This document shows positions 1 to 64,000 of a stretch of 64,000 bases of DNA, one piece after another. The notes beneath the pieces are model-generated. The model was not told where the DNA came from, searched no databases, and was given only the letters and a program-made list of their open reading frames with translations. Source of the stretch: Sphingomonas bacterium (GTDB taxonomy: Bacteria > Pseudomonadota > Alphaproteobacteria > Sphingomonadales > Sphingomonadaceae); assembly GCF_903642285.1 (NCBI RefSeq), contig NZ_CAHJWJ010000004.1:1-64000 (forward strand), given 5' to 3'. Numbering within the stretch: position 1 is the first letter of the stretch; each line of letters opens with the position of its first letter. The position numbers were made by a program, and so were the translations under genes.

Positions 1-698
1 GCATAGGTGTCGGTCTTCTTCGCCGCCTCGTGCAGCGGCCGCGGCAGCGCGCGCGCCACCTTCTTCAACAGCTCGCGCAAGCCAAGGAACTCGCGGCTCG
101 ACACCATGCGGCTGAGATAGGCCGACAAGCCCCCCACCGGCGGCGCGATCGACATGTCGTTGTCGTTCAGGATCACCACCAGCCGATTGCCGGCGGCCTG
201 CGCATTGTTCATCGCCTCATAGGCCATGCCGGCCGACATCGCGCCGTCGCCGATCACCGCGATCGCCTTCCCCGACGCACCGCTCAGCTTGTTCGCCACC
301 GCGAACCCCAGCGCCGCCGAGATCGAGGTCGACGAATGCGCCGCCCCGAACGGGTCGTACTCGCTCTCGCTGCGCCTGGTGAACCCCGACAACCCGCCGC
401 CCTGCCTGAGCGTGCGGATCCGGTCCCGCCTGCCGGTCAGGATCTTGTGCGGATAGCATTGGTGGCCGACGTCCCACACCAGCCGGTCCCGCGGCGTGTC
501 GAACACGTAATGGATCGCCGTCGTCAGCTCGACCACGCCCAACCCCGAGCCCAGATGCCCCCCCGTCGTCCCGACCGCCGAGATCGTCTCCAGCCGCAAC
601 TCGTCCGCCAATTGCCGCAGGTCGGACTGCGGCAGCCCGCGAAGATCGGCGGGGATCGCGATCCGGTCGAGCAAAGGGGTCGGGGGTCGATCACTCAT
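1..698 (-). CDS. dxs: 1-deoxy-D-xylulose-5-phosphate synthase, N-terminal part
   Basis: First 232 codons of DXS, which condenses pyruvate and glyceraldehyde 3-phosphate in the first step of the MEP isoprenoid pathway, in the cytosol. The gene runs off the left edge of the window. The N-terminal thiamine-diphosphate domain is visible: GGHLGS near residues 46-51, the GDGAMSAG motif from residue 150 and the NDND end of the TPP motif near 178-181. The ATG at 698 is chosen because it opens directly into the conserved DXS N-terminus ([13 protein letters not shown]). Family identity is secure; the C-terminal two thirds cannot be judged. Confidence 0.95.
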
Positions 699-950
699 TA
701 CGCGGGCTCCTTGCGGCCGCAACTAGCCCAGCTTTCGCCCGTCGCAAATCGGTAACGTCGTGCGAGGGCGTTGGACGGCACGCGCCAAGCGCTTCGCCAT
801 CGCCTCCCGCGCGTCCCTCGCGCCGGGGCGGTCGATCCCGACATGCCCGCCGATTTCGTGTCCAAAACGATCGTCGGCGTCCGCGACCTATACCCATAGG
901 GCTTGATTGGCGCGGCGGGCCTTCCCCGCTTGCGACGGTGTTGATCTAGT

Positions 951-975
951 CGCGCGGTTGGCACCGAACCGCGCG
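951..975. terminator. GC-rich hairpin followed by a T-rich tract
   Basis: A perfect 9-bp stem (CGCGCGGTT / AACCGCGCG, 7-base loop) is followed on the plus strand by a T-rich stretch at 979-996. On the minus strand it lies just past the stop of the small proline-rich gene. The T tract is on the plus-strand side, so it looks like a plus-oriented terminator, although no plus-strand gene ends here. The remaining bases of 699-987 show nothing else recognisable; they should hold the dxs promoter. Confidence 0.4.
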
Positions 976-987
976 GCTATTTCATTT

Positions 988-1170
988 TTATTTTTTAGGC
1001 GGCGATGACGGTGGTTTGACGCCGCTTCCGCCCGAAGGCGGTGTCGCAACGACCTGCGATACCGTAGGCTTATAACCGCCTTGAACTGTGGGTTTCCAAC
1101 CTTTTTCAACAGGCACGTAGCCTTCGTTCAGTGGGCGCGCGGGAGGGGGATTATCCTTTTTCTCGGTCAT
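988..1170 (-). CDS. small proline-rich protein with GYxP motifs, partner of DUF6338
   Basis: A 60-residue protein without a signal peptide or membrane segment. It is rich in Pro, Gly, Ser and Lys, with repeated short motifs of the kind GYVP, GWKPTVQ and GYKPTV, and a PPSSPPKK tail. It starts 12 bases after the DUF6338 gene, and a good Shine-Dalgarno (AGGAG) overlaps that gene's stop codon, so the two are probably co-transcribed and translationally linked. I recall similar short GYQP-type proteins next to DUF6338 genes elsewhere, but could not check this. Function unknown; probably disordered. Base composition is well below the surrounding GC. Confidence 0.7.
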   Translation of the reverse strand: MTEKKDNPPPARPLNEGYVPVEKGWKPTVQGGYKPTVSQVVATPPSGGSGVKPPSSPPKK

Positions 1171-1182
1171 GTCGATCGGCTC

Positions 1183-1773
1183 CTAATAAACTTCGATGAA
1201 ACGAATATCTTTCCCACAAATTAGGATGCCCCGTGCCGGAATCAAAGGGTGCCAAGGATCGCCGTTATCTGGAACTTCCCAAACTTCCTGAATGAACAAG
1301 TCTCGTTCATCGGCGCTTGAGGAAGCAAAAGAGTTTCGTGTCATTTTCCCCGCAACTTGTGAGCCATCGTTAAGCGATATCAAAACCAACGTTTCTTCAA
1401 CGAGGCTGTCGAACAGATAATCCCACGCTGTTGGAAGATGGTGAGCAAGCTTCAAACCGACTTTGTTAGCTATTTTGTAGGACCATTCCCACTGGTGGAC
1501 GAATGCGCTGCAAACGCCTACTACGATCGGTATTATAAAGTTTTGTAGTAAGTCGGCCACCCAAACCGATATCGAAATACCATTGGTTACATTGAACAAT
1601 GGATGAACGACGGCGAAATACGCCGTTGAAATTACTGCGTATGCAATCAGACGATCTTTGAGGTCTGGCATCGATCCGGTAATTGCGCGAGTTCGAATAG
1701 CTGCAATAATTAAGCCGGGCGCTAAAAGGCTCACCAGCCTTATCGTTTCGGTCGCGCTTGGGAACTCGCTCAT
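1183..1773 (-). CDS. DUF6338 family membrane protein
   Basis: A 196-residue protein with three predicted transmembrane stretches in the N-terminal half (about residues 10-28, 42-62 and 70-92) and a soluble C-terminal domain. The tail contains a tryptophan-led segment (WDYLF), LVLISLNDGSQVAGK and a RDLFIQEVWEV stretch, ending in IRFIEVY, which matches my memory of DUF6338. Biochemical role unknown. It lies 140 bases past the 3' end of tRNA-Pro, is clearly AT-richer than its neighbours and forms a two-gene unit with the small downstream GYxP protein. Position and composition suggest horizontal acquisition; no integrase is nearby. Confidence 0.72.
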   Translation of the reverse strand: MSEFPSATETIRLVSLLAPGLIIAAIRTRAITGSMPDLKDRLIAYAVISTAYFAVVHPLFNVTNGISISVWVADLLQNFIIPIVVGVCSAFVHQWEWSYKIANKVGLKLAHHLPTAWDYLFDSLVEETLVLISLNDGSQVAGKMTRNSFASSSADERDLFIQEVWEVPDNGDPWHPLIPARGILICGKDIRFIEVY

Positions 1774-1913
1774 CGATTCCGTTTATCAGAATGCAGACCC
1801 GGCGGACAATCATTCCTTGGCCGTGCGAAGCGATCGATCGCGCGAACTGCTATCCATATGCTACCCGCAAGCCGCGCCGGGCGGGATAGCTGTCGCCAAC
1901 TCATTGAAATTCT

Positions 1914-1990
1914 TGGTCGGGGCGACAGGATTCGAACCTGCGACCCCCACACCCCCAGTGTGATGCGCTACCAGGCTGCGCTACGCCCCG
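1914..1990 (-). tRNA. tRNA-Pro (anticodon GGG)
   Basis: A complete cloverleaf on the minus strand: acceptor CGGGGCG pairing with CGCCCCG, D stem GCGC/GCGC, anticodon stem TCACA/TGTGG around loop CTGGGGG (anticodon GGG), and a T arm with loop TTCGAAT. The discriminator A and the CCA end are encoded. It reads CCC (and wobble CCU) proline codons. Its 3' side abuts the AT-rich DUF6338 patch, a common position for integrated DNA, but no second copy of the tRNA 3' end was found to define an attachment site. Confidence 0.96.
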
Positions 1991-2068
1991 ACCGAGGGTG
2001 TCCGCCGGACACCCGAGCCGCGCGCCCTACGCGCCGTGGCCGGGCGATGCAAGATATTCGCTTCCGAT

Positions 2069-2152
2069 CGTCATCCCGGGCTCGTCCCGGCATCCAGCGT
2101 TACAGGCGATGTCGCTCGCGGCTCTGGATGCCGGGACGCGGCCGGCATGACG
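2069..2152. repeat. intergenic palindromic repeat, family A copy 1
   Basis: An 84-bp imperfect inverted repeat. The left arm starts CGTCATCCCGGGCTCG and the right arm is its near reverse complement, ending in GGCATGACG. A second copy with nearly identical arms lies between atpA and atpG (35485-35569). It resembles the REP/ERIC-like palindromes common in Sphingomonas spacers. It sits between tRNA-Pro and the ABM gene. Confidence 0.8.
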
Positions 2153-2156
2153 GAGA

Positions 2157-2465
2157 TCAATCCCCGATCAGCGTGCGCCAGAATTGGCCGTCCCAGGCCT
2201 TCACGCTCACATCCTCCACGGCATAGTCGCGCAAGGATCGGCCGAATGCCTTTTGATGCGGCTGATCGCCATGCGCGGCGAGCGCCTCGGGCGAGGCCCA
2301 GCGTTCGCTGATCCGGATCGTGTCGGGTTCGGCGGCGTCGAACGCGAAGCTGTAATGTTCGCAGCCATCCTCCGCCCCGACATCGGCCATGTGCTTGACC
2401 ATCACGTCCCTCGCCCTGGCCGCTTCGCCCGCCTTCATGCGGATATGGCCCATCACCAGGATCAT
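2157..2465 (-). CDS. antibiotic biosynthesis monooxygenase (ABM) domain protein
   Basis: A 102-residue single-domain protein of the ABM/putative quinol monooxygenase family, a small dimeric alpha/beta ferredoxin-like fold. Recognisable elements are the opening strand ILVMGHIRMK, the Y-x-F strand (EHYSFAFD), a SERWASPEALAAH helix start and the carboxy strand VSVKAWDG. Members oxidise quinols or act as heme/peroxide-related monooxygenases; the substrate here is unknown. The ATG at 2465 has an AAAAGGAGAG ribosome site; a longer reading frame upstream to 2594 has no family similarity. Cytosolic, monocistronic. Confidence 0.85.
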   Translation of the reverse strand: MILVMGHIRMKAGEAARARDVMVKHMADVGAEDGCEHYSFAFDAAEPDTIRISERWASPEALAAHGDQPHQKAFGRSLRDYAVEDVSVKAWDGQFWRTLIGD

Positions 2466-2605
2466 CCTCGCTCTCCTTTTCGCGTACCCTTGCGGGCCCG
2501 CATAGCGCGGTCCGGTCGGTTGCGCGAGCGGGCGTCCGGTGATAGCGGGCGGCGCATCTTTCGAGCGGGCACAGTCCGCCTGCCGCACCAACATGTCGGG
2601 ATCCC

Positions 2606-2944
2606 ATGCTCATTTCCCCAGCCTATGCCCAGGCCGCCGCCGGTGCCGCGCCGGGCGGTCTCGCGTCGATCGTCAGCTTCCTGCCGCTCGTCCTCGTCTT
2701 CATCGTCTTCTATTTCCTGATGATCCGCCCGCAGCAAAAGCGCGTGCGGATGCTGCAGACCGCGGTGGCGGCGGTGAAGAAGAACGATAATGTCGTGACC
2801 GCGGGCGGCATCGTCGGCAAGGTGACGCGCGTCGAGGATTCGCATGTCGAGGTCGAGATCGCACCCAACGTCCGCATCCGCGTGGTGAAGGCGACGCTGG
2901 CCGAGGTCCTGACGCCCGCGTCGGCCAAGCCCGCGAACGACTGA
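2606..2944 (+). CDS. yajC: preprotein translocase subunit YajC
   Basis: A 112-residue inner-membrane accessory of the Sec translocon, binding SecDF. One transmembrane helix at about residues 22-40 (SFLPLVLVFIVFYFLMI) is followed by the hallmark RPQQKR and a cytosolic domain containing VVTAGGIVGKV and VEIAPNVRIRV. First gene of yajC-secD-secF-Mth938; secD begins four bases after its stop. Length is normal for the family. Confidence 0.97.
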   Translation: MLISPAYAQAAAGAAPGGLASIVSFLPLVLVFIVFYFLMIRPQQKRVRMLQTAVAAVKKNDNVVTAGGIVGKVTRVEDSHVEVEIAPNVRIRVVKATLAEVLTPASAKPAND

Positions 2945-2948
2945 CTCC

Positions 2949-4535
2949 ATGCTCGATTTCCCGCGCTGGAAGATCGCGTCGATCATCGGCCTACTGGCGG
3001 TGCTGTGCGCGCTCGCGATCCCGAGTTTCCTGCCCGAACACGTGACCGACCGCTGGCCGGTGCATCCGCGGATCAACAAGGGGCTCGACCTCGCGGGCGG
3101 CAGCTATCTGCTGCTCGAGGCGGACACCGCCGATCTGGCGAACACCCGCATCGAGACGATGCGCGACCAGGTCGCGACCGAGATGCGTCGCGGCACGCCG
3201 TCGATCCAGATCGGCGACATCTCGGTGCGCAACGGCCAACTCAGCTTCATGCTGCGCGATCCGAGCCAGGTCGATGCGGCGCGCGAGCGGCTGCTGACGA
3301 TCACCGGCGGCGGTGCCGGGATGACCGGGCAGCGGCAATGGGACATCGGCGTCGTCGATACCAGCCGCTTCGTGCTGACCCCGACCCAGGCCGGGCTGAC
3401 GCAGGCGATCCAGATCGCGATGCAGGACGCGACCGAGGTCGTGCGCCGCCGCATCGACGAACTGGGCACGCGCGAGCCGACCATCGTCCAGCAGGGCGAC
3501 AACCGCATCGTCGTGCAGGTGCCGGGGTTACAGAACCCGCAGGCGCTGAAGGACCTGCTCGGCAAGACCGCGAAGCTGGAATTCAAGCTGGTCGATCAGA
3601 CCGCGAATCCGGTCGACGTCGCGAAGGGCATCGCCCCGCTGGGCAGCCAGATCCTGCCGTTGCAGCAGGGAGGTTTCATCGCGGTAAAGCGTTCAGCGAT
3701 CATCACCGGCGACCAGCTGTCCGACGCGCGGCAGAGCTTCGATCAACAGTCCAACGCGCCCAACATCACGATCACGTTCAACAGCCAGGGCGGCAGCCGT
3801 TTCGCACGGGTGACGCAGGAGAATGTCGGCAAGCCGTTCGCCATCATCATCGACAACAAGGTGATCTCGGCCCCCACCATCGAGACCGCGATCCTGGGCG
3901 GCAGCGCGGTCATCACCGGTAACTATACCGTGCAGAGCGCGAACGAGATGGCCATCGCGCTCCGCTCGGGCAAGCTGGCGATCGGGCTCAAGGTCATCGA
4001 AGAGTCGACGGTGCGCGCCGAACTCGGCGACGATTCGATCCGGGCGGGCGTTCTCGCCTCCGCGGTCGCGGTCGCGTTGGTGGTCGTGTTCATGTTCATG
4101 ACCTATGGCCGGTTCGGTTTCTATGCGAACCTCGCGGTCGTCATCAACGTCTTCGTCATCCTGGGCGTGCTCGCGCTCATCAATGGCACGCTGACGTTAC
4201 CGGGGATCGCGGGTTTCGTGCTGACGATCGGCACTGCGGTCGACGCGAACGTTCTCATCAACGAACGCATTCGAGAGGAACGGCGGCGCGGGCGTAGCAT
4301 CGTGCAGTCCGTCGAACTCGGCTATAAGGAAGCCAGCCGGACGATCTTCGAAGCGAACATGACGCATGGCATATCGGCGGTCATCATGTTCGTCCTCGGC
4401 TCCGGGCCGGTGAAGGGATTCGCGGTCGTGCTCTTGATCGGCATCGCGACATCGGTCTTCACCGCGGTGACGTTCACGCGCATGCTGGTCGCGATGTGGA
4501 TCCGCCGCAACAAGCCGAAGACGATGAACATATGA
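2949..4535 (+). CDS. secD: protein translocase subunit SecD
   Basis: A 528-residue RND-like inner-membrane protein that uses the proton gradient to pull exported proteins through the Sec channel. It has an N-terminal membrane anchor (residues 5-20), a periplasmic P1 domain with NKGLDLAGGSYLLLEAD, and a C-terminal five-helix region with the SecD signature GTAVDANVLINERIREE. It lies 4 bases downstream of yajC, and its stop overlaps the secF start (ATGA), so SecD and SecF are translationally coupled. Length is typical of the alphaproteobacterial form. Confidence 0.97.
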   Translation: MLDFPRWKIASIIGLLAVLCALAIPSFLPEHVTDRWPVHPRINKGLDLAGGSYLLLEADTADLANTRIETMRDQVATEMRRGTPSIQIGDISVRNGQLSFMLRDPSQVDAARERLLTITGGGAGMTGQRQWDIGVVDTSRFVLTPTQAGLTQAIQIAMQDATEVVRRRIDELGTREPTIVQQGDNRIVVQVPGLQNPQALKDLLGKTAKLEFKLVDQTANPVDVAKGIAPLGSQILPLQQGGFIAVKRSAIITGDQLSDARQSFDQQSNAPNITITFNSQGGSRFARVTQENVGKPFAIIIDNKVISAPTIETAILGGSAVITGNYTVQSANEMAIALRSGKLAIGLKVIEESTVRAELGDDSIRAGVLASAVAVALVVVFMFMTYGRFGFYANLAVVINVFVILGVLALINGTLTLPGIAGFVLTIGTAVDANVLINERIREERRRGRSIVQSVELGYKEASRTIFEANMTHGISAVIMFVLGSGPVKGFAVVLLIGIATSVFTAVTFTRMLVAMWIRRNKPKTMNI

Positions 4536-5503
4536 AACTGCTCAAGCTCGTCCCCGACAACACGAACATCGACTTCGTGTCCTTACGCAAATGGGCGTTC
4601 GGGCTGACGCTGCTGCTGTCGATCGTTGCGGTCGGGCTCGTCGTCGCGCGCGGCCTGAACTTCGGCGTCGATTTCAAGGGCGGCCTGATGATCGAGGAGA
4701 AGTTCGCCTCCGCCCCCGATCTCGACCGCGTCCGCACCACCATCGACCGGCTGAACTACGGTGAGGCCGCGCTGCAGCAATATGCCGATGCGACGATCGT
4801 CTCGATCCGCCTGCCGGTGCAGCAAAGTGCCGACGAAGGTGCGACCAACGCCGTCGTGAAGACGGTCGAGGCGACGCTGGCCAAGGCGTTCCCGGGTGCC
4901 ACCTTCACGCGCTATTCCACCGTGTCGGGCAAGGTGTCGGGCGAATTGGTGCGGAGCGGAATGCTGGCCGTCGCGCTGGCGGTGCTCGGCATCGGGCTGT
5001 TCGCGATGCTGCGATTCGAATGGCAGTTCGGCGTGTCGACCGTCGTCGCGATCGTCCACGATCTGCTGATGACGCTCGGCTTCTTCGCGCTGACCCGGTT
5101 CGAATTCGACCTGAACATCATCGCGGCGATACTGACGATCATCGGCTATTCGATCAACGACAAGATCGTGATCGACGACCGGATCCGCGAGAACATGCGC
5201 CGCTATCGCAAGATGGACATGCGCGAGATCATCAACCTGTCGGTCAACGAAACGCTGCCGCGGACGGTGATGACGTCGGCGACGATCCTGCTCGCGCTGT
5301 TCGCGCTCCTGCTGCTCGGCGGACATGTGTTGCGCGGGTTCACCGCGGCGATGATCCTGGGTATCTTCGTCGGGACCTATTCGTCGATCTACGTTTCGTC
5401 GTCGCTGCTCATCACGCTCGGTCTGCGCGCGGAACCGACGCGCGCACGGCCGGGGACGCTCGACAATGCCGAGCGGGTCGGGCCGAAGCGCGACGTGCGC
5501 TGA
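4532..5503 (+). CDS. secF: protein translocase subunit SecF
   Basis: A 323-residue inner-membrane partner of SecD. The N-terminal transmembrane helix precedes the conserved LNFGVDFKGGLMIE box (about residues 39-52); the C-terminal five-helix unit carries the SecF signature GYSINDKIVIDDRIRENMR. The start is the ATG inside the secD stop overlap; an in-frame upstream methionine at 4496 falls inside secD and is rejected. The C-terminal tail after the last helix is short and basic. Confidence 0.97.
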   Translation: MKLLKLVPDNTNIDFVSLRKWAFGLTLLLSIVAVGLVVARGLNFGVDFKGGLMIEEKFASAPDLDRVRTTIDRLNYGEAALQQYADATIVSIRLPVQQSADEGATNAVVKTVEATLAKAFPGATFTRYSTVSGKVSGELVRSGMLAVALAVLGIGLFAMLRFEWQFGVSTVVAIVHDLLMTLGFFALTRFEFDLNIIAAILTIIGYSINDKIVIDDRIRENMRRYRKMDMREIINLSVNETLPRTVMTSATILLALFALLLLGGHVLRGFTAAMILGIFVGTYSSIYVSSSLLITLGLRAEPTRARPGTLDNAERVGPKRDVR

Positions 5504-5518
5504 CATGGGGATGGCCGC

Positions 5519-5890
5519 GTGAGGATGGACCGGGCGAGCGGTGCGGACGGTCCGCTCGTCTCGTCGATCGGCCCGCAGGGGTTCCGGGTCGATGACGGCT
5601 ATTACTCCGCCCTGCTGCTGACCCCGGCGCGGGCCGACCTGTGGTCGCCGCCGTCGATCGAGACGCTGGATATCGATGCGCTTGCGGCGCTGGTCGCGAT
5701 GCGGCCCGAGTTCATCCTGATCGGCACCGGGGCGAACCTGGTCCGGCCGCCGGTCGCGCTGATCCGGGCGCTCGAGGCGCAGGAGATCGGTGTCGAGGCC
5801 ATGGACAGCCGTGCCGCCGCGCGCGCCTGGGGCGTCCTGCGTGCCGAACGACGGGCGATCGCCGCGGCGCTTTATCCTCTGGCCGAATAG
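5519..5890 (+). CDS. Mth938-like domain protein (DUF498/NDUFAF3 family)
   Basis: A 123-residue protein of the Mth938-like fold, related to the mitochondrial complex I assembly factor NDUFAF3; bacterial function is not firmly known. Family features are FRVDDGYYSALLLTP near the N-terminus, PEFILIGTGANLV in the middle and GVEAMDSRAAARAWGVL near the end. It lies 15 bases after secF, a frequent arrangement in alphaproteobacteria. The start is GTG at 5519 or ATG at 5525. Its 3' end overlaps the convergent glycosyltransferase by 19 bases. Confidence 0.85.
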   Translation: MRMDRASGADGPLVSSIGPQGFRVDDGYYSALLLTPARADLWSPPSIETLDIDALAALVAMRPEFILIGTGANLVRPPVALIRALEAQEIGVEAMDSRAAARAWGVLRAERRAIAAALYPLAE

Positions 5891-7041
5891 CGTGCGACCA
5901 GTCCGGTCAGGTGCGCATGCAGCGCATCGGTATTCGCCTGCCACGTAAATCCCATAGCATATCGCCGAACGGTTTCCGCCGCTGGCGGATCGGCGAGCAA
6001 CGCGACGATCGCGTCGGCGAAAGCATCCGGGGTCCGCGCCACGACCCGCCCCGAGTCGTCGCCCGTCACCACCTCACGCGCGCCGCCCGCGTCGGTGATG
6101 ACGATGGGTGTGCCGCAGGCAAGCGATTCGACCCAGACGTTCGCCAACCCTTCGGACGACGACGCGAGCGCCATCGCATCGGCGGCGGCGAACAGCGCCG
6201 GCAGATCGGCATGCGGCACCGCGCCGAGCAGCCGGACGCGATCGCTCACGCCGACATGGTCGATCAGGCCCTGCAGTCGGGTACGCTCCGGCCCTTCGCC
6301 CGCGATTCGCAGTGAAACGCCCGGCAACCGCGCGACCGCTTCGATGACGATGTCGTGCCCCTTGCGCGGGATCAGCGCGCCGACCGCGACGACCAGCGGC
6401 CCGGTCATCCCGAGCGCGCGTTTGCCCAAAGTCCGGTCGGCAGGTGCGAATCGGTCGAGATCGACACCCGTGCGATGCACGCGGATCCGATCCGCGGGCA
6501 TCCCGAGCGCGACCATGTCCGCCTTCATCGCCTGCGACACGGCCAGCAGACCCACCGCCGCTCTCCCCGCCGCCGCCACTTGCGCGCCGGTCCTGGATGT
6601 CGTGCCCCAGTGATGGATGTCGGCACCCCGCGCCTTGATCGATACCGGCACGCCGTAACGACGACCGAGCGCGACCGCGGCCGGTCCATCGGGAAAGAAG
6701 AACGAGGCGTCGATCACGTCGAACCTACCGGCGACGGAATCGAGCACCCGCGCCACCGCTTTCTCGACCGCACGTGCATGAAACCGCCCGTCGGTGAACG
6801 GCCAAACCGTGAAGCGCGGGCGGTGGACGGTGACGCCCTTCCAGTCCTCGACCAACGGCAGTGCGGCGAGCGGCGCGTATCGCCCGATCGCCGGGCCCGG
6901 CGGCAACCCGATCGGTGCGACGACGGTCAGCGCGACATCGTCCCGCGCGGCGAGGCTCAGCGTCTGCCGCTCCACGAACACGCCGAAATTGGGGCGCGAG
7001 ACGTCCGGGAAGAGGGTCGAGAGGGTTACGACGCGGAGCAT
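5872..7041 (-). CDS. glycosyltransferase family 4 protein
   Basis: A 389-residue GT-B retaining glycosyltransferase. The C-terminal half has the GVDLDRF strand (192-198), a PRKGHD loop contacting the donor phosphate (225-230), and the EX7E motif with E297 and E305 (EGLANVWVE). The N-terminal half carries DASFFFPDG and KARGADIHHW. Donor and acceptor cannot be told from sequence; exopolysaccharide or lipid-linked glycan assembly is likely. It stands downstream of manA on the same strand, separated by 58 bases that hold a repeat remnant, so supply of mannose precursors may be linked, but this is inference. Confidence 0.9.
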   Translation of the reverse strand: MLRVVTLSTLFPDVSRPNFGVFVERQTLSLAARDDVALTVVAPIGLPPGPAIGRYAPLAALPLVEDWKGVTVHRPRFTVWPFTDGRFHARAVEKAVARVLDSVAGRFDVIDASFFFPDGPAAVALGRRYGVPVSIKARGADIHHWGTTSRTGAQVAAAGRAAVGLLAVSQAMKADMVALGMPADRIRVHRTGVDLDRFAPADRTLGKRALGMTGPLVVAVGALIPRKGHDIVIEAVARLPGVSLRIAGEGPERTRLQGLIDHVGVSDRVRLLGAVPHADLPALFAAADAMALASSSEGLANVWVESLACGTPIVITDAGGAREVVTGDDSGRVVARTPDAFADAIVALLADPPAAETVRRYAMGFTWQANTDALHAHLTGLVARYSARG

Positions 7042-7067
7042 GTCCCGGGAAGCCTAGCGGGTAAACG

Positions 7068-7097
7068 TAAATTCCTCCTCGTGCCGGGGAGGATTTA
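7068..7097. repeat. solo terminal repeat related to the ileS-inserted element
   Basis: A 30-bp hairpin (TAAATTCCTCC ... GGAGGATTTA) in the spacer between manA and the glycosyltransferase gene. Aligned by eye, 7069-7092 matches 20 of 24 positions of the terminal inverted repeat of the 138-bp element inside ileS (60764-60901). It may be a remnant or solo end of that family and may also act as a transcription terminator or attenuator. Confidence 0.6.
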
Positions 7098-7099
7098 AG

Positions 7100-7924
7100 T
7101 TACAGCCGCGTCGTCCCCGGATATGCGACCAGCACGTCCGCATCCTCGCTCGTCCGCACCGTCTCGCTACCCGTCATCGTCGCGCATTCGCCCGCCTTGA
7201 CGGTTACGTCCGCAACCGATCCCTCGCCCTTGATCGGCACGATCCAGGCGGTGGTGCCTTCGGGTAGTGAGACCTGGTGGTCGCCGCCCGACCAGCGTTC
7301 CAGGACGAATTTCGGCCCCTCGACCAGGATCGTGCGATCCGGCGCGACCTGTCCGGGGGAGACGATCGGGGCATACGGCACCGGGTTCGCGACCGCGATC
7401 CCGTCTTTCAGGTGCAATTCGCGGTCGCTGCCATAATCGTACAGCCGATAGGTCGTTTCCGAATTCTGCTGCACCTCGATACAGGTCAGCCCGCCGCCGA
7501 TCGCATGGATCGTCCCGCTCGCGCAGTACATGAAATCGCCCGCCTTCACCGGCTTCCAATCGAGATCGTCCTCGATCGATCCGTCGAGCGCATCCGCACG
7601 CAGCGTATCGCGCGACATCGACACCTTCGTACCCACCGCGATCACGGCATCGGGGTCGGCCTGCAGGATCGTCCAGCATTCGTCCTTGCCGCGCGGCAGG
7701 CCGCGTTCATGCGCCTGGTCGTCGTCGGGGTGGACCTGCACCGACAATTTCTCGCCGGGAAACAGATATTTGATCAGCAGATCGGGCTTCGTATCACCCG
7801 GCTCCTGGAACCAGACCTCGCCGATCGGCGCATCGTCCGGCCTGGGGTTCTCGAACCCCGGAAACAGGTCGTGCCGCCCCCATGGCTTCTCGACACGGTG
7901 GGTCTGGAGCAGCGTGGCGGGCAT
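7100..7924 (-). CDS. manA: class I mannose-6-phosphate isomerase
   Basis: A 274-residue zinc cupin enzyme interconverting mannose 6-phosphate and fructose 6-phosphate, feeding GDP-mannose and glycan synthesis. Visible are PWGRHDL near the start, the zinc-site motif QVHPDD (63-68) with nearby H72, and the KDECWTIL stretch (80-87) with a metal-binding Glu. A second cupin half follows. It is shorter than the E. coli enzyme (about 390) and matches the compact form found in alphaproteobacteria. Divergent from bamD; probably the promoter-proximal gene for the glycosyltransferase downstream. Confidence 0.9.
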   Translation of the reverse strand: MPATLLQTHRVEKPWGRHDLFPGFENPRPDDAPIGEVWFQEPGDTKPDLLIKYLFPGEKLSVQVHPDDDQAHERGLPRGKDECWTILQADPDAVIAVGTKVSMSRDTLRADALDGSIEDDLDWKPVKAGDFMYCASGTIHAIGGGLTCIEVQQNSETTYRLYDYGSDRELHLKDGIAVANPVPYAPIVSPGQVAPDRTILVEGPKFVLERWSGGDHQVSLPEGTTAWIVPIKGEGSVADVTVKAGECATMTGSETVRTSEDADVLVAYPGTTRL

Positions 7925-8040
7925 GGCGAAACGTCCTTTCGGGATGGGATCGCCAGCGCGAACGCGCGATCATGGCCCCACGATCCGTCGGGCGTAAAGC
8001 TATTGTTCGCGGAGGGGCGGGTGCGCTAAGGACTGCGGCG

Positions 8041-9075
8041 ATGCGTACCCCCAAGTCCCGCGCGCTGTCCCTCGCGCTCGTCGCCGCCCTGGCGTTCCCA
8101 ATCGCCGGGTGCGCCCGCAACAGCCGTGCAAAGGGCGATACGCCCTATGTCGCGCGCGACGTGGGCACGTTGTATACCGCGGCGAAGAAGCGGCTGGATA
8201 CGGGGCAGTACAAGGCCGCGGCCGTGCTGTTCGACGAGGTGGAGCGTCAGCATCCCTATTCGATCTGGGCACGCCGTGCGCAGTTGATGAGCGCGTACAG
8301 CTATTATCTCGACAGCAGCTATACCGAATCGATCCAGTCGGCGCAGCGTTTCCTGTCGGTCCATCCCGGCAATCGCGACGCGCCCTATGCCTATTACCTG
8401 ATCGCGCTCGGCTATTACGAACAGATCCGCGACGTGACCCGCGACCAGAAGATCACGCGCCAGGCGCTCGATGCGCTGGGCGAGCTGGTCCGCCGCTATC
8501 CGACGACGCGCTATGCCGAGGATGCGCGGCTGAAGATCGACCTGGTGCAAGACCATCTCGCGGGCAAGGAGATGGAAGTCGGCCGCTTCTACGAAACCCG
8601 CGGCCAGTGGCTCGCGGCAACGCTGCGTTTCCGGACCGTGGTGGACGACTATCAGACGACGACCCATGTGCCCGAGGCGCTGATGCGGTTGACGGAGACC
8701 TATATGCGGCTCGGCGTGCCGATCGAAGCGGAGAAGGCCGCCGCGGTCCTCGGCCATAACTATCCGGGCACCGACTGGTACGGCCATGCCTTCAAGCTGG
8801 TGAAGGACCATCCCTTCACCCGCGTCGCGCCGATCCCGGCGGGTCAGCCGATCGTCGCGCAGGGTACGCCCGGATCGGTGTCGTTCGGCTCGGTCAACAC
8901 CGTTGCGCCGACGCCCAAGGTGCCCCCCGCCGGTGGAGGGCCCAACAGCACCGCCGCGCCCGCCCCCTCGACCCCCGCTACCACCGGCGGATCGAGCCCG
9001 TCGGGCACCACCGGCACCGCGACGCCGGGCGCGCCCGCGCCGGGAACGACGCCGGGAACGACGCCGGGAACATGA
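8041..9075 (+). CDS. bamD: outer membrane assembly lipoprotein BamD
   Basis: A 344-residue lipoprotein of the BAM complex that folds beta-barrel proteins into the outer membrane. It has an N-terminal signal peptide ending in a lipobox (FPIAGC, Cys near residue 23), then TPR repeats typical of BamD (LYTAAKKRLDTGQYKAAA, VERQHPYSIWARRAQLM, YYEQIRDVTRDQ). The C-terminal 60-70 residues are a Pro/Gly/Thr/Ala low-complexity tail with PGTT repeats encoded by a 12-bp tandem unit near 9037-9074; that tail is unusual for the family. ATG 8041 is preferred over in-frame upstream methionines because the signal peptide starts there. Confidence 0.93.
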   Translation: MRTPKSRALSLALVAALAFPIAGCARNSRAKGDTPYVARDVGTLYTAAKKRLDTGQYKAAAVLFDEVERQHPYSIWARRAQLMSAYSYYLDSSYTESIQSAQRFLSVHPGNRDAPYAYYLIALGYYEQIRDVTRDQKITRQALDALGELVRRYPTTRYAEDARLKIDLVQDHLAGKEMEVGRFYETRGQWLAATLRFRTVVDDYQTTTHVPEALMRLTETYMRLGVPIEAEKAAAVLGHNYPGTDWYGHAFKLVKDHPFTRVAPIPAGQPIVAQGTPGSVSFGSVNTVAPTPKVPPAGGGPNSTAAPAPSTPATTGGSSPSGTTGTATPGAPAPGTTPGTTPGT

Positions 9076-9085
9076 TGCTTCTCTC

Positions 9086-9165
9086 GGTTCTCCTGCGAAT
9101 GCAGGAGTCCGGGGTGACGCGCGAAACACCTGTGATCCCAGGCTCCTGCTTTCGCAGGAGAACGG
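9086..9165. repeat. intergenic palindromic repeat, family C
   Basis: An 80-bp inverted repeat between bamD and recN. The left arm is GGTTCTCCTGCGAATGCAGG and the right arm ends GCTTTCGCAGGAGAACGG. Each arm is itself a hairpin. Related arms occur at 44611-44755 and as a single hairpin at 55703-55732. It may terminate bamD transcription or protect its mRNA 3' end. Confidence 0.75.
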
Positions 9166-9238
9166 AAAACGGCGTGCTTGCGAACAGCGGAACGAAAAGG
9201 GGTCAACTTCGCTGCGCTATCCGTTAAGGAGAGCAACG

Positions 9239-10897
9239 ATGCTGACCGCGCTTTCCATCCGCGACGTGGTGCTGATCGAGGCGCTCGATCTCGATTTCCA
9301 CGACGGCCTCGGCGTGCTCACCGGCGAAACCGGTGCCGGCAAGTCGATCCTGCTCGATGCGCTCGGACTGGCGCTTGGCGCGCGGGGCGACAGCGGGCTC
9401 GTCCGTCACGGAGCGGCGCAGGCAGCGGTCACCGCGATCTTCGACCCGCCGGACGGCACGCTGGCCGCGATGCTGGAGGAGAACGGGATCGAGATCGAGG
9501 CGGGCGAACCGCTGATCGTCCGCCGTCTGGTCAAGGCCGATGGGGGCAGCCGCGGTTTCGTCAACAACCAGCCCGCCTCCGCCGCCCTGCTGCGCGAGAT
9601 CGCACCACACCTGGTCGAGATCCACGGTCAGCACGACGATCGCGGTCTGCTCGCCCCGTCCGGGCACCGCGCGCTGCTCGACATGTTCGGGCGGGTCGAC
9701 ACCGCGCCGATCGCCGCCGCCTGGCGCGCGCTTCACGCGGCGAACGCGACGCTCGCGGCGGCGCGGGCGGAGATCGATAGCGCGGCGCGCGACCGCGAAT
9801 GGCTGGAACATGCGGTCGGCGAACTGACCGCGCTGGCCCCCGTTCCCGGCGAGGAGGCGACGCTGGCTGATACCCGCCGGGCGATGCAGCGCGCGGAAAA
9901 GGTGTCCGGCGAACTGGAGGCGATCGCCGCGTTCCTCGACGGATCGGACGGCGCGCTTGCGCGGCTGCGGCAGGCGGCGCGCGTGATCGAGCGAGTCGCC
10001 GGTGAGCATGACGCGCTGGCCGACGCGCTGGCGGCATTGGACCGCGCGGTGATCGAGGGCGACCTGGTCGAGGACAAATTGCGCGAGGCGCGCGGCGCGC
10101 TGGTGCACGATCCGCGCGCGCTCGAGGATGACGAGGCGCGGCTGTTCGAACTCCGCGCGATGGCACGCAAGCACCGGGTGCCGCCCGACGACCTCGCCGT
10201 GCTGGCGACCGACCTGCGCATGCGGCTCGAACGGCTGGACGCAGGCGAGGACGGCATCGCGTCGATCGAGGCGGAGGTGAAGGCCGCGCGCGCCGAATAC
10301 GATACCGCCGCCGCCGCCGTGACCGCAGAGCGCCAGGCCGCCGCAGCGCGGCTCGATACCGCGGTCGCCGGCGAACTCGCGCCGCTCAAGCTGGACGCCG
10401 CGCGCTTCCGGACCGCGGTCGCGCCACTGGCCGCGGAGGGGTGGTCCGGCGCGGGCAAGGACCGGGTCGAGTTTCTGATCGCGACTAACCCCGGCGCGCC
10501 GTTCGCCCCGCTGATGAAGATCGCGAGCGGGGGCGAATTGTCGCGTTTCATCCTGGCGCTCAAGGTTGCACTGGCGGAGAAAGGTGGCGCGGCGACGATG
10601 ATCTTCGACGAGATCGATCGCGGCGTCGGCGGCGCGGTCGCGTCCGCAATCGGCGAGCGGCTCGCCCGACTGGCGATGGGCACGCAATTGCTGGTCGTCA
10701 CCCACAGCCCGCAAGTCGCGGCGCGGGGGGGGGCGCATTTGCTGATCGCCAAGCGCCACGACGGTCTTGTTACGCGGACCGGCGTGCGGATGCTCGACGA
10801 GGGAGAACGCCGCGAGGAGATCGCACGGATGCTGTCGGGGGCGACGATCACCGACGAAGCGCGCGCGCAGGCGGATCGGCTGCTCGAGGCGGCCTAG
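9239..10897 (+). CDS. recN: DNA repair protein RecN
   Basis: A 552-residue SMC-like ATPase acting in double-strand break repair. The N-terminal half holds Walker A GETGAGKS (29-36). A long coiled-coil region follows, and the C-terminal half holds the ABC signature GGELSRFILALK and a Walker B with IFDEIDRGVGG, plus the THSPQVAARG switch region. The start at 9239 has a good AAGGAGA site; the frame is open further upstream but without homology. It follows bamD, a common alphaproteobacterial order, and its stop overlaps the convergent cobC stop. Confidence 0.96.
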   Translation: MLTALSIRDVVLIEALDLDFHDGLGVLTGETGAGKSILLDALGLALGARGDSGLVRHGAAQAAVTAIFDPPDGTLAAMLEENGIEIEAGEPLIVRRLVKADGGSRGFVNNQPASAALLREIAPHLVEIHGQHDDRGLLAPSGHRALLDMFGRVDTAPIAAAWRALHAANATLAAARAEIDSAARDREWLEHAVGELTALAPVPGEEATLADTRRAMQRAEKVSGELEAIAAFLDGSDGALARLRQAARVIERVAGEHDALADALAALDRAVIEGDLVEDKLREARGALVHDPRALEDDEARLFELRAMARKHRVPPDDLAVLATDLRMRLERLDAGEDGIASIEAEVKAARAEYDTAAAAVTAERQAAAARLDTAVAGELAPLKLDAARFRTAVAPLAAEGWSGAGKDRVEFLIATNPGAPFAPLMKIASGGELSRFILALKVALAEKGGAATMIFDEIDRGVGGAVASAIGERLARLAMGTQLLVVTHSPQVAARGGAHLLIAKRHDGLVTRTGVRMLDEGERREEIARMLSGATITDEARAQADRLLEAA

Positions 10898-11445
10898 TCG
10901 CGAGCGACTTCGACGATCGCGCCGCATGCGGGGATGTGCGCGACCATCCGTTCGAGCGGATCGCCGGCGAGCCAGGCACGAGCCGCAGCGATCGACCCGC
11001 CATGCGCGACGACGACCGTCACGCCCCCACGCGGCAAGTCATGCCATGCGGCGGCGGCGCGCGTCGCGATATCGGCACCGGTCTCGCCACCGCCCGGGCG
11101 AAAGCCGGCGGGATCGGTCATCATCCGGTCCATCGCGTCCCCCGTCTCGCGCCAGATCGAATGCCAGCGCCGCCCCTCCCAGCCACCGAAGTCGCGCTCG
11201 CGCCAGCGGGGGTCGGCGATCGCCGGACAGCCGGCGGTCCGCGCGATCGCCGCGGCCAGAGGACGCGTGCGCCGCATGTCGGAATGCACCACCGCGGTGA
11301 CGCCCCGCCCGGCGATATCGGCGACGATCGCGCGCGCCATCGCCGCTCCCGCCCGGCCGAGCCCCATATCCGATCGCCCGTAGCAGCGCCCGGCCCAAGT
11401 GCCCGCCACCGGCGGATGCCGCAGCAGCAGGACGCGACCGCTCAC
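10894..11445 (-). CDS. cobC: histidine phosphatase family protein (CobC-like alpha-ribazole phosphatase)
   Basis: A 183-residue phosphoglycerate-mutase-like phosphatase, likely removing the 5' phosphate from alpha-ribazole phosphate or adenosylcobalamin 5'-phosphate at the end of cobalamin assembly. The catalytic His lies in LLLRHPPVAG (R9 H10 P11; P replaces the usual G), followed by GRCYGRSD, the RERDFGGWEG acid segment and the second His in VVAHGGS. The GTG at 11445 overlaps the cobS stop (GTGA), implying coupled translation. Role rests on both motif and position; general phosphatase identity is certain. Confidence 0.88.
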   Translation of the reverse strand: MSGRVLLLRHPPVAGTWAGRCYGRSDMGLGRAGAAMARAIVADIAGRGVTAVVHSDMRRTRPLAAAIARTAGCPAIADPRWRERDFGGWEGRRWHSIWRETGDAMDRMMTDPAGFRPGGGETGADIATRAAAAWHDLPRGGVTVVVAHGGSIAAARAWLAGDPLERMVAHIPACGAIVEVARD

Positions 11446-12206
11446 CCCGCCGTTACCGCCAGGAGCATGACCAATTGGCCTGCATAGGCGGCGAACCCCA
11501 GGCAATCGCCGGTACTGCCGCCGATCCGCCGTTTGAGCGCGCGTGCCAGCCACGACAGCAGGACCGCGGCCACGACCATCGCCACTACGACGGCCGGCGG
11601 CCGCATGTAGGTGATCGCGAAAAGACCGGGAATGGTCAGGCCGAACGCCGTCCACGGCGTACCCCGCCGCGTTCCGCCGATATCCTTTGCCAGGCCGCCT
11701 TCGAACGGCGCGGGGGGTGCCATCGTCATCAGCAACACCGCGCAGCACCGCCCGAACGCCGCCGCGCCGACCATCGCGGCGGTCGCGAGCATCGGCGGCA
11801 GCGCGGCGGTCGTGGCTATGCGGAGCGCGACCGCAAGCCCGAGGCCGAGCGCGCCATAGCTGCCGATCCGGCTGTCCTTCATGATCCGGCGGATATCCTC
11901 CGCGCTGCGTCCGCTGCCGCCGAAGCCGTCGCAGAAATCCGCGACCGCATCTTCGTGGAACGCCCCGGTCCACCAGGCCTCGACCCCGATCGCGACGATC
12001 GCCGCGATGAGCGGTGGCCAGAGCATCCGCGCCCCGGCGAAGACCAGCGCGGTGACCAACCCGATTCCCGCCCCGACGAGCGGCAGCCAGCCCGTGGCGC
12101 GGACCAGCCCTTCGCGCGTCTGGTCGGCGGTCAGCCGATCGAGCCACGGGACCGGCACGCGGGTCAGGAACTGCACCGCGAGCAGCGGGGGGGCCCAGAA
12201 GGGCAT
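11442..12206 (-). CDS. cobS: adenosylcobinamide-GDP ribazoletransferase
   Basis: A 254-residue polytopic inner-membrane enzyme joining adenosylcobinamide-GDP to alpha-ribazole (phosphate), the last ligand-attachment step. Family marks are AVQFLTRVPVP at the N-terminus, the metal-binding FHEDAVADFCDGFGG, MKDSRIGSYG and, near the end, GGSTGDCLGFAA. Multiple hydrophobic helices are present. The ATG at 12206 lies one base past the cobT stop; a longer frame upstream runs inside cobT. Confidence 0.95.
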   Translation of the reverse strand: MPFWAPPLLAVQFLTRVPVPWLDRLTADQTREGLVRATGWLPLVGAGIGLVTALVFAGARMLWPPLIAAIVAIGVEAWWTGAFHEDAVADFCDGFGGSGRSAEDIRRIMKDSRIGSYGALGLGLAVALRIATTAALPPMLATAAMVGAAAFGRCCAVLLMTMAPPAPFEGGLAKDIGGTRRGTPWTAFGLTIPGLFAITYMRPPAVVVAMVVAAVLLSWLARALKRRIGGSTGDCLGFAAYAGQLVMLLAVTAG

Positions 12207-12207
12207 G

Positions 12208-13215
12208 TCAGTCCTCACGCACCGCGCCGATCGACTCGAGCCGCGCGACACCGGTCAGCAACGCCGCCGCAGAATCGAGCAACGGCAGCGCGACCAGCGC
12301 ACCGCTGCCTTCGCCCAGCCGCATCCCCCAGTCGAGGATCGGCACGAGCGCGAGTTCCGCCAGCGCGGCACCATGACCCGGCTCGGCCGACCGATGCCCC
12401 GCGATCATCGCGCGGGCCGTGCCCGGTGCCAGTCGCTCGGCCACCAGCGCCGCCGCGGTCGCGACATAGCCGTCGATCAGCAAGGTGACCCCCGCCGCCG
12501 CCGCCGCCGCATAGAAGCCAGCCATCGCCGCGATCTCATGACCGCACACGCTCGCGATGCCGTCGCGGTCGCCCATCGTCCGCGCGCGGTCCACCGCCGC
12601 GCGGACGATCGGCCGCTTCGCCGCCATGACCGAATCGTCCGCCCCGGCCCCACGCCCGACCGCCGCGTCCGGTTCGATCCCCGCGAGCAGCGCGGTCAGA
12701 CAAGCGGCAGGCGTCGTGTTGCCGATCCCCATCTCGCCGGCGATCAGCACCCGTGCTCCCTCGCCGACCGCGCGTTCGGCCTCCTCGACGCCGACGCGCC
12801 AGGCGGCGTCGAACTGTGCGGGCGTCATCGCCGGCCGGTGCGCGAGGCTGTCGGTGCCGTCCGCCACCCGTGCGTCGCGAAAAAAGGCGGGCGGTGAATC
12901 GACCCGCGGTCCGGCCATCCCGACATCGACGAGCCGGAGCGGACAATCCTGCGCCGCGGCGAGTGCGCTGCTCGTCGCCCTGCCCGCCAGGATCGCCGCG
13001 ACCATCATCTCCGTCACCGCGGACGGCCAGGCGGACACGCCGTCCGCCACGCAACCATGATCGCCCGCGAACAGCACCAGCCGCCGCGGCCGGGTCGACG
13101 GATCGATCCGACGCTGCGTCATCGCCAGCGCGACCGCGATGTCCTCCAGCCGCCCCATGCTGCCCCGTGGCTTCGCCAGCGCATCCAGATGCGCGCGGAT
13201 ATCGTCTTCGGTCAT
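12208..13215 (-). CDS. cobT: nicotinate-nucleotide--dimethylbenzimidazole phosphoribosyltransferase
   Basis: A 335-residue cytosolic enzyme making alpha-ribazole phosphate from dimethylbenzimidazole and nicotinate mononucleotide. Conserved parts include KPRGSMGRLEDIA, FAGDHGCVADGVSAWP, GEMGIGNTTPAACL, SVCGHEIAAMAGFY, and the catalytic Glu in RLGEGSGALVALPLL. Its substrate is made by BluB, encoded on the divergent strand of the same locus. It is followed by cobS with one intervening base; 16 bases separate it from the upstream ATPase gene. Confidence 0.96.
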   Translation of the reverse strand: MTEDDIRAHLDALAKPRGSMGRLEDIAVALAMTQRRIDPSTRPRRLVLFAGDHGCVADGVSAWPSAVTEMMVAAILAGRATSSALAAAQDCPLRLVDVGMAGPRVDSPPAFFRDARVADGTDSLAHRPAMTPAQFDAAWRVGVEEAERAVGEGARVLIAGEMGIGNTTPAACLTALLAGIEPDAAVGRGAGADDSVMAAKRPIVRAAVDRARTMGDRDGIASVCGHEIAAMAGFYAAAAAAGVTLLIDGYVATAAALVAERLAPGTARAMIAGHRSAEPGHGAALAELALVPILDWGMRLGEGSGALVALPLLDSAAALLTGVARLESIGAVRED

Positions 13216-13231
13216 GGTCCCTCCTGCGGAC

Positions 13232-14005
13232 TTACCGCACCCCGGTCGGCAGGATATAGCGCGCGCCGCCGGGCGTCCGCCCGATCTCGACCGCGATGCC
13301 GTACGTCTCGCCGATCAGCGGCGCGGTGAGCACGTCGTCCGCCGGTCCCGCCGCGACCACCCGCCCGTTCTTCAGCAACACGACGTCGTCGGCCAAGCGC
13401 GCGGCCAGCCCGAGATCGTGCACGACCAGCACGACCCCGCGCCCCGCCGCCGCCACGCTGCGCAGCATCGCCGCAACATCGATCTGGTGCGCCGGGTCGA
13501 GACTGGCGAGCGGTTCGTCCGCCAGAAGCCAGTCCGGCTCCCCCGCCAGCACGCGCGCGAGCAGCACCCGGCCGCGTTCGCCCCCCGACAGATGCTCGAC
13601 GCCGCGCATGGCCAGCCCCGCGACATCGGTCGCCGCCATCGCCCGCTCGATCGCGCCGCGATCCGCCGCCGTCTCCCCCCAGCGTCCGCGGTGCGGCAAG
13701 CGGCCGAGTCCGACCAGCGTTCGCACGTCCACGTTCCAATGCACGTCGCCCGCCTGCGGCAGCAGCCCGATCCGCCGCCCCCGATCGCGCCGGTCGAGCG
13801 CCGCGACATCGACCCCGTCCAGCGTCGCGGTCCCGCGATCGGGTATGCGAAGCGCCGCGAGACAGGCGAGCAGGCTGCTCTTGCCGGCCCCGTTCGCGCC
13901 GAGCAATGCGGTCACCCGGCCCCGTTCGAACCGCAACGACACCGCGTCGAGCACGCGCGCGCCGCCGAGCGTCAGGCCGAGCGCCGACGTGGCGAGAATA
14001 CTCAT
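13232..14005 (-). CDS. btuD: ABC transporter ATP-binding protein, cobalamin/iron-siderophore type
   Basis: A 257-residue ATPase of the FecE/BtuD class. Walker A GANGAGKSS, Q-loop in GLLPQAGD, signature LSGGERGR, Walker B WLLADEPLASLD and the H-loop VVHDLGLA are all visible. The ATG at 14005 overlaps the permease stop (ATGA). Placed between a FecCD-type permease, a periplasmic binding protein and lower-ligand genes, under the riboswitch, it almost certainly powers corrinoid import. The symbol follows context rather than distinguishing sequence. Confidence 0.88.
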   Translation of the reverse strand: MSILATSALGLTLGGARVLDAVSLRFERGRVTALLGANGAGKSSLLACLAALRIPDRGTATLDGVDVAALDRRDRGRRIGLLPQAGDVHWNVDVRTLVGLGRLPHRGRWGETAADRGAIERAMAATDVAGLAMRGVEHLSGGERGRVLLARVLAGEPDWLLADEPLASLDPAHQIDVAAMLRSVAAAGRGVVLVVHDLGLAARLADDVVLLKNGRVVAAGPADDVLTAPLIGETYGIAVEIGRTPGGARYILPTGVR

Positions 14006-14964
14006 GCCAGCCCCCGGCGCATGCGGACCAGCAGAACCAGGAAGAACGGGCCGCCCAGCAACGACATCGCGATCCCGAGCCGAAGCTCGCTGACGGTGGG
14101 TGCGATCCGCACCAGGCTGTCCGCCAGCGTCACCAGCAACGCGCCGCCGAGCGCGGACGGCAGCAGGATCGCCGAGGGTCGGCTCCCGACGAACGGTCGG
14201 ACCAGATGCGGGACGATCAGCCCGACGAACCCGATCACCCCCGCCGCCGCCACCGCCGCACCGACGGTCAGCGCGGTGCCGGCGATCACCGCCAACTGCA
14301 ACCGTCGCGGATCGATGCCGATCGACCGCGCCGCCGCCTCGCCGAGCGTCAGCGCGTCGAGCGAACACGCCGTCGTCGCCAGGATCGCCGAACCGATCGC
14401 GATCAGCGGCACCGCGACCTGCACGTCGTTCCAGCTTCGATCGGTCAGCGCGCCCATCAGCCAGGTCACGATCTCCGATGCGACGAACGGCGTCGGCGCG
14501 AGGCTGATCGCGAGCGCGGTCATCGATCCGGCGATGCTCGTCAGGATCAGCCCGGCGAGGGTGAACAGCACCAGGCTGCCCGATCGCCCGGCGATCATCG
14601 CCAGCAACGCCATCGTCACCCCCGCGCCGGTCAGCGCGAAGGCGGGCAACAGCCACGCCTGCGCCGCATAGCCGAAGAACAACGACAGCACCGCGCCCAG
14701 CGCCGCGCCGGACGACACGCCGAACAATCCCGGATCGGCGAGCGGATTGCGCAGATACCCCTGCATTACCGCCCCCGACAGCCCGAGCGCCGCGCCGATC
14801 GCCAGCGCCAGCACCGTCCGCGGCAAACGGAGTTCGACGATGATGATCGACCGCGGGTCGGCCGCGGTCCAGGCGTCGAGCGGGACCCACACTTTCCCCG
14901 CCGCCACCGACAGCGTGGCGGCAAACAGGATCAGGACCAGCAGGCCGATCGTCAGCCGCGTCAC
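14002..14964 (-). CDS. btuC: FecCD-family ABC transporter permease, probable corrinoid import
   Basis: A 320-residue inner-membrane permease with about ten hydrophobic helices. FecCD marks are LRLPRTVLALAIGAALGLSG, AVMQGYLRNPLADPGLFGVS, and GFVGLIVPHLVRPFVG near the coupling helix. The GTG at 14964 overlaps the stop of the binding-protein gene (GTGA); the end overlaps the ATPase start. Substrate assigned by position in the riboswitch-controlled cobalamin operon. Confidence 0.88.
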   Translation of the reverse strand: MTRLTIGLLVLILFAATLSVAAGKVWVPLDAWTAADPRSIIIVELRLPRTVLALAIGAALGLSGAVMQGYLRNPLADPGLFGVSSGAALGAVLSLFFGYAAQAWLLPAFALTGAGVTMALLAMIAGRSGSLVLFTLAGLILTSIAGSMTALAISLAPTPFVASEIVTWLMGALTDRSWNDVQVAVPLIAIGSAILATTACSLDALTLGEAAARSIGIDPRRLQLAVIAGTALTVGAAVAAAGVIGFVGLIVPHLVRPFVGSRPSAILLPSALGGALLVTLADSLVRIAPTVSELRLGIAMSLLGGPFFLVLLVRMRRGLA

Positions 14965-15785
14965 CGCGTCACCTCGCTGCGGACCGTCCGCAACCGCGTC
15001 ATCGCGGCGACGATCGTCGGGCCGCCGCAGCTCAGCAACCGGCTCTGATAGGGCGCGACGACGATCCGCTTCGCCAGCCGCGCCATCGCCGGGTGGCTGG
15101 TCATCCGATCGGTTCCCGTTTCCGCCGCGCCGACCGACAGGAGCACGTGCGGCGGGCGGGCGACGAGATATTCCAGCGGCAGCACGTCCCATTGCTTCAG
15201 CCCGTACGCCGCGCTCATGTTGCGGAACCCCGCGCGCGTCATCAGGTCGTCGGCAAGCGTTCCCGATCCGGGCACCAACCCCCCGGCCTGCCAGATCAAC
15301 GCCGGTATACGCGCACCCGCGACCGGCCGTGCCGCCGCGTCGATCGCCGCGGCCAGGGTCTGGCCCCGCGTCGGGTGCCCGACAAGTGCGGCGATATCGC
15401 GCACCTGCGCCTCGCTTTCCGTCACGGTCGACGGCACCGGATATTGCACCAGCCGGATATGCATCCGATCGAGCGCCATCGTCGTCGCGGGCGACACATG
15501 GGCGCTCGACAACACGATGTCGGGGGCGAGCGCCACGACCTCTTCCGCCGTGCCCGACGTCGCCTTGAAGCGGTTCGCGAGCGCGAGGCCGATCGACGTC
15601 GCGCGCGGGTCCTGCGAATAATGGCTGATGCCCGCGATCTGCGACGGATCGGCGACGTGCATCAGTACCGCATCGATGCACGGGTTGATCGACACGATCC
15701 GCGGTTCACGCGGCGGCGCTGACCCCATCAGCGCGGCGATCGGCAGCAGGGCAGCGGCTCGTGCAAGTGAGCGCGGTCGGATCAA
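14961..15785 (-). CDS. btuF: periplasmic corrinoid-binding protein (BtuF-like)
   Basis: A 274-residue class III periplasmic binding protein that would deliver corrinoid to the BtuCD-like pair. It has an N-terminal signal-like segment (LARAAALLPIAALMGSA), then the fold-typical SINPCIDAVLMHVADPSQIAGIS, VVALAPDIVLSS and a C-terminal PYQSRLLSCGGP. The start is a TTG overlapping the cobO stop (TTGA), chosen because the next ATG would remove most of the signal peptide. Not a lipoprotein by this reading. Confidence 0.85.
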   Translation of the reverse strand: MIRPRSLARAAALLPIAALMGSAPPREPRIVSINPCIDAVLMHVADPSQIAGISHYSQDPRATSIGLALANRFKATSGTAEEVVALAPDIVLSSAHVSPATTMALDRMHIRLVQYPVPSTVTESEAQVRDIAALVGHPTRGQTLAAAIDAAARPVAGARIPALIWQAGGLVPGSGTLADDLMTRAGFRNMSAAYGLKQWDVLPLEYLVARPPHVLLSVGAAETGTDRMTSHPAMARLAKRIVVAPYQSRLLSCGGPTIVAAMTRLRTVRSEVTR

Positions 15786-16408
15786 TATTCGACCCCCTTC
15801 TGCGCCATGAAGCCCGCGTGGAACGGATGCCGCACTTCGGTGAAGTCGGTCACGAGATCGGCGATCGCGAGCAGCTCGGGCTTCGCATCGCGGCCTGTGA
15901 TGCAGACATGCTTGGTGAGCGGGCGGTCCTTCATGAACATGACGATCTCCGCGACCGGCAGCGTATCGTCGCGAAGCACGATGTTGAGTTCGTCGAGAAT
16001 CACGAAATCATAGGCGGGATCGAGGATCATGTCCTTCGACCGCTCCCACGCCGCGCGCGCCGCCGCGATATCGCGCGCGCGGTCCTGCGTGTCCCAGGTG
16101 AAGCCCTCGCCCATCACCTCGAAGATCGCAAGATCGGGGTTCGCTTCGAAGAAATTGCGCTCCCCCGTCTCCCATTTGCCCTTCACATATTGCAGGATCG
16201 CGACATTCATGCCCCAGCCGATGCTGCGGATCGCCATCCCGAACGCGCTCGACGACTTGCCCTTGCCGTTGCCGGTATGGACGATCAGCAGCCCACGCTC
16301 CAGCGTCCGCCGCGCCATCATCTTCTCGCGCGCGGCGGACAGCCGTTTCATCCGCGCATTGTGGCGGGCATGGTCCTCCGGTGTCTCGACGGGTGGAACC
16401 TCGGTCAT
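15782..16408 (-). CDS. cobO: cob(I)yrinic acid a,c-diamide adenosyltransferase
   Basis: A 208-residue ATP:corrinoid adenosyltransferase of the CobA/CobO/BtuR family, giving the upper adenosyl ligand. P-loop HTGNGKGKSSSAFG, then GWGMNVAILQYVKG, a DFVILDELN segment and VCITGRDAKPELL are diagnostic. The ATG at 16408 with a GGAAG site is preferred; a TTG at 16459, overlapping the btuB stop, would add 17 residues without homology. Between btuB and btuF in the riboswitch-led operon. Confidence 0.94.
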   Translation of the reverse strand: MTEVPPVETPEDHARHNARMKRLSAAREKMMARRTLERGLLIVHTGNGKGKSSSAFGMAIRSIGWGMNVAILQYVKGKWETGERNFFEANPDLAIFEVMGEGFTWDTQDRARDIAAARAAWERSKDMILDPAYDFVILDELNIVLRDDTLPVAEIVMFMKDRPLTKHVCITGRDAKPELLAIADLVTDFTEVRHPFHAGFMAQKGVEY

Positions 16409-16455
16409 CGGCGATACTTCCGGCAATGCGGCGGAGGGACGGGCGGCGGGGATAA

Positions 16456-18414
16456 TCAATAGCGGAGCCGGACGCCGCCATAGGCCGCCCGGCCCGGCAC
16501 GCCATATTGGTAGATCGTCTGGTAGATTTCGTTGAACAGATTATCGACGCGGCCATAGACCGCGATGTTGCGCGTGACGGGAAACGAGGCGCGCACGCCC
16601 GCGAGCACATAGCCCTTCAACCGCTGGCTGTTCGACGCATTGTTGTAGCTGTCGCCGATATCGCTGACGGTCGCGCCCGTCTCCAGCCCGAACGACCAGC
16701 GATAATCGGCGTTGACCGTCACGCTCTGGCTCGGCCGCAGCGCCAGACGCTTGCCGAAACCGGTCCCCGGCGTACGGTTCTCCGCGTCCAGATAGGTATA
16801 GCTGCCGACCAGCGTGAACGCCGGGGTCGGCTTGACCGTCAGCGCGACCTCCAGCCCCTGCGACAATGCCTTTGCGACATTGTCGTAGGTACCGAACCGC
16901 CGGTTGACGCAGATGCCGGTCAGCGGCGCGGTGCAGGAGACGAAATTGATGAGGTTGTCCGAATTCCGATGGAACCACGTCGCGCTCGCCTCGACCGCGC
17001 CCTCCAGCGCGTGCTGCGTCACCCCTGCGTCCCAGCCATGCGAGCGTTCGGGTGCCAACAGCGCGTTGCCGTACTCGCTTTGCAGCTGGAACAATGTCGG
17101 TGCCTTAAAGCCTTCGGAATAGCTGCCACGGAACACCGTCGATCCGCCATTGGGCGAATAGACGCCGCTGCCCGAGAAGGTCGTCGCGTCGCCGGACGCG
17201 TTGGGGCCACTCTGGGTGATGCTGTCATGCCGCACCCCACCGGTCAGGCTCAGTCCGGTCATCGGCGTCGCGACCAGCTGACCATAGACGCTGAACGTCC
17301 GCGACCGGCCCGGGGTGTTGCCGGTGTAGACATCGGCAAAACCATAGCTCGCGGTACGGAGCCTCGTCACTTCGCGTTCGGCACCGAAGGTCGATTGCAG
17401 CACCGATCCGAGATCGACATTCCCCTGATATTCCAGGCGGTCGGCGCTGCCATTGGCGTCGAACGTCTCGGTCGGGCTGCTGTCGGGATCGAAGTCCCGC
17501 CGTTTCGTGTCGGTGTGCGCGTAACCGAAGCGATTGCGGAAATGCCCGTCGAACAGCCCCGCATTCAGCCCCGCATAGCCCACGATCTGCTTCGCCAGTT
17601 CATATTGGCGCGTATCGCCGAAGACGTAGTTCGGCGGCGGGAAACCGTCGAAGTCGGTGCGCCCGTTCGAATAGAAGCCGCGCAGGTCGACCGACAGATC
17701 CTTCGCCAGCGCGATGTTCACGCTGCCGTTCGCGCCGAAATCGCGGTAGCCGTCGCGCTCCTTGCCCGCGAAATACGCGGAGTTGCCGTCGGTCCGGTAA
17801 TAGCCCGCCCCGAAGCTCGCCGATACCGGACCGATCTTGTCGGAGATGTTGGCGAAGCCCTGGCCGGTATCGTGCCAGCCGCCCTCGGCGCGCGCGTTGA
17901 TCTCCAGATGGTCGCTCGGCTGGCGGGTGATGATATTGACGACGCCGCCGATCGCTTGGTTGCCCCACAGCACCGACTGTGCGCCGCGCAGCACCTCGAT
18001 CCGCGCGATGTTGCCGATCAGCAGCGTTCCGAAATTGAACCCGCCCCCCGGTGACGCCGGATCGTTGAGCTTCACCCCGTCGATCAGCGCCACCGTCTGG
18101 TCGGTCTCGGCACCGCGGATGCTGAGCGATGTGACAGTGCCGACCCCGCCGTTGCGCGCGACGGTGACGCCAGGGGTCTGCAGCAACAGATCGGATACCG
18201 TCGTCGCCTGGCGCGTCTCGATGGTCGCAGTGTCGAGCACCGTCACCGACTGGCCGACATGATCGACCGGTGTCACGGTACGGTTGGCGGTGACCACGAT
18301 GTCGATGCCCGCCTGGGCGGCCTGTTCGAGACCGGCGGTGGACTGGGCGGATTGGGCAAGCGCCGGTGCGGTGCAGGACAGCAGCGGCAGCAGGATCAGG
18401 CAAATGGTCTTCAC
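16456..18414 (-). CDS. btuB: TonB-dependent vitamin B12 outer-membrane receptor
   Basis: A 652-residue outer-membrane receptor. Signal peptide (VKTICLILLPLLSCTAPALA) is followed by a TonB box region (IDIVVTANR), a plug domain with SVTVLDTATIETRQ, SIRGAETDQTVALIDGVKLND and IEVLRGAQSVLWGNQAIGGVVNI, and a 22-strand barrel ending in VRLRY, an aromatic end for BAM recognition. The GTG at 18414 gives the proper signal peptide; ATG 18444 adds ten residues. First gene after the cobalamin riboswitch, which supports B12 as ligand. Confidence 0.93.
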   Translation of the reverse strand: MKTICLILLPLLSCTAPALAQSAQSTAGLEQAAQAGIDIVVTANRTVTPVDHVGQSVTVLDTATIETRQATTVSDLLLQTPGVTVARNGGVGTVTSLSIRGAETDQTVALIDGVKLNDPASPGGGFNFGTLLIGNIARIEVLRGAQSVLWGNQAIGGVVNIITRQPSDHLEINARAEGGWHDTGQGFANISDKIGPVSASFGAGYYRTDGNSAYFAGKERDGYRDFGANGSVNIALAKDLSVDLRGFYSNGRTDFDGFPPPNYVFGDTRQYELAKQIVGYAGLNAGLFDGHFRNRFGYAHTDTKRRDFDPDSSPTETFDANGSADRLEYQGNVDLGSVLQSTFGAEREVTRLRTASYGFADVYTGNTPGRSRTFSVYGQLVATPMTGLSLTGGVRHDSITQSGPNASGDATTFSGSGVYSPNGGSTVFRGSYSEGFKAPTLFQLQSEYGNALLAPERSHGWDAGVTQHALEGAVEASATWFHRNSDNLINFVSCTAPLTGICVNRRFGTYDNVAKALSQGLEVALTVKPTPAFTLVGSYTYLDAENRTPGTGFGKRLALRPSQSVTVNADYRWSFGLETGATVSDIGDSYNNASNSQRLKGYVLAGVRASFPVTRNIAVYGRVDNLFNEIYQTIYQYGVPGRAAYGGVRLRY

Positions 18415-18560
18415 GGATATCCCCTTCACGATGGACGGGGACATGCGCGACGCAAGCGCCGGAAGGATCATCCCCCCGTCGCACACGGCCCCAAGGCACG
18501 TCGTCACGCGAGGAAGAACCTCGATCGCCCGGAACACCCCGTCCGCGCGAAGGACAAACA

Positions 18561-18743
18561 GCGACAGGCAGGTCTCCTGGCTTCCGGGTCGACACCTCGT
18601 CCTGCCTTCCCGAACCCGAAGGTTCAGTGGCGCGAATGGGCGAGGCTCGCCGGTTACAGTTGCGGGCACAGCCCCGGATTACACCGGCCTTTCGGCCGGG
18701 GCTTCCGGGTTCCCTTTTCATTCCATCTCTGGAAACCTGTCGC
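18561..18743 (-). ncRNA. cobalamin riboswitch
   Basis: Read on the minus strand it has the full cobalamin aptamer signature: an outer stem GCGACAGG (18736-18743) with CCTGTCGC (18561-18568), GGTGTAATCCGGGGCTGTGC, the CCCGCAACTGTAA core, GCCACTG, and the B12 box GCCAGGAGACCTGCC (18567-18581). It is 147 bases upstream of the btuB start, leaving room for an expression platform at 18415-18560. High adenosyl- or methylcobalamin would turn off the operon btuB to cobC. The divergent cobU start lies only 37 bases past its 5' edge. Confidence 0.96.
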
Positions 18744-18780
18744 GGTTGCGCCTTTAAGCCGCATCGGCGATGGGGGCAAG

Positions 18781-19284
18781 ATGGCAACGACGACCCTGTT
18801 CCTCGGCGGTGCCCGGTCGGGCAAGAGCCGGCTGGCGCAGGCGGCGGCGGAGGCGCTGCCGGGACCACTGGTCCATATTGCGACCGCGACCGCGGGCGAC
18901 GCCGAGATGGCGGAACGGATCGCGCGCCACCAAGGCGACCGCGGACCGCGCTGGCGAACGGTGGAGACACCGATCGCGCTGGCGGATGCGATTGCGGAGG
19001 CCGCGCCCGCGATCATGCTGGTCGATTGCCTGACGCTGTGGCTGTCGAACCTGATGCTCGGCCGGTCGGATATCGACGCCGCGACCGCGACGCTGCTTGC
19101 TGCGATCCGTGCTGCGCAACATCCGCTGTTCCTCGTCAGCAACGAGGTCGGGCTCGGGATCGTCCCCGACACGCCGCTCGGGCGTGCGTTCCGCGACGCG
19201 GCGGGGCGGCTGAACCAGCAGGTCGCCGCGGCGGTCGACCGGGTCGAGTTCGTCGCCGCAGGGTTGTCGCTGCGGCTGAAATGA
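18781..19284 (+). CDS. cobU: bifunctional adenosylcobinamide kinase/guanylyltransferase
   Basis: A 167-residue enzyme that phosphorylates adenosylcobinamide and transfers GMP to it. P-loop GGARSGKS (9-16), a GMP-accepting His likely H50 in ARHQGDRGPRW, VDCLTLWLSNL and VSNEVGLGIVP are family marks. Starts with ATG at 18781 after a GGGGGCAAG site. First gene of cobU-bluB-metalloprotein, divergent from btuB; its promoter must overlap the riboswitch DNA. The stop overlaps the bluB start (ATGA). Confidence 0.95.
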   Translation: MATTTLFLGGARSGKSRLAQAAAEALPGPLVHIATATAGDAEMAERIARHQGDRGPRWRTVETPIALADAIAEAAPAIMLVDCLTLWLSNLMLGRSDIDAATATLLAAIRAAQHPLFLVSNEVGLGIVPDTPLGRAFRDAAGRLNQQVAAAVDRVEFVAAGLSLRLK

Positions 19285-19919
19285 CGATGCTCGCGCCCAG
19301 CTTCGACCCGGGGTTTCGCGACGATCTCGACCGGCTGTTTCGCTGGCGGCGCGACGTTCGCCATTTCCTGCCCCGCGCGCTGCCCGAGGGGGCGCTCGAC
19401 TCGTTGCTCGACACCGCCAATCGTGCGCCGTCGGTCGGTCTTAGTCAGCCCTGGCGCTTCGTGCTCGTCGATGCGCCGCCTGCGCGCGCCGCGATTCAGG
19501 CGGAATTCCTGCGCTGCAACGCCGACGCGCTGGCGGCGCAATCGGAGGACCGCGCCGCCAACTACGCACGGCTGAAACTCGCCGCGCTCCATGAGGCACC
19601 GTGCCAGATCGCGGTGTTCGTCGATCCCGATCCGGTGCAGGGGCACGGCCTCGGCCGGCTGACCATGCCCGAGACGATCGGCTATTCCGCGGTCATGGCG
19701 ATCCATACGCTATGGCTCGCCGCCTGCGCCGCGGGGCTCGGGCTCGGCTGGGTATCGATTCTCGACCCCGACCGCGTGCGTGCCGCGCTCGACGTGTCAC
19801 GGGATTGGCGGCTGGTCGGCTATCTGTGCCTCGGCTATCCCGCGATGGACGCCGACACGCCGGAGCTGGAGCGCGAAGGCTGGGACCATCGCCGCCCGCC
19901 CGCGATCGTGCAGCGATGA
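19281..19919 (+). CDS. bluB: 5,6-dimethylbenzimidazole synthase
   Basis: A 212-residue flavin-destructase of the nitroreductase fold that converts FMNH2 and O2 into dimethylbenzimidazole, the lower ligand of cobalamin. Diagnostic stretches are FRWRRDVRHFLPR, RAPSVGLSQPWRFVLVD, QGHGLGRLTMPETIGYS and GLGLGWVSILDP. Starts on ATG 19281, overlapping the cobU stop; a longer upstream frame lies in cobU. It supplies CobT on the other strand. Confidence 0.95.
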   Translation: MTMLAPSFDPGFRDDLDRLFRWRRDVRHFLPRALPEGALDSLLDTANRAPSVGLSQPWRFVLVDAPPARAAIQAEFLRCNADALAAQSEDRAANYARLKLAALHEAPCQIAVFVDPDPVQGHGLGRLTMPETIGYSAVMAIHTLWLAACAAGLGLGWVSILDPDRVRAALDVSRDWRLVGYLCLGYPAMDADTPELEREGWDHRRPPAIVQR

Positions 19920-20386
19920 CCCCGCCGGGCGGCGCGCGAGGGCTGACCGGGGGCGAACGCTCGCTGGCCGGGTCGATCTACCGCGAGGCGATCGACCTCG
20001 ACCGCGTCGAAATCCGCCGTCGACGCTGGTGGCCCTTCCAACCGCGCGACATTGTGATGGCACCGACCGGGCACATCCATCTCCACCCGCAAAGCGCCGG
20101 CTGGAGCGAGGATTTCAGCCGCGAGGAGGGGCACGGCCTGCAGGGGCTGTTCGTCCACGAACTCTGCCATGTCTGGCAACACCAACGCGGCCTGTTCCTG
20201 CCGCTGCGCCGCCATCCCTTTTGCCGCTACACCTACAGCTTCCGTCCGGGCATGCCGCTGACGGGTTACGGGATCGAGCAGCAGGCGGAGATCGTCCGGC
20301 ACGCGTTTTTGCTGCGCGAGGGGGTGGCGGTCGTAGGGGCACCGGACTTGGCACGGTATGAGGGACTACTGGCAGTCTTCGGCTAA
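19916..20386 (+). CDS. HExxH-containing protein, 'vgr-related' type
   Basis: A 156-residue protein with a zinc-metallopeptidase-like motif HELCH (H81, E82, H85) followed by VWQHQRG, similar to the DUF4157-like HExxHVWQ pattern. Sphingomonads often carry such proteins under the label 'vgr related'; true link to type VI VgrG is doubtful. No signal peptide or membrane segment. ATG 19916 overlaps the bluB stop (ATGA), so it is co-translated with cobU-bluB, although no role in cobalamin metabolism is known. Confidence 0.75.
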   Translation: MTPPGGARGLTGGERSLAGSIYREAIDLDRVEIRRRRWWPFQPRDIVMAPTGHIHLHPQSAGWSEDFSREEGHGLQGLFVHELCHVWQHQRGLFLPLRRHPFCRYTYSFRPGMPLTGYGIEQQAEIVRHAFLLREGVAVVGAPDLARYEGLLAVFG

Positions 20387-20493
20387 TCCCACCCCCGCGA
20401 AGGCCGGGGCCCAGTTGCGACGAAGAAGTTGGAGAGCGACGTCCTCTCCTTTACAACCTTCGCAACTGGACCCCGGCCTTCGCCGGGGTGACA
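20387..20493. repeat. intergenic palindromic repeat, family B
   Basis: A 107-bp inverted repeat between the metalloprotein gene and thrC, which converge here. The left arm contains GCGAAGGCCGGGGCCCAGTT and the right arm AACTGGACCCCGGCCTTCGC. Position between two gene ends suggests bidirectional termination. A related pair of arms is at 44789-44896. Confidence 0.78.
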
Positions 20494-20515
20494 TGGTTTT
20501 GCCGAGGTGATGCGT

Positions 20516-21742
<1,227 letters not shown>

Positions 21743-21786
21743 CACGACATCATAGCGGCACGCCGTCTTTCGCGTCGAGCCGGTAC

Positions 21787-21815
21787 TTGCATAGACCACT
21801 GATCGTAGCTACGAT
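21787..21815 (+). promoter_or_regulatory. brnT promoter with 14-bp palindromic operator
   Basis: TTGCAT (21787-21792) and TACGAT (21810-21815) are spaced by 17 bases, a good sigma-70-like promoter. A perfect 14-bp palindrome ATCGTAGCTACGAT (21802-21815) covers the -10 element. BrnTA operons are known to be autorepressed by BrnA or the BrnTA complex, so this is a likely operator. The expected transcript start is at or next to the brnT ATG (21821), giving a leaderless or nearly leaderless message. Confidence 0.6.
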
Positions 21816-21820
21816 ATGAC

Positions 21821-22105
21821 ATGGACATCGCGTTTGATCCCGCCAAGGATGCGATCAATCGTGAGAAGCACGGGGTGTCGCTGGGGTTCGGCGAACGGGT
21901 CTTTGACGATCCCGGATCGGTTGTCGTTCCGACCATTCGCTTCGACGACGGAGAACGGCGTGACAAGGCGATCGGACTCGTCGGCAACAGGTTGTGGACG
22001 GCGGTTTTTGTCCGACGTGGAACGACGATACGGTTTATTTCCGTGAGGAAAAGCAATGAGACGGAAATTAGAGGATATCATCGCTATTCCGGCCGATCCG
22101 GATGA
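21821..22105 (+). CDS. brnT: BrnT-family ribonuclease toxin
   Basis: A 94-residue RelE-like toxin that cleaves RNA and is neutralised by BrnA. Family marks are the opening DIAFDPAKDAINREKHGVS, the FDDPGSV strand, DGERRDKAIGLVGNRLW and the C-terminal IRFISVRKSNETEIRGYH carrying the conserved R and basic residues. Its 3' end overlaps brnA by 50 bases in another frame, the usual arrangement. Length is normal, with no sign of decay. Confidence 0.93.
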   Translation: MDIAFDPAKDAINREKHGVSLGFGERVFDDPGSVVVPTIRFDDGERRDKAIGLVGNRLWTAVFVRRGTTIRFISVRKSNETEIRGYHRYSGRSG

Positions 22106-22307
22106 CCCCGAGGATGGCGACGTCACCGAAGCGGCGCTGCGGCAGGCGCTGATCGAGCGCGACCGTCGTGTCCGGGGTCTTCAGCTAGCCCCGACCAAGC
22201 AGCAAGTGACGTTGCGGCTCGATCAGGACGTGCTCGCCAAATTCCGTGGCACGGGCCCGGGCTGGCAGGCCCGGATCAACGCGATCCTGAAAGCGGCAAG
22301 CGTTTAG
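22056..22307 (+). CDS. brnA: BrnA-family antitoxin
   Basis: An 83-residue antitoxin. The N-terminal half is acidic (PADPDDPEDGDVTEAAL) and should wrap BrnT; the C-terminal half is a ribbon-helix-helix DNA-binding domain (TKQQVTLRLDQDVLAKFRGTGPGWQARINAILK). It overlaps brnT by 50 bases, ensuring coupled production, and converges with grpE, whose stop is 2 bases away. The palindrome upstream of brnT is its probable operator. Confidence 0.92.
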   Translation: MRRKLEDIIAIPADPDDPEDGDVTEAALRQALIERDRRVRGLQLAPTKQQVTLRLDQDVLAKFRGTGPGWQARINAILKAASV

Positions 22308-22308
22308 G

Positions 22309-22836
22309 TCACCCCGCCTTCGCCACTCCGACCATCGCGGGCCGCAGCAGGCGATCCTTGATCATGTACCCGCCTTGCATTTCCTGCACGATCGTCCCCG
22401 GCGCGGCGTCGCTGGGCACCTCCAGCATCGCCTGGTGCTTGTTGGGATCAAGCGTCTCGCCGAGCGCCGTGATCCGCGTGATCCCGTTGCGCTGAAAGAT
22501 CGAGGTCAGCTCGCGACCCGTCGCGTCCAACCCGGCGACGAGCCCCTTGAACTTCGCGTCCTCGCGCAAGTCCGTCGGGATCGCCGACAATGCACGCTCC
22601 AGGTTGTCCGCGACCGACAATATGTCGCGCGCGAAACCGGTGGTGGCATAGGCGCGTGCGTCCTGCGTCTCCTTCTCCGCGCGGCGGCGGACATTCTGCA
22701 CTTCGGCCTGCGCGTACAGGACGTTCTGCTTCGCCTCGGCGAGCTGGTTCTCCAGCTCGCCGACGCGGTCGTGCTCGGCCACTTCTGGCGCGGTATCTGC
22801 GGTTTCTTCGCGCAGGTTCTCGTCGTTTTCGGTCAT
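22309..22836 (-). CDS. grpE: nucleotide exchange factor GrpE
   Basis: A 175-residue co-chaperone that releases ADP from DnaK. The acidic N-terminus is followed by a long coiled coil (about residues 25-80), then the beta-wing domain with the signature NGITRITALGETLDPNKHQAMLEV and VVQEMQ-type GYMIKDRLLRPAMV. It lies 25 bases downstream of hrcA on the same strand, the classical heat-shock pair. dnaK/dnaJ are not in the window. Confidence 0.95.
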   Translation of the reverse strand: MTENDENLREETADTAPEVAEHDRVGELENQLAEAKQNVLYAQAEVQNVRRRAEKETQDARAYATTGFARDILSVADNLERALSAIPTDLREDAKFKGLVAGLDATGRELTSIFQRNGITRITALGETLDPNKHQAMLEVPSDAAPGTIVQEMQGGYMIKDRLLRPAMVGVAKAG

Positions 22837-22861
22837 GCAAATCCCTGTAAGTTTCGGACGC

Positions 22862-23905
22862 TCAGCCCATCAGCCGGGCGAGCGTCGCTGCGGTGAAATC
22901 CACCATGGGCACGACGCGCGCATAGTTCAACCGCGTGGGGCCGATCACCCCGACCACGCCGACCACGCGTCCGCCCGCCCCGCGAAACGGTCGGGCGATG
23001 ACCGACGATCCCGACAGCGCGAACATTTCGTTTTCCGCGCCGATGAAGATCCGCGTCGCATCCCCGGCGCGCGCCGAATCGAGCAATGCCGCGATCTCCT
23101 GCTTGCCGTCGAGATCGTCGAGCAAGTCGCGCACCCGTTCCAGATCGGCCGCGGCGGCGGCATCGATCAGCCGCCCCTGCCCGCGCACGATCAGCACCGG
23201 TCGCCGCGCACCGTCCTCGCTCCACACCGCAAGTCCGCGCTCGACCAGCGTCCGCGCCGCGCCGTCCAGCGCCGCATGCCCGTCGGCCAGTTCGCGATCG
23301 ACCCGCAACCGCGCTTCCGCCAGCGTCAGCCCGCCGAGCGTCGCGGACATGTAGTTGCCGGCCTCGACCAGCGCGGACGAGGTCATGCCGCCCGGGAGCG
23401 CGATGACCCGGTTCTCGACCGACCCGTCCTCGCTCACCAGCACCGCCATCGCCTGATCCGCCGACAGCGGCACGAACCCGATCGAGCGCAACTTCACCTC
23501 GCGCTTGGGCACCATGACCAGCCCCGCGCAGGCGGACAGCCCGGACAGCGCCGCGGTCGTCGCCGCCAGCGCCTCCTCGACCGGACCGCCGCCACCCGCA
23601 CGCGATTCGATCGCCGCCCGTTCCTGCGCGGACGGCTCCAGCGCCTGCATCATCCCGTCGACGAACAGCCGCAGCCCGCGGTCGGTCGGCAACCGACCCG
23701 CGCTGGTATGCGGCGAAGCGATCAGCCCCGCCTCCTCCAGTTGCTGCATCACCCCGCGGATCGATGCCGGCGAAAGGCTGAGGCCGGACAATTGCGCGAT
23801 CGTCTTCGACCCCACCGGCGATCCGTTGGCCACATAGCTGTCCACCACCACGCGAAAGATATCGCGCGCGCGTTCGGTCAGTTCGGCGACGGGGGGTGGG
23901 GCCAT
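22862..23905 (-). CDS. hrcA: heat-inducible transcription repressor HrcA
   Basis: A 347-residue repressor of groESL-type operons, binding CIRCE elements. N-terminal winged helix with VVDSYVANGSPVGSKTIAQLSGLSLSPASIRGVMQQLEE and SAGRLPTDRGLRLFVD; central GAF-like domain; conserved C-terminal GVIGPTRLNYARVVPMVDF. It heads hrcA-grpE. No CIRCE copy is evident upstream here, so its targets are elsewhere. Confidence 0.95.
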   Translation of the reverse strand: MAPPPVAELTERARDIFRVVVDSYVANGSPVGSKTIAQLSGLSLSPASIRGVMQQLEEAGLIASPHTSAGRLPTDRGLRLFVDGMMQALEPSAQERAAIESRAGGGGPVEEALAATTAALSGLSACAGLVMVPKREVKLRSIGFVPLSADQAMAVLVSEDGSVENRVIALPGGMTSSALVEAGNYMSATLGGLTLAEARLRVDRELADGHAALDGAARTLVERGLAVWSEDGARRPVLIVRGQGRLIDAAAAADLERVRDLLDDLDGKQEIAALLDSARAGDATRIFIGAENEMFALSGSSVIARPFRGAGGRVVGVVGVIGPTRLNYARVVPMVDFTAATLARLMG

Positions 23906-23936
23906 GGATACGATCTAGGCCCGATGATGCCGCGGC

Positions 23937-24437
23937 TCAATGCGGCCCTATCCGATCCACGATCGGAAGAAGGGCAGGAGCGGAGGCAAGGGCAGCAAAT
24001 ATCCGGGCGTGGCCGGGAAACAGACATCCTCCGTTAAGAACGAAGTGCGCTGGACGATAGGCGTTGGAACTCCAGCGAATATCGATCGTGTCTCCGTCGG
24101 ACACGCTTGACCGACAAATAGAGCCGTCGGCTAAGCGCACATCGTCATGCCGGCGGTAAGGTTTGAGGCGCCTGCGAAAAGCGCGAGCCTGATCGGCGGT
24201 CGCTTGAAAAGTCGACTCTTTCCGACCGCTTTCATTTGTGATCAGAACGGTGCCCTGGTCACTCGTGTCGAGCGTCAGGGTGAACGGCGTACAACCTCTG
24301 AACGAGTAGCTCGGGCAAAGACCGCCTGGATGAAAATCGTAGGTGATCGTTTCGTTCGGCTTTACGCTCGCCGTCGCAAAGGCCGCTGCGCCAGCTAAGA
24401 GCAGCATCGATCCGACGCATATATCTCGCTTGCGCAT
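23937..24437 (-). CDS. exported DUF6438-type protein
   Basis: A 166-residue protein with an N-terminal signal peptide (RDICVGSMLLLAGAAAFATA). The mature part has the DUF6438 pattern as I recall it: YDF.PGGLCPSYS, a TLTLDTSDQGT strand pair, RRLKPYRRHDD, a C...SDGDTIDIRW segment, a later Cys and a tail ALLPIVDRIG. Function unknown; possible disulfides. ATG 24437 has a GGGGAGG site 7 bases upstream; the frame is open far upstream, antisense to rph, and is not coding there. GC is lower than its neighbours. Confidence 0.75.
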   Translation of the reverse strand: MRKRDICVGSMLLLAGAAAFATASVKPNETITYDFHPGGLCPSYSFRGCTPFTLTLDTSDQGTVLITNESGRKESTFQATADQARAFRRRLKPYRRHDDVRLADGSICRSSVSDGDTIDIRWSSNAYRPAHFVLNGGCLFPGHARIFAALASAPALLPIVDRIGPH

Positions 24438-24519
24438 CTGCACGCCTCCCCGACGCTGGGAGACTGGCGAATTCTGACTGTCGCGTCTAGAGCCACGGCC
24501 AATCACAGGAGACTCTTCA

Positions 24520-25233
24520 ATGCGCCCCAGCGGCCGCTCGCCCGACCAGATGCGTGCCATCAGCATCGAACCGCGCTTCACCCGCCATGCCGAGGGATCG
24601 GTGCTCATCGGCTTCGGCGATACCAAGGTCCTCGTGACCGCGAGCATCGAGGAGCGTGTGCCGCCGTTCCTGCGCGGCAAGGGCCAGGGTTGGGTGACCG
24701 CGGAATACGGCATGCTGCCTCGTGCTACGCACACCCGCGGCAATCGCGAGGCGGCGAAGGGGAAGCAGTCGGGGCGGACGCAGGAGATCCAGCGGCTGAT
24801 CGGACGGTCGCTGCGTGCCGTGGTCGATATGCAGGCGCTCGGCGAGCGGCAGATCACGCTCGATTGCGACGTGATCCAGGCCGATGGCGGAACGCGTACC
24901 GCCTCGATCTCGGGTGCCTGGGTCGCGCTGCGGCTCGCGGTCGACGGGTTGCTGAAAGGCGGCAAGCTGTCGACCGATCCGATCAAGCAGAAGGTCGCCG
25001 CGATATCGTGCGGCATCTATCAGGGCACGCCGGTGCTGGACCTCGACTATGACGAGGATTCGAACGCGGATGCGGACGGCAATTTCGTCCTGCTGGAAAA
25101 CGGCAACATCGCCGAGGCGCAGGCGACCGCCGAGCATGCGACCTATGACGAAGAAGCGCTGCTCCGCCTGCTCCGGCTCGCCCGGATCGGCTGCATGGAC
25201 ATCTTCGCCGCACAGGGGGCAGCGGTCGCGTGA
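24520..25233 (+). CDS. rph: ribonuclease PH
   Basis: A 237-residue phosphorolytic 3'-5' exoribonuclease that matures tRNA 3' ends. The full family pattern is present: [37 protein letters not shown]-type [40 protein letters not shown] and [17 protein letters not shown]. An AGGAG site precedes the ATG. The stop overlaps the rdgB start (GTGA), forming a nucleic-acid housekeeping pair. Confidence 0.96.
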
Positions 25234-25865
25234 GCGGGGGCGGCGATGCCCGGCAGGCGATCCGCAAGCTCGCCCCGGGCCGGCTGGTGATCGCCAGCCA
25301 CAACAAGGGCAAGGTCCGCGAACTGACCGCGCTCCTCGCCCCCTACGGCGTCGAACCCGTTTCCGCCGCCGATCTGGACCTGCCCGAACCGGTCGAGACG
25401 GGCACGACCTTCTTCGCCAATGCCGAGCTGAAGGCGCGCTCTGCCGCCGACCTGTCGGGCCTCCCTTCGCTGGCGGACGACAGCGGATTGTGCGTCGATG
25501 CGCTGAACGGCGATCCGGGCGTCTACACCGCGGACTGGGCGGAGGCGCCGAGCGGCCGCGACTGGGCTCTCGCCATGCGCAAGGTGGAGGATGCCTTGCA
25601 GGCGAAGGGTCCCGGCACGGCGCGCGACGCGCATTTCGTCTGCGTCCTCGCGCTCGCCTGGCCCGACGGTCATGTCGAATGGTTCGAAGGTCGCGCGGAA
25701 GGATCGCTCACCTGGCCGCCGCGCGGGACGGTGGGCTTCGGCTATGATCCGGTGTTCGTGCCCCACGGCCGGAGCGAGACGTACGCGGAACTGGACCCCG
25801 AGGAGAAGCACGCGATCAGCCACCGCGCGGACGCGTTCGCGCAGCTGGTCGCGGCGGTGTTTTGA
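25230..25865 (+). CDS. rdgB: RdgB/HAM1 family non-canonical purine NTP pyrophosphatase
   Basis: A 211-residue enzyme hydrolysing dITP, ITP and XTP to keep deaminated purines out of DNA and RNA. Motifs: [59 protein letters not shown] and the terminal ISHRADAF. Starts on GTG at 25230 inside the rph stop overlap. Length normal. Confidence 0.96.
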
Positions 25866-25930
25866 AAAGTGGAAGGGTGTCGACATTCGTGGTGACCAAC
25901 TTGCACCTCACGTCAAGACAGGATGATCAG

Positions 25931-26398
25931 CTATTTCGCTTTATCGTTCGGGTCATCGGATGGATCCGGTTCGCCAAATATCTTCCGCAATCCGGCAATC
26001 GCCATATTTGTTTCGACATAGATGACTGGGGTTGGTGAATTGATCGATTCACCAGGTTTGACGAACCTTACATAGACAACGGCATTTGAGTCGATCTTTT
26101 GTCCATAAGTGTAATATGACCAGAACTTCTGACGAATGATTGCAAAACGCGAAAATCCGGCCCGCTCCGCCTCGATAGCCGCCTTGTACAATACCACCGT
26201 CGGGGCAATAGTGGGATATTTTCGCCCCACCGTTACGCTGATTTTGACAGTCCCGTCAGCTTGATGGGACGCAACGGCACTCATATCTTTTTTGTGAGAC
26301 GCCAGGATCGGATCATTTTCCTTTTCCGCCGATCCCACCGAGGGGAGTGTCCAAAGCAGGAAAGTCAGCGATATTACCTTTATCATTCTGTTCAGCAT
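25931..26398 (-). CDS. exported protein of unknown function
   Basis: A 155-residue protein with a signal peptide (IKVISLTFLLWTLPSVGSA) and a mature domain with strands VKISVTVGRKYPT and helix APTVVLYKAAIEAERAGFSRFAI, then a YGQKIDSNAVVYVRFVKP segment. The helix followed by SRFAI is loosely reminiscent of the CC0125/CC1285 lipoprotein family, but there is no lipobox Cys and I would not assign it. ATG 26398 is preceded by AGCAGG. Strikingly AT-rich compared with rdgB and xerC; converges with rdgB. Confidence 0.7.
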   Translation of the reverse strand: MLNRMIKVISLTFLLWTLPSVGSAEKENDPILASHKKDMSAVASHQADGTVKISVTVGRKYPTIAPTVVLYKAAIEAERAGFSRFAIIRQKFWSYYTYGQKIDSNAVVYVRFVKPGESINSPTPVIYVETNMAIAGLRKIFGEPDPSDDPNDKAK

Positions 26399-26740
26399 AA
26401 TTTGCCTGCTTCCCCGTTCGACTTTGCACATCCGATTTGTACCTAAGCAATCAGGGTCGATACTATCCCTGCGCATCGCGAACGAGGCGGACAGTCTGAT
26501 TGTAGACTTTTCTCCATGTCAGTGGCAACTTGCGCGACCGCTCGCCTGCCCGCAAATACGGTCGCAAAAACCGCTGTCCTACACGGCGACATTTCGCTTT
26601 GCTCGTCACCATGCCCGCTCTCCGCCTCCTTGCCGCCGCAACGCGCCTGCCCGGCATAATGCGGGAAGTGTTTCCGGCGCTGACGTGGCGTGTGGTTCGT
26701 CCACTTCCGATCCCCCGACTCGGCAAATCGGACGCGCCGA
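26399..26740. other. spacer with a possible 49-codon reading frame
   Basis: 342 bases between xerC and the exported orphan, both on the minus strand. On the minus strand 26612-26463 encodes a 49-residue basic peptide (MVTSKAKCRRVGQRFLRPYL...) with an AAGGAGG site about 13 bases upstream. I recognise no homologue; it could be a small gene, the eroded end of a lost gene, or chance. Otherwise nothing is seen; the promoter of the exported orphan should lie near 26400-26460. Confidence 0.3.
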
Positions 26741-27646
26741 TCACGGGTATCGCGCCCGCGGGTGCGCGTTCCGGTAGACGTCCAGCAGATGCGCGGCATC
26801 GACCCCCGTATAGACCTGGGTCGACGACAGGCTCGCATGACCGAGCAGTTCCTGCAGCGCCCGCAGGTCCGCACCGCGGCCGAGCAGATGGGTCGCGAAG
26901 CTGTGGCGCAGCGCGTGCGGGGTCGTCCGATCGCCAAGACCCAGCCGTCCCCGCGCCGCCTGCACGGACTTGCGCACCACACCCGCCGACAGCGGGCCGC
27001 CCTTCGCACCGCGGAACAACGGCGCGTCGCGCGCGCCCGGCCAGGGCGAGACCGCGGCATAGGCGTCGATCGCATCGCGGACCTGCGGCAATAACGGCAC
27101 GATCCGGGTCTTCGCGCGCTTGCCCGTCACCGCCAGCGTCGCACCGAGCGGCAGGATGCCGGCGGGCAGCGCCACCGCCTCCCCGATGCGCAGGCCGGCA
27201 CCATATAGCAGCATCAGGATCGCCCAGTCGCGCGCGCCGATCCACGGTTCGGCCGCGTCGTCGGCTACGTCGGTCGCCAGCGCGATGACATCGGCAGGCG
27301 CTATCGGACGCGGCACCCCCTTCTTGACGCGCGGGCCGCGCGTGCGTGGGGCCGAGGCCGCGGGATTGGCCCAGGCGAGAAAGCCACGCACCGCGGACAA
27401 TTCGCGCGCAGCGGCGGCATTGCCCAGCCCGTCGCCGCGCCGTTTCGCGAGGAACGACCGCAGATCGATCGTCGTCACCCGCGCCAGCACGCTGCGGTCG
27501 ATCGGTTGCCCCCAGTGATCGTTCAGGAACGCGACGAGCCGCGCGGCGGTCGCGGCATAGGCGCGCACGGTATGGACCGATCGACGGCGATCGTTCTGCA
27601 GATGCAGCGCCCAGGCTGCGGCAAGCGTAATGGGCGGCTCGGTCAT
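26741..27646 (-). CDS. xerC: tyrosine recombinase XerC
   Basis: A 301-residue site-specific recombinase that with XerD resolves chromosome dimers at dif. All catalytic residues are visible: R153 (GLRIGEA), K176 (TGKRAKT), H244 and R247 (TPHALRHSFATHLL), H270 (LLGHASLSSTQ) and nucleophile Y279 (VYTGVD). The N-terminal SAM-like core-binding domain spans about 1-95. Divergent from priA, a typical Sphingomonas arrangement, so it is the housekeeping XerC rather than a mobile-element integrase. Confidence 0.94.
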   Translation of the reverse strand: MTEPPITLAAAWALHLQNDRRRSVHTVRAYAATAARLVAFLNDHWGQPIDRSVLARVTTIDLRSFLAKRRGDGLGNAAAARELSAVRGFLAWANPAASAPRTRGPRVKKGVPRPIAPADVIALATDVADDAAEPWIGARDWAILMLLYGAGLRIGEAVALPAGILPLGATLAVTGKRAKTRIVPLLPQVRDAIDAYAAVSPWPGARDAPLFRGAKGGPLSAGVVRKSVQAARGRLGLGDRTTPHALRHSFATHLLGRGADLRALQELLGHASLSSTQVYTGVDAAHLLDVYRNAHPRARYP

Positions 27647-27826
27647 CGCACGCGATCCTGCCGCCGGGGACGCCGTGGGGGAAGGAAAATCGACTGCGAC
27701 CGGCTGTACACGGTCATATCCGCGGGTCGCCGATCGCAGTGGGCCGGCGCGTTACCGGGCGGCATGACGTCGTCACGATCGTCGAACCGGGTTCACGCGG
27801 TGCGCGCCGGGCCCCATATACATGCA

Positions 27827-29995
27827 ATGTCCCGCGTGCGCGTTCTCGTCCTCAATTCGGCGCTCGGCCCGCTCGATTACCGCGTTCCCGCCGGCATGCA
27901 GGTCGAACCCGGTTCGATCGTCGTCGCACCGCTCGGCCCCAGACAATTGCTTGGGGTGGTGTGGGAGGCCGAGCATCTGCCCGCCGACTCCGAAGTCGGC
28001 GACAACCGATTGCGCCCGCTGCTCGGCGTTGCGGATGCGCCACCGCTGGGTGCGCCCTTGCGCCGGTTGATCGAATGGACCGCCGCTTATTATCTCGCCG
28101 CGCCCGCCGCCGTGGTCCGGATGGCGCTCGCCTCCACGTCCGCCCTGGAAGGGTCGCGCACCGCGACCGAATATCGTGCGACGAATGCGCCACCGCCGCG
28201 CCTGACCCCGCAGCGAACGCAGGCGCTGGAGCGGATCGCCGATCGACAGGGGCTGATCCGCGAACTCGCCGGGATCGCCGACGTATCGGACGGCGTGATT
28301 CGCGGCCTCGTCAAAGCCGGCGCGATCGAGGCGGTATCGGTCGACATCGACAGCCCCTTCCCGTTGCCCGACCCCGATCATGCGCCACCGATCCTGAGCG
28401 CGGACCAGACCGCCGCCGCGACCGCGCTTGCCGACGCCGTCACCGCGCACCGCTTCGCCCCGACATTGCTCGACGGCGTCACGGGATCGGGCAAGACCGA
28501 GGTGTATTTCGAAGCGGTCGCGGCGGCGATCCGGGCGGGTCGACAGACTTTGGTCCTGCTGCCCGAGATCGCACTGACCGAACCGTTTCTGAAGCGTTTC
28601 CACGACCGGTTCGGCTGCGAACCCGTCGCCTGGCATTCGGGGCTTCGCTCCACCCAGCGCCGCCGCGCCTGGCGGGCGATCGCCGGCGGGGAGGCGCTGG
28701 TGACCGTCGGCGCGCGATCGGCGCTGTTCCTGCCCTACAGGCGGCTCGGCCTGATCGTCGTGGACGAAGCGCACGAAACGAGCTTCAAGCAGGAGGAAGG
28801 CGTCCATTATCACGCCCGCGACGTCGCGGTGATGCGCGGGATGTTCGAACATTGCCCGGTCATCCTCGCGTCCGCGACGCCGGCGATCGAAACGCGCCAG
28901 CAGGTCGCACTCGGCCGCTATGCGGAGGTCAAACTGCCCGGCCGCTACGGCGCGGCGGAAATGCCGTCGATCGCCGCGATCGACCTGATCCGCGAACCGC
29001 CCGAACGCGGCCGGTGGCTTTCCGCGCGGCTGGTGAAGGCGATGGCGGAGACGCTGGCGCGCGGCGAACAGTCGCTGCTGTTCCTCAACCGCCGGGGCTA
29101 TGCCCCGCTGACCTTGTGCCGGACCTGCGGCCACCGTTTCCAATGCCCGAACTGCACCGCCTGGATGGTCGAACACCGGCTGACAGGGCGGCTCACCTGC
29201 CATCATTGCGGCCATGTCGAGCCGGTCCCGCGGCTTTGTCCCGAATGTCGGAACGAGGATACGCTGGTCGCCTGCGGCCCGGGCGTGGAGCGGATCGCGG
29301 ACGAGGTCGCCGCGCTTTTCCCCGCCGCCCGGACCACGGTCGTGACATCGGACACGATCTGGTCCCCGGCTCGCGCGGCCGAGTTCGTCGGGCGGATGGA
29401 GGCGGGGGCGATCGACATCGTCGTCGGCACCCAGTTGGTGACGAAGGGCTATCATTTTCCCAACCTCACGCTGGTCGGCGTCGTCGATGCCGACCTGGGC
29501 CTGGAGGGCGGCGATCTCCGCGCGGCAGAGCGTACCTTCCAGCAGATTCGTCAGGTCTCGGGAAGGGCCGGTCGCGGGGACAAGCCCGGTCACGTCCTGA
29601 TCCAGACGCACAGCCCCACCGCCCGGGTGATGCAGGCGCTGATCACCGGCGATGCGGACGCCTTCTACGCCGCGGAAACCGAGGCACGACGCGATGCCAG
29701 CGCGCCCCCGTTCGGTCGCTATGCCGCGATTATCGTGTCATCCGAAGACCAGGCCGCAGCACAGGAAACCGCGCGCGCGGTCGCACGCGCTGCGCCGACC
29801 GTGGACGGCATGCAGGTCTACGGCCCTGCCCCCGCCCCGCTGGCGATGCTACGCGGCCGCCACCGCTTCCGCCTGCTCGTCCATGCCCGGCGGGCGCTGG
29901 ACGTGCAGGACATCATCCGCGATTGGCTGGCTGGGCTTGCATGGTCGGCAAAGGTGCGGGTGACGGTGGATGTGGACCCCTATAGTTTCCTATGA
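27827..29995 (+). CDS. priA: primosomal protein N' (replication restart helicase PriA)
   Basis: A 722-residue 3'-5' helicase restarting stalled forks. The N-terminal 3' DNA-binding domain (VLVLNSALGPLDYRVP) is followed by helicase motifs: Walker A GVTGSGKTEVY, VVDEAHETSFKQEEG, ASATPAIETRQQ, then paired zinc sites CRTCGHRFQCPNC and CHHCG...CPECRNEDTL, and a motif VI region QVSGRAGRGDKPG. ATG 27827 begins the conserved N-terminus; the frame is open upstream through the xerC promoter region without homology. Confidence 0.95.
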   Translation: MSRVRVLVLNSALGPLDYRVPAGMQVEPGSIVVAPLGPRQLLGVVWEAEHLPADSEVGDNRLRPLLGVADAPPLGAPLRRLIEWTAAYYLAAPAAVVRMALASTSALEGSRTATEYRATNAPPPRLTPQRTQALERIADRQGLIRELAGIADVSDGVIRGLVKAGAIEAVSVDIDSPFPLPDPDHAPPILSADQTAAATALADAVTAHRFAPTLLDGVTGSGKTEVYFEAVAAAIRAGRQTLVLLPEIALTEPFLKRFHDRFGCEPVAWHSGLRSTQRRRAWRAIAGGEALVTVGARSALFLPYRRLGLIVVDEAHETSFKQEEGVHYHARDVAVMRGMFEHCPVILASATPAIETRQQVALGRYAEVKLPGRYGAAEMPSIAAIDLIREPPERGRWLSARLVKAMAETLARGEQSLLFLNRRGYAPLTLCRTCGHRFQCPNCTAWMVEHRLTGRLTCHHCGHVEPVPRLCPECRNEDTLVACGPGVERIADEVAALFPAARTTVVTSDTIWSPARAAEFVGRMEAGAIDIVVGTQLVTKGYHFPNLTLVGVVDADLGLEGGDLRAAERTFQQIRQVSGRAGRGDKPGHVLIQTHSPTARVMQALITGDADAFYAAETEARRDASAPPFGRYAAIIVSSEDQAAAQETARAVARAAPTVDGMQVYGPAPAPLAMLRGRHRFRLLVHARRALDVQDIIRDWLAGLAWSAKVRVTVDVDPYSFL

Positions 29996-30048
29996 TGGTT
30001 GAACGCACGATCGTCGCTGGCTAGCCTTTGGTATGAGGAAGAATATTC

Positions 30049-31608
30049 ATGGTTCGTAAGATAACTGCCGCGGCGGCCGCGTTATTGCTGTCCACATCCG
30101 CCAGTGCTTCCTGGCAGCGCGCGACGTCGCGGCATTTCATCGTCTATTCCGACGACACACCGGGGCATGTCGAGGCCTTCACGGTCAAGCTCGAGAAATT
30201 CGACAAGGCGATGCGCGTCTGGCACGTCGCACCCGAGGACAAGCGTGGCGACAGCGCGCGTGTCACCGTGTTCGTCGTCAGCGACATCGCGGCGATCCAG
30301 AAGCTGGCGGGCCGGGCGGACGTTGCCGGCTTCTACCAGCCCCGCGCTGGCGACTCGGTCGCTTTCACGCCACGCAGTTCGGGCGACGGGGCGGATCACG
30401 GCTTCACGTCGCAGGCCATCCTGTTCCACGAATATACGCACCACTGGATGCTGACCAACGACGCATGGTCGGACGCCGCGTTCCCGCCATGGTTCGTCGA
30501 GGGCTTTGCCGAATTGCATGCCACCGCGATCATACGGAACGGCGACGTCATCTTCGGCGCGACTCCGACCTATCGCGGCTACACCGTCGGGAATATGAAT
30601 TTGTTGCCAGCCACGCAGTTGCTGCTGCCCAATCCGGGCCATCTCAGCGGCGAACAGCGGGATGCGCTATATAGCCGCGGATGGCTGCTCGCCGACTATC
30701 TGATCTTCAACAAGGATCGGCTCGGGCAATTCGCCGCCTATGTGACGGCGATCAATTCGGGCAAATCCCCCAGGGAGGCCAACGCGCTCCTCGGCAACCC
30801 GAATGCGCTGGATTTCAAGCTGAACGCCTATGGCAAGCAGTCCGTCCTGCCATCCGCGCTGATCCCGGCGAAGGACCTGACAATCGGCAAGGTCAGCGTT
30901 CAGCCGCTCTCAGCGGCGGAGGCGGCAATCATGCCGGCCTTTATCCTGTCGAAGCGCGGCGTAACATCCAAAGCTGCACCGGGCGTTGCGGCAATCGCGC
31001 GCCGGGTCGCGGCATCCTATCCGGACGACGCGTTCGTAGAGAACGAGGTGGCGGAAGCCGAGTTCGACGTCTGTTCGACCGATCCGACATCAGACGCGGC
31101 ATGTTACGTGCGCACCGAGGCGGCTACTGATCGGGCGCTCGCGACAGACCCCAAGTCGATCCACGCGCTCGTCTACCGGGGCATGGCGCAAGCCGCGGCG
31201 GCAAAGAAGAATAAGATCGTCGATCCGGCCAAATGGTCCGCGATCCGCCAATGGTTTCTCGCGGCGAACAAGATCGATTCGGAGGCACCGCAGCCGCTCA
31301 TCGATTTCTACGAAAGCTATGCCGCCGCCGGTCAGACGCCGACGAAGAATGCCGAGGGTGCGATGCTCTATGCTTATGCGCTCGCGCCCTACGACGCATC
31401 GGTACGAATCAAGGCGGCGCGCGTGCTGCTGGTGCAGGACAAGGCCGCCCAGGCGAAGGTCGCATTGGGCCCCGTGGCCTATAACCTTGACGAGCCCGGC
31501 CAGGCCGACCGTGCGCAGAAAATCCTAGCGGTCCTGGACAAGGACGGCAGCAAAGCCGCACTCATGGAAATGGATAAGAAGCCCGAAGACAAGGACAAGA
31601 AAGGCTGA
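30049..31608 (+). CDS. exported HExxH protein with C-terminal TPR-like region
   Basis: A 519-residue protein with a signal peptide (about residues 1-20). The next 150 residues match the gluzincin-like DUF1570 layout: SRHFIVYSDDTPGH, a zinc motif HEYTH (H127, E128, H131) and a downstream PPWFVEGFAEL with E151 as likely third ligand. Residues 330-510 are helical and TPR-like (AATDRALATDPKSIHALVYRG, AYALAPYDASVRIKAARVLL). Probably a periplasmic peptidase or an inactive relative; substrate unknown. The tail is lysine/aspartate rich. Converges with atpC. Confidence 0.75.
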   Translation: MVRKITAAAAALLLSTSASASWQRATSRHFIVYSDDTPGHVEAFTVKLEKFDKAMRVWHVAPEDKRGDSARVTVFVVSDIAAIQKLAGRADVAGFYQPRAGDSVAFTPRSSGDGADHGFTSQAILFHEYTHHWMLTNDAWSDAAFPPWFVEGFAELHATAIIRNGDVIFGATPTYRGYTVGNMNLLPATQLLLPNPGHLSGEQRDALYSRGWLLADYLIFNKDRLGQFAAYVTAINSGKSPREANALLGNPNALDFKLNAYGKQSVLPSALIPAKDLTIGKVSVQPLSAAEAAIMPAFILSKRGVTSKAAPGVAAIARRVAASYPDDAFVENEVAEAEFDVCSTDPTSDAACYVRTEAATDRALATDPKSIHALVYRGMAQAAAAKKNKIVDPAKWSAIRQWFLAANKIDSEAPQPLIDFYESYAAAGQTPTKNAEGAMLYAYALAPYDASVRIKAARVLLVQDKAAQAKVALGPVAYNLDEPGQADRAQKILAVLDKDGSKAALMEMDKKPEDKDKKG

Positions 31609-31640
31609 TCTCCCCGCAAGGCAGAACGCGCAGGATGCCG

Positions 31641-31895
31641 TCAGTCAGCATGCTCCGCCAGTACGGTAAGGCCGCGGTCGTCGATCTCGGCAAAACCGCC
31701 GCGGATCGTTATCATTTCCGGCTCCGATTTCTCCGACCGGAATATCAATAGCGCACCGTCGCGAACCGTCGACATGATGGGGGCGTGGCCCTCCAGTACC
31801 CCGAAATCGCCTTCGGTGCCCGGTACGGTGACCATATGGACCGCTTCCGAGCGCACGAGGCGCTCGGGGGTTACCAGTTCGAAGTGAAGTGGCAT
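31641..31895 (-). CDS. atpC: ATP synthase F1 epsilon subunit
   Basis: An 84-residue epsilon subunit of the central stalk. It consists of the N-terminal beta-sandwich only ([55 protein letters not shown]) and lacks the C-terminal helical inhibitory hairpin of E. coli, as in many sphingomonads. An AGGTAAG site overlaps the end of the foreign gene just upstream; eight bases separate the two. Last gene of the operon. Confidence 0.94.
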
Positions 31896-31903
31896 TATCT
31901 TAC

Positions 31904-34242
<2,339 letters not shown>

Positions 34243-34246
<4 letters not shown>

Positions 34247-34584
34247 TGCAAGACCCATTCGCCGAATGCGAACAGATGGCGGTGCATATTGTCCGGTGCC
34301 AGATCGATATCGTCGGACCAAGCAACGGCACCATGCTCTACATAAGCTTGTCTGAAAAAGGCAGGATTGCCCAGTGGTCCGAAAACGCCTTGAAATGCCG
34401 ATGGCTCGAAGCGAACAAAGCCTTGCACGCCATCACGATGACTGACGTGCAACGTACAATCATCGACTGCCTTCACGGCCGCCACGCAGTAATCCGAACC
34501 GCGGCCAGGCAAAGGAACGCCTGCCGCCGCCCATTCTTGGTCAGTCGCATACGGGTCAGGCCTGAACGAACTGGCTAGGCTCAC
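34243..34584 (-). CDS. DUF2442-like protein embedded between atpG and atpD
   Basis: A 113-residue protein whose middle and C-terminal part match the DUF2442 layout: [56 protein letters not shown]2442 proteins are small and often found with toxin-antitoxin-like or XRE genes; function unknown. The GTG at 34584 overlaps the atpG stop (GTGA), and its own stop overlaps the next start (ATGA). Lower GC than flanking atp genes. Not part of any known ATP synthase. Confidence 0.78.
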
Positions 34585-35471
34585 AACGCCTCCGCCCCGG
34601 AAATGATCTCCACCAGTTCCGTCGTGATCGCGGCCTGGCGGGTGCGGTTGTACTGGATAGAGAGGCGGTTGATCATGTCGCCCGCATTCTTGGTCGCATT
34701 TTCCATCGCGTTCATCCGGCTGCCCTGTTCGGACGCGGCGTTTTCCAGCAGCGCGCGGAAGATCTGGATCGCGATGTTGCGCGGCAGCAGGTCGGCGAGG
34801 ATCGACTCCTCGTCGGGCTCATATTCCACCGCGGCGGCTGCGGAAGTGGAGGAAGTGGAGGCGTGCGACGCACTCGCTTCCACTTTCACGGGGATGATCT
34901 GGCGCGCGGTCGGCTCCTGCACCAGCGCGGAGACGAATTTGGCGTAGAACAGATGCACTACGTCGAACTCGCCCGCCTCGAACCGGCGGATCAGGTCGTC
35001 GGCCATCGCGCGCGCCTGGTCGAAGCTCGCCACCTTCATGGTCGAAATGTCGAAATCCCCGGCGATCTGGTCCGGATAGAAGCGACGGATCACGCGGCCC
35101 TTCTTGCCAGCGACGTAGAAGCGCACCGTCTTGCCCGCCGCCTCAAGCTCTTCGGCCTTCTTGCGCGCGGCGCGGACGATGTTGGTGTTGAACGCGCCCG
35201 CCAGGCCACGCTCGGACGTGACGACGACCAGCATCTGGACCTGGTCCTTGCCGGTGCCCGCCAGCAGCTTCGGCGACGATTCGCTGACCGTCACCTTCGA
35301 CGCCAGGCTGGCCATCACGCCCTCCAGCCGCTCGGCATAGGGACGACCGGCCTCCGCCGCCTCCTGTGCACGGCGCAGCTTGGCGGCGGCGACCATCTTC
35401 ATCGCCTTGGTGATCTTCTGCGTCGACTTCACCGAGCCGATGCGGATCTTGAGGGCCTTCAGGGATGCCAT
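34581..35471 (-). CDS. atpG: ATP synthase F1 gamma subunit
   Basis: A 296-residue central rotor shaft. N-terminal [33 protein letters not shown] and the C-terminal [47 protein letters not shown] are canonical. A Ser/Ala-rich insertion ([17 protein letters not shown]) before YEPDEESIL lies in the variable region. Preceded by a family A palindromic repeat; its stop overlaps the DUF2442 gene. Confidence 0.96.
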
Positions 35472-35484
35472 AGTCTTCCTTCGT

Positions 35485-35569
35485 CCGTCATCCCGGGCTC
35501 GTGCCGGGATCCAGAGCCCCAAGCGATCCGTGCTTGGCCCTGGACCCCGGCACAAGCCCGGGGTGACGG
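35485..35569. repeat. palindromic repeat, family A copy 2, inside the atp operon
   Basis: An 85-bp inverted repeat between atpA and atpG. The left arm begins CCGTCATCCCGGGCTCGTGC and the right arm is nearly its reverse complement. Same family as 2069-2152. In an operon transcript it would fold into a stable hairpin and could affect mRNA processing or atpA:atpG expression ratio. Confidence 0.82.
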
Positions 35570-35586
35570 TGCGTTTATGTCAGCCG

Positions 35587-37116
<1,530 letters not shown>

Positions 37117-37147
37117 GGGTATTGCCTTCAGCCTTTCCGGGGCGGCG

Positions 37148-37708
37148 TCAGCCGCCGACTTTCATTACGTGCGCAAGCGCATTCAGACGGGTGCGGATCG
37201 ACGAATCGATGCGCTGCGAACCGATGCGGACGACCAGCCCGCCGAGGAGTTCGGGATCGACCGTCAGGTCGACATTGACGTCGCGACCGACGCGCGTGCG
37301 AAGCTGCTGCTTCAGTGCGTCGACCTGATCGTCCGACAGCGGATGCGCGGACGCCACTTCGGCGGTCGTCTCGCCGCGGTGCTGCGCCGCCAACGCACGG
37401 AATGCACGGATGATCGCGGGCAGCTGTGCCAGCCGGTGGTTCTCCGCGAGGACGCACAGGAAATTCTTCGTCGTGCCGTCGATGCCGATCTCGTCCGCGA
37501 CCGCCTGCACCGCCTTCACCGCGGATTCGCGCGCGACCAGCGGACTGGTCGTCAGCATCCGGAAGTCGTCCGACTGCGTCAGCGCATCACGCACCGCCGC
37601 CAGGCTCGCCTCGACGGCCTCGATCGCCTTAGACTCTTGCGCAAGCTCGAACAAAGCGAACGCATAGCGCCCGCTCAAACTCGCCTGAATACCGCCGGAT
37701 AGCTCCAC
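37148..37708 (-). CDS. atpH: ATP synthase F1 delta subunit
   Basis: A 186-residue peripheral-stalk cap protein. Opening [23 protein letters not shown], middle [26 protein letters not shown] and C-terminal [34 protein letters not shown] are typical of the family. The start is GTG at 37708. First gene of the F1 operon; F0 genes lie elsewhere, as usual in alphaproteobacteria. The 210 bases to cpaF must hold two divergent promoters. Confidence 0.94.
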
Positions 37709-37918
37709 GCGATTAGCATCCTCGTCCCTGGATCAACGGATATCGCCCCATGGCGACGGGGACGCGGAACCGCGCCTGCCGATGGGTTGCCGGGCGGTTA
37801 GCATCGGGTGCCGGGGGATGCAAGGCGGGGGATATCCAAGCGCGCGGCGCTCCGGCCGTGGTTAGGCAAATGTAAATCCTTGCCCCCTAACCCCGTTGAC
37901 GACGACAAGAGGTGAGGC

Positions 37919-39454
37919 ATGAGCGCGTTCGGCCGACGGCCTGGTACTACGGGATCGACCCCCGCCCGGCCGGCGTTCGGTGTGGCGCGTCCGATGCAAG
38001 GCGGCGGCATAGCGCCGCGCGCCGATACCGAAGGCGGATCGCAATTTCCGCCGCTCGATTCGCTGCCGATACCCGGGGAGAGCGAAGGCGTCGGCCCCGG
38101 CACGATGCCCGGCCTGCCGATGGACGCGATGCAGCGCCTGGCCGATCGCCAGAATGCGTCCGCCGATTCGGGCAGCAGCCGCGTCGAAGGTTTCGAAAGC
38201 TCGATCCACAAGATCAAGGAACAGGTGCTGCCGCGCCTGCTCGAACGGGTCGACCCCGAAGCCGCGGCGACGCTCGGCAAGGACGAACTCGCCGAGGAAT
38301 TCCGTCCGATCATCGGCGAGGTGCTCGCAGAACTTAAACTAACACTCAACCGGCGCGAACAATTCGCGCTGGAAAAGGTGCTGGTCGACGAATTGCTGGG
38401 TCTCGGGCCACTCGAGGAACTGCTCGCCGATCCCAACATCACCGACATCATGGTGAACGGGCCCGAGCAGACCTATGTCGAGCGCAAGGGCAAGCTGGAA
38501 CTGGCACAGATCCAGTTCCGCGACGAGGAACATCTGTTCCAGATCGCGCAACGCATCGTCAATTCGGTCGGCCGCCGCGTCGACCAGACCTCGCCGCTCG
38601 CCGATGCCCGCCTGAAGGACGGCTCGCGCGTCAACGTGATCGTGCCGCCGCTGTCGCTGCGCGGCACCGCGATCTCGATTCGTAAATTCTCCGCCAAGCC
38701 GATCACCATCGACATGATGGCGGGCTTCGGCAGCATGAGCCCCAAGATGGCGACCGCGCTGAAGATCGCGGGCGCCAGCCGGTTCAACGTCGTGATCTCG
38801 GGCGGTACGGGCTCGGGCAAGACGACGATGCTCAACGCCCTGTCGAAGATGATCGACCCCGGCGAGCGCGTGCTGACGATCGAGGACGCGGCCGAACTTC
38901 GCCTGCAGCAGCCGCACTGGCTGCCGCTGGAGACGCGGCCTGCCAATCTGGAGGGCCAAGGCGAGGTGAGCATCCGCGACCTCGTCAAGAACGCGCTGCG
39001 TATGCGCCCGGACCGGATCATCCTCGGCGAAATCCGCGGCAGCGAGTGTTTCGACATGCTCGCCGCGATGAACACGGGTCATGACGGATCGATGTGCACG
39101 CTCCACGCCAACTCGCCGCGCGAGGCCTTGGCGCGTATGGAAAACATGGTGATGATGTCGGACATCAAGGTGCCCAAGGAAGCGATCAGCCGCCAGATCG
39201 CCGACTCCGTCGAACTGATCATCCAGGTCAAGCGCCTTCGCGACGGCAGCCGGCGCGTGACGAACGTGACCGAGGTGATCGGCATGGAAGGTCCCGTCAT
39301 CGTCACGCAGGAACTGTTCAAGTTCGAATATCTCGATGAAAGCGCGGACGGAAAGATCATCGGCGAATACCGCTCGATGGGCCTGCGCCCCTACACGCTC
39401 GACAAGGCACGGCAATACGGGTTCGATTCGGCCTATCTCGAAGCCTGTCTGTAG
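37919..39454 (+). CDS. cpaF: CpaF-type ATPase of Flp/Tad pilus assembly
   Basis: A 511-residue secretion ATPase of the TadA/VirB11-like class. After a disordered Pro/Gly-rich N-terminus (about 1-75) come an N-terminal domain (LGPLEELLADPNITDIMVNGP), Walker A GGTGSGKTTMLNAL, Asp box LTIEDAAELRLQQPHW, Walker B RPDRIILGEIRGSECFDML and the His box NTGHDGSMCTLHANSPREAL. No other tad genes are here, so either the cluster is split or this copy acts alone. Confidence 0.93.
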   Translation: MSAFGRRPGTTGSTPARPAFGVARPMQGGGIAPRADTEGGSQFPPLDSLPIPGESEGVGPGTMPGLPMDAMQRLADRQNASADSGSSRVEGFESSIHKIKEQVLPRLLERVDPEAAATLGKDELAEEFRPIIGEVLAELKLTLNRREQFALEKVLVDELLGLGPLEELLADPNITDIMVNGPEQTYVERKGKLELAQIQFRDEEHLFQIAQRIVNSVGRRVDQTSPLADARLKDGSRVNVIVPPLSLRGTAISIRKFSAKPITIDMMAGFGSMSPKMATALKIAGASRFNVVISGGTGSGKTTMLNALSKMIDPGERVLTIEDAAELRLQQPHWLPLETRPANLEGQGEVSIRDLVKNALRMRPDRIILGEIRGSECFDMLAAMNTGHDGSMCTLHANSPREALARMENMVMMSDIKVPKEAISRQIADSVELIIQVKRLRDGSRRVTNVTEVIGMEGPVIVTQELFKFEYLDESADGKIIGEYRSMGLRPYTLDKARQYGFDSAYLEACL

Positions 39455-39513
39455 CGCCCAGGCGAACGCGCGCCGTTAACGCTTCTTCCGGCACCTTCGC
39501 TTAGGGTTAGGCG

Positions 39514-41088
39514 ATGCGACGCATCACGACTCCCCTCCTTCTCGTGCTGTTGCCACTCGGTCTATTCCTGGCGTTCTTCCACCCCACGACCTTGCAGGTC
39601 GGCAATGCCGGATGGCTGATCCGGGGCAGCGACAATGGCGAAAACGCGCTCGGGGCGCATGCCTATTGGCACGACCGGTCCGCCGGCGGCTCGCTCAAGA
39701 CCATATTGGTCAACGCCCCCGAAGGGGTGCCGATACTCTACACGGACAGCAACCCGTTGGTCACATTGGCAGCGAAGCCATTTGCGACGCTGTTACCCGA
39801 CGACGCCCAGCTTGTCGGCCCGTTCGTCCTCCTCAGCCTGATACTGCAGGCCTTTTTCGCATGGCTGCTGCTTCGCCGCCATGCACCGGGCCGCGTGGCA
39901 TTATGGGCCGGGGTCATGTTGCTGGCGTTTCCACCGACGCTCGCCAACCGGTTCGTCCATGTCAACCTGATGGCGCATTGGACGATATTGGCGGCGCTCT
40001 GTCTGTTTCTCGATGCGGACCGCAGTCGGAGGCTGGCCTGGTGGGCACCGCTGATTGCGGTGACCGCGCTGATCCACAGCTATCTGCTGATCATGGTCGG
40101 CGCGATCTGGGCTTCGGCGATGCTGATGCGCTTCACCGGGGGATCACGGCAAACGCGCCTCGCTACGCTGGGACAGGCCGTGGCCATTTTGAGCCTCGTC
40201 GCCGCGCTAGCCTGGTGGCTCGGCATCGGCGATCAGATACCGGCCGGCAATTTCGGTGCCTTCTCTATGCCGCTCGACGCGTTGTGGAACCCGGGCATCG
40301 GCAATTTCTCGAACCTGTTGCCCGCTCACGAAAAAAGTCCGGGCAGGGGCTTCGAAGGGTTCCAGTATCTGGGTGCCGGTGGTCTGCTGCTCACGGCGTT
40401 GGCCGTCGTCGTCGCTGTCTATCGGCCGGCCCGCGAAGGCGAGCGCGCGGTAGGGCAGCGCCTGCGCGGGCTGGTTCCGGCGCTGGTCGTGCTCACGATC
40501 CTTGCCGTGGCGCATATGCATCTGCCGCCTTTGGCACTGGCGTTGCTCGACCCGGTACGCGCGTCGGGTCGCCTGTTCTGGCCCGTCGGCTATGTCCTGG
40601 TGTTTATGGCAGTGCTGTCCGTGTTCCGTCTCTCGGCCGAACGCGCAGCACTCGTCCTGATCGCGGTCGTCGCGGTTCAGGTCATCGATCTGGCCGGCAT
40701 GGCCGACGCGATCCGTGCCCAAAGCCGCGAGGCCGACCGGCACCAGCTTTACGCCCGCACCCTCGATCCACGCTGGAATCGTTTGATCGGTCTGTCACGA
40801 TCCATCGCGTTCATGCCCGGCGACGTGACGCACGACCTCGACGTCTTTCAGGAAGTCGCATGGCGTGCAACCGATGCCGGGCGACCCGTCGCCAACGTCT
40901 ATGCCGCGCGAACGAGCCGCACCACCACGCGCCGTCTCGAAACCGAAGCCGCCACCTTCGCACGGGGTGAACTGGTACCCGGGCGGTTGTACGTCGTGCC
41001 GGCGGGTGCGCCGATGCCGGCCGCTGCACGATCTCGCAGGCTGACGCTCGACGGGGTCGACCTCGTCGCACCATTTCCGACGCGCTGA
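39514..41088 (+). CDS. DUF6311 family polytopic membrane protein
   Basis: A 524-residue protein with about ten transmembrane helices and a soluble C-terminal domain. The extracytoplasmic first loop has GNAGWLIRGSDNGENALGAHAYWHD and VNAPEGVPILYTDSNPLVTLAAKP, which fit DUF6311, a family with GT-C glycosyltransferase-like architecture. Likely a lipid-linked-sugar-dependent membrane glycosyltransferase or relative; substrate unknown. Monocistronic, facing phaR. Confidence 0.82.
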   Translation: MRRITTPLLLVLLPLGLFLAFFHPTTLQVGNAGWLIRGSDNGENALGAHAYWHDRSAGGSLKTILVNAPEGVPILYTDSNPLVTLAAKPFATLLPDDAQLVGPFVLLSLILQAFFAWLLLRRHAPGRVALWAGVMLLAFPPTLANRFVHVNLMAHWTILAALCLFLDADRSRRLAWWAPLIAVTALIHSYLLIMVGAIWASAMLMRFTGGSRQTRLATLGQAVAILSLVAALAWWLGIGDQIPAGNFGAFSMPLDALWNPGIGNFSNLLPAHEKSPGRGFEGFQYLGAGGLLLTALAVVVAVYRPAREGERAVGQRLRGLVPALVVLTILAVAHMHLPPLALALLDPVRASGRLFWPVGYVLVFMAVLSVFRLSAERAALVLIAVVAVQVIDLAGMADAIRAQSREADRHQLYARTLDPRWNRLIGLSRSIAFMPGDVTHDLDVFQEVAWRATDAGRPVANVYAARTSRTTTRRLETEAATFARGELVPGRLYVVPAGAPMPAAARSRRLTLDGVDLVAPFPTR

Positions 41089-41104
41089 CCGTCGTCGCGA
41101 GCGT

Positions 41105-41662
41105 TCACCGCAACCGTTCGACCTTTTCTTGCAACCGTTCCAGTTCGGCACGCAGCGATGCGATCTCGGCGTCCTTGCCACCCGGGGGGGCAGATCCCGC
41201 CGGCGCAGCATTGCCCGCCGCGCCCGGCTTGAACGCGTTCGCCGCGGCTTCGAACATCGCCATGTTGCGCTTGGCGATCTCGGCGAACGGGGAATTGGCG
41301 AACGCCCCCTCGACCGCGGTCTTGAACTGCGCTTGGTTGCGGCGGAAGCTGTCCATCGACGCCTCCAGATAGCCCGGCACCATCGCCTGCATCGAATCGC
41401 CGTACATCGATATCAGCTGGCGCAGGAAACTGACGGGCAGCATCGTCTCGCCGCGGCTTTCCTCCTCCATGATGATCTGCGTCAGGACGTTGTGCGTGAT
41501 GTCGTCTTCGGATTTCGCGTCGATGACCTTGAAGTCGCGGCCCTCCCGCGTCATCGCGGCGAGGTGGTCCAGCGTGATGTAGGACGACGTCTCGGTATTG
41601 TAGAGGCGGCGATTGGCGTATTTCTTGACGATGACCGGACCGTCGCCGATGGGTTTCTTCAT
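41105..41662 (-). CDS. phaR: polyhydroxyalkanoate synthesis repressor PhaR
   Basis: A 185-residue regulator of phasin and PHA granule genes. The N-terminal DNA-binding PHB_acc_N domain (VIVKKYANRRLYNTETSSYITLDHLA, residues 9-34) and the PHA-binding domain (LPVSFLRQLISMYGDSMQAMVPGYLEASM) are clear, followed by an amphipathic region and a C-terminal coiled coil (AEIASLRAELERLQEKVERL). Granule polymer presence is expected to relieve repression. Downstream of alr on the same strand, 88 bases apart. Confidence 0.94.
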   Translation of the reverse strand: MKKPIGDGPVIVKKYANRRLYNTETSSYITLDHLAAMTREGRDFKVIDAKSEDDITHNVLTQIIMEEESRGETMLPVSFLRQLISMYGDSMQAMVPGYLEASMDSFRRNQAQFKTAVEGAFANSPFAEIAKRNMAMFEAAANAFKPGAAGNAAPAGSAPPGGKDAEIASLRAELERLQEKVERLR

Positions 41663-41750
41663 GTCTGCCCCCGCACTGAAGCAGTCGGCGTATCGCCTTT
41701 CCTACTGCACCGCAACAATGCTGGCCGGCATGCTGCGCAATATGAGGGCA

Positions 41751-42788
41751 TCATATCCAGCGGCGCGCATAGCGACCGCCCAGCGAGGTGAGCAGTTCAT
41801 ATTGCGACATCCCGCTGACGCTCGCCGCGTCGGCGAGCGTCAGGTCGATCGTCAGCCAGTCGCCTTCGCCGATTCCCGCCGCGTCGTCGACACCTATCGC
41901 GAGCAGGTCCATCGATACCCGGCCGAGCACCGGCAATGCCGCATCGCCCCACCGTGCGAAGCCGCGATCGGAGAAACCCCGGAAATAGCCATCGGCGTAA
42001 CCGATATTGAGGATCGCGACCTCGGTATCCGCGGGCGCGGTCCAGGTGGCATTGTATCCGATCGTGTCCCCCGTCGGCACGCGCCGACGCTGGAGCACTT
42101 GCGCCTGGGGAGTCGCGACCGGGCGGACGATCGCTTCATATTCCCCGCGCGGCGTTCCTCCGTACAGGGCAAGCCCCGGCCGCGTCAGGTCGAACGTATA
42201 GGCCGGCCCCAAGACGATGCCCGCGGAATTGGCCAGACTCATCCGCCGCGCGTTCGTCGCGCCGGCCAGCGCGGCGAAACCGGCCTGCTGGCGCGCGTTC
42301 ATGCCCGCATCCTCGTCCGCACAGGCCAGATGGCTCATCAGCGTCTCGATCGCCAGACCGTCCAGCAGCCCGGCCGCCAAAGCCGTCGTTGACACCCCGA
42401 GCCGGTTCATGCCGGTGTCGACCATCACGTCGCAGGCCCCGCCGCCCGCCGCCTTCCACCGTTCGACCTGGATTGGGGTATTGAGCACCGGACGCGCGAT
42501 GCCTTCCCGCGCGATCCCCATGTCCTCGTCGCGTACCCCGTGCAGAACCGAGACGTTCAGCCCCAGCGGCGCAAGTGCTGCCGCCTCCGCCCATGTCGCG
42601 ACGAAGAAGTCGCGGCACCCCGCCGCCGCCAGCCGCGTCGCCACGCCGGCTGCACCAAGCCCGTAGCCGTCCGCCTTCACCGCAGCGCCGCAGACGGCGC
42701 TACCGCTCAGCCGGTCGAGGGCGCGCCAATTATCGGCCAGCGCCTCCCCGTCCAGCAGCAACCGCAGCGGCGGCGATGACGCCGTCAA
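41751..42788 (-). CDS. alr: alanine racemase
   Basis: A 345-residue PLP enzyme producing D-alanine for peptidoglycan. Cofactor lysine K38 in AAVKADGYGLGA, MVDTGMNRLGV, MSHLACADE, LANSAGI, DLTRPGLALYGG and the second catalytic Tyr region IGYNATWTAP are present; VLGRVSMDLLAIGVDD holds the substrate loop. The four-base gap to the upstream MHS transporter suggests a shared transcript. Confidence 0.94.
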   Translation of the reverse strand: MTASSPPLRLLLDGEALADNWRALDRLSGSAVCGAAVKADGYGLGAAGVATRLAAAGCRDFFVATWAEAAALAPLGLNVSVLHGVRDEDMGIAREGIARPVLNTPIQVERWKAAGGGACDVMVDTGMNRLGVSTTALAAGLLDGLAIETLMSHLACADEDAGMNARQQAGFAALAGATNARRMSLANSAGIVLGPAYTFDLTRPGLALYGGTPRGEYEAIVRPVATPQAQVLQRRRVPTGDTIGYNATWTAPADTEVAILNIGYADGYFRGFSDRGFARWGDAALPVLGRVSMDLLAIGVDDAAGIGEGDWLTIDLTLADAASVSGMSQYELLTSLGGRYARRWI

Positions 42789-42792
42789 ACCG

Positions 42793-44388
42793 TCACGCCT
42801 TTGCCGCCGACACCAGCGCGCGCTCGTCCAGCCAGACGACCGTCACCACCAACGCCATCGCCACGACCGCCATGGTGTACCAGAGCCCGGCGAACGGATC
42901 GCCCGTCTTCGCGACGATATACTGGCTGATGAACGGCAAGAATCCGCCGAAATAGCCGGTTCCGATATGATAGGGGATCGACAGCGAGCTGTAGCGGATG
43001 GCGGGCGGGAACATCTCGGACAGCAACGCCGCGACCGGGCCGTAGGTGATCCCCGACAGCGCCCCCAACGCCAGGATCGCCACCAGGATCAGCGCGATGT
43101 TGCCCGGCGACGGCTTCACCTTCGCCAGATCATACCCGGCATGCGTCAGCGCCGCGTCGAGCCCGGCGGGGCCGTGATCCGCGATCGGCTCGCCGCCGAT
43201 CGTCACGACGGTGACGGGGGTGCGCTGTTTGGCATAGGCGACGCCCTTCTTCGACAGATAGTCGAGCACCCGGCCGCAATCGTCCGCCTGTTCCTTCGCG
43301 AACGGGCTGTACGCGCAGGCCGGCCCCGACACCACCACCGGCGCGTGCTGCGCCGCGCGCGACAGGCCGGGGTTCGCCGCCGCGCCGATCGTCCAGAAGA
43401 TCGGGAACAGCAATATAAATGTCAGCGCATAGCCGATGACGATCGGCGTTTTGCGCCCGACCCTGTCCGACCATTTCCCGAACGCGACGAACCACACCAG
43501 CCCGACCAGCGCGCCTGCGCCGACGATCAGCTGCGCGGTAGTCTCGTCGACGCGCATCGGCCCCTGCAGGAACGACAGGACGGTGAACATCGCGGTGTAC
43601 CAGATGACCGTCAGCCCCGCTGCGATTCCGAACAACGCAACCAGCATCCGCTTGATATTGCCGGGATAGGTGAAGCTTTCGACCAATGGATTGACCGCGC
43701 GCTCCCCGGCCGCGCGCATGGCCGCGAACACCGGGCTTTCCGACAGCTTCAGCCGCATCCACAGCGACACCGCGAGGAGTACGAGCGAGAACAGGAACGG
43801 CAGCCGCCACGCCCAGCCGTCCCAGACCGGCGGCGCGACCACCGCCTTGGTCAACAGAACGACGACGATGCTGAGGATGAAGCCACCGACGACGCCGGCC
43901 TGGATGAAGCTGGTGTAGAAGCCCGCCTTCCCGCGCGGCGAATGTTCCGCGACATAGACCGCCGCCCCGCCATATTCGCCGCCCAGCGCCAGCCCCTGCG
44001 CGATCCGCAGCAGCAGCACGATCGCGGGTGCGGCAAGCCCGATGGTCGCCGCGGACGGTACCAGCCCGACCCCGGCAGTCGCGATGCCCATCAGCGTGAT
44101 GGTCACCAGGAAGGTATATTTGCGCCCCATCCGATCGCCGAGATAGCCGAACAGCACCGCGCCGAGCGGCCGGAATCCGAACCCGACCGCGAACCCCGCC
44201 CAGGCGAGCAGCGTCTGCACCATCTCGTTCCCCGCCGGGAAGAAGGTGCGCCCGATGATGCCCGACGCGGCAAGCGTGCCGTAGATGAAGAAGTCGTACC
44301 ATTCGAACACGGTGCCGAGCGACGACGCCGCGATAACGAGCCGGATTTCCCCGCGCGTCGGCTGATGGTCCGCGATTGCCTGCGTCAT
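42793..44388 (-). CDS. MFS transporter, metabolite:H+ symporter (MHS/ProP-KgtP) family
   Basis: A 531-residue, 12-helix inner-membrane symporter. SLGTVFEWYDFFIYGT, FGFRPLGAVLFGYLGDRMGRK, RIAQGLALGGEYGGAAVYVAEHSPRGKAGFYTS and DRVGRKTPIVIG are MHS hallmarks. Between helices 9 and 10 there is a soluble insert of about 90 residues with two Cys (GPACAYSPFAKEQADDC), longer than in E. coli members; similar inserts occur in other proteobacterial MHS proteins. Substrate (organic acid or betaine) not predictable. Confidence 0.9.
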   Translation of the reverse strand: MTQAIADHQPTRGEIRLVIAASSLGTVFEWYDFFIYGTLAASGIIGRTFFPAGNEMVQTLLAWAGFAVGFGFRPLGAVLFGYLGDRMGRKYTFLVTITLMGIATAGVGLVPSAATIGLAAPAIVLLLRIAQGLALGGEYGGAAVYVAEHSPRGKAGFYTSFIQAGVVGGFILSIVVVLLTKAVVAPPVWDGWAWRLPFLFSLVLLAVSLWMRLKLSESPVFAAMRAAGERAVNPLVESFTYPGNIKRMLVALFGIAAGLTVIWYTAMFTVLSFLQGPMRVDETTAQLIVGAGALVGLVWFVAFGKWSDRVGRKTPIVIGYALTFILLFPIFWTIGAAANPGLSRAAQHAPVVVSGPACAYSPFAKEQADDCGRVLDYLSKKGVAYAKQRTPVTVVTIGGEPIADHGPAGLDAALTHAGYDLAKVKPSPGNIALILVAILALGALSGITYGPVAALLSEMFPPAIRYSSLSIPYHIGTGYFGGFLPFISQYIVAKTGDPFAGLWYTMAVVAMALVVTVVWLDERALVSAAKA

Positions 44389-44610
44389 TTGGCGCCTCTC
44401 CCTGCGCCTTTAGTAGCGCGGCGGGGCGGTGCGGCAACCGAGTCGCGGCGGCCGGTCATGATATGATGGGTCGTTGGAGTGGACGAAGTGGACGCCACGT
44501 CGGGGCTGGAATCGTCTCTCGCAGCGATTCGACGGTCGGGGGAGCGGGGCATGCGGGCGTGCGCGGCGGCGGCATGGTCCGGCGGTGGCATGGAAAGTCC
44601 AACATTGCCA

Positions 44611-44755
44611 CCCGCTCCCCCGCGAAAGCGGGGGTCCGGGAGCCGCAAGGGATGTCCCGTGGAACCCTGGGTGTGCGGGGTCGGATCGTCCCCCGGACGA
44701 TCCTCGCGCGTGCGGAGCATGCGCAACCCCGCACTCGCTTTCGCGGGAGAACGGG
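44611..44755. repeat. intergenic palindromic repeat, family C
   Basis: Left hairpin CTCCCCCGCGAAAGCGGGGG (44615 onwards) and right arm GCTTTCGCGGGAGAACGGG at 44737-44755. Arms match those at 9086-9165 in outline (GTTCTCC-GCGAAAGC-GGAG). The interior is different, as expected for REP-like doublets. Confidence 0.65.
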
Positions 44756-44788
44756 AAGCGGATGGGCAAACTCCCCATCCCCCGTCTC

Positions 44789-44896
44789 CCCTCCCTGGCG
44801 AAGGCCGGGGCCCGATAGCCGAGGTTGAGGTGGCGACTTGCATCGCGTCGTCACGGCCGTCTCGCTCATGGGCCCCGGCCTTCGCCGGGAGGGGCG
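44789..44896. repeat. intergenic palindromic repeat, family B
   Basis: Left arm CTGGCGAAGGCCGGGGCCC and right arm GGGCCCCGGCCTTCGCCGGG form an almost perfect inverted repeat of about 20 bp across a 50-60 base interior. Related to 20387-20493 by the shared GCGAAGGCCGGGG core. Confidence 0.7.
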
Positions 44897-44993
44897 TGGA
44901 GTGCAGCCGGAATACCCATCGCCACCGCATCGCCTACCTTCCCCCCGCCCCGCGCTTGCGCCATGATCCATGCGGACCCGCGGAGGCGTCGGC

Positions 44994-45785
44994 ATGGATA
45001 TAGCGAAATCCCGTCCCGACGACCGGCTGGCCCCCTATGTGCGCCATTACGTATCGCGTCGCGCACGGCTGGGTGGCGAACTGGTCCGCATCGCGCTACC
45101 CGCGCGGACACAAGTGATCCTCGAATTCTATTTCGCCGCGCCGCATCTCGTCGAGATCGTGTCGACGGGGACACGCGAACGCGCGCCGACCGCGGTCGTC
45201 GTCGGACCACAGACGTTCCGCCGGGTCGACTTGCTGCTGTCGGGCATCGTCGAGGTCTTCACCGTGCAGTTCACGCCGACGGGGCTGCACGCGCTGTTCG
45301 GCATTCCGATGCGGCACGCGATCGACACGGCGATGGTCGCCGAGGACCTGCTGGGTGCCGCGTTGATCCGCCCGCTCCACGACCGGCTGGCCACCGCGCC
45401 CGATCACGCCGCTCGCACCGCGATCTGCGACGACGTCCTGCTGGCCTATCGCCAACTGCATCGGCCGACCGCAACCCCGTCGATCGCGAGCCGGATCGTC
45501 GCGGCGATCGAGCGCGGCCGTGGCACGGCGACCGTGGCGGACCTGTCGATCGCGGCGGGTCTCTCGCCCCGCCAGCTCCGCCGTTTGTTCGATGCGGAAG
45601 TGGGAATGGCCCCCAAGCTCTATGCGCGGATCGTCCGGCTCGACGCCGCGCTGACCGCCCATCGCGCGACGCCCGACCGATCCTGGACCGACATCGCGCA
45701 TGATCTGGGCTGGTTCGACCAGGCCCATCTCGACAAGGATTTCCGCGCACTGGCGGGATCGACGCCCACCGATTTCCCGATCTGA
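44994..45785 (+). CDS. AraC family transcriptional regulator
   Basis: A 263-residue regulator. The N-terminal part is the DUF6597-like sensor (DDRLAPYVRHYVSRRARL, QVILEFYF, VVGPQTFRRVDL). The C-terminal part (about 160-258) is an AraC helix-turn-helix pair: VADLSIAAGLSPRQLRRLFDAEVGMAPKLYARIVRLDAAL and a second helix set DIAHDLGWFDQAHLDKDFRALAGSTPTDF. ATG 44994 is preferred over 44970 because a GGAGG site lies 7 bases before it. Likely targets: itself, the downstream SgcJ-like gene, or the divergent transporter. Confidence 0.88.
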   Translation: MDIAKSRPDDRLAPYVRHYVSRRARLGGELVRIALPARTQVILEFYFAAPHLVEIVSTGTRERAPTAVVVGPQTFRRVDLLLSGIVEVFTVQFTPTGLHALFGIPMRHAIDTAMVAEDLLGAALIRPLHDRLATAPDHAARTAICDDVLLAYRQLHRPTATPSIASRIVAAIERGRGTATVADLSIAAGLSPRQLRRLFDAEVGMAPKLYARIVRLDAALTAHRATPDRSWTDIAHDLGWFDQAHLDKDFRALAGSTPTDFPI

Positions 45786-45868
45786 GCGCGGTCGGTCCGT
45801 CGATGGCCGATCCTTACTATCGGCGGTGTCCGGAGCGGCGGTAGCGAGGCGGCGTCACGGAGAAACCC

Positions 45869-46408
45869 ATGCGCCGCTTCCTGCCCTTCGCCCTTCTCGG
45901 AGTATCGATCATGTCCCAGACCGCCACGCTCGCCCCCGTCCACGCCGCCGCGCTCGCCGACGATGTCGCCCCCGCCGACCATACGGCGATCCAGGCGATC
46001 CTCGATTCGCAGACCGCGGCCTGGGACGCGCACGACATGACGGCCTTCGTCGCGGACATGGCGCCCGATGTCGACTGGATCAACGTCGTCGGCATGCACT
46101 GGCACGGCCGCGAGGCGGTGCTGCGCGCGCATACCGCGTTCCACAAGATGCCGATGTTCGCGCATAGCAGCATGATCCCCGGCCCGGTCGAGATGCGCGG
46201 CGTCGCGCCCGGCGTGATCCTGGTCGTCGACCACACGCGGCTGGAGGGGATGGGGCCGACGCCGGGCGGCGGCACCTATCCGACGACGGGCAGCATCATG
46301 ACGCTGGTCTTCATCCGGCAGGGCGGCCGGTGGTGGATCGCGCATGGCCACAACACCAATGTCGACGCGCATGCCGCAGCACACGATCCCTCGCGCCCGC
46401 CCGGCTGA
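45869..46408 (+). CDS. exported SgcJ/EcaC-type NTF2-like protein
   Basis: A 179-residue protein with a signal peptide (LPFALLGVSIMSQTATLAPVHAAA) and an NTF2-fold domain of the SgcJ/EcaC class: AIQAILDSQTAAWDAHDMTAFVADMAPDVDWINVVGMHWHGREAVLRAH and a C-terminal GGRWWIAHGHNTNVD. Such domains form cone-shaped barrels binding small ligands; the role here is unknown. Downstream of the AraC regulator by 83 bases. Confidence 0.83.
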   Translation: MRRFLPFALLGVSIMSQTATLAPVHAAALADDVAPADHTAIQAILDSQTAAWDAHDMTAFVADMAPDVDWINVVGMHWHGREAVLRAHTAFHKMPMFAHSSMIPGPVEMRGVAPGVILVVDHTRLEGMGPTPGGGTYPTTGSIMTLVFIRQGGRWWIAHGHNTNVDAHAAAHDPSRPPG

Positions 46409-46463
46409 TCGGTCCCTCGTTTCCCGCGTTGGCGGGGCGGCGCGTTCGTGCCACACTTCGCCG

Positions 46464-48416
46464 ATGCAGACATCCGCCCCGGCCTCTACCCGCGAACTCA
46501 CCTTCCGTGCGATCGTGCTCGGCGGGATCATCACGTTGCTGTTCACCGCGGCGAACGTCTATCTGGGGCTGAAGGTCGGGTTGACCTTCGCGACGTCGAT
46601 CCCGGCGGCGGTGATCTCGATGGCGATCCTGCGCTACCTGCCCGGCGCGACGATCCTGGAGAACAACATCGTCCAGACGGTCGCGTCGGCGGCGGGGACG
46701 CTGGCGGCGATCATCTTCGTGCTGCCGGGGCTCGTGATGGTCGGTTGGTGGCACGGCTTTCCGTTCGTCGCGACCGCGGGGATCACGATGACGGGCGGGT
46801 TCCTCGGCGTGATGTTCTCCGTGCCGCTGCGCCGCGCGCTCGTCGTCGATACCGACCTGCCCTATCCCGAGGGTCATGCCGCCGCCGAAGTGCTGAAGAT
46901 CGGCGCGGGCAGCCGGGAGGGCGAGGCGGAAAGCGCGCGCGGGCTGCGCGTCATCGTCGTCAACAGCCTCGTATCCGCCGGCTTCGCAATCCTGACGCAG
47001 ACGCGGCTCGCCGTGGCGGAGGCGACGCAGTTCTTTCGCGTCGGCGGCGGCGCGACCGAGATCTCGGGCGGCCTGTCCTTCGCGCTCCTCGGGGTCGGGC
47101 ATCTGGTCGGGCTGTCGGTCGGCATGGCGATGTTCTTCGGGATCGTCATCGGCTTCTGGATCGCGCTCCCGATCCTGACCGCCCACGCCGCATCGGCCGG
47201 GCCGATCGCGGATTGGGTCGGGGCGAGTTTCAAGCACGACGTCCGCTTCCTGGGCGCGGGCGTCATCGGCGTCGCGGCGGTGTGGACTTTGGTGAAGATC
47301 GCGGGACCCGTCATCGGAGGGATCCGATCCTCGTTCGCGGCGTCGCGGACCCGCGGCCGGATGGAGGCGGTGACGCTGGAGGAGCGCGACCTGCCGTTCG
47401 GGATCGTCGCGGGGGGCAGCCTGCTGGTGCTCGTGCCGATCGCGGTGCTGTTGTGGTCGACGATCGCGGGTGGGCCGCTCGCCGGGTCGGCGCTGGTGCT
47501 GATCGCTGGCGCGCTGCTGTTCGTGCTGGTCGCGGGGCTCGTGATCGCGGCGGTGTGCGGCTATATGGCGGCGCTGATCGGCGCGTCCAATTCGCCGGTG
47601 TCGGGGATCGGCATCCTGTCCGTGCTCGCCGCGTCGCTGATGCTGGTCGGATTGTTCGGCCGCGGGACGCCGGTGGGCACGACGCAGGCGCTGGTCGCCT
47701 ATGCGCTGATCGTAACGGGTGTGGTATTCGGGGTCGCGACGATCTCGAACGACAATCTGCAGGACCTGAAGACCGGGCAACTGGTCGGCGCGACCCCGTG
47801 GAAGCAGCAGGTGGCGTTGCTGTTCGGCGTCGTCTTCGGCAGCCTCGTCGTGCCGCCGGTGCTGCAATTGATGATGACCTCGTTCGGCTTTGCGGGGATG
47901 CCCGGTGCGGGGCCGAATGCGCTCGCGGCTCCGCAGGCGGCGCTGATCTCCGCGCTGGCCAAGGGGGTGCTGGGCGGCGATCTCAACTGGGCGATGATCG
48001 GCTGGGGTGCGCTGGTCGGGGTCGGGGTGGTGATCGTCGACGAACTGCTCGGCGTCGCCAAGCTGCTGCGCTTGCCGCCGCTTGGGGTCGGACTCGGCAT
48101 CTATCTGCCGATGAGCGTCACGCTGCCCGTGGTGCTGGGTGCGGTGATCGGCTGGCGGTACGACGCCTGGGCCGAGCGGAGCCGCGATCCGGAGCAGGCC
48201 AAGCGGCTGGGCGTGCTGACCGCGACGGGGATGATCGTGGGCGAGAGCCTGTGGGGGGTCGCCTTTGCGGGCATCGTCGCGGCGGCGGAGACGGACGCGC
48301 CGCTGGCCTTGGTCGGCGACGGGTTCGGGACCTGGGCTCTGGTGGGAGGAACGGTCGTGTTTCTGGCGTTGGTCGGGTGGCTGTATTCGCGGACGCGGGC
48401 GGCGGTAGCGGGTTAA
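46464..48416 (+). CDS. OPT family oligopeptide transporter
   Basis: A 650-residue polytopic inner-membrane protein with 14-16 helices. OPT marks: ELTFRAIVLGGIITLLFTAANVYLGLKVGLTFATSIPAAVISMAILR, NNIVQTVASAAGTLAAIIFVLPGLVMVGWW, a DLPYPEGHAAAEVLK motif and NSPVSGIGILSVLAASL. Members take up peptides or metal-chelates. ATG 46464 is chosen; an in-frame upstream start at 46344 lies in the previous gene. Confidence 0.92.
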   Translation: MQTSAPASTRELTFRAIVLGGIITLLFTAANVYLGLKVGLTFATSIPAAVISMAILRYLPGATILENNIVQTVASAAGTLAAIIFVLPGLVMVGWWHGFPFVATAGITMTGGFLGVMFSVPLRRALVVDTDLPYPEGHAAAEVLKIGAGSREGEAESARGLRVIVVNSLVSAGFAILTQTRLAVAEATQFFRVGGGATEISGGLSFALLGVGHLVGLSVGMAMFFGIVIGFWIALPILTAHAASAGPIADWVGASFKHDVRFLGAGVIGVAAVWTLVKIAGPVIGGIRSSFAASRTRGRMEAVTLEERDLPFGIVAGGSLLVLVPIAVLLWSTIAGGPLAGSALVLIAGALLFVLVAGLVIAAVCGYMAALIGASNSPVSGIGILSVLAASLMLVGLFGRGTPVGTTQALVAYALIVTGVVFGVATISNDNLQDLKTGQLVGATPWKQQVALLFGVVFGSLVVPPVLQLMMTSFGFAGMPGAGPNALAAPQAALISALAKGVLGGDLNWAMIGWGALVGVGVVIVDELLGVAKLLRLPPLGVGLGIYLPMSVTLPVVLGAVIGWRYDAWAERSRDPEQAKRLGVLTATGMIVGESLWGVAFAGIVAAAETDAPLALVGDGFGTWALVGGTVVFLALVGWLYSRTRAAVAG

Positions 48417-48442
48417 GCTGACAGTGATAGGGAAGAGAACGC

Positions 48443-48835
48443 ATGCTTTTTCTATTAGGCCTCGCCCTTCAATCTACACCTTGCCCGGCTGGTGACATTG
48501 GTTGTCGAGATACGCGGCAACGCGTCGAAGCCGCCGCCGTCAAAGGCCGCTTCGATGATAGAACAGCAAAGCGAACTTCCTGGTTGCATTGCCTGGGTAT
48601 AGCAGCAAAAAACTTCTCAAAGCAGCACGAAGTAGCGAATGACGTTGCCCGAGCCGCCTTTGGACTCTGTAGAGCCGAATTAGAGTCATTTTACTTCGCT
48701 GATACTCATGTAAGTGAGGATTTTGGACAGGTCATTAAGCCGCAACAACGGTTTTATAAAGATCAAGAAGCTGAACAATACGATTTCCTCCTTGGTCAGG
48801 TAATGGCATATCGCACAGAAAGCGGCTTTAGATAG
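48443..48835 (+). CDS. small exported protein of unknown function
   Basis: A 130-residue protein with a short hydrophobic N-terminus (MLFLLGLALQSTPCPAG) that may be a signal peptide, four Cys in the first two thirds (CPAGDIGC, LHC, GLC) and a mostly helical, hydrophilic body. No family recognised. It starts 26 bases after the OPT gene, with a GAAGAG-like site. GC is far below its neighbours, suggesting recent arrival. Confidence 0.65.
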   Translation: MLFLLGLALQSTPCPAGDIGCRDTRQRVEAAAVKGRFDDRTAKRTSWLHCLGIAAKNFSKQHEVANDVARAAFGLCRAELESFYFADTHVSEDFGQVIKPQQRFYKDQEAEQYDFLLGQVMAYRTESGFR

Positions 48836-48871
48836 GCATTCAGCCCTACTAATTAGTGTCGCGAGCTTTTA

Positions 48872-50152
48872 CTACATGGCTTTGAGAAGTTCCCCGATCG
48901 ACACGAACGCGAATCCGATCGAGCTGTCCGCGATCCCGTACGGGATGAACAGCGTATCCCCGTGGCGGATCGCGCCGCAGGAATAGACGACGTTGGGAAC
49001 ATACCCTTCGCGGTCCTGATCCTTCGCGGACAGGATCGGCTCCACCGTCCGCCCGATGACCTTCGACGGATCGTCCTTGTCCAGCAGCACCGCGCCGATC
49101 GAATATTTGCGCATCGCGCCGACGCCGTGGGTCAGCAGCAGCCAACCCTCGTCGAGTTCGATCGGTGGCCCGCAATTGCCGATCTGGACGAGTTCCCACG
49201 GATAGCGCGGTTCGAGGATGCGCGCACCGTCGTCCCAGTGCGTCAGGTCGTCGGACTTGAGCAGGAACAGGTTCTCGCCGTCCTGCCGACCGATCATCAT
49301 ATACAGGCCGCCGACCTTTCGCGGAAACAGCGCCATGCCCTTGTTCCGCGCGGCGGTGCCCGTCATCGGGACGAGATCGAACGCCCGGAAATCGCGCGTC
49401 CGCATCAATTCGGAGCGGATCGTCGCGCCGTCATAGGCGGTGTACGTGCCGATCCATTCCACACCGCCGTCGTCGTGGAGGAACTGCACGATGCGCATGT
49501 CCTCCAGCCCCTTGGACTGCGCGGCGGTGATCGGGAAGATCACAGTGCCGGACAAGGTGCTGTCGCGGTGGCGATAGACCGTCACCGGCCCTTCCGGCAT
49601 CTTGTCCTCGCCACTGCCGGTCGCATCGGTCGCGGTCGCGAACGGCGGTTCGGGTGCGAGTGTCAGTTCGTAGCCATCGGTGATGATGCCCTCGCGGAAG
49701 GCGACGGAGGAGATGTGTCCTTCGCCGACCGCGCGCATCGACATCAGCAATCGGAGCGATCCTGCGGGCATGCCGGACTGGTCGAAATGCGGCACCGCGG
49801 ACGGGTTCATCAATGCGGCGGCGGCATAGCTGTATTCGTGGCAGAAATACGCACCGATCAGCTGACGCTTTTCGTCGCCGATCTCCGCACCGTCGAGTCC
49901 GAGCTGGTCCGCGATCTGATCGTACCGGGTCATGAAGACGCGGCGCGTCTGCCAGTGCCGCGCCTCGAAATCCTTCAGCACGACTTCGAGCTGGTTCGAC
50001 GCCTCGACGGGCGACATGTCCAGCACTTCGCCGACCAGTCGTTCGGTGCGGCTCGGGGCTTGGGTATTGGCACCCCAGGCAATGTGAAAGGGCCGGACGA
50101 CCACGCGCGACGGGTCAGCGTGCAGCTTCAGGCTGTGGGTAAACAAATCCAT
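48872..50152 (-). CDS. glycoside hydrolase family 130 (beta-mannoside phosphorylase-like) protein
   Basis: A 426-residue five-bladed beta-propeller enzyme of GH130. Key stretches: VVVRPFHIAWGA near the N-terminus, EWIGTYTAYDGATIRSELMRTRDF in the core, KGMALFPRKVGGLYMMIGRQDGENLFLLKSDDLTHWDDGA, and IELDEGWLLLTHGVGAMRKYSIGAVLLD near the end. GH130 enzymes phosphorolyse or hydrolyse beta-mannosides. ATG 50152 is chosen. It follows the GT4 fusion gene by 49 bases on the same strand. Confidence 0.87.
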   Translation of the reverse strand: MDLFTHSLKLHADPSRVVVRPFHIAWGANTQAPSRTERLVGEVLDMSPVEASNQLEVVLKDFEARHWQTRRVFMTRYDQIADQLGLDGAEIGDEKRQLIGAYFCHEYSYAAAALMNPSAVPHFDQSGMPAGSLRLLMSMRAVGEGHISSVAFREGIITDGYELTLAPEPPFATATDATGSGEDKMPEGPVTVYRHRDSTLSGTVIFPITAAQSKGLEDMRIVQFLHDDGGVEWIGTYTAYDGATIRSELMRTRDFRAFDLVPMTGTAARNKGMALFPRKVGGLYMMIGRQDGENLFLLKSDDLTHWDDGARILEPRYPWELVQIGNCGPPIELDEGWLLLTHGVGAMRKYSIGAVLLDKDDPSKVIGRTVEPILSAKDQDREGYVPNVVYSCGAIRHGDTLFIPYGIADSSIGFAFVSIGELLKAM

Positions 50153-50201
50153 CGCGCCGTATCGTCTCGCTACTGCCGGTCCATGACCGGCACCAGCAAG
50201 G

Positions 50202-52472
50202 CTAGGCGACGGCGCGCGACGGCCCTGCCACGCTTTCGCCGCGCTTTGAAACCCCAGAAATCGCACAGCCCGCCAGTTGGAGCGCCAAAATCGACTCCGC
50301 GCCCTGATTGCGGTTCAATCCGGTCGGCATCAGCCCGTCGAAACACCCGCCATCGTCCGACGACGCGAGCGGCATGTCGAGGTCGTTCTGCCCCAGGAAC
50401 CAGCCATAGGCGCGCATCGCCTCGTCGACCCAGCGCTGGTCGCCCGTCGCATCATAGGCCGCGACGCACGCATCGACCGTCGCCTGCGCCTCCAGCGGCT
50501 GCTGGTCGAACAACAGCGGATCGCCATAGGCACGACCGAAGCTCTCCGTGCCCACCGCACGGAAACGGCCTTCGGGGGATGTCTGCTTGCCGACGATCCA
50601 GTCGAGCGTCGACAGGCCGCACCGCACCAGATCCTCACGCTCCAAGGCCTGACCCGCGCGGATCATCGCCTGAGGCAGACGGGCGTTATCATATGCCAGC
50701 ACGATCTCGAACCACTGCCATTCGGGGCGACGCGTCTCGGCAAGCAACTCCATCAGCCCGTCGGCGAACCGCTCGATAATCTGCAGCGACAGCACGTGGC
50801 GCGGCCGCGCCTCGAGCATCGCCGCGGCACCGAGCATCGCGAAACCCTGCGCGCGCGGGCTGCCGAGCTCGAACGCCATGCTGGCGGTCAGGTCGAACAT
50901 CACCGTCGCCCAGTCGCGATGCTTGCGATCCCGCGCATCGCGTGCGGTGACGCCAAGCGCCCACAAGGTACGCCCGTTCGAATCCTCGGACCCGACATCC
51001 TCGCACCAGGTCCGATCGAAATTCATGAAGTTGCGGAACCGCCGCGCATCGGGGTTCCAGGCATATTGTACGAACGACGCGTAGATCGTCGTCCACTTGT
51101 CGCGCTGGATCGGATCGAGGTCGTCGATCGCGCTCATCAACATCAGCGCGCGGGCATTGTCGTCGATGCAATAGCCGTGACGGCGGTCGGGGATCGAATA
51201 GATCGAATGCTGCAACATGCCGGTCGAATCGCTCATCCGCTCGACCGCGGCGATATCCGGGATCAGCGGACGCGGCGCGACCGTCTTGGCCAGACGCAAC
51301 GGCTTGGCCGCTACCGCCTGCCGTATCTGCGCGATCGCCGCTTCGGCGAGACGCGGCCAGATCATCGTCCGCCCGCGGGCATAGGCGCGCGCCGACAGCC
51401 TGGTGCGATCGCGGTCGCTGGACAGCAACCGATCGATCTCCCGCGCGAAAGCTGCCGAATCGCGGAAGTCGACGAGGACCCCGTGGCCGTCCGCCAGGAT
51501 CTCCGTCGCATGCGCATAGGGCGTGGAGACCACCGCCTTGCCGACACCGATCGCATAGGACAATGTGCCCGAGGTGATCTGCGCGGGGTTGGTATAGGGC
51601 GTCGCGTAGATATCGGCGGCCTGCAGATACTCGATCAGGTCGTCGTGATCGACGAACGCATCGATGAACTGCATATTGGCCGCAACTCCGCGCTGTTCGG
51701 CCAATGCCTTCAGCCGGTCGCGATACGCCTCGCCCTCATGCGCCACCAGATTGGGATGGGTAGCGCCAAGCACGGCATATAGCAGGTTCGGGTGACGTTC
51801 GATGACCATGGGCAGCGCATCGATGATCGTCTCGATGCCCTTGTTCGGCGCGAGCAACCCGAACGTCAGGACGACCTTGTGCCCCTCCCAGCCGAACTTC
51901 GACTTCAGCGTGTCGGGTTCGACGACATCGCGGTCGGGAACACCGTGCGGGATCATGACCAATTGGCGCGGATTTGCCCCGTAGACGCGCTGCAGAATGT
52001 CCGCGCCGCGGTCTGCCATGACGATGATCCGCGACGCGCGGCGGAGTAATCCTTCCATGACGCGACGTTCGTCCGCATTCGGTTTCTCGAGGATCGTGTG
52101 CAGCGTCACGATGACCGGCAGCGACGTTCTGTCGAGCAACGCGAGCAGATATTCGCCCGCGGGGCCGCCATAGATGCCATATTCATGCTGAACCCAGATC
52201 GCCTCCGCCCCGCTGGTCTCGATCGACCGCGCGGTTGCGATATAGGACGACAGATCGTCCTGCGGGATCGCAGCGGTGACTTCGGGGGGATAGGCGTAGC
52301 GACCCGGATGATCGTCCATCGCATAGACGTCGACGGCAAGATCGGGGAAACGGCCGCGCATCGCGGTGTAGATATCGGTCGTGAAGGTCGCGAGTCCGCA
52401 TTTGCGCGGCAGGAAGTTACCGATCAGCGCAATGTGGTTGATGTCCGCCGCTTCAGCCAATCCGTACTCCAT
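50202..52472 (-). CDS. GT4 glycosyltransferase fused to an alpha/alpha-barrel domain
   Basis: A 756-residue two-domain protein. Residues 1-400 are a GT-B glycosyltransferase (IGNFLPRKCGLATFTTDI, HEYGIYGGPAGEYLL, IPHGVPD, TFGLLAPNKGIETII, LGATHPN, QITSGTLSYAIGVGKAVVSTP). Residues 430-745 are an alpha-helical toroid-like domain with GYCIDDNARALMLMSAIDD, ARRFRNFMNFDRTW, EDSNGRTLWALG and SSDDGGCFDGL, typical of six-hairpin glycosidase folds. The paired GH130 gene suggests a mannose-containing oligosaccharide. ATG 52472 follows GTAGGCGGG. Confidence 0.85.
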   Translation of the reverse strand: MEYGLAEAADINHIALIGNFLPRKCGLATFTTDIYTAMRGRFPDLAVDVYAMDDHPGRYAYPPEVTAAIPQDDLSSYIATARSIETSGAEAIWVQHEYGIYGGPAGEYLLALLDRTSLPVIVTLHTILEKPNADERRVMEGLLRRASRIIVMADRGADILQRVYGANPRQLVMIPHGVPDRDVVEPDTLKSKFGWEGHKVVLTFGLLAPNKGIETIIDALPMVIERHPNLLYAVLGATHPNLVAHEGEAYRDRLKALAEQRGVAANMQFIDAFVDHDDLIEYLQAADIYATPYTNPAQITSGTLSYAIGVGKAVVSTPYAHATEILADGHGVLVDFRDSAAFAREIDRLLSSDRDRTRLSARAYARGRTMIWPRLAEAAIAQIRQAVAAKPLRLAKTVAPRPLIPDIAAVERMSDSTGMLQHSIYSIPDRRHGYCIDDNARALMLMSAIDDLDPIQRDKWTTIYASFVQYAWNPDARRFRNFMNFDRTWCEDVGSEDSNGRTLWALGVTARDARDRKHRDWATVMFDLTASMAFELGSPRAQGFAMLGAAAMLEARPRHVLSLQIIERFADGLMELLAETRRPEWQWFEIVLAYDNARLPQAMIRAGQALEREDLVRCGLSTLDWIVGKQTSPEGRFRAVGTESFGRAYGDPLLFDQQPLEAQATVDACVAAYDATGDQRWVDEAMRAYGWFLGQNDLDMPLASSDDGGCFDGLMPTGLNRNQGAESILALQLAGCAISGVSKRGESVAGPSRAVA

Positions 52473-52594
52473 CCCGCCTACTTTCGCTTCACCGCAGCGC
52501 CGCATAGCGACTCCGTCGGGGATCAGAACGATACCCGATCAGAAAGGTTGCATTAATGTTGCGACGCAGCAAGGGGCTTCGATGCGGATGGGCT

Positions 52595-53041
52595 TCAGCC
52601 CCGTCCACGATAGGGGACAACACCCTGATCGGGCAACCAAAGGTCGGCAGGCGGTGCACCGGTCTGCCAGAAGACGTCGATCGGGATGCCGCCGCGCGGA
52701 TACCAATAGCCGCCGATTCGCAGCCATATCGGCATCATCTCCGCCACCAGCCGCTCGCCGATGCCGACCGTGCAATCCTCGTGGAAACCGGCATGGTTGC
52801 GAAAGCTGCCAAGGAACAGCTTCAGCGATTTGGATTCAACGATCGTTGCGTCCGGAATATAATCGATCACCAGATGGGCAAAATCGGGCTGGCCCGTCAC
52901 TGGACATAGCGACGTGAATTCCGGCACGGCGAAGCGGACGAGATAGGTCCGCCCGGGCCGCGGATTGGGAACGTAATCGAGCACCGCTTCTTCCGGGGAA
53001 GCCGGCAGAGCGCTGGTCTGGCCGAGATGCATCGGGGTCAT
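52595..53041 (-). CDS. queF: NADPH-dependent 7-cyano-7-deazaguanine reductase
   Basis: A 148-residue T-fold enzyme reducing preQ0 to preQ1 in queuosine biosynthesis. Catalytic C46 in [11 protein letters not shown] with D53, the [15 protein letters not shown] substrate motif (69 onwards) and a C-terminal [14 protein letters not shown] identify the short unimodular QueF. ATG 53041 gives the normal N-terminus. Divergent from the photolyase gene with only 19 bases between the two start codons. Confidence 0.95.
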
Positions 53042-53060
53042 GGCGCGGATGTAGGACGGG

Positions 53061-54605
53061 ATGGTCGCGAAGCAAAGCACGGTACGGACGCTGGTCCCGA
53101 TCCTCGGCGATCAACTGTCACGCGATATCGCATCGCTGTCCGGTGCCGATCCGGCCTCCACCATCGTCCTGATGATGGAGGTCGCGGACGAGACCACCTA
53201 TGTCCGCCATCACAAGAAGAAGATCGCGTTCCTCTTTTCCGCGATGCGCCATCATGCGCAGATGCTGCGCGCGGAAGGCTGGACGGTCGATTACGTCACC
53301 CTGGACGATCCCGACAATGCCGGCAGCTTCACCGGCGAGATCGCACGCGCCGTCGACCGCTACGCCCCCGACCGAATCGTCGTGACCGAAGCGGGCGAGT
53401 GGCGCGTCGCGGCGATGCTCGACAGCTGGGAAACCGTGTTCGGCATCCCCGTCGATATCCGCGGCGACACCCGCTTCGTCGCGAGCCATGCGGATTTCGA
53501 CGAATGGGCGACCGATCGCAAATCGCTCCGGATGGAATTCTTCTACCGGGTCATGCGCCGCCGCACCGGGCTGCTGATGGACGGCGACGATCCGGTCGGC
53601 GGCGAATGGAATTTCGATGCGCAGAACCGGAAGCCTGCCGACAACGATCTGCTGATGCCGCGCCCGATCGCCTTTCCGCCGGATGCGATCACCACAGACG
53701 TGCTGGCGCTGGTCGCGGACCGGTTCGCCGATCACCCGGGCACGCTGGACGGCTTCGATTTCGCGGTGACGCAAGCCGATGCGATGCGCCAGCAACGGCA
53801 TTTCCTCAATCATGCGCTGCCGCGGTTCGGCGACTATCAGGACGCGATGCTGACCGGCGAGCCGTATCTGTGGCACTCGATCCTGTCGCCGTACGTCAAC
53901 GCGGGCCTGCTCGATCCGCTGGAACTGTGTCGCCAGGCGGCGGCGCGGTTCGACGAAGGCAAGGCACCGATCAACGCGGTCGAGGGCTTCGTCCGGCAGA
54001 TCATCGGCTGGCGCGAATATATGCGCGGCATCTATTGGCGCGAGGGGCCGGATTACGTCGATCGCAATTTCCTGAATGCCACCCGCGATCTGCCCGGCTT
54101 CTACTGGACCGGCGAGACGGACATGCATTGCCTTGCACAGGCGATCGGCCAGACGCTGACCCACGCCTATGCGCACCACATCCAGCGGCTGATGGTGACG
54201 GGCAATTACGCGCTGCTGATCGGTGCCGATCCCAGACAGGTCCATGAATGGTATCTGGAGGTCTATGCCGACGCGTATGAATGGGTGGAGCTACCCAATA
54301 CGCTCGGCATGAGCCAGTTCGCGGACGGCGGGCTGCTCGGTTCGAAACCTTATGCGGCGTCTGGCGCGTATATCGACCGGATGTCCGATTATTGCCGGCA
54401 TTGCCGCTACGACGTGAAGAAGCGCGTCGGTGAGAATGCCTGTCCGTTCAACGCGCTGTACTGGGATTTCCTCGTCCGCAACGAGGACAGGCTGGGGCGT
54501 AACGTCCGGCTGGCGATGCCGTATCGCAACTGGGCGCGGATGAGGCCCGCGGATCGGGAAGCCACCTTGGCGCAGGCGGCGGGGTATCTGGCTTCGCTCG
54601 ATTAG
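53061..54605 (+). CDS. FeS-cluster bacterial cryptochrome/photolyase (PhrB/CryPro type)
   Basis: A 514-residue protein of the deoxyribodipyrimidine photolyase-related family. N-terminal [10 protein letters not shown] and [26 protein letters not shown], the FAD-binding helical domain with [41 protein letters not shown] and [18 protein letters not shown], and four Cys fit for a [4Fe-4S] cluster (MHC, YCRHC, ENACPF). Known relatives are (6-4) photolyases using FAD and a ribolumazine antenna. Start ATG at 53061. Confidence 0.93.
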
Positions 54606-54616
54606 AAGATTGGATC

Positions 54617-54781
54617 GCACGAAGGCGCAAAGGCGCGAAGAAGATGTTTCGCGGAGACGCGGAGGTGGATCGCGTGGAATGAAGAAGCGTCGCAGCCCCG
54701 CACCTTTTCTATCTCAATTTCTCCGCATCTCCGCGTGAACCAACCTTTTATCATGCGCTTCGCGCCTTGGCGCCTTCGTGC
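54617..54781. repeat. nested two-tier inverted repeat, family D
   Basis: Outer arms GCACGAAGGCGCAAAGGCGC (54617 on) and their reverse complement ending at 54781 match at 23 of 24 positions. Inside lies a second inverted pair built on GCGGAGACGCGGAGG (54652-54665) and TCTCCGCATCTCCGCG (54719-54734). The whole could fold into one long hairpin of 165 bases. It fills most of the 264-base spacer between the photolyase and sulfurtransferase genes. Confidence 0.8.
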
Positions 54782-54869
54782 GAACCAACCTGCTCCCGCT
54801 TCCCAGGATATCCAGAGGGTCGCACTCCCCGCCAATCCGTCCTAGGACGCATCCGACAAGGAGACGAGC

Positions 54870-55697
54870 ATGGACGCGTTGGTGACGACTGAGTGGCTCG
54901 AGAGCCAGATTGGCACGAACGATCTGCGGATCCTCGACGCGACGATGATCGAGGGCGATGCCGCCGGCGATTACGAGGCGGCGCATATCCCCGGCGCGGT
55001 GTTCCTGGATCTGAAGGAACTGGCCGACACCGCCGCGCCCCTGCCGAACACTTTGCCCAGCGCGGAGAAATTCGCCAGCCGGATGCAGACGCTCGGGCTC
55101 GGCGACGGAAGCCGCATCGTGCTGTACGACCATTCGCCGCATCATACATCGGCGCGCGCCTGGTTCATGCTCCGGACGTTCGGCGCGCACGACGTCGCGA
55201 TCCTAGATGGCGGGTTCGCCAAATGGCAGGCGGAGGGACGCGAGACGCAAGGCGGCAAACGCCAGCTGCGCCACCGGCATTTCACCGTCTGGGCGGACGA
55301 CAAGGGCGTCCGCACGCTGGACCAGATGAAGGCGAACCTCGACAGCCAGGCCGAACAGGTCGTCGACGCGCGCAGCCCGGGCCGCTTTACCGGCACGGAG
55401 GCCGATCCGCGGGCGGGGGTCGAACCCGGTCATATTCCGGGGTCGAAGAACCTGTATTTCACCGCGCTGTTCAACGACGACGGCACGTGGAAGCAGGGTG
55501 ACGCGCTGAAGGCCGCGTTCGAGGATGCGGGGGTCGACGTGTCGAAGCCGATCGTGACGACCTGCGGATCGGGCGTCACCGCCTCGGTGCTGGCGTTCGG
55601 TGCGCATCTGCTCGGCAACGAAGCCGCGGTGTATGACGGCAGCTGGTCCGAATGGGGTGCAGATCCCTCCACCCCGAAGGCGACGGGCGCAGCGTAA
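54870..55697 (+). CDS. sseA: 3-mercaptopyruvate/thiosulfate sulfurtransferase
   Basis: A 275-residue two-domain rhodanese. The inactive N-terminal domain has LRILDATM and YDHSPHHTSARAWFMLRTFGAHDVAILDGGFAKW; the C-terminal domain has VVDARSPGRFTG and active-site C232 in TTCGSGVTAS, the CGSGVT loop favouring mercaptopyruvate. ATG has an AAGGAG site. It precedes metC, hinting at a common role in sulfur amino-acid metabolism. Confidence 0.92.
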   Translation: MDALVTTEWLESQIGTNDLRILDATMIEGDAAGDYEAAHIPGAVFLDLKELADTAAPLPNTLPSAEKFASRMQTLGLGDGSRIVLYDHSPHHTSARAWFMLRTFGAHDVAILDGGFAKWQAEGRETQGGKRQLRHRHFTVWADDKGVRTLDQMKANLDSQAEQVVDARSPGRFTGTEADPRAGVEPGHIPGSKNLYFTALFNDDGTWKQGDALKAAFEDAGVDVSKPIVTTCGSGVTASVLAFGAHLLGNEAAVYDGSWSEWGADPSTPKATGAA

Positions 55698-55702
55698 ACC
55701 GA

Positions 55703-55732
55703 ACCGTTCTCCCGCGTTCGCGGGGGAACGGT
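55703..55732. terminator. hairpin between sseA and metC, single arm of family C
   Basis: ACCGTTCTCCCGCG / CGGGGGAACGGT folds into a 12-13 bp hairpin right after sseA. It matches one arm of the family C repeats. No T tract follows, so if it terminates it does so poorly; it may rather stabilise the upstream mRNA. Confidence 0.5.
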
Positions 55733-55772
55733 AGATGGTTGAGCTATGCACTCGCCACATTATGGTCGCGGC

Positions 55773-56975
55773 ATGACAGACGACTCTCACAAGCCGCTGG
55801 GCGATTCGACACGCATCGTCACCGCCGGCCGTCGGCCCGAATGGACGCAGGGGATCGTCAACACGCCGGTATGGCGTGCGTCGACGATCCTCTATGATTC
55901 GGTCGAGGACCTGCGCCGGAACGGGCATGGCGACAGCCACCACAGGCTGTATTACGGCAGGCGGGGCACGCCGACGCAGTGGAGCCTGGCCGATGCGCTG
56001 ACCGGACTGGAACCGGGGGCGGAAGGGACGTTCCTCTACCCCTCCGGCGTCGCCGCGCTCGCCGCCGCGTTGCTGTCGGTGCTGTCGCAGGGCGACGAGC
56101 TTCTGCTGGTCGACAGTGCGTATGATCCGACGCGCGGGATCGCCGACAAGCTGTTGAAACGCTTCGGCATCGCGACGCGCTATTATGATCCGATGATCGG
56201 TGCCGGCATCGCCGACCTGATCGGCGACCGGACGCGCGCGATCCTGCTCGAAAGCCCCGGCAGTCTGACCTTCGAGGTTCAGGACATTCCCGCCATCGTC
56301 GCCGCGGCGAAGGCACGTGGGGTGACGACGATCCTCGACAATACTTGGGCGACGCCCCTGTTCTTTCCCGCGATCGAACATGGCATCGACCTGACGATGA
56401 TGGCGTGCACCAAATATGTCGTCGGCCATTCGGACGTGATGCTCGGTTCGGTCACCGCCGGCCCCGGCCAGTTCGCAGCGCTTCGCGATACCAGCCACCA
56501 ACTGGGCCAGGTCGCCAGCCCCGACGATTGCTGGCTCGGCAGCCGCGGCCTCAGGACGATGGCGGTTCGCCTGGCGCAGCATCAGTCGAGCGCGCTGACG
56601 ATCGCGCGCTGGCTGAAGGAACAGGACGGTGTCGCCGCGGTGCTTCACCCTGCCCTGCCCGACTGTCCCGGCCACGAATTCTTCGTCCGCGATTTCAAGG
56701 GATCGTCGGGTCTGTTCTCCATCGTGCTCGATGGCGGCGACGATGCGGCGCGCGCTGCGTTGATCGACGCGCTGACGCATTTCGGGATCGGTTTCAGCTG
56801 GGGCGGCTTCGAAAGCCTGGCCATCCCCGCCGACCCGCCGGCCGGTCGCCGGCCCCGCCGCTTCGCCGGGCCGCTCGTCCGGTTGCAGATCGGGCTGGAG
56901 GATCCCGCCGACCTGATCGCCGATCTCGATGCCGGGCTATCCGCATTCCGCGCGGCCCGCGGCGCGCGGCGATAG
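55773..56975 (+). CDS. metC: cystathionine beta-lyase
   Basis: A 400-residue PLP enzyme splitting cystathionine to homocysteine, ammonia and pyruvate. YYGRRGTPTQWSLADALTGLE, LYPSGVAALAAALL, ILDNTWATPLFF, the PLP lysine in MACTKYVVGHSDVMLGS and HPALPDCPGHEFFVRDFKGSSGLFS, SWGGFESLAIP are MetC-type. ATG 55773 or 55746 are both possible; the former fits the family's usual N-terminus. torF begins one base after the stop. Confidence 0.92.
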   Translation: MTDDSHKPLGDSTRIVTAGRRPEWTQGIVNTPVWRASTILYDSVEDLRRNGHGDSHHRLYYGRRGTPTQWSLADALTGLEPGAEGTFLYPSGVAALAAALLSVLSQGDELLLVDSAYDPTRGIADKLLKRFGIATRYYDPMIGAGIADLIGDRTRAILLESPGSLTFEVQDIPAIVAAAKARGVTTILDNTWATPLFFPAIEHGIDLTMMACTKYVVGHSDVMLGSVTAGPGQFAALRDTSHQLGQVASPDDCWLGSRGLRTMAVRLAQHQSSALTIARWLKEQDGVAAVLHPALPDCPGHEFFVRDFKGSSGLFSIVLDGGDDAARAALIDALTHFGIGFSWGGFESLAIPADPPAGRRPRRFAGPLVRLQIGLEDPADLIADLDAGLSAFRAARGARR

Positions 56976-56976
56976 G

Positions 56977-57753
56977 ATGCGCATCGTCATCGGCCTGATC
57001 GGCCTCGCGATCGTCGGCGCGACGCCTGCACTGGCGCAGGATCAGACCGCGCCCCCGCCGGAGATCACGCTGACGGGCGGCGCGACCCTGACCTCCGACT
57101 ACCGCTTCCGCGGTCTGACGCGAACCGATGGCGACCCCGCGGTGCAAAGCACGGTCACCGTCGCGTCACGGACGGGTTTCTACGCCGGTACCTGGGTGTC
57201 GAACATCGACGGCAGCGACAAGACCCCCTTGCTGCGTGGCCATGGCGATACCGAGATCGACCTGTATGGCGGCTATACCCGGACGTTCAGCGCGATCGGT
57301 GTCGATGCCGGCTTGCTCTATTATGCCTATCCGGGCGGCATCAAGGGCGTGAAGACCGATTATTTCGAACCCTATGCCTCGCTTCGCTACACCCTCGGCC
57401 CGGTATCGGCGAAGGTCGGCGGCAACTACGCCTGGGGCGGTCAGCCGGGGCTCGATGCCACACCAAGGCGGAACGACAATCTCTATCTCTATGGCGAAGC
57501 GTCGATCGGGGTGCCGCGTACGCCGGTGACGCTGAAGGGTCATGTCGGCCATACGCAGGGCGCGCTCGGAATGGTCAATCCCGATCCGGCCGACGATCGT
57601 TATTGGGACTGGTCGGTCAACGCGGAAGCCGTCGGCGGTCCGATCAAGGTCGGCATGACCTATGTCGACACCGACGTCACCGAGCAGGGCGGCTATGCCC
57701 GCAGGCTGGGCCGCGGATCGACGATGCTCGGCTATGTCGGGTTCAGCTTCTAG
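56977..57753 (+). CDS. TorF family putative porin
   Basis: A 258-residue outer-membrane beta-barrel. Signal peptide (LIGLAIVGATPALAQ), then TGGATLTSDYRFRGLTRTDGDPAVQ, the hallmark opening strand, GFYAGTWVSNID, TEIDLYGGYT and the aromatic C-terminus YVGFSF. Function unknown, possibly solute passage. One base after the metC stop, so co-transcribed. Confidence 0.88.
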   Translation: MRIVIGLIGLAIVGATPALAQDQTAPPPEITLTGGATLTSDYRFRGLTRTDGDPAVQSTVTVASRTGFYAGTWVSNIDGSDKTPLLRGHGDTEIDLYGGYTRTFSAIGVDAGLLYYAYPGGIKGVKTDYFEPYASLRYTLGPVSAKVGGNYAWGGQPGLDATPRRNDNLYLYGEASIGVPRTPVTLKGHVGHTQGALGMVNPDPADDRYWDWSVNAEAVGGPIKVGMTYVDTDVTEQGGYARRLGRGSTMLGYVGFSF

Positions 57754-57783
57754 GACGGACGGCAACGCGGGTCGCCGCCTGGC

Positions 57784-58203
57784 TCACCTCGGCGTGGATG
57801 CCTTCGCGTCCTGCCCATCGCCCTGCGGCGCGGCGACGATGTCGCGGGTCGTCGCGCCCTTGTCGATGACGTTCGTCTTCGGATCGCCGACACCGGACCG
57901 CACGCCCGGATCGCTCGAATCGCCACCGGCCGCATCGATCGTCGCGCTTTCCGCGGCGCTGCGCGGGGCGGTACCGCCGAACAGCGCGTCGAGCGTCTGC
58001 GTCTGGCCGATGCCCTGATCCTGCGGCCGGATCGCACCGGGTGCCGGCGGGACCAGCGCGAAATCGGGCGGGATCACCAGCGGTGCCTGGCGCGCGACCG
58101 CGAATTCGTCGGGACGCTGCCGGTTATAGCCCTTGTTATGCATGCAGCCCGAAAGCAGGACGACCACGCCAAGCCCCGCGGCGATCGGCACCAGATTACG
58201 CAT
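57784..58203 (-). CDS. DUF3035 lipoprotein
   Basis: A 139-residue lipoprotein with lipobox LSGC (Cys near residue 20) after a hydrophobic leader. The conserved DUF3035 segment NRQRPDEFAVARQAPLVIPPDFALVPPAPGAIRPQ follows; the rest is low complexity. Unknown role, probably envelope-associated. ATG 58203 overlaps the end of lspA, whose product would process this lipoprotein; order ribF-ileS-lspA-DUF3035 is common in the class. Confidence 0.87.
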   Translation of the reverse strand: MRNLVPIAAGLGVVVLLSGCMHNKGYNRQRPDEFAVARQAPLVIPPDFALVPPAPGAIRPQDQGIGQTQTLDALFGGTAPRSAAESATIDAAGGDSSDPGVRSGVGDPKTNVIDKGATTRDIVAAPQGDGQDAKASTPR

Positions 58204-58702
58204 TGGAATTCTCCACAGAAACAGGCTTCGGCTTCTCACGCACCAGCAGCGCACGGACGAGCAGCACCAGCACCCCTACCGTAATCGCCGCGTCCGCGAC
58301 ATTGAAGACCAAAAAGGGACGCCATTCGCCGATATGCAGATCGGCATAGTCGATGACATAGCCCAGCCGCACCCGGTCGACGATATTGCCGAACGCGCCG
58401 CCCAGCACGAAGCCAAGCGCGACCCGGTCCTGCCGACTGGTCTCGCGCGTCATCCACACCGCGACGCCGAGCGCGATCGCGCCGGTCATGGCGACGAGTG
58501 CCCAGCGCGTGACGCTGCCGTCCGCGGGCAGCAGCCCGAGCGACACGCCCACATTGGGCACGAAGCGCAGCGCGAAGAACGGCGTCAGGTGGCGGACGGC
58601 GCCGAGCATGTCGATGTGCAGCGGGCCGGTAACCATCAGCTTGATCGCCTGGTCGGCAACGAACACCGCGGCGGCGGTGGCGAAACCGTTGGCGCTACGC
58701 AT
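58196..58702 (-). CDS. lspA: lipoprotein signal peptidase
   Basis: A 168-residue four-helix inner-membrane aspartyl protease removing lipoprotein signal peptides. Catalytic D109 (GGAFGNIVDRV) and D137 (FNVADAAI), and D17 (VADQAIK) are in place. ATG 58702 overlaps the ileS stop by eight bases; a longer in-frame upstream reading lies antisense-free inside ileS but lacks homology and is rejected. Confidence 0.95.
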   Translation of the reverse strand: MRSANGFATAAAVFVADQAIKLMVTGPLHIDMLGAVRHLTPFFALRFVPNVGVSLGLLPADGSVTRWALVAMTGAIALGVAVWMTRETSRQDRVALGFVLGGAFGNIVDRVRLGYVIDYADLHIGEWRPFLVFNVADAAITVGVLVLLVRALLVREKPKPVSVENSNA

Positions 58703-61700
58703 GCGCGACCACGCTTTCGCAGCGGGCGCACAGGGTGCCGTCCTCGGTAACTTCGGGGAGGTGTCGCCAGCAGCGGCCGCATTTGTGGAAGTCGGTGCGA
58801 GTGACGGTGATCGGCACCGAACCACCGAATCCCTGCTTTGCTGGGTCCACAGTAACTTTGGCAACAATGAATATCTCGGCGAGATCGATATCATCTCTCT
58901 GAAAACGATCGTCTTGATACGGCGGCTGGCACACAACCTCAGCTTCCAAGCTCGATTTCACTTCTTTTGCCCGCCGGAGAGGCTCTATCTGAGAAGTTAC
59001 CACTTCACGAAGTTGGCGAACGAGCGTCCATCGCTCGAATATTGAGCCGCGTTCCACCTCCGGCAACACCGGCCATTCCAGGAAATGCACCGACCCGTCC
59101 TCGCTCGGGAAGCGCGCCTGCCAGACCTCTTCGGCGGTAAAGCACAGCACCGGCGCGGCGTAGCGGACCAGCGCGTGGTACAGGGTGTCGAGCACCGTCC
59201 GGTACGCCCGCCGCTTCGGGTCGCCGGGCGCGTCGCAATACAGCGAGTCCTTGCGGATATCGAAAAAGAACGCCGACAAATCGTCCTGCGCGAAATCGGT
59301 CAGCAGGCGGGTGTAGCGGTTGAACTCATACCCGCCGACCGCCTCGCGCAGTTCGGTATCGAGCATCGCCAGCCGGTGGAGGATGTAGCGCTCCAGCTCG
59401 GGCATCTCCGCGACCGGGACCTTCTCCGCCTCCTCGAACCCGTCGAGCGCGCCGAGCAGATAGCGGAAGGTGTTGCGCAGCTTGCGATAGGCGTCGGAGG
59501 CGGTGGCGAGGACCTCCTTGCCGATCTTCACATCGTCGAAATAATCGGTCGACGCGACCCACATGCGCAGGATATCCGCGCCGCTCTCGCCGATGATCTT
59601 CAGCGGATCGACGACATTGCCGAGCGACTTGGACATCTTGCGCCCCTGCCCGTCGAGCGCGAAGCCGTGGGTCAGGACGGCGTCGTACGGTGCGCGCCCG
59701 CGGGTGCCGCAGGATTCGAGCAGCGACGACTGGAACCAGCCGCGATGCTGGTCCGACCCCTCGACATACAGGTTCGCGCGGACGTCGGGGCCGTAGCGTT
59801 GTTCGACCGTGAAGACGTGCGTGCAGCCGGAATCGAACCAGACGTCGAGGATGTCCTTGACGGGTTCATAGTCGGCGAGCGCATGGTCCGGCCCGAGCAG
59901 CGCCTGGTGGTCGTCGGCATACCACGCGTCCGCGCCGCGTTCCTCGAACGCCGCGACGATGCGCGCGTTGACCGCGGGGTCATTCAGATACTGGCCCGTC
60001 GCGCGGTTCACATAGAGCGCGATCGGCACGCCCCAGGCGCGCTGGCGGCTGATGACCCAGTCGGGCCGGCCGGCGACCATCGCGGTGATCCGGTTCTCCG
60101 CGCGCGCAGGGACCCAGCGCGTGGCGGCGATGGCGTCGAGTGCGACTTCGCGGAGGGTGGCACCGTTCGACGACCCCTCTCCTTCCAGGAGAGGGGTGAG
60201 CGGCGAAGCCGCGAGGGGTGAGGACAGGTCGGCCAGAGGACTGTCCTCACCCTCCCGCCGCTCCGCGGCTCCTTCCCTCTCCTGAAAGGAGAGGGACTGT
60301 GTGTCCGACGCCTCGCTTCGCGAGCCGACCTCCGCGCTGCGACCTGCCCCCGGCAGGTCGCTGGTCGCGCTCCGGTCCATCGGAATAAACCATTGCGGCG
60401 TGGCGCGGAAAACAACCTTCGCCTTCGACCGCCACGAATGCGGATAGCTGTGCGCATAGTCGTCGCTCGCCGCCAGCAACGCCCCCGCCGCGCGCAGATC
60501 CGCACAGATCGGGCCGGCTTCCTTGATGTCGCCTCCGGCTCCGGCGGCGACGAACTTCTTGTTGATGACGCTCCCCTGCCCGCCGAGCCACGCCCAGTCC
60601 GCCCGGTACATCCCCGCGCCGTCGACCGCGAAGACGGGGTCGATGCCATATTGCTTGCAGAGTTCGAAATCGTCCTCGCCGTGATCGGGTGCCATGTGGA
60701 CGAGCCCGGTGCCCGCGTCGGTGGTGACGAAATCGCCGGGTAGCATGGGGCGAAGTCGGCTAAAAAATCCTCCCCGGGACGGGGAGGTGGCAGCCGCGCC
60801 AGCGGCTGACGGAGGGGGGGCGGCGTCACGCGGTTCGCTAAGTGGACAACCCCCTCCACCATGCTGCGCATGGTCCCCCTCCCCGTCCCGGGGAGGATTT
60901 TCCAGTCGCCACATCGGGTGGCGGACCATTGCGCCTTCGAGCTGGGAGCCTTTGATCCGCAGTGGAACATCGCCGGCAACGATGCCCGTTCGCCGCTCGA
61001 ACTCGGGAAGAAGCTCTTCCGCGACAAGATAGCGAAAATCGACGCCACCCTGGTAGCAAAGCGCGTACGCAATCTCCGGCCCATAAGCCAAAGCCTGGTT
61101 CACCGGAATCGTCCAAGGCGTCGTCGTCCAGATCACCGCATGCGCACCGACCAGTTCCGGCGCGTTGGGTGCCTCGACGATCTCGAACGCCACGTCGATC
61201 TGCGTCGAGACGATGTCCTCATATTCGACCTCCGCCTCGGCAAGCGCGGTCTTCTCGACGGGCGACCACATCACCGGCTTGGCCCCGCGGTACAGCTGGC
61301 CGGACTCCGCGAACTTCAGCAATTCGCCGACGATCGCGGCCTCCGCGTCGTATTTCATCGTCAGATACGGATCGGCCCAATCGCCCATCACCCCCAGCCG
61401 CTCGAACTCCGCGCGCTGCACCGCGACCCATTTCTCCGCGTACGCACGGCATTCGGCGCGGAACTGGGCGACGGGGACGTCGTCCTTGTTCAGCTTCCTG
61501 GCGCGGTACGCTTCCTCGACCTTCCATTCGATCGGCAGGCCGTGGCAGTCCCAGCCAGGGACGTAGGGCGCATCCTTGCCGAGCAGCGATTGGCTGCGCA
61601 CGATGATGTCCTTCAGGACCTTGTTCATCGCGTGGCCCATATGGATGTCGCCATTCGCATAGGGCGGGCCGTCGTGGAGGATGAACCGCTCGCGCCCGGC

Positions 61701-61856
61701 GCGCCGTTCGCGCAGGCGGTCGTAGAGGCCGATCTTCTCCCACCGCGCGAGGATCGCGGGTTCCTTCTGGGCGAGGCCGGCCTTCATCGGGAAGTCGGTC
61801 TTCGGCAGGAAGACGGTGTCGCGGTAGTCGCGTTGCGGGTCGGTGGCGTCGGTCAT
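58695..61856 (-). CDS. ileS: isoleucyl-tRNA synthetase with two in-frame repeat insertions
   Basis: A 1053-residue class I synthetase charging tRNA-Ile. HIGH motif HMGH (72-75), editing domain with WTTTPWTIP and GTGLVHMAPDHGEDDF, KMSKS (740-744) and a C-terminal zinc site CGRCWRH/CARC are intact. It is roughly 100 residues longer than expected: residues 319-365 and about 497-561 are encoded by palindromic repeats (60764-60901 and 60175-60368). Both lie between conserved blocks, in the editing region and just after QWFIPMDR. The frame stays open, so the protein may be active. ATG 61856 overlaps the ribF stop. Confidence 0.95.
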   Translation of the reverse strand: MTDATDPQRDYRDTVFLPKTDFPMKAGLAQKEPAILARWEKIGLYDRLRERRAGRERFILHDGPPYANGDIHMGHAMNKVLKDIIVRSQSLLGKDAPYVPGWDCHGLPIEWKVEEAYRARKLNKDDVPVAQFRAECRAYAEKWVAVQRAEFERLGVMGDWADPYLTMKYDAEAAIVGELLKFAESGQLYRGAKPVMWSPVEKTALAEAEVEYEDIVSTQIDVAFEIVEAPNAPELVGAHAVIWTTTPWTIPVNQALAYGPEIAYALCYQGGVDFRYLVAEELLPEFERRTGIVAGDVPLRIKGSQLEGAMVRHPMWRLENPPRDGEGDHAQHGGGGCPLSEPRDAAPPPSAAGAAATSPSRGGFFSRLRPMLPGDFVTTDAGTGLVHMAPDHGEDDFELCKQYGIDPVFAVDGAGMYRADWAWLGGQGSVINKKFVAAGAGGDIKEAGPICADLRAAGALLAASDDYAHSYPHSWRSKAKVVFRATPQWFIPMDRSATSDLPGAGRSAEVGSRSEASDTQSLSFQEREGAAERREGEDSPLADLSSPLAASPLTPLLEGEGSSNGATLREVALDAIAATRWVPARAENRITAMVAGRPDWVISRQRAWGVPIALYVNRATGQYLNDPAVNARIVAAFEERGADAWYADDHQALLGPDHALADYEPVKDILDVWFDSGCTHVFTVEQRYGPDVRANLYVEGSDQHRGWFQSSLLESCGTRGRAPYDAVLTHGFALDGQGRKMSKSLGNVVDPLKIIGESGADILRMWVASTDYFDDVKIGKEVLATASDAYRKLRNTFRYLLGALDGFEEAEKVPVAEMPELERYILHRLAMLDTELREAVGGYEFNRYTRLLTDFAQDDLSAFFFDIRKDSLYCDAPGDPKRRAYRTVLDTLYHALVRYAAPVLCFTAEEVWQARFPSEDGSVHFLEWPVLPEVERGSIFERWTLVRQLREVVTSQIEPLRRAKEVKSSLEAEVVCQPPYQDDRFQRDDIDLAEIFIVAKVTVDPAKQGFGGSVPITVTRTDFHKCGRCWRHLPEVTEDGTLCARCESVVAHA
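60175..60368. repeat. palindromic repeat element inserted in ileS (family F)
   Basis: 60175-60295 is a 121-bp imperfect inverted repeat with arms starting CCCTCTCCTTCCAGGAGAGG and an inner GGTGAGGACAG pair. The following 60296-60368 also has no IleRS homology (GGCAGGTCG-type segment). Together they encode about 65 extra residues (SATSDLPGAG...LLEGEGSSNG) between QWFIPMDR and TLREVALDAI. The reading frame is kept across it. Confidence 0.85.
60764..60901. repeat. 138-bp MITE-like element inserted in ileS (family E)
   Basis: Perfect 24-bp terminal inverted repeats (AAAATCCTCCCC followed by GGGACGGGGAGG) at 60764-60787 and 60878-60901 enclose 90 bases. 138 is a multiple of three and the minus-strand frame is open: it adds about 46 residues (ENPPRDGEGDHAQ...SPSRGGFF) to IleRS between HPMW and the LPGDFVTTDAGTG block. 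No target duplication is obvious. A degenerate solo end is at 7068-7097. Confidence 0.9.
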
Positions 61857-62788
61857 GGATGCGCGGGACCTAGGATAGCGCGCGCCCGGGCGCAATCCGC
61901 CTCCATCTGCACGACCAGCGCGTCGAGATCGTCGAACTTCGCCTCGGGCCGCAGGAATTCCACCAGCGCGACCTCGATCGTCCGCCCGTACAGATCCTCC
62001 GCGAAATCGAAGAAATACGGCTCCAGCAATTCCTTGGGCGGATCGAAGCTCGGGCGGATGCCCAGGTTCGCCGCGCCCTTCAGCACGCGACCGTCGTCGA
62101 GCCGCCCCTCGACCGCATAGATGCCGTAAGCGGGACGCAGATATTTCCCAATGTCGATATTGGCGGTGGGATAGCCGATCGTCCGCCCCAGCTTGTCGCC
62201 ATGCTGTACCACCCCCTCGATCACGAACGGTCGGGTCAGCAGGCGCGCGGCGGTGCGCGGGTCGCCCGCCTTCAGCGCGGCGCGGATGTGAGTCGACGAC
62301 ACGATCGCACCATCGAGCATGACCGGTGCGACCGTTTCCACCGTCATACCGTGCGCCGGGCCCAGGCGGGCAAGCATCGCTGTCGTGCCGCGCTTGTCAT
62401 GGCCGAAGGTGAAGTCCTCCCCCGTCACCACACCGCGCGCGCCGATATTGCGCGCCAGTCGCTCGGCGATGAAGCCCTCCGCGGACAAGGCGGCGAGCGC
62501 GGCGTCGAAATGGAACACCAGCATCGCGTCCGCGCCCGCCGCGGCGAACAGCCGCTCGCGCTGGTCGAGGCTGGTCAGGCGGAAGGCCGGCGCGCCCGGG
62601 CGGAAATGGCGGACCGGATGCGGATCGAACGTCGCGACGATCGCGGGGCGTCCTGCCGCGCGCGCCGCGCCCACCGCGCGACCGACGACCGCCTGGTGTC
62701 CCAAATGGAACCCGTCGAAATTGCCGAGCGCGACGACACCGCCGCGAAGGGAGGCGGGCACCGGGGTTCCGCCGTCGATCCGCATCAT
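61853..62788 (-). CDS. ribF: bifunctional riboflavin kinase/FAD synthetase
   Basis: A 311-residue enzyme making FMN and FAD. N-terminal adenylyltransferase domain: VVALGNFDGFHLGHQAVV, FDPHPVRHF, GEDFTFGHDKRG, SSTHIRAAL. C-terminal kinase domain: GRTIGYPTANIDIGKYLRPAYGIYAV and a C-terminal EFLRPEAKFDDLDALVVQME. Its stop overlaps the ileS start (ATGA). First gene of ribF-ileS-lspA-DUF3035. Confidence 0.96.
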   Translation of the reverse strand: MMRIDGGTPVPASLRGGVVALGNFDGFHLGHQAVVGRAVGAARAAGRPAIVATFDPHPVRHFRPGAPAFRLTSLDQRERLFAAAGADAMLVFHFDAALAALSAEGFIAERLARNIGARGVVTGEDFTFGHDKRGTTAMLARLGPAHGMTVETVAPVMLDGAIVSSTHIRAALKAGDPRTAARLLTRPFVIEGVVQHGDKLGRTIGYPTANIDIGKYLRPAYGIYAVEGRLDDGRVLKGAANLGIRPSFDPPKELLEPYFFDFAEDLYGRTIEVALVEFLRPEAKFDDLDALVVQMEADCARARAILGPAHP

Positions 62789-62827
62789 GGCGGCGGCTAT
62801 AGGTTGGGGGGTCGCGGGGGAAAAGCC

Positions 62828-63292
62828 CTACCGCTCCAGCGTCACGAACGAATAGGCCGGCCGATCGCCCTCCGCCGGACAATCCTCCCGCGCCAGTTCC
62901 CGCCAGCCGGTGAAGGCGGGCACGACGGTATCGCCACGTGGCGTGGCATGGACTTCGGTCAGTTCGATCCGGTCGGCGCGCGGCAGGAACAGCGCGTAGA
63001 TCTCTGCGCCGCCGATCACCGTCGCGTCACCCCCCGCCAGCGCTACTGCATCGGCGACCGACCCGACCGGCTCCGCCCCTGCAGCCGCCCAGTCCCGATC
63101 GCGCGTCAGGACGATGTGCCGCCGCCCGGGCAACGGCGCGGGGAAACCGTCGAACGTCTTGCGCCCCATCACCATCGGCCGACCCATCGTCAGCGCCTTG
63201 AACCGCTTCAGATCCGCGGGCAGCCGCCAGGGCAGCGCACCGTCATGCCCGATCACGCCATTGTCCGCACGGGCAAGGATCAATGTGATCAC
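62828..63292 (-). CDS. folA: dihydrofolate reductase
   Basis: A 154-residue NADPH-dependent reductase of the folate pathway. ILARADNGVIGHDGALPWRLPADLKRFKALTMGRPMVMGRKTF contains the Met20-like loop and active-site Asp (PADLKRF), then RRHIVLTRD, VIGGAEIYALFLPRADRIELTEVHA. Trimethoprim-type target; no obvious resistance change can be judged by eye. Same strand as ribF, 39 bases upstream of it. Confidence 0.96.
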   Translation of the reverse strand: MITLILARADNGVIGHDGALPWRLPADLKRFKALTMGRPMVMGRKTFDGFPAPLPGRRHIVLTRDRDWAAAGAEPVGSVADAVALAGGDATVIGGAEIYALFLPRADRIELTEVHATPRGDTVVPAFTGWRELAREDCPAEGDRPAYSFVTLER

Positions 63293-63448
63293 GCGGCGTC
63301 GACCGGCAACGAAAATGACGGTTCGGTCATCGCTTCGACATCATAATACATGGGTTACATCGTAGGGGGGCATAATTGGTTCGCAAAGAGTATCGATCGC
63401 CCTCGATTCTGTTGCAGCGCACCAGCGCCCGTCGTAGCGGCGTCGCCG

Positions 63449-64000
63449 ATGCCGTCGGCGTATGCCCAGCCTTTCGATCCGAATCGAGCCTCCAAGCGGC
63501 GACGCGCGGCATCGCTCGCGCTCACGATCGCGGCGCACCTGCTCATCTTCTTCTTCCTGCTGCGGCTCACGCCCTATCTGGAACCCAAGAAACCGGAGGT
63601 CCGCAATCCGGTCTCCTTCCAGATGATCCCCGATGCGGACAACCGGGAAAAACCCAAGACGCAGGCCAAGGCAGTGACCAAGGTGAAGCAGGCGACCAGC
63701 GGCCGCGTCGCGCACGTGACCACGCCCACCCCGCCGCCGCCCGCGAAAAATCCGCCGCCGCCCGTCGACATGTCGCTGTTCGGCGACCGATCGCTGTTCG
63801 CGGCGAGCGACGTCGGCAAGATCCACAACGCACCGAGCGAAAGCGAGGGATCGGACGAGGGATCGGGCAAGGACAGCGCCGCGGCTTACGGCCCCGGCGC
63901 GGGCCCGGGCGGGCAGCGTTACTATAACGTCGAATGGTACCGCGAACCGTCGCATGCCGAATTGGTTCATTACCTGCCGGCGAATGCGCCGCCGGTCGGC
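63449..64000 (+). CDS. TonB-like energy transducer, cut by the window end
   Basis: The first 184 codons of an inner-membrane-anchored protein. A basic N-terminus (KRRRAAS) leads into one transmembrane helix (LALTIAAHLLIFFFLLRL, about 22-39), then a periplasmic proline-rich linker (PTPPPPAKNPPPPVD) and the start of a domain containing RYYNVEWYREPSHAELVHYLP. The layout fits sphingomonad TonB-like proteins. The C-terminal TonB domain is not in the window. Starts at ATG 63449; divergent from folA by 156 bases. Confidence 0.8.
   Translation, partial: MPSAYAQPFDPNRASKRRRAASLALTIAAHLLIFFFLLRLTPYLEPKKPEVRNPVSFQMIPDADNREKPKTQAKAVTKVKQATSGRVAHVTTPTPPPPAKNPPPPVDMSLFGDRSLFAASDVGKIHNAPSESEGSDEGSGKDSAAAYGPGAGPGGQRYYNVEWYREPSHAELVHYLPANAPPVG

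Follow-up and report, generated by a model that had tools for sequence, protein, structure and literature searches.

An isoleucyl-tRNA synthetase gene (ileS) of Sphingomonas, lying in the 64,000-nucleotide stretch of contig that we analysed (the window), very probably carries a coding palindrome that works like those of Rickettsia (RPEs). Such a repeat would have been inserted in ileS, would be translated with it, and would survive in a tolerant loop until it decays or is replaced. Tolerated loops of essential proteins seem to be rewritten again and again by palindromic repeats, and we infer from the conservation of the reading frame that the insert in ileS is translated.

The palindromic element in ileS

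The features of the window are as follows:

58695..61856, minus strand: ileS, isoleucyl-tRNA synthetase (IleRS), 1053 amino acids in a single uninterrupted frame
60764..60901, unstranded: element 1, a palindromic repeat in frame in ileS, the insert starting at about residue 319
60764..60787, plus strand: left 24-bp terminal inverted repeat, a hairpin by itself (CCTCCCCG-GGA-CGGGGAGG)
60878..60901, minus strand: right 24-bp terminal inverted repeat, matching the reverse complement of the left repeat exactly
60175..60295, unstranded: element 2, a distinct palindromic repeat, likewise in frame in ileS (loop IPMD...ATLRE)
60300..60375 (limits approximate), unstranded: older palindromic module adjoining element 2, peptide ...SDLPGAGRSAEVG...
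7068..7097, unstranded: relic of the element-1 family, 30 nt, intergenic, reading like two outer ends fused

The sequence-only reading of this DNA had described a 138-bp element with perfect 24-bp inverted ends, open and in frame in ileS, and both statements hold. The left end (AAAATCCTCCCCGGGACGGGGAGG at 60764-60787) is the exact reverse complement of 60878-60901, each end forms a small hairpin of its own, and imperfect arms extend to 34 nt at 88% complementarity. The 1053-residue frame crosses 60764-60901 without a stop, and the gene is the sole ileS match at E <= 1e-100 in its genome (G000). The RNA of 60755-60910 (minus strand) has a predicted fold of -107.8 kcal/mol (z -8.4), a value equalled by none of 200 shuffles. 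On the minus strand the last hairpin of the element (60769-60787) is followed by UUUUUU, so that the element supplies the ileS coding sequence with a site resembling a terminator; one such site was found in the scanned stretch against 0.5 expected (sd 0.8), which is not above chance. A search of 60100-61000 against Rfam gave 17 matches with E <= 1 (best 1.1e-6), comprising 15 microRNA families, Chloroflexus-1 and the CPEB3 ribozyme, none of them at gathering score, and these were taken as chance fits of hairpins.

In the closest relative compared (G271), whose IleRS is 83% identical overall and 88% over core columns, the anchors on either side of the element-1 site (site C) are 87 nt apart, against 216 nt in the query genome. 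The net gain is 129 nt or 43 codons, a little below the 46 or so residues first estimated. The site corresponds to a short turn in the solved IleRS 8c9e, where query residues 319 and 372 pair with residues 305 and 309, so that 3 residues stand in place of 52. A structure predicted from 29 sequences had a mean pLDDT of 58, with the inserts at about 27-30; much of the remaining protein was also very low, and for this reason no claim is made from the prediction.

Comparison was extended to ileS of 120 same-genus genomes (37, plus 23 loci, plus 60 taken in order of similarity), drawn from 250 genomes searched, of which 247 matched; because the last 60 were so chosen, the set leans to relatives of the query. 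One frame is kept over at least 95% of the core columns in 115 of the 120 rows, and the five short rows come from contigs that end within the gene. Alignment with these relatives confirmed the insertion: exactly 17 residues lie between the anchors in 111 of 119 same-genus sequences, against 60 in the query. The insert is thus not conserved across IleRS, and an ancient conserved domain was rejected on the same count.

Sequence comparison places element 1 in a dispersed family whose predicted fold is conserved and covaries. BLAST with the element gave 50 matches in its own genome, both strands counted, and a covariance model built from 17 copies placed the family at 25 distinct positions at E of 4.3e-8 or better, a count that omits three weaker places of 34-35 nt and includes one (C31:29928) which by eye is a cross-match to another repeat type. 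Of 61 genomes searched, 37 belong to the same genus, and 36 of these have the family, as does one of the 24 others (G038, E 7e-5). Paired cells amounted to 94.6% against 89.1% in shuffles, and 39 cells had changed on both sides, compared with 12.8 (sd 2.9) in shuffles and 5-10 in slid controls; on a further measure, that of additional pair types, 51 of 500 shuffles did as well.

The term MITE-like, used in the first description, fits in part: the terminal inverted repeats and the multiple dispersed copies agree with it, and neither a target duplication nor, in a search for Y1_Tnp, a source transposase was found. No target-site duplication was seen by eye beside 18 copies, and the empty sites compared were too diverged. 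We looked for a clean empty site with a target duplication in G271 and in the truB locus of G032 and found none: G271, with its 83% identical IleRS, is too diverged, and the truB locus of G032 is not empty but holds a shortened remnant.

Element 2 has arms of 21 nt (95%) and a fold z of -9.4. It is absent from G271, so that the query has 126 nt or 42 codons more at this point, and similar sequences occur at other places in the query genome. BLAST gave no link between the two elements at E <= 0.01; one 21-nt end hairpin is 76% alike between them. The module at 60300-60375 is common to G271 and other members of the genus. The genus alignment contains a further hypervariable stretch at about IleRS 265-307, with 44-98 residues between anchors and repeat-like peptides in some species (RHPGGGRDPL...GLRRGDG). 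The short sequence at 7068-7097, described initially as a solo end, is intergenic as stated, between two coding-like ORFs, but its 30-nt hairpin reads like two outer ends fused.

Copies inside genes and the recurrence of insertion sites

The genome-wide search showed that copies of element 1 lie both within and between genes, as had been anticipated. Five of the 25 places are inside conserved genes of the query genome, with the same frame continuing on both sides:

ileS: in frame
valS: in frame; NF004349 match broken at residue 501
biotin carboxylase/PccA-like (pccA-like) gene: in frame; matches break between about 386 and 439
dihydrolipoyl acyltransferase E2-like gene: in frame, between the lipoyl and catalytic domains
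metH: in frame, within the activation domain

Around metH, three copies occur within about 3.5 kb (L177:1664-5187, contig 13), one before the upstream ORF, one between both ORFs and one in frame inside metH itself. For genomes other than the query, 40 further copies were taken in the list order of model matches and put through a test of ORFs and base composition; five of these were also in genes, namely leuS (G010), truB (G025 and G029) and E2 (G028 and G021, the latter assigned by position).

The element is read differently in different hosts. The peptide NPPRDGE occurs in ileS and valS, ILPGTGRGT in E2 and leuS, and SSP.RGGG or SSPLAGRG in truB and metH, so that all three reading frames are in use across the in-gene copies and the peptide itself is therefore not the selected unit. 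Frames were open in 16 of 24 cases among the four in-gene copies measured and in 65 of 78 among 13 other copies. Open frames are thus common in all copies of this GC-rich element, which makes it tolerable, but openness alone is weak evidence; since in-gene copies are no more open than the others, we abandoned the argument from open frames alone to coding.

More telling is the behaviour of the sites themselves. The length of site C is bimodal, with 17 residues in the 111 genomes mentioned above and 49-78 in the other eight. The filled sites hold four types: the query's own (G000), PHPNPSPEGEG (G019, G022), REGGNP (G189, G246) and GESRG (G205, G229, G077). These form three BLAST groups at E <= 0.01, namely the own type, SPEGEG, and REGGNP together with GESRG, the last two being linked at 79-87% over 39 nt in a stretch that includes a shared flank. 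A copy of the query's own family is found at this site in only one of 119 genomes. When the core columns of IleRS were put through a quick FastTree, the filled rows came out in six separate parts, judged by eye and with many weak forks.

Loop D, which contains element 2, varies from 6 to 70 residues in 118 genomes and has at least eight peptide types by eye; nine representatives form three single-linkage BLAST groups at E <= 0.01, with element 1 linked to none. It is long in most same-genus rows, several genomes having only 6-16 residues, and has 2 residues in nine of the ten order-level sequences shown, G038 being longer. Fold scores (24 shuffles, two control windows per gene) were below z -3 in 8/8 filled C sites and 75/117 D loops, against 6/235 control windows, and in only one of 23 D loops of 30 residues or fewer.

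A similar pattern is seen in three further host genes, each of which was found in 22 of 23 same-genus genomes searched. The valS loop is filled in eight of 22, at z -5.2 to -10.7, the 14 unfilled loops being at z -1.0 or higher (controls below the threshold, 1/44), and at least three peptide types are present. In pccA, z was below -3 in 10/22 loops (controls 3/44); ten rows have an insert of at least 15 residues, and the two sets differ by one each way, G016 being long with z -2.3 and G019 short with z -4.6. The E2 linker was below z -3 in 14/22 (controls 0/22). Several peptide types were recognised by eye at each of these three sites. Judged by sequence, different palindromes recur at the same codon sites in core enzymes across related species.

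Turnover of the repeats and their position at gene starts

Near-identical relatives carry different repeat types at loop D. G010 and G137, for example, are nearly identical outside the loop and have different types within it, and one clade of 19 rows contains four types, belonging to two BLAST groups by their representatives. In ileS of G029 and G201 one palindrome at loop D is nested within another. Intergenic copies of the query genome also include three (C13:62663, C18 and C39) in which a second, different palindrome is nested, as judged by eye:

L177:1664-1859: nested intergenic copy
L180:1980-2182: nested intergenic copy
L181:1959-2160: nested intergenic copy

Decay can be followed in truB, where the copy in G032 keeps the outer ends and falls 102 nt short of that in G029, still in frame (91 against 193 nt between anchors). 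The relic at 7068-7097 looks like one of the same kind as this shortened copy. The IleRS proteins of G029 and G032 are nearly identical outside the loops, yet the element model matches 30 times in the first genome and 4 times in the second, counting both strands, and this makes them a good pair for the study of recent element movement. Five filled C sites (G189, G246, G077, G205 and G229) share an altered flank, HPIYN...LAFF, though they are far apart on the IleRS tree; alleles may therefore also spread by recombination, and the flank suggests that those of site C have done so besides arising by fresh insertion.

Most copies in the query genome are outside genes (18 of the 23 with both ends recognisable, the count omitting C10:69915, whose right end is not recognisable, and the apparent cross-match C31:29928). 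Thirteen of these 18 have their terminal GGGGAGGA 3-13 nt upstream of the start codon of an ORF that is 100 codons or longer and has coding-like GC2/GC3 (L002, L003, L008, L010, L015, L179, L180 and others), and nine control windows farther out contained 0-6 ends each, of 36. The same placement was found in 16 of 35 copies from other genomes, where nine farther windows had 0-6 ends of 70 each. Genes downstream of such copies include, by family match, murC, hisA, lolD and an MgsA/RarA ATPase, together with two which, from their first residues, we take to be argF-like and acpS-like. The same start genes reappear across species: hisA-like in G000 and G004, acpS-like in G000, G025 and G004, and argF-like in G000, G024 and G034.

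The GGGGAGGA end resembles a Shine-Dalgarno sequence and is also base-paired within the terminal stem. It is possible that the intergenic copies are portable Shine-Dalgarno sequences or ribosome-binding sites held in a stem. A wider reading in two parts would take the loops of IleRS, ValRS, LeuRS, TruB, PDH-E2, PccA and MetH as docking loops that receive successive palindrome families, which would insert, nest and replace each other by a structure-guided, RAYT-independent mechanism; the elements would also home to gene starts, where GGGGAGGA would be a Shine-Dalgarno sequence in a stem and possibly a translational switch. Taking both parts jointly, we put this forward only tentatively and think it unlikely.

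Origin of the inserts and comparison with known systems

Under the interpretation that we favour, element 1 would be a non-autonomous palindromic interspersed repeat of Sphingomonas, inserted into ileS and now translated within the enzyme. Dispersal would be by transposition of some kind, with insertions falling widely and most of those in genes being lost. The survivors would be those whose length is a multiple of three, which are open and which lie in tolerant loops or domain linkers, purifying selection acting as the filter, and because tolerant loops are few, different repeat types would come to occupy the same codon position in different species. In later life a copy might suffer in-frame deletion, receive nested elements or be swapped. 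The mobilising enzyme is probably not a RAYT: the query genome has no match to Y1_Tnp/RAYT (PF01797), controls being positive in 5 of 14, and a RAYT was rejected as the mover for this genome. Such a match occurs in three of 37 same-genus genomes. One of the three is G006, which is also the only one of the 37 in which the element-1 family was not matched.

One rival holds that shared sites reflect horizontal exchange of a few ileS and valS alleles and not repeated insertion. It would account for the flank HPIYN...LAFF in five filled C sites far apart on the tree, whose two repeat types are BLAST-linked, and for G010 and G137, which have different types at loop D while being nearly identical outside it. 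Yet three unlinked groups at site C and at least three valS peptide types need several insertions in any case, and the own-family copy is at site C in a single genome of the 119, so that exchange in place of insertion, although possible, seems to us on the unlikely side. That the inserts are instead useful, lineage-specific disordered loops under positive selection, for regulation, for example, or contacts among tRNA enzymes, is in our judgement improbable. The in-gene copies do include three class I synthetases and TruB, and loop D is long in most same-genus rows against 2 residues in nine of ten order-level sequences, but differing types and frames give unlike peptides at the same place and several genomes of the genus manage with 6-16 residues at loop D.

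The very strong hairpin (z -8.4), and the apparent cost of inserts in essential enzymes, could also be taken to mean that the insert never reaches the protein, either because it is cut out of the mRNA or because the ribosome skips it, as in programmed bypassing. Removal would not need an open frame, yet 115 of the 120 ileS rows hold one; the decay in truB was also in frame (102 nt), and no Rfam family, introns included, reached gathering score in 60100-61000, all of which makes this very improbable. An assembly or contamination artefact, which a dispersed repeat in a 54-contig draft might bring to mind, can hardly be credited, as the ileS copy differs from the others (the next best is 80% identical), the genome is 99.43% complete with 0 contamination, and that codon also carries inserts in relatives, some of them assembled in few contigs.

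The first coding palindromes to be described were those of Rickettsia, bacteria that are difficult to culture and to manipulate. A free-living genus now offers several repeat types and several host genes together with sites both filled and empty, nested copies and relics in decay, and this makes it testable how elements enter essential genes, why the same loops are targeted repeatedly, and at what cost or benefit. Annotators should be warned that loops of 40-70 residues in many Sphingomonas core enzymes are repeat DNA.

RPEs are described as palindromes of about 100-150 bp with inverted ends, in several families, found in frame in conserved genes and between genes (PMC2229807, PMC10969869). 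Element 1 is comparable in being a 138-bp palindrome with perfect 24-bp ends and z -8.4, in having in-frame copies in several unrelated conserved genes of the query and its relatives, and in belonging to a lineage with several families, as seen in the loop-D types and their BLAST groups. The likeness to RPEs proposed at the outset is supported by the five in-frame copies in conserved genes and by the empty site in most same-genus IleRS. An RPE-bearing guanylate kinase of Rickettsia is reported to be active (PMC2229807), and such inserts can therefore be tolerated.

The proposal that sphingomonads had no described equivalent stands in so far as nothing on sphingomonad palindromes, MITEs, REP or RAYT appeared among the literature matches listed. 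RPEs are not the sole precedent, however, since coding palindromes are known also from Wolbachia (going by the title of a cited work), from the enterobacterial ERIC/RU repeats and from Neisseria, where 107-bp elements occur in genes (PMC2229807). ERIC and RU-1, RU-2 and RU-3 are small MITE-like repeats that occur as in-frame fusions with conserved genes (PMC2759123, PMC2229807); by description the in-frame fusion is alike and the taxa differ, and the portions of these sources that deal with them make no mention of one codon site occupied recurrently. REP and REPIN sequences resemble element 1 in that a pair of small hairpins, inverted relative to each other, flanks a spacer, and differ in that the element-1 genome has no Y1_Tnp/RAYT match. 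The GTAG and CGTC tags named for REP (PMC3733652) were not seen by eye at the element ends, which are AAATCCTCCCC/GGGGAGGATTT. The CIR of Caulobacter are likewise long palindromic repeats of an alphaproteobacterium, and are characterised, in the relevant part of PMC2229807, as not found inside genes and as having stops in all frames, whereas copies of element 1 are inside genes and 65 of 78 frames were open in the 13 other copies. Coxiella has about 50 copies of QMITE1 and QMITE2, the first often overlapping ORFs and the second targeted by another element (PMC5896051), and the abstract of that account describes no in-frame inserts of essential enzymes.

Likened by description, the elements of Rickettsia and Wolbachia come closest in palindrome size, inverted ends, several families, and in-frame as well as intergenic copies. 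Sphingomonas, by contrast, belongs to another order, is free-living and GC-rich, and has codon sites reused by different repeat types and intergenic copies that abut start codons. The kind of element is thus a known one; going by the literature matches listed, three things appear to be new, namely the taxon, the way in which differing repeat types come to reuse one codon site, and the placement at gene starts.
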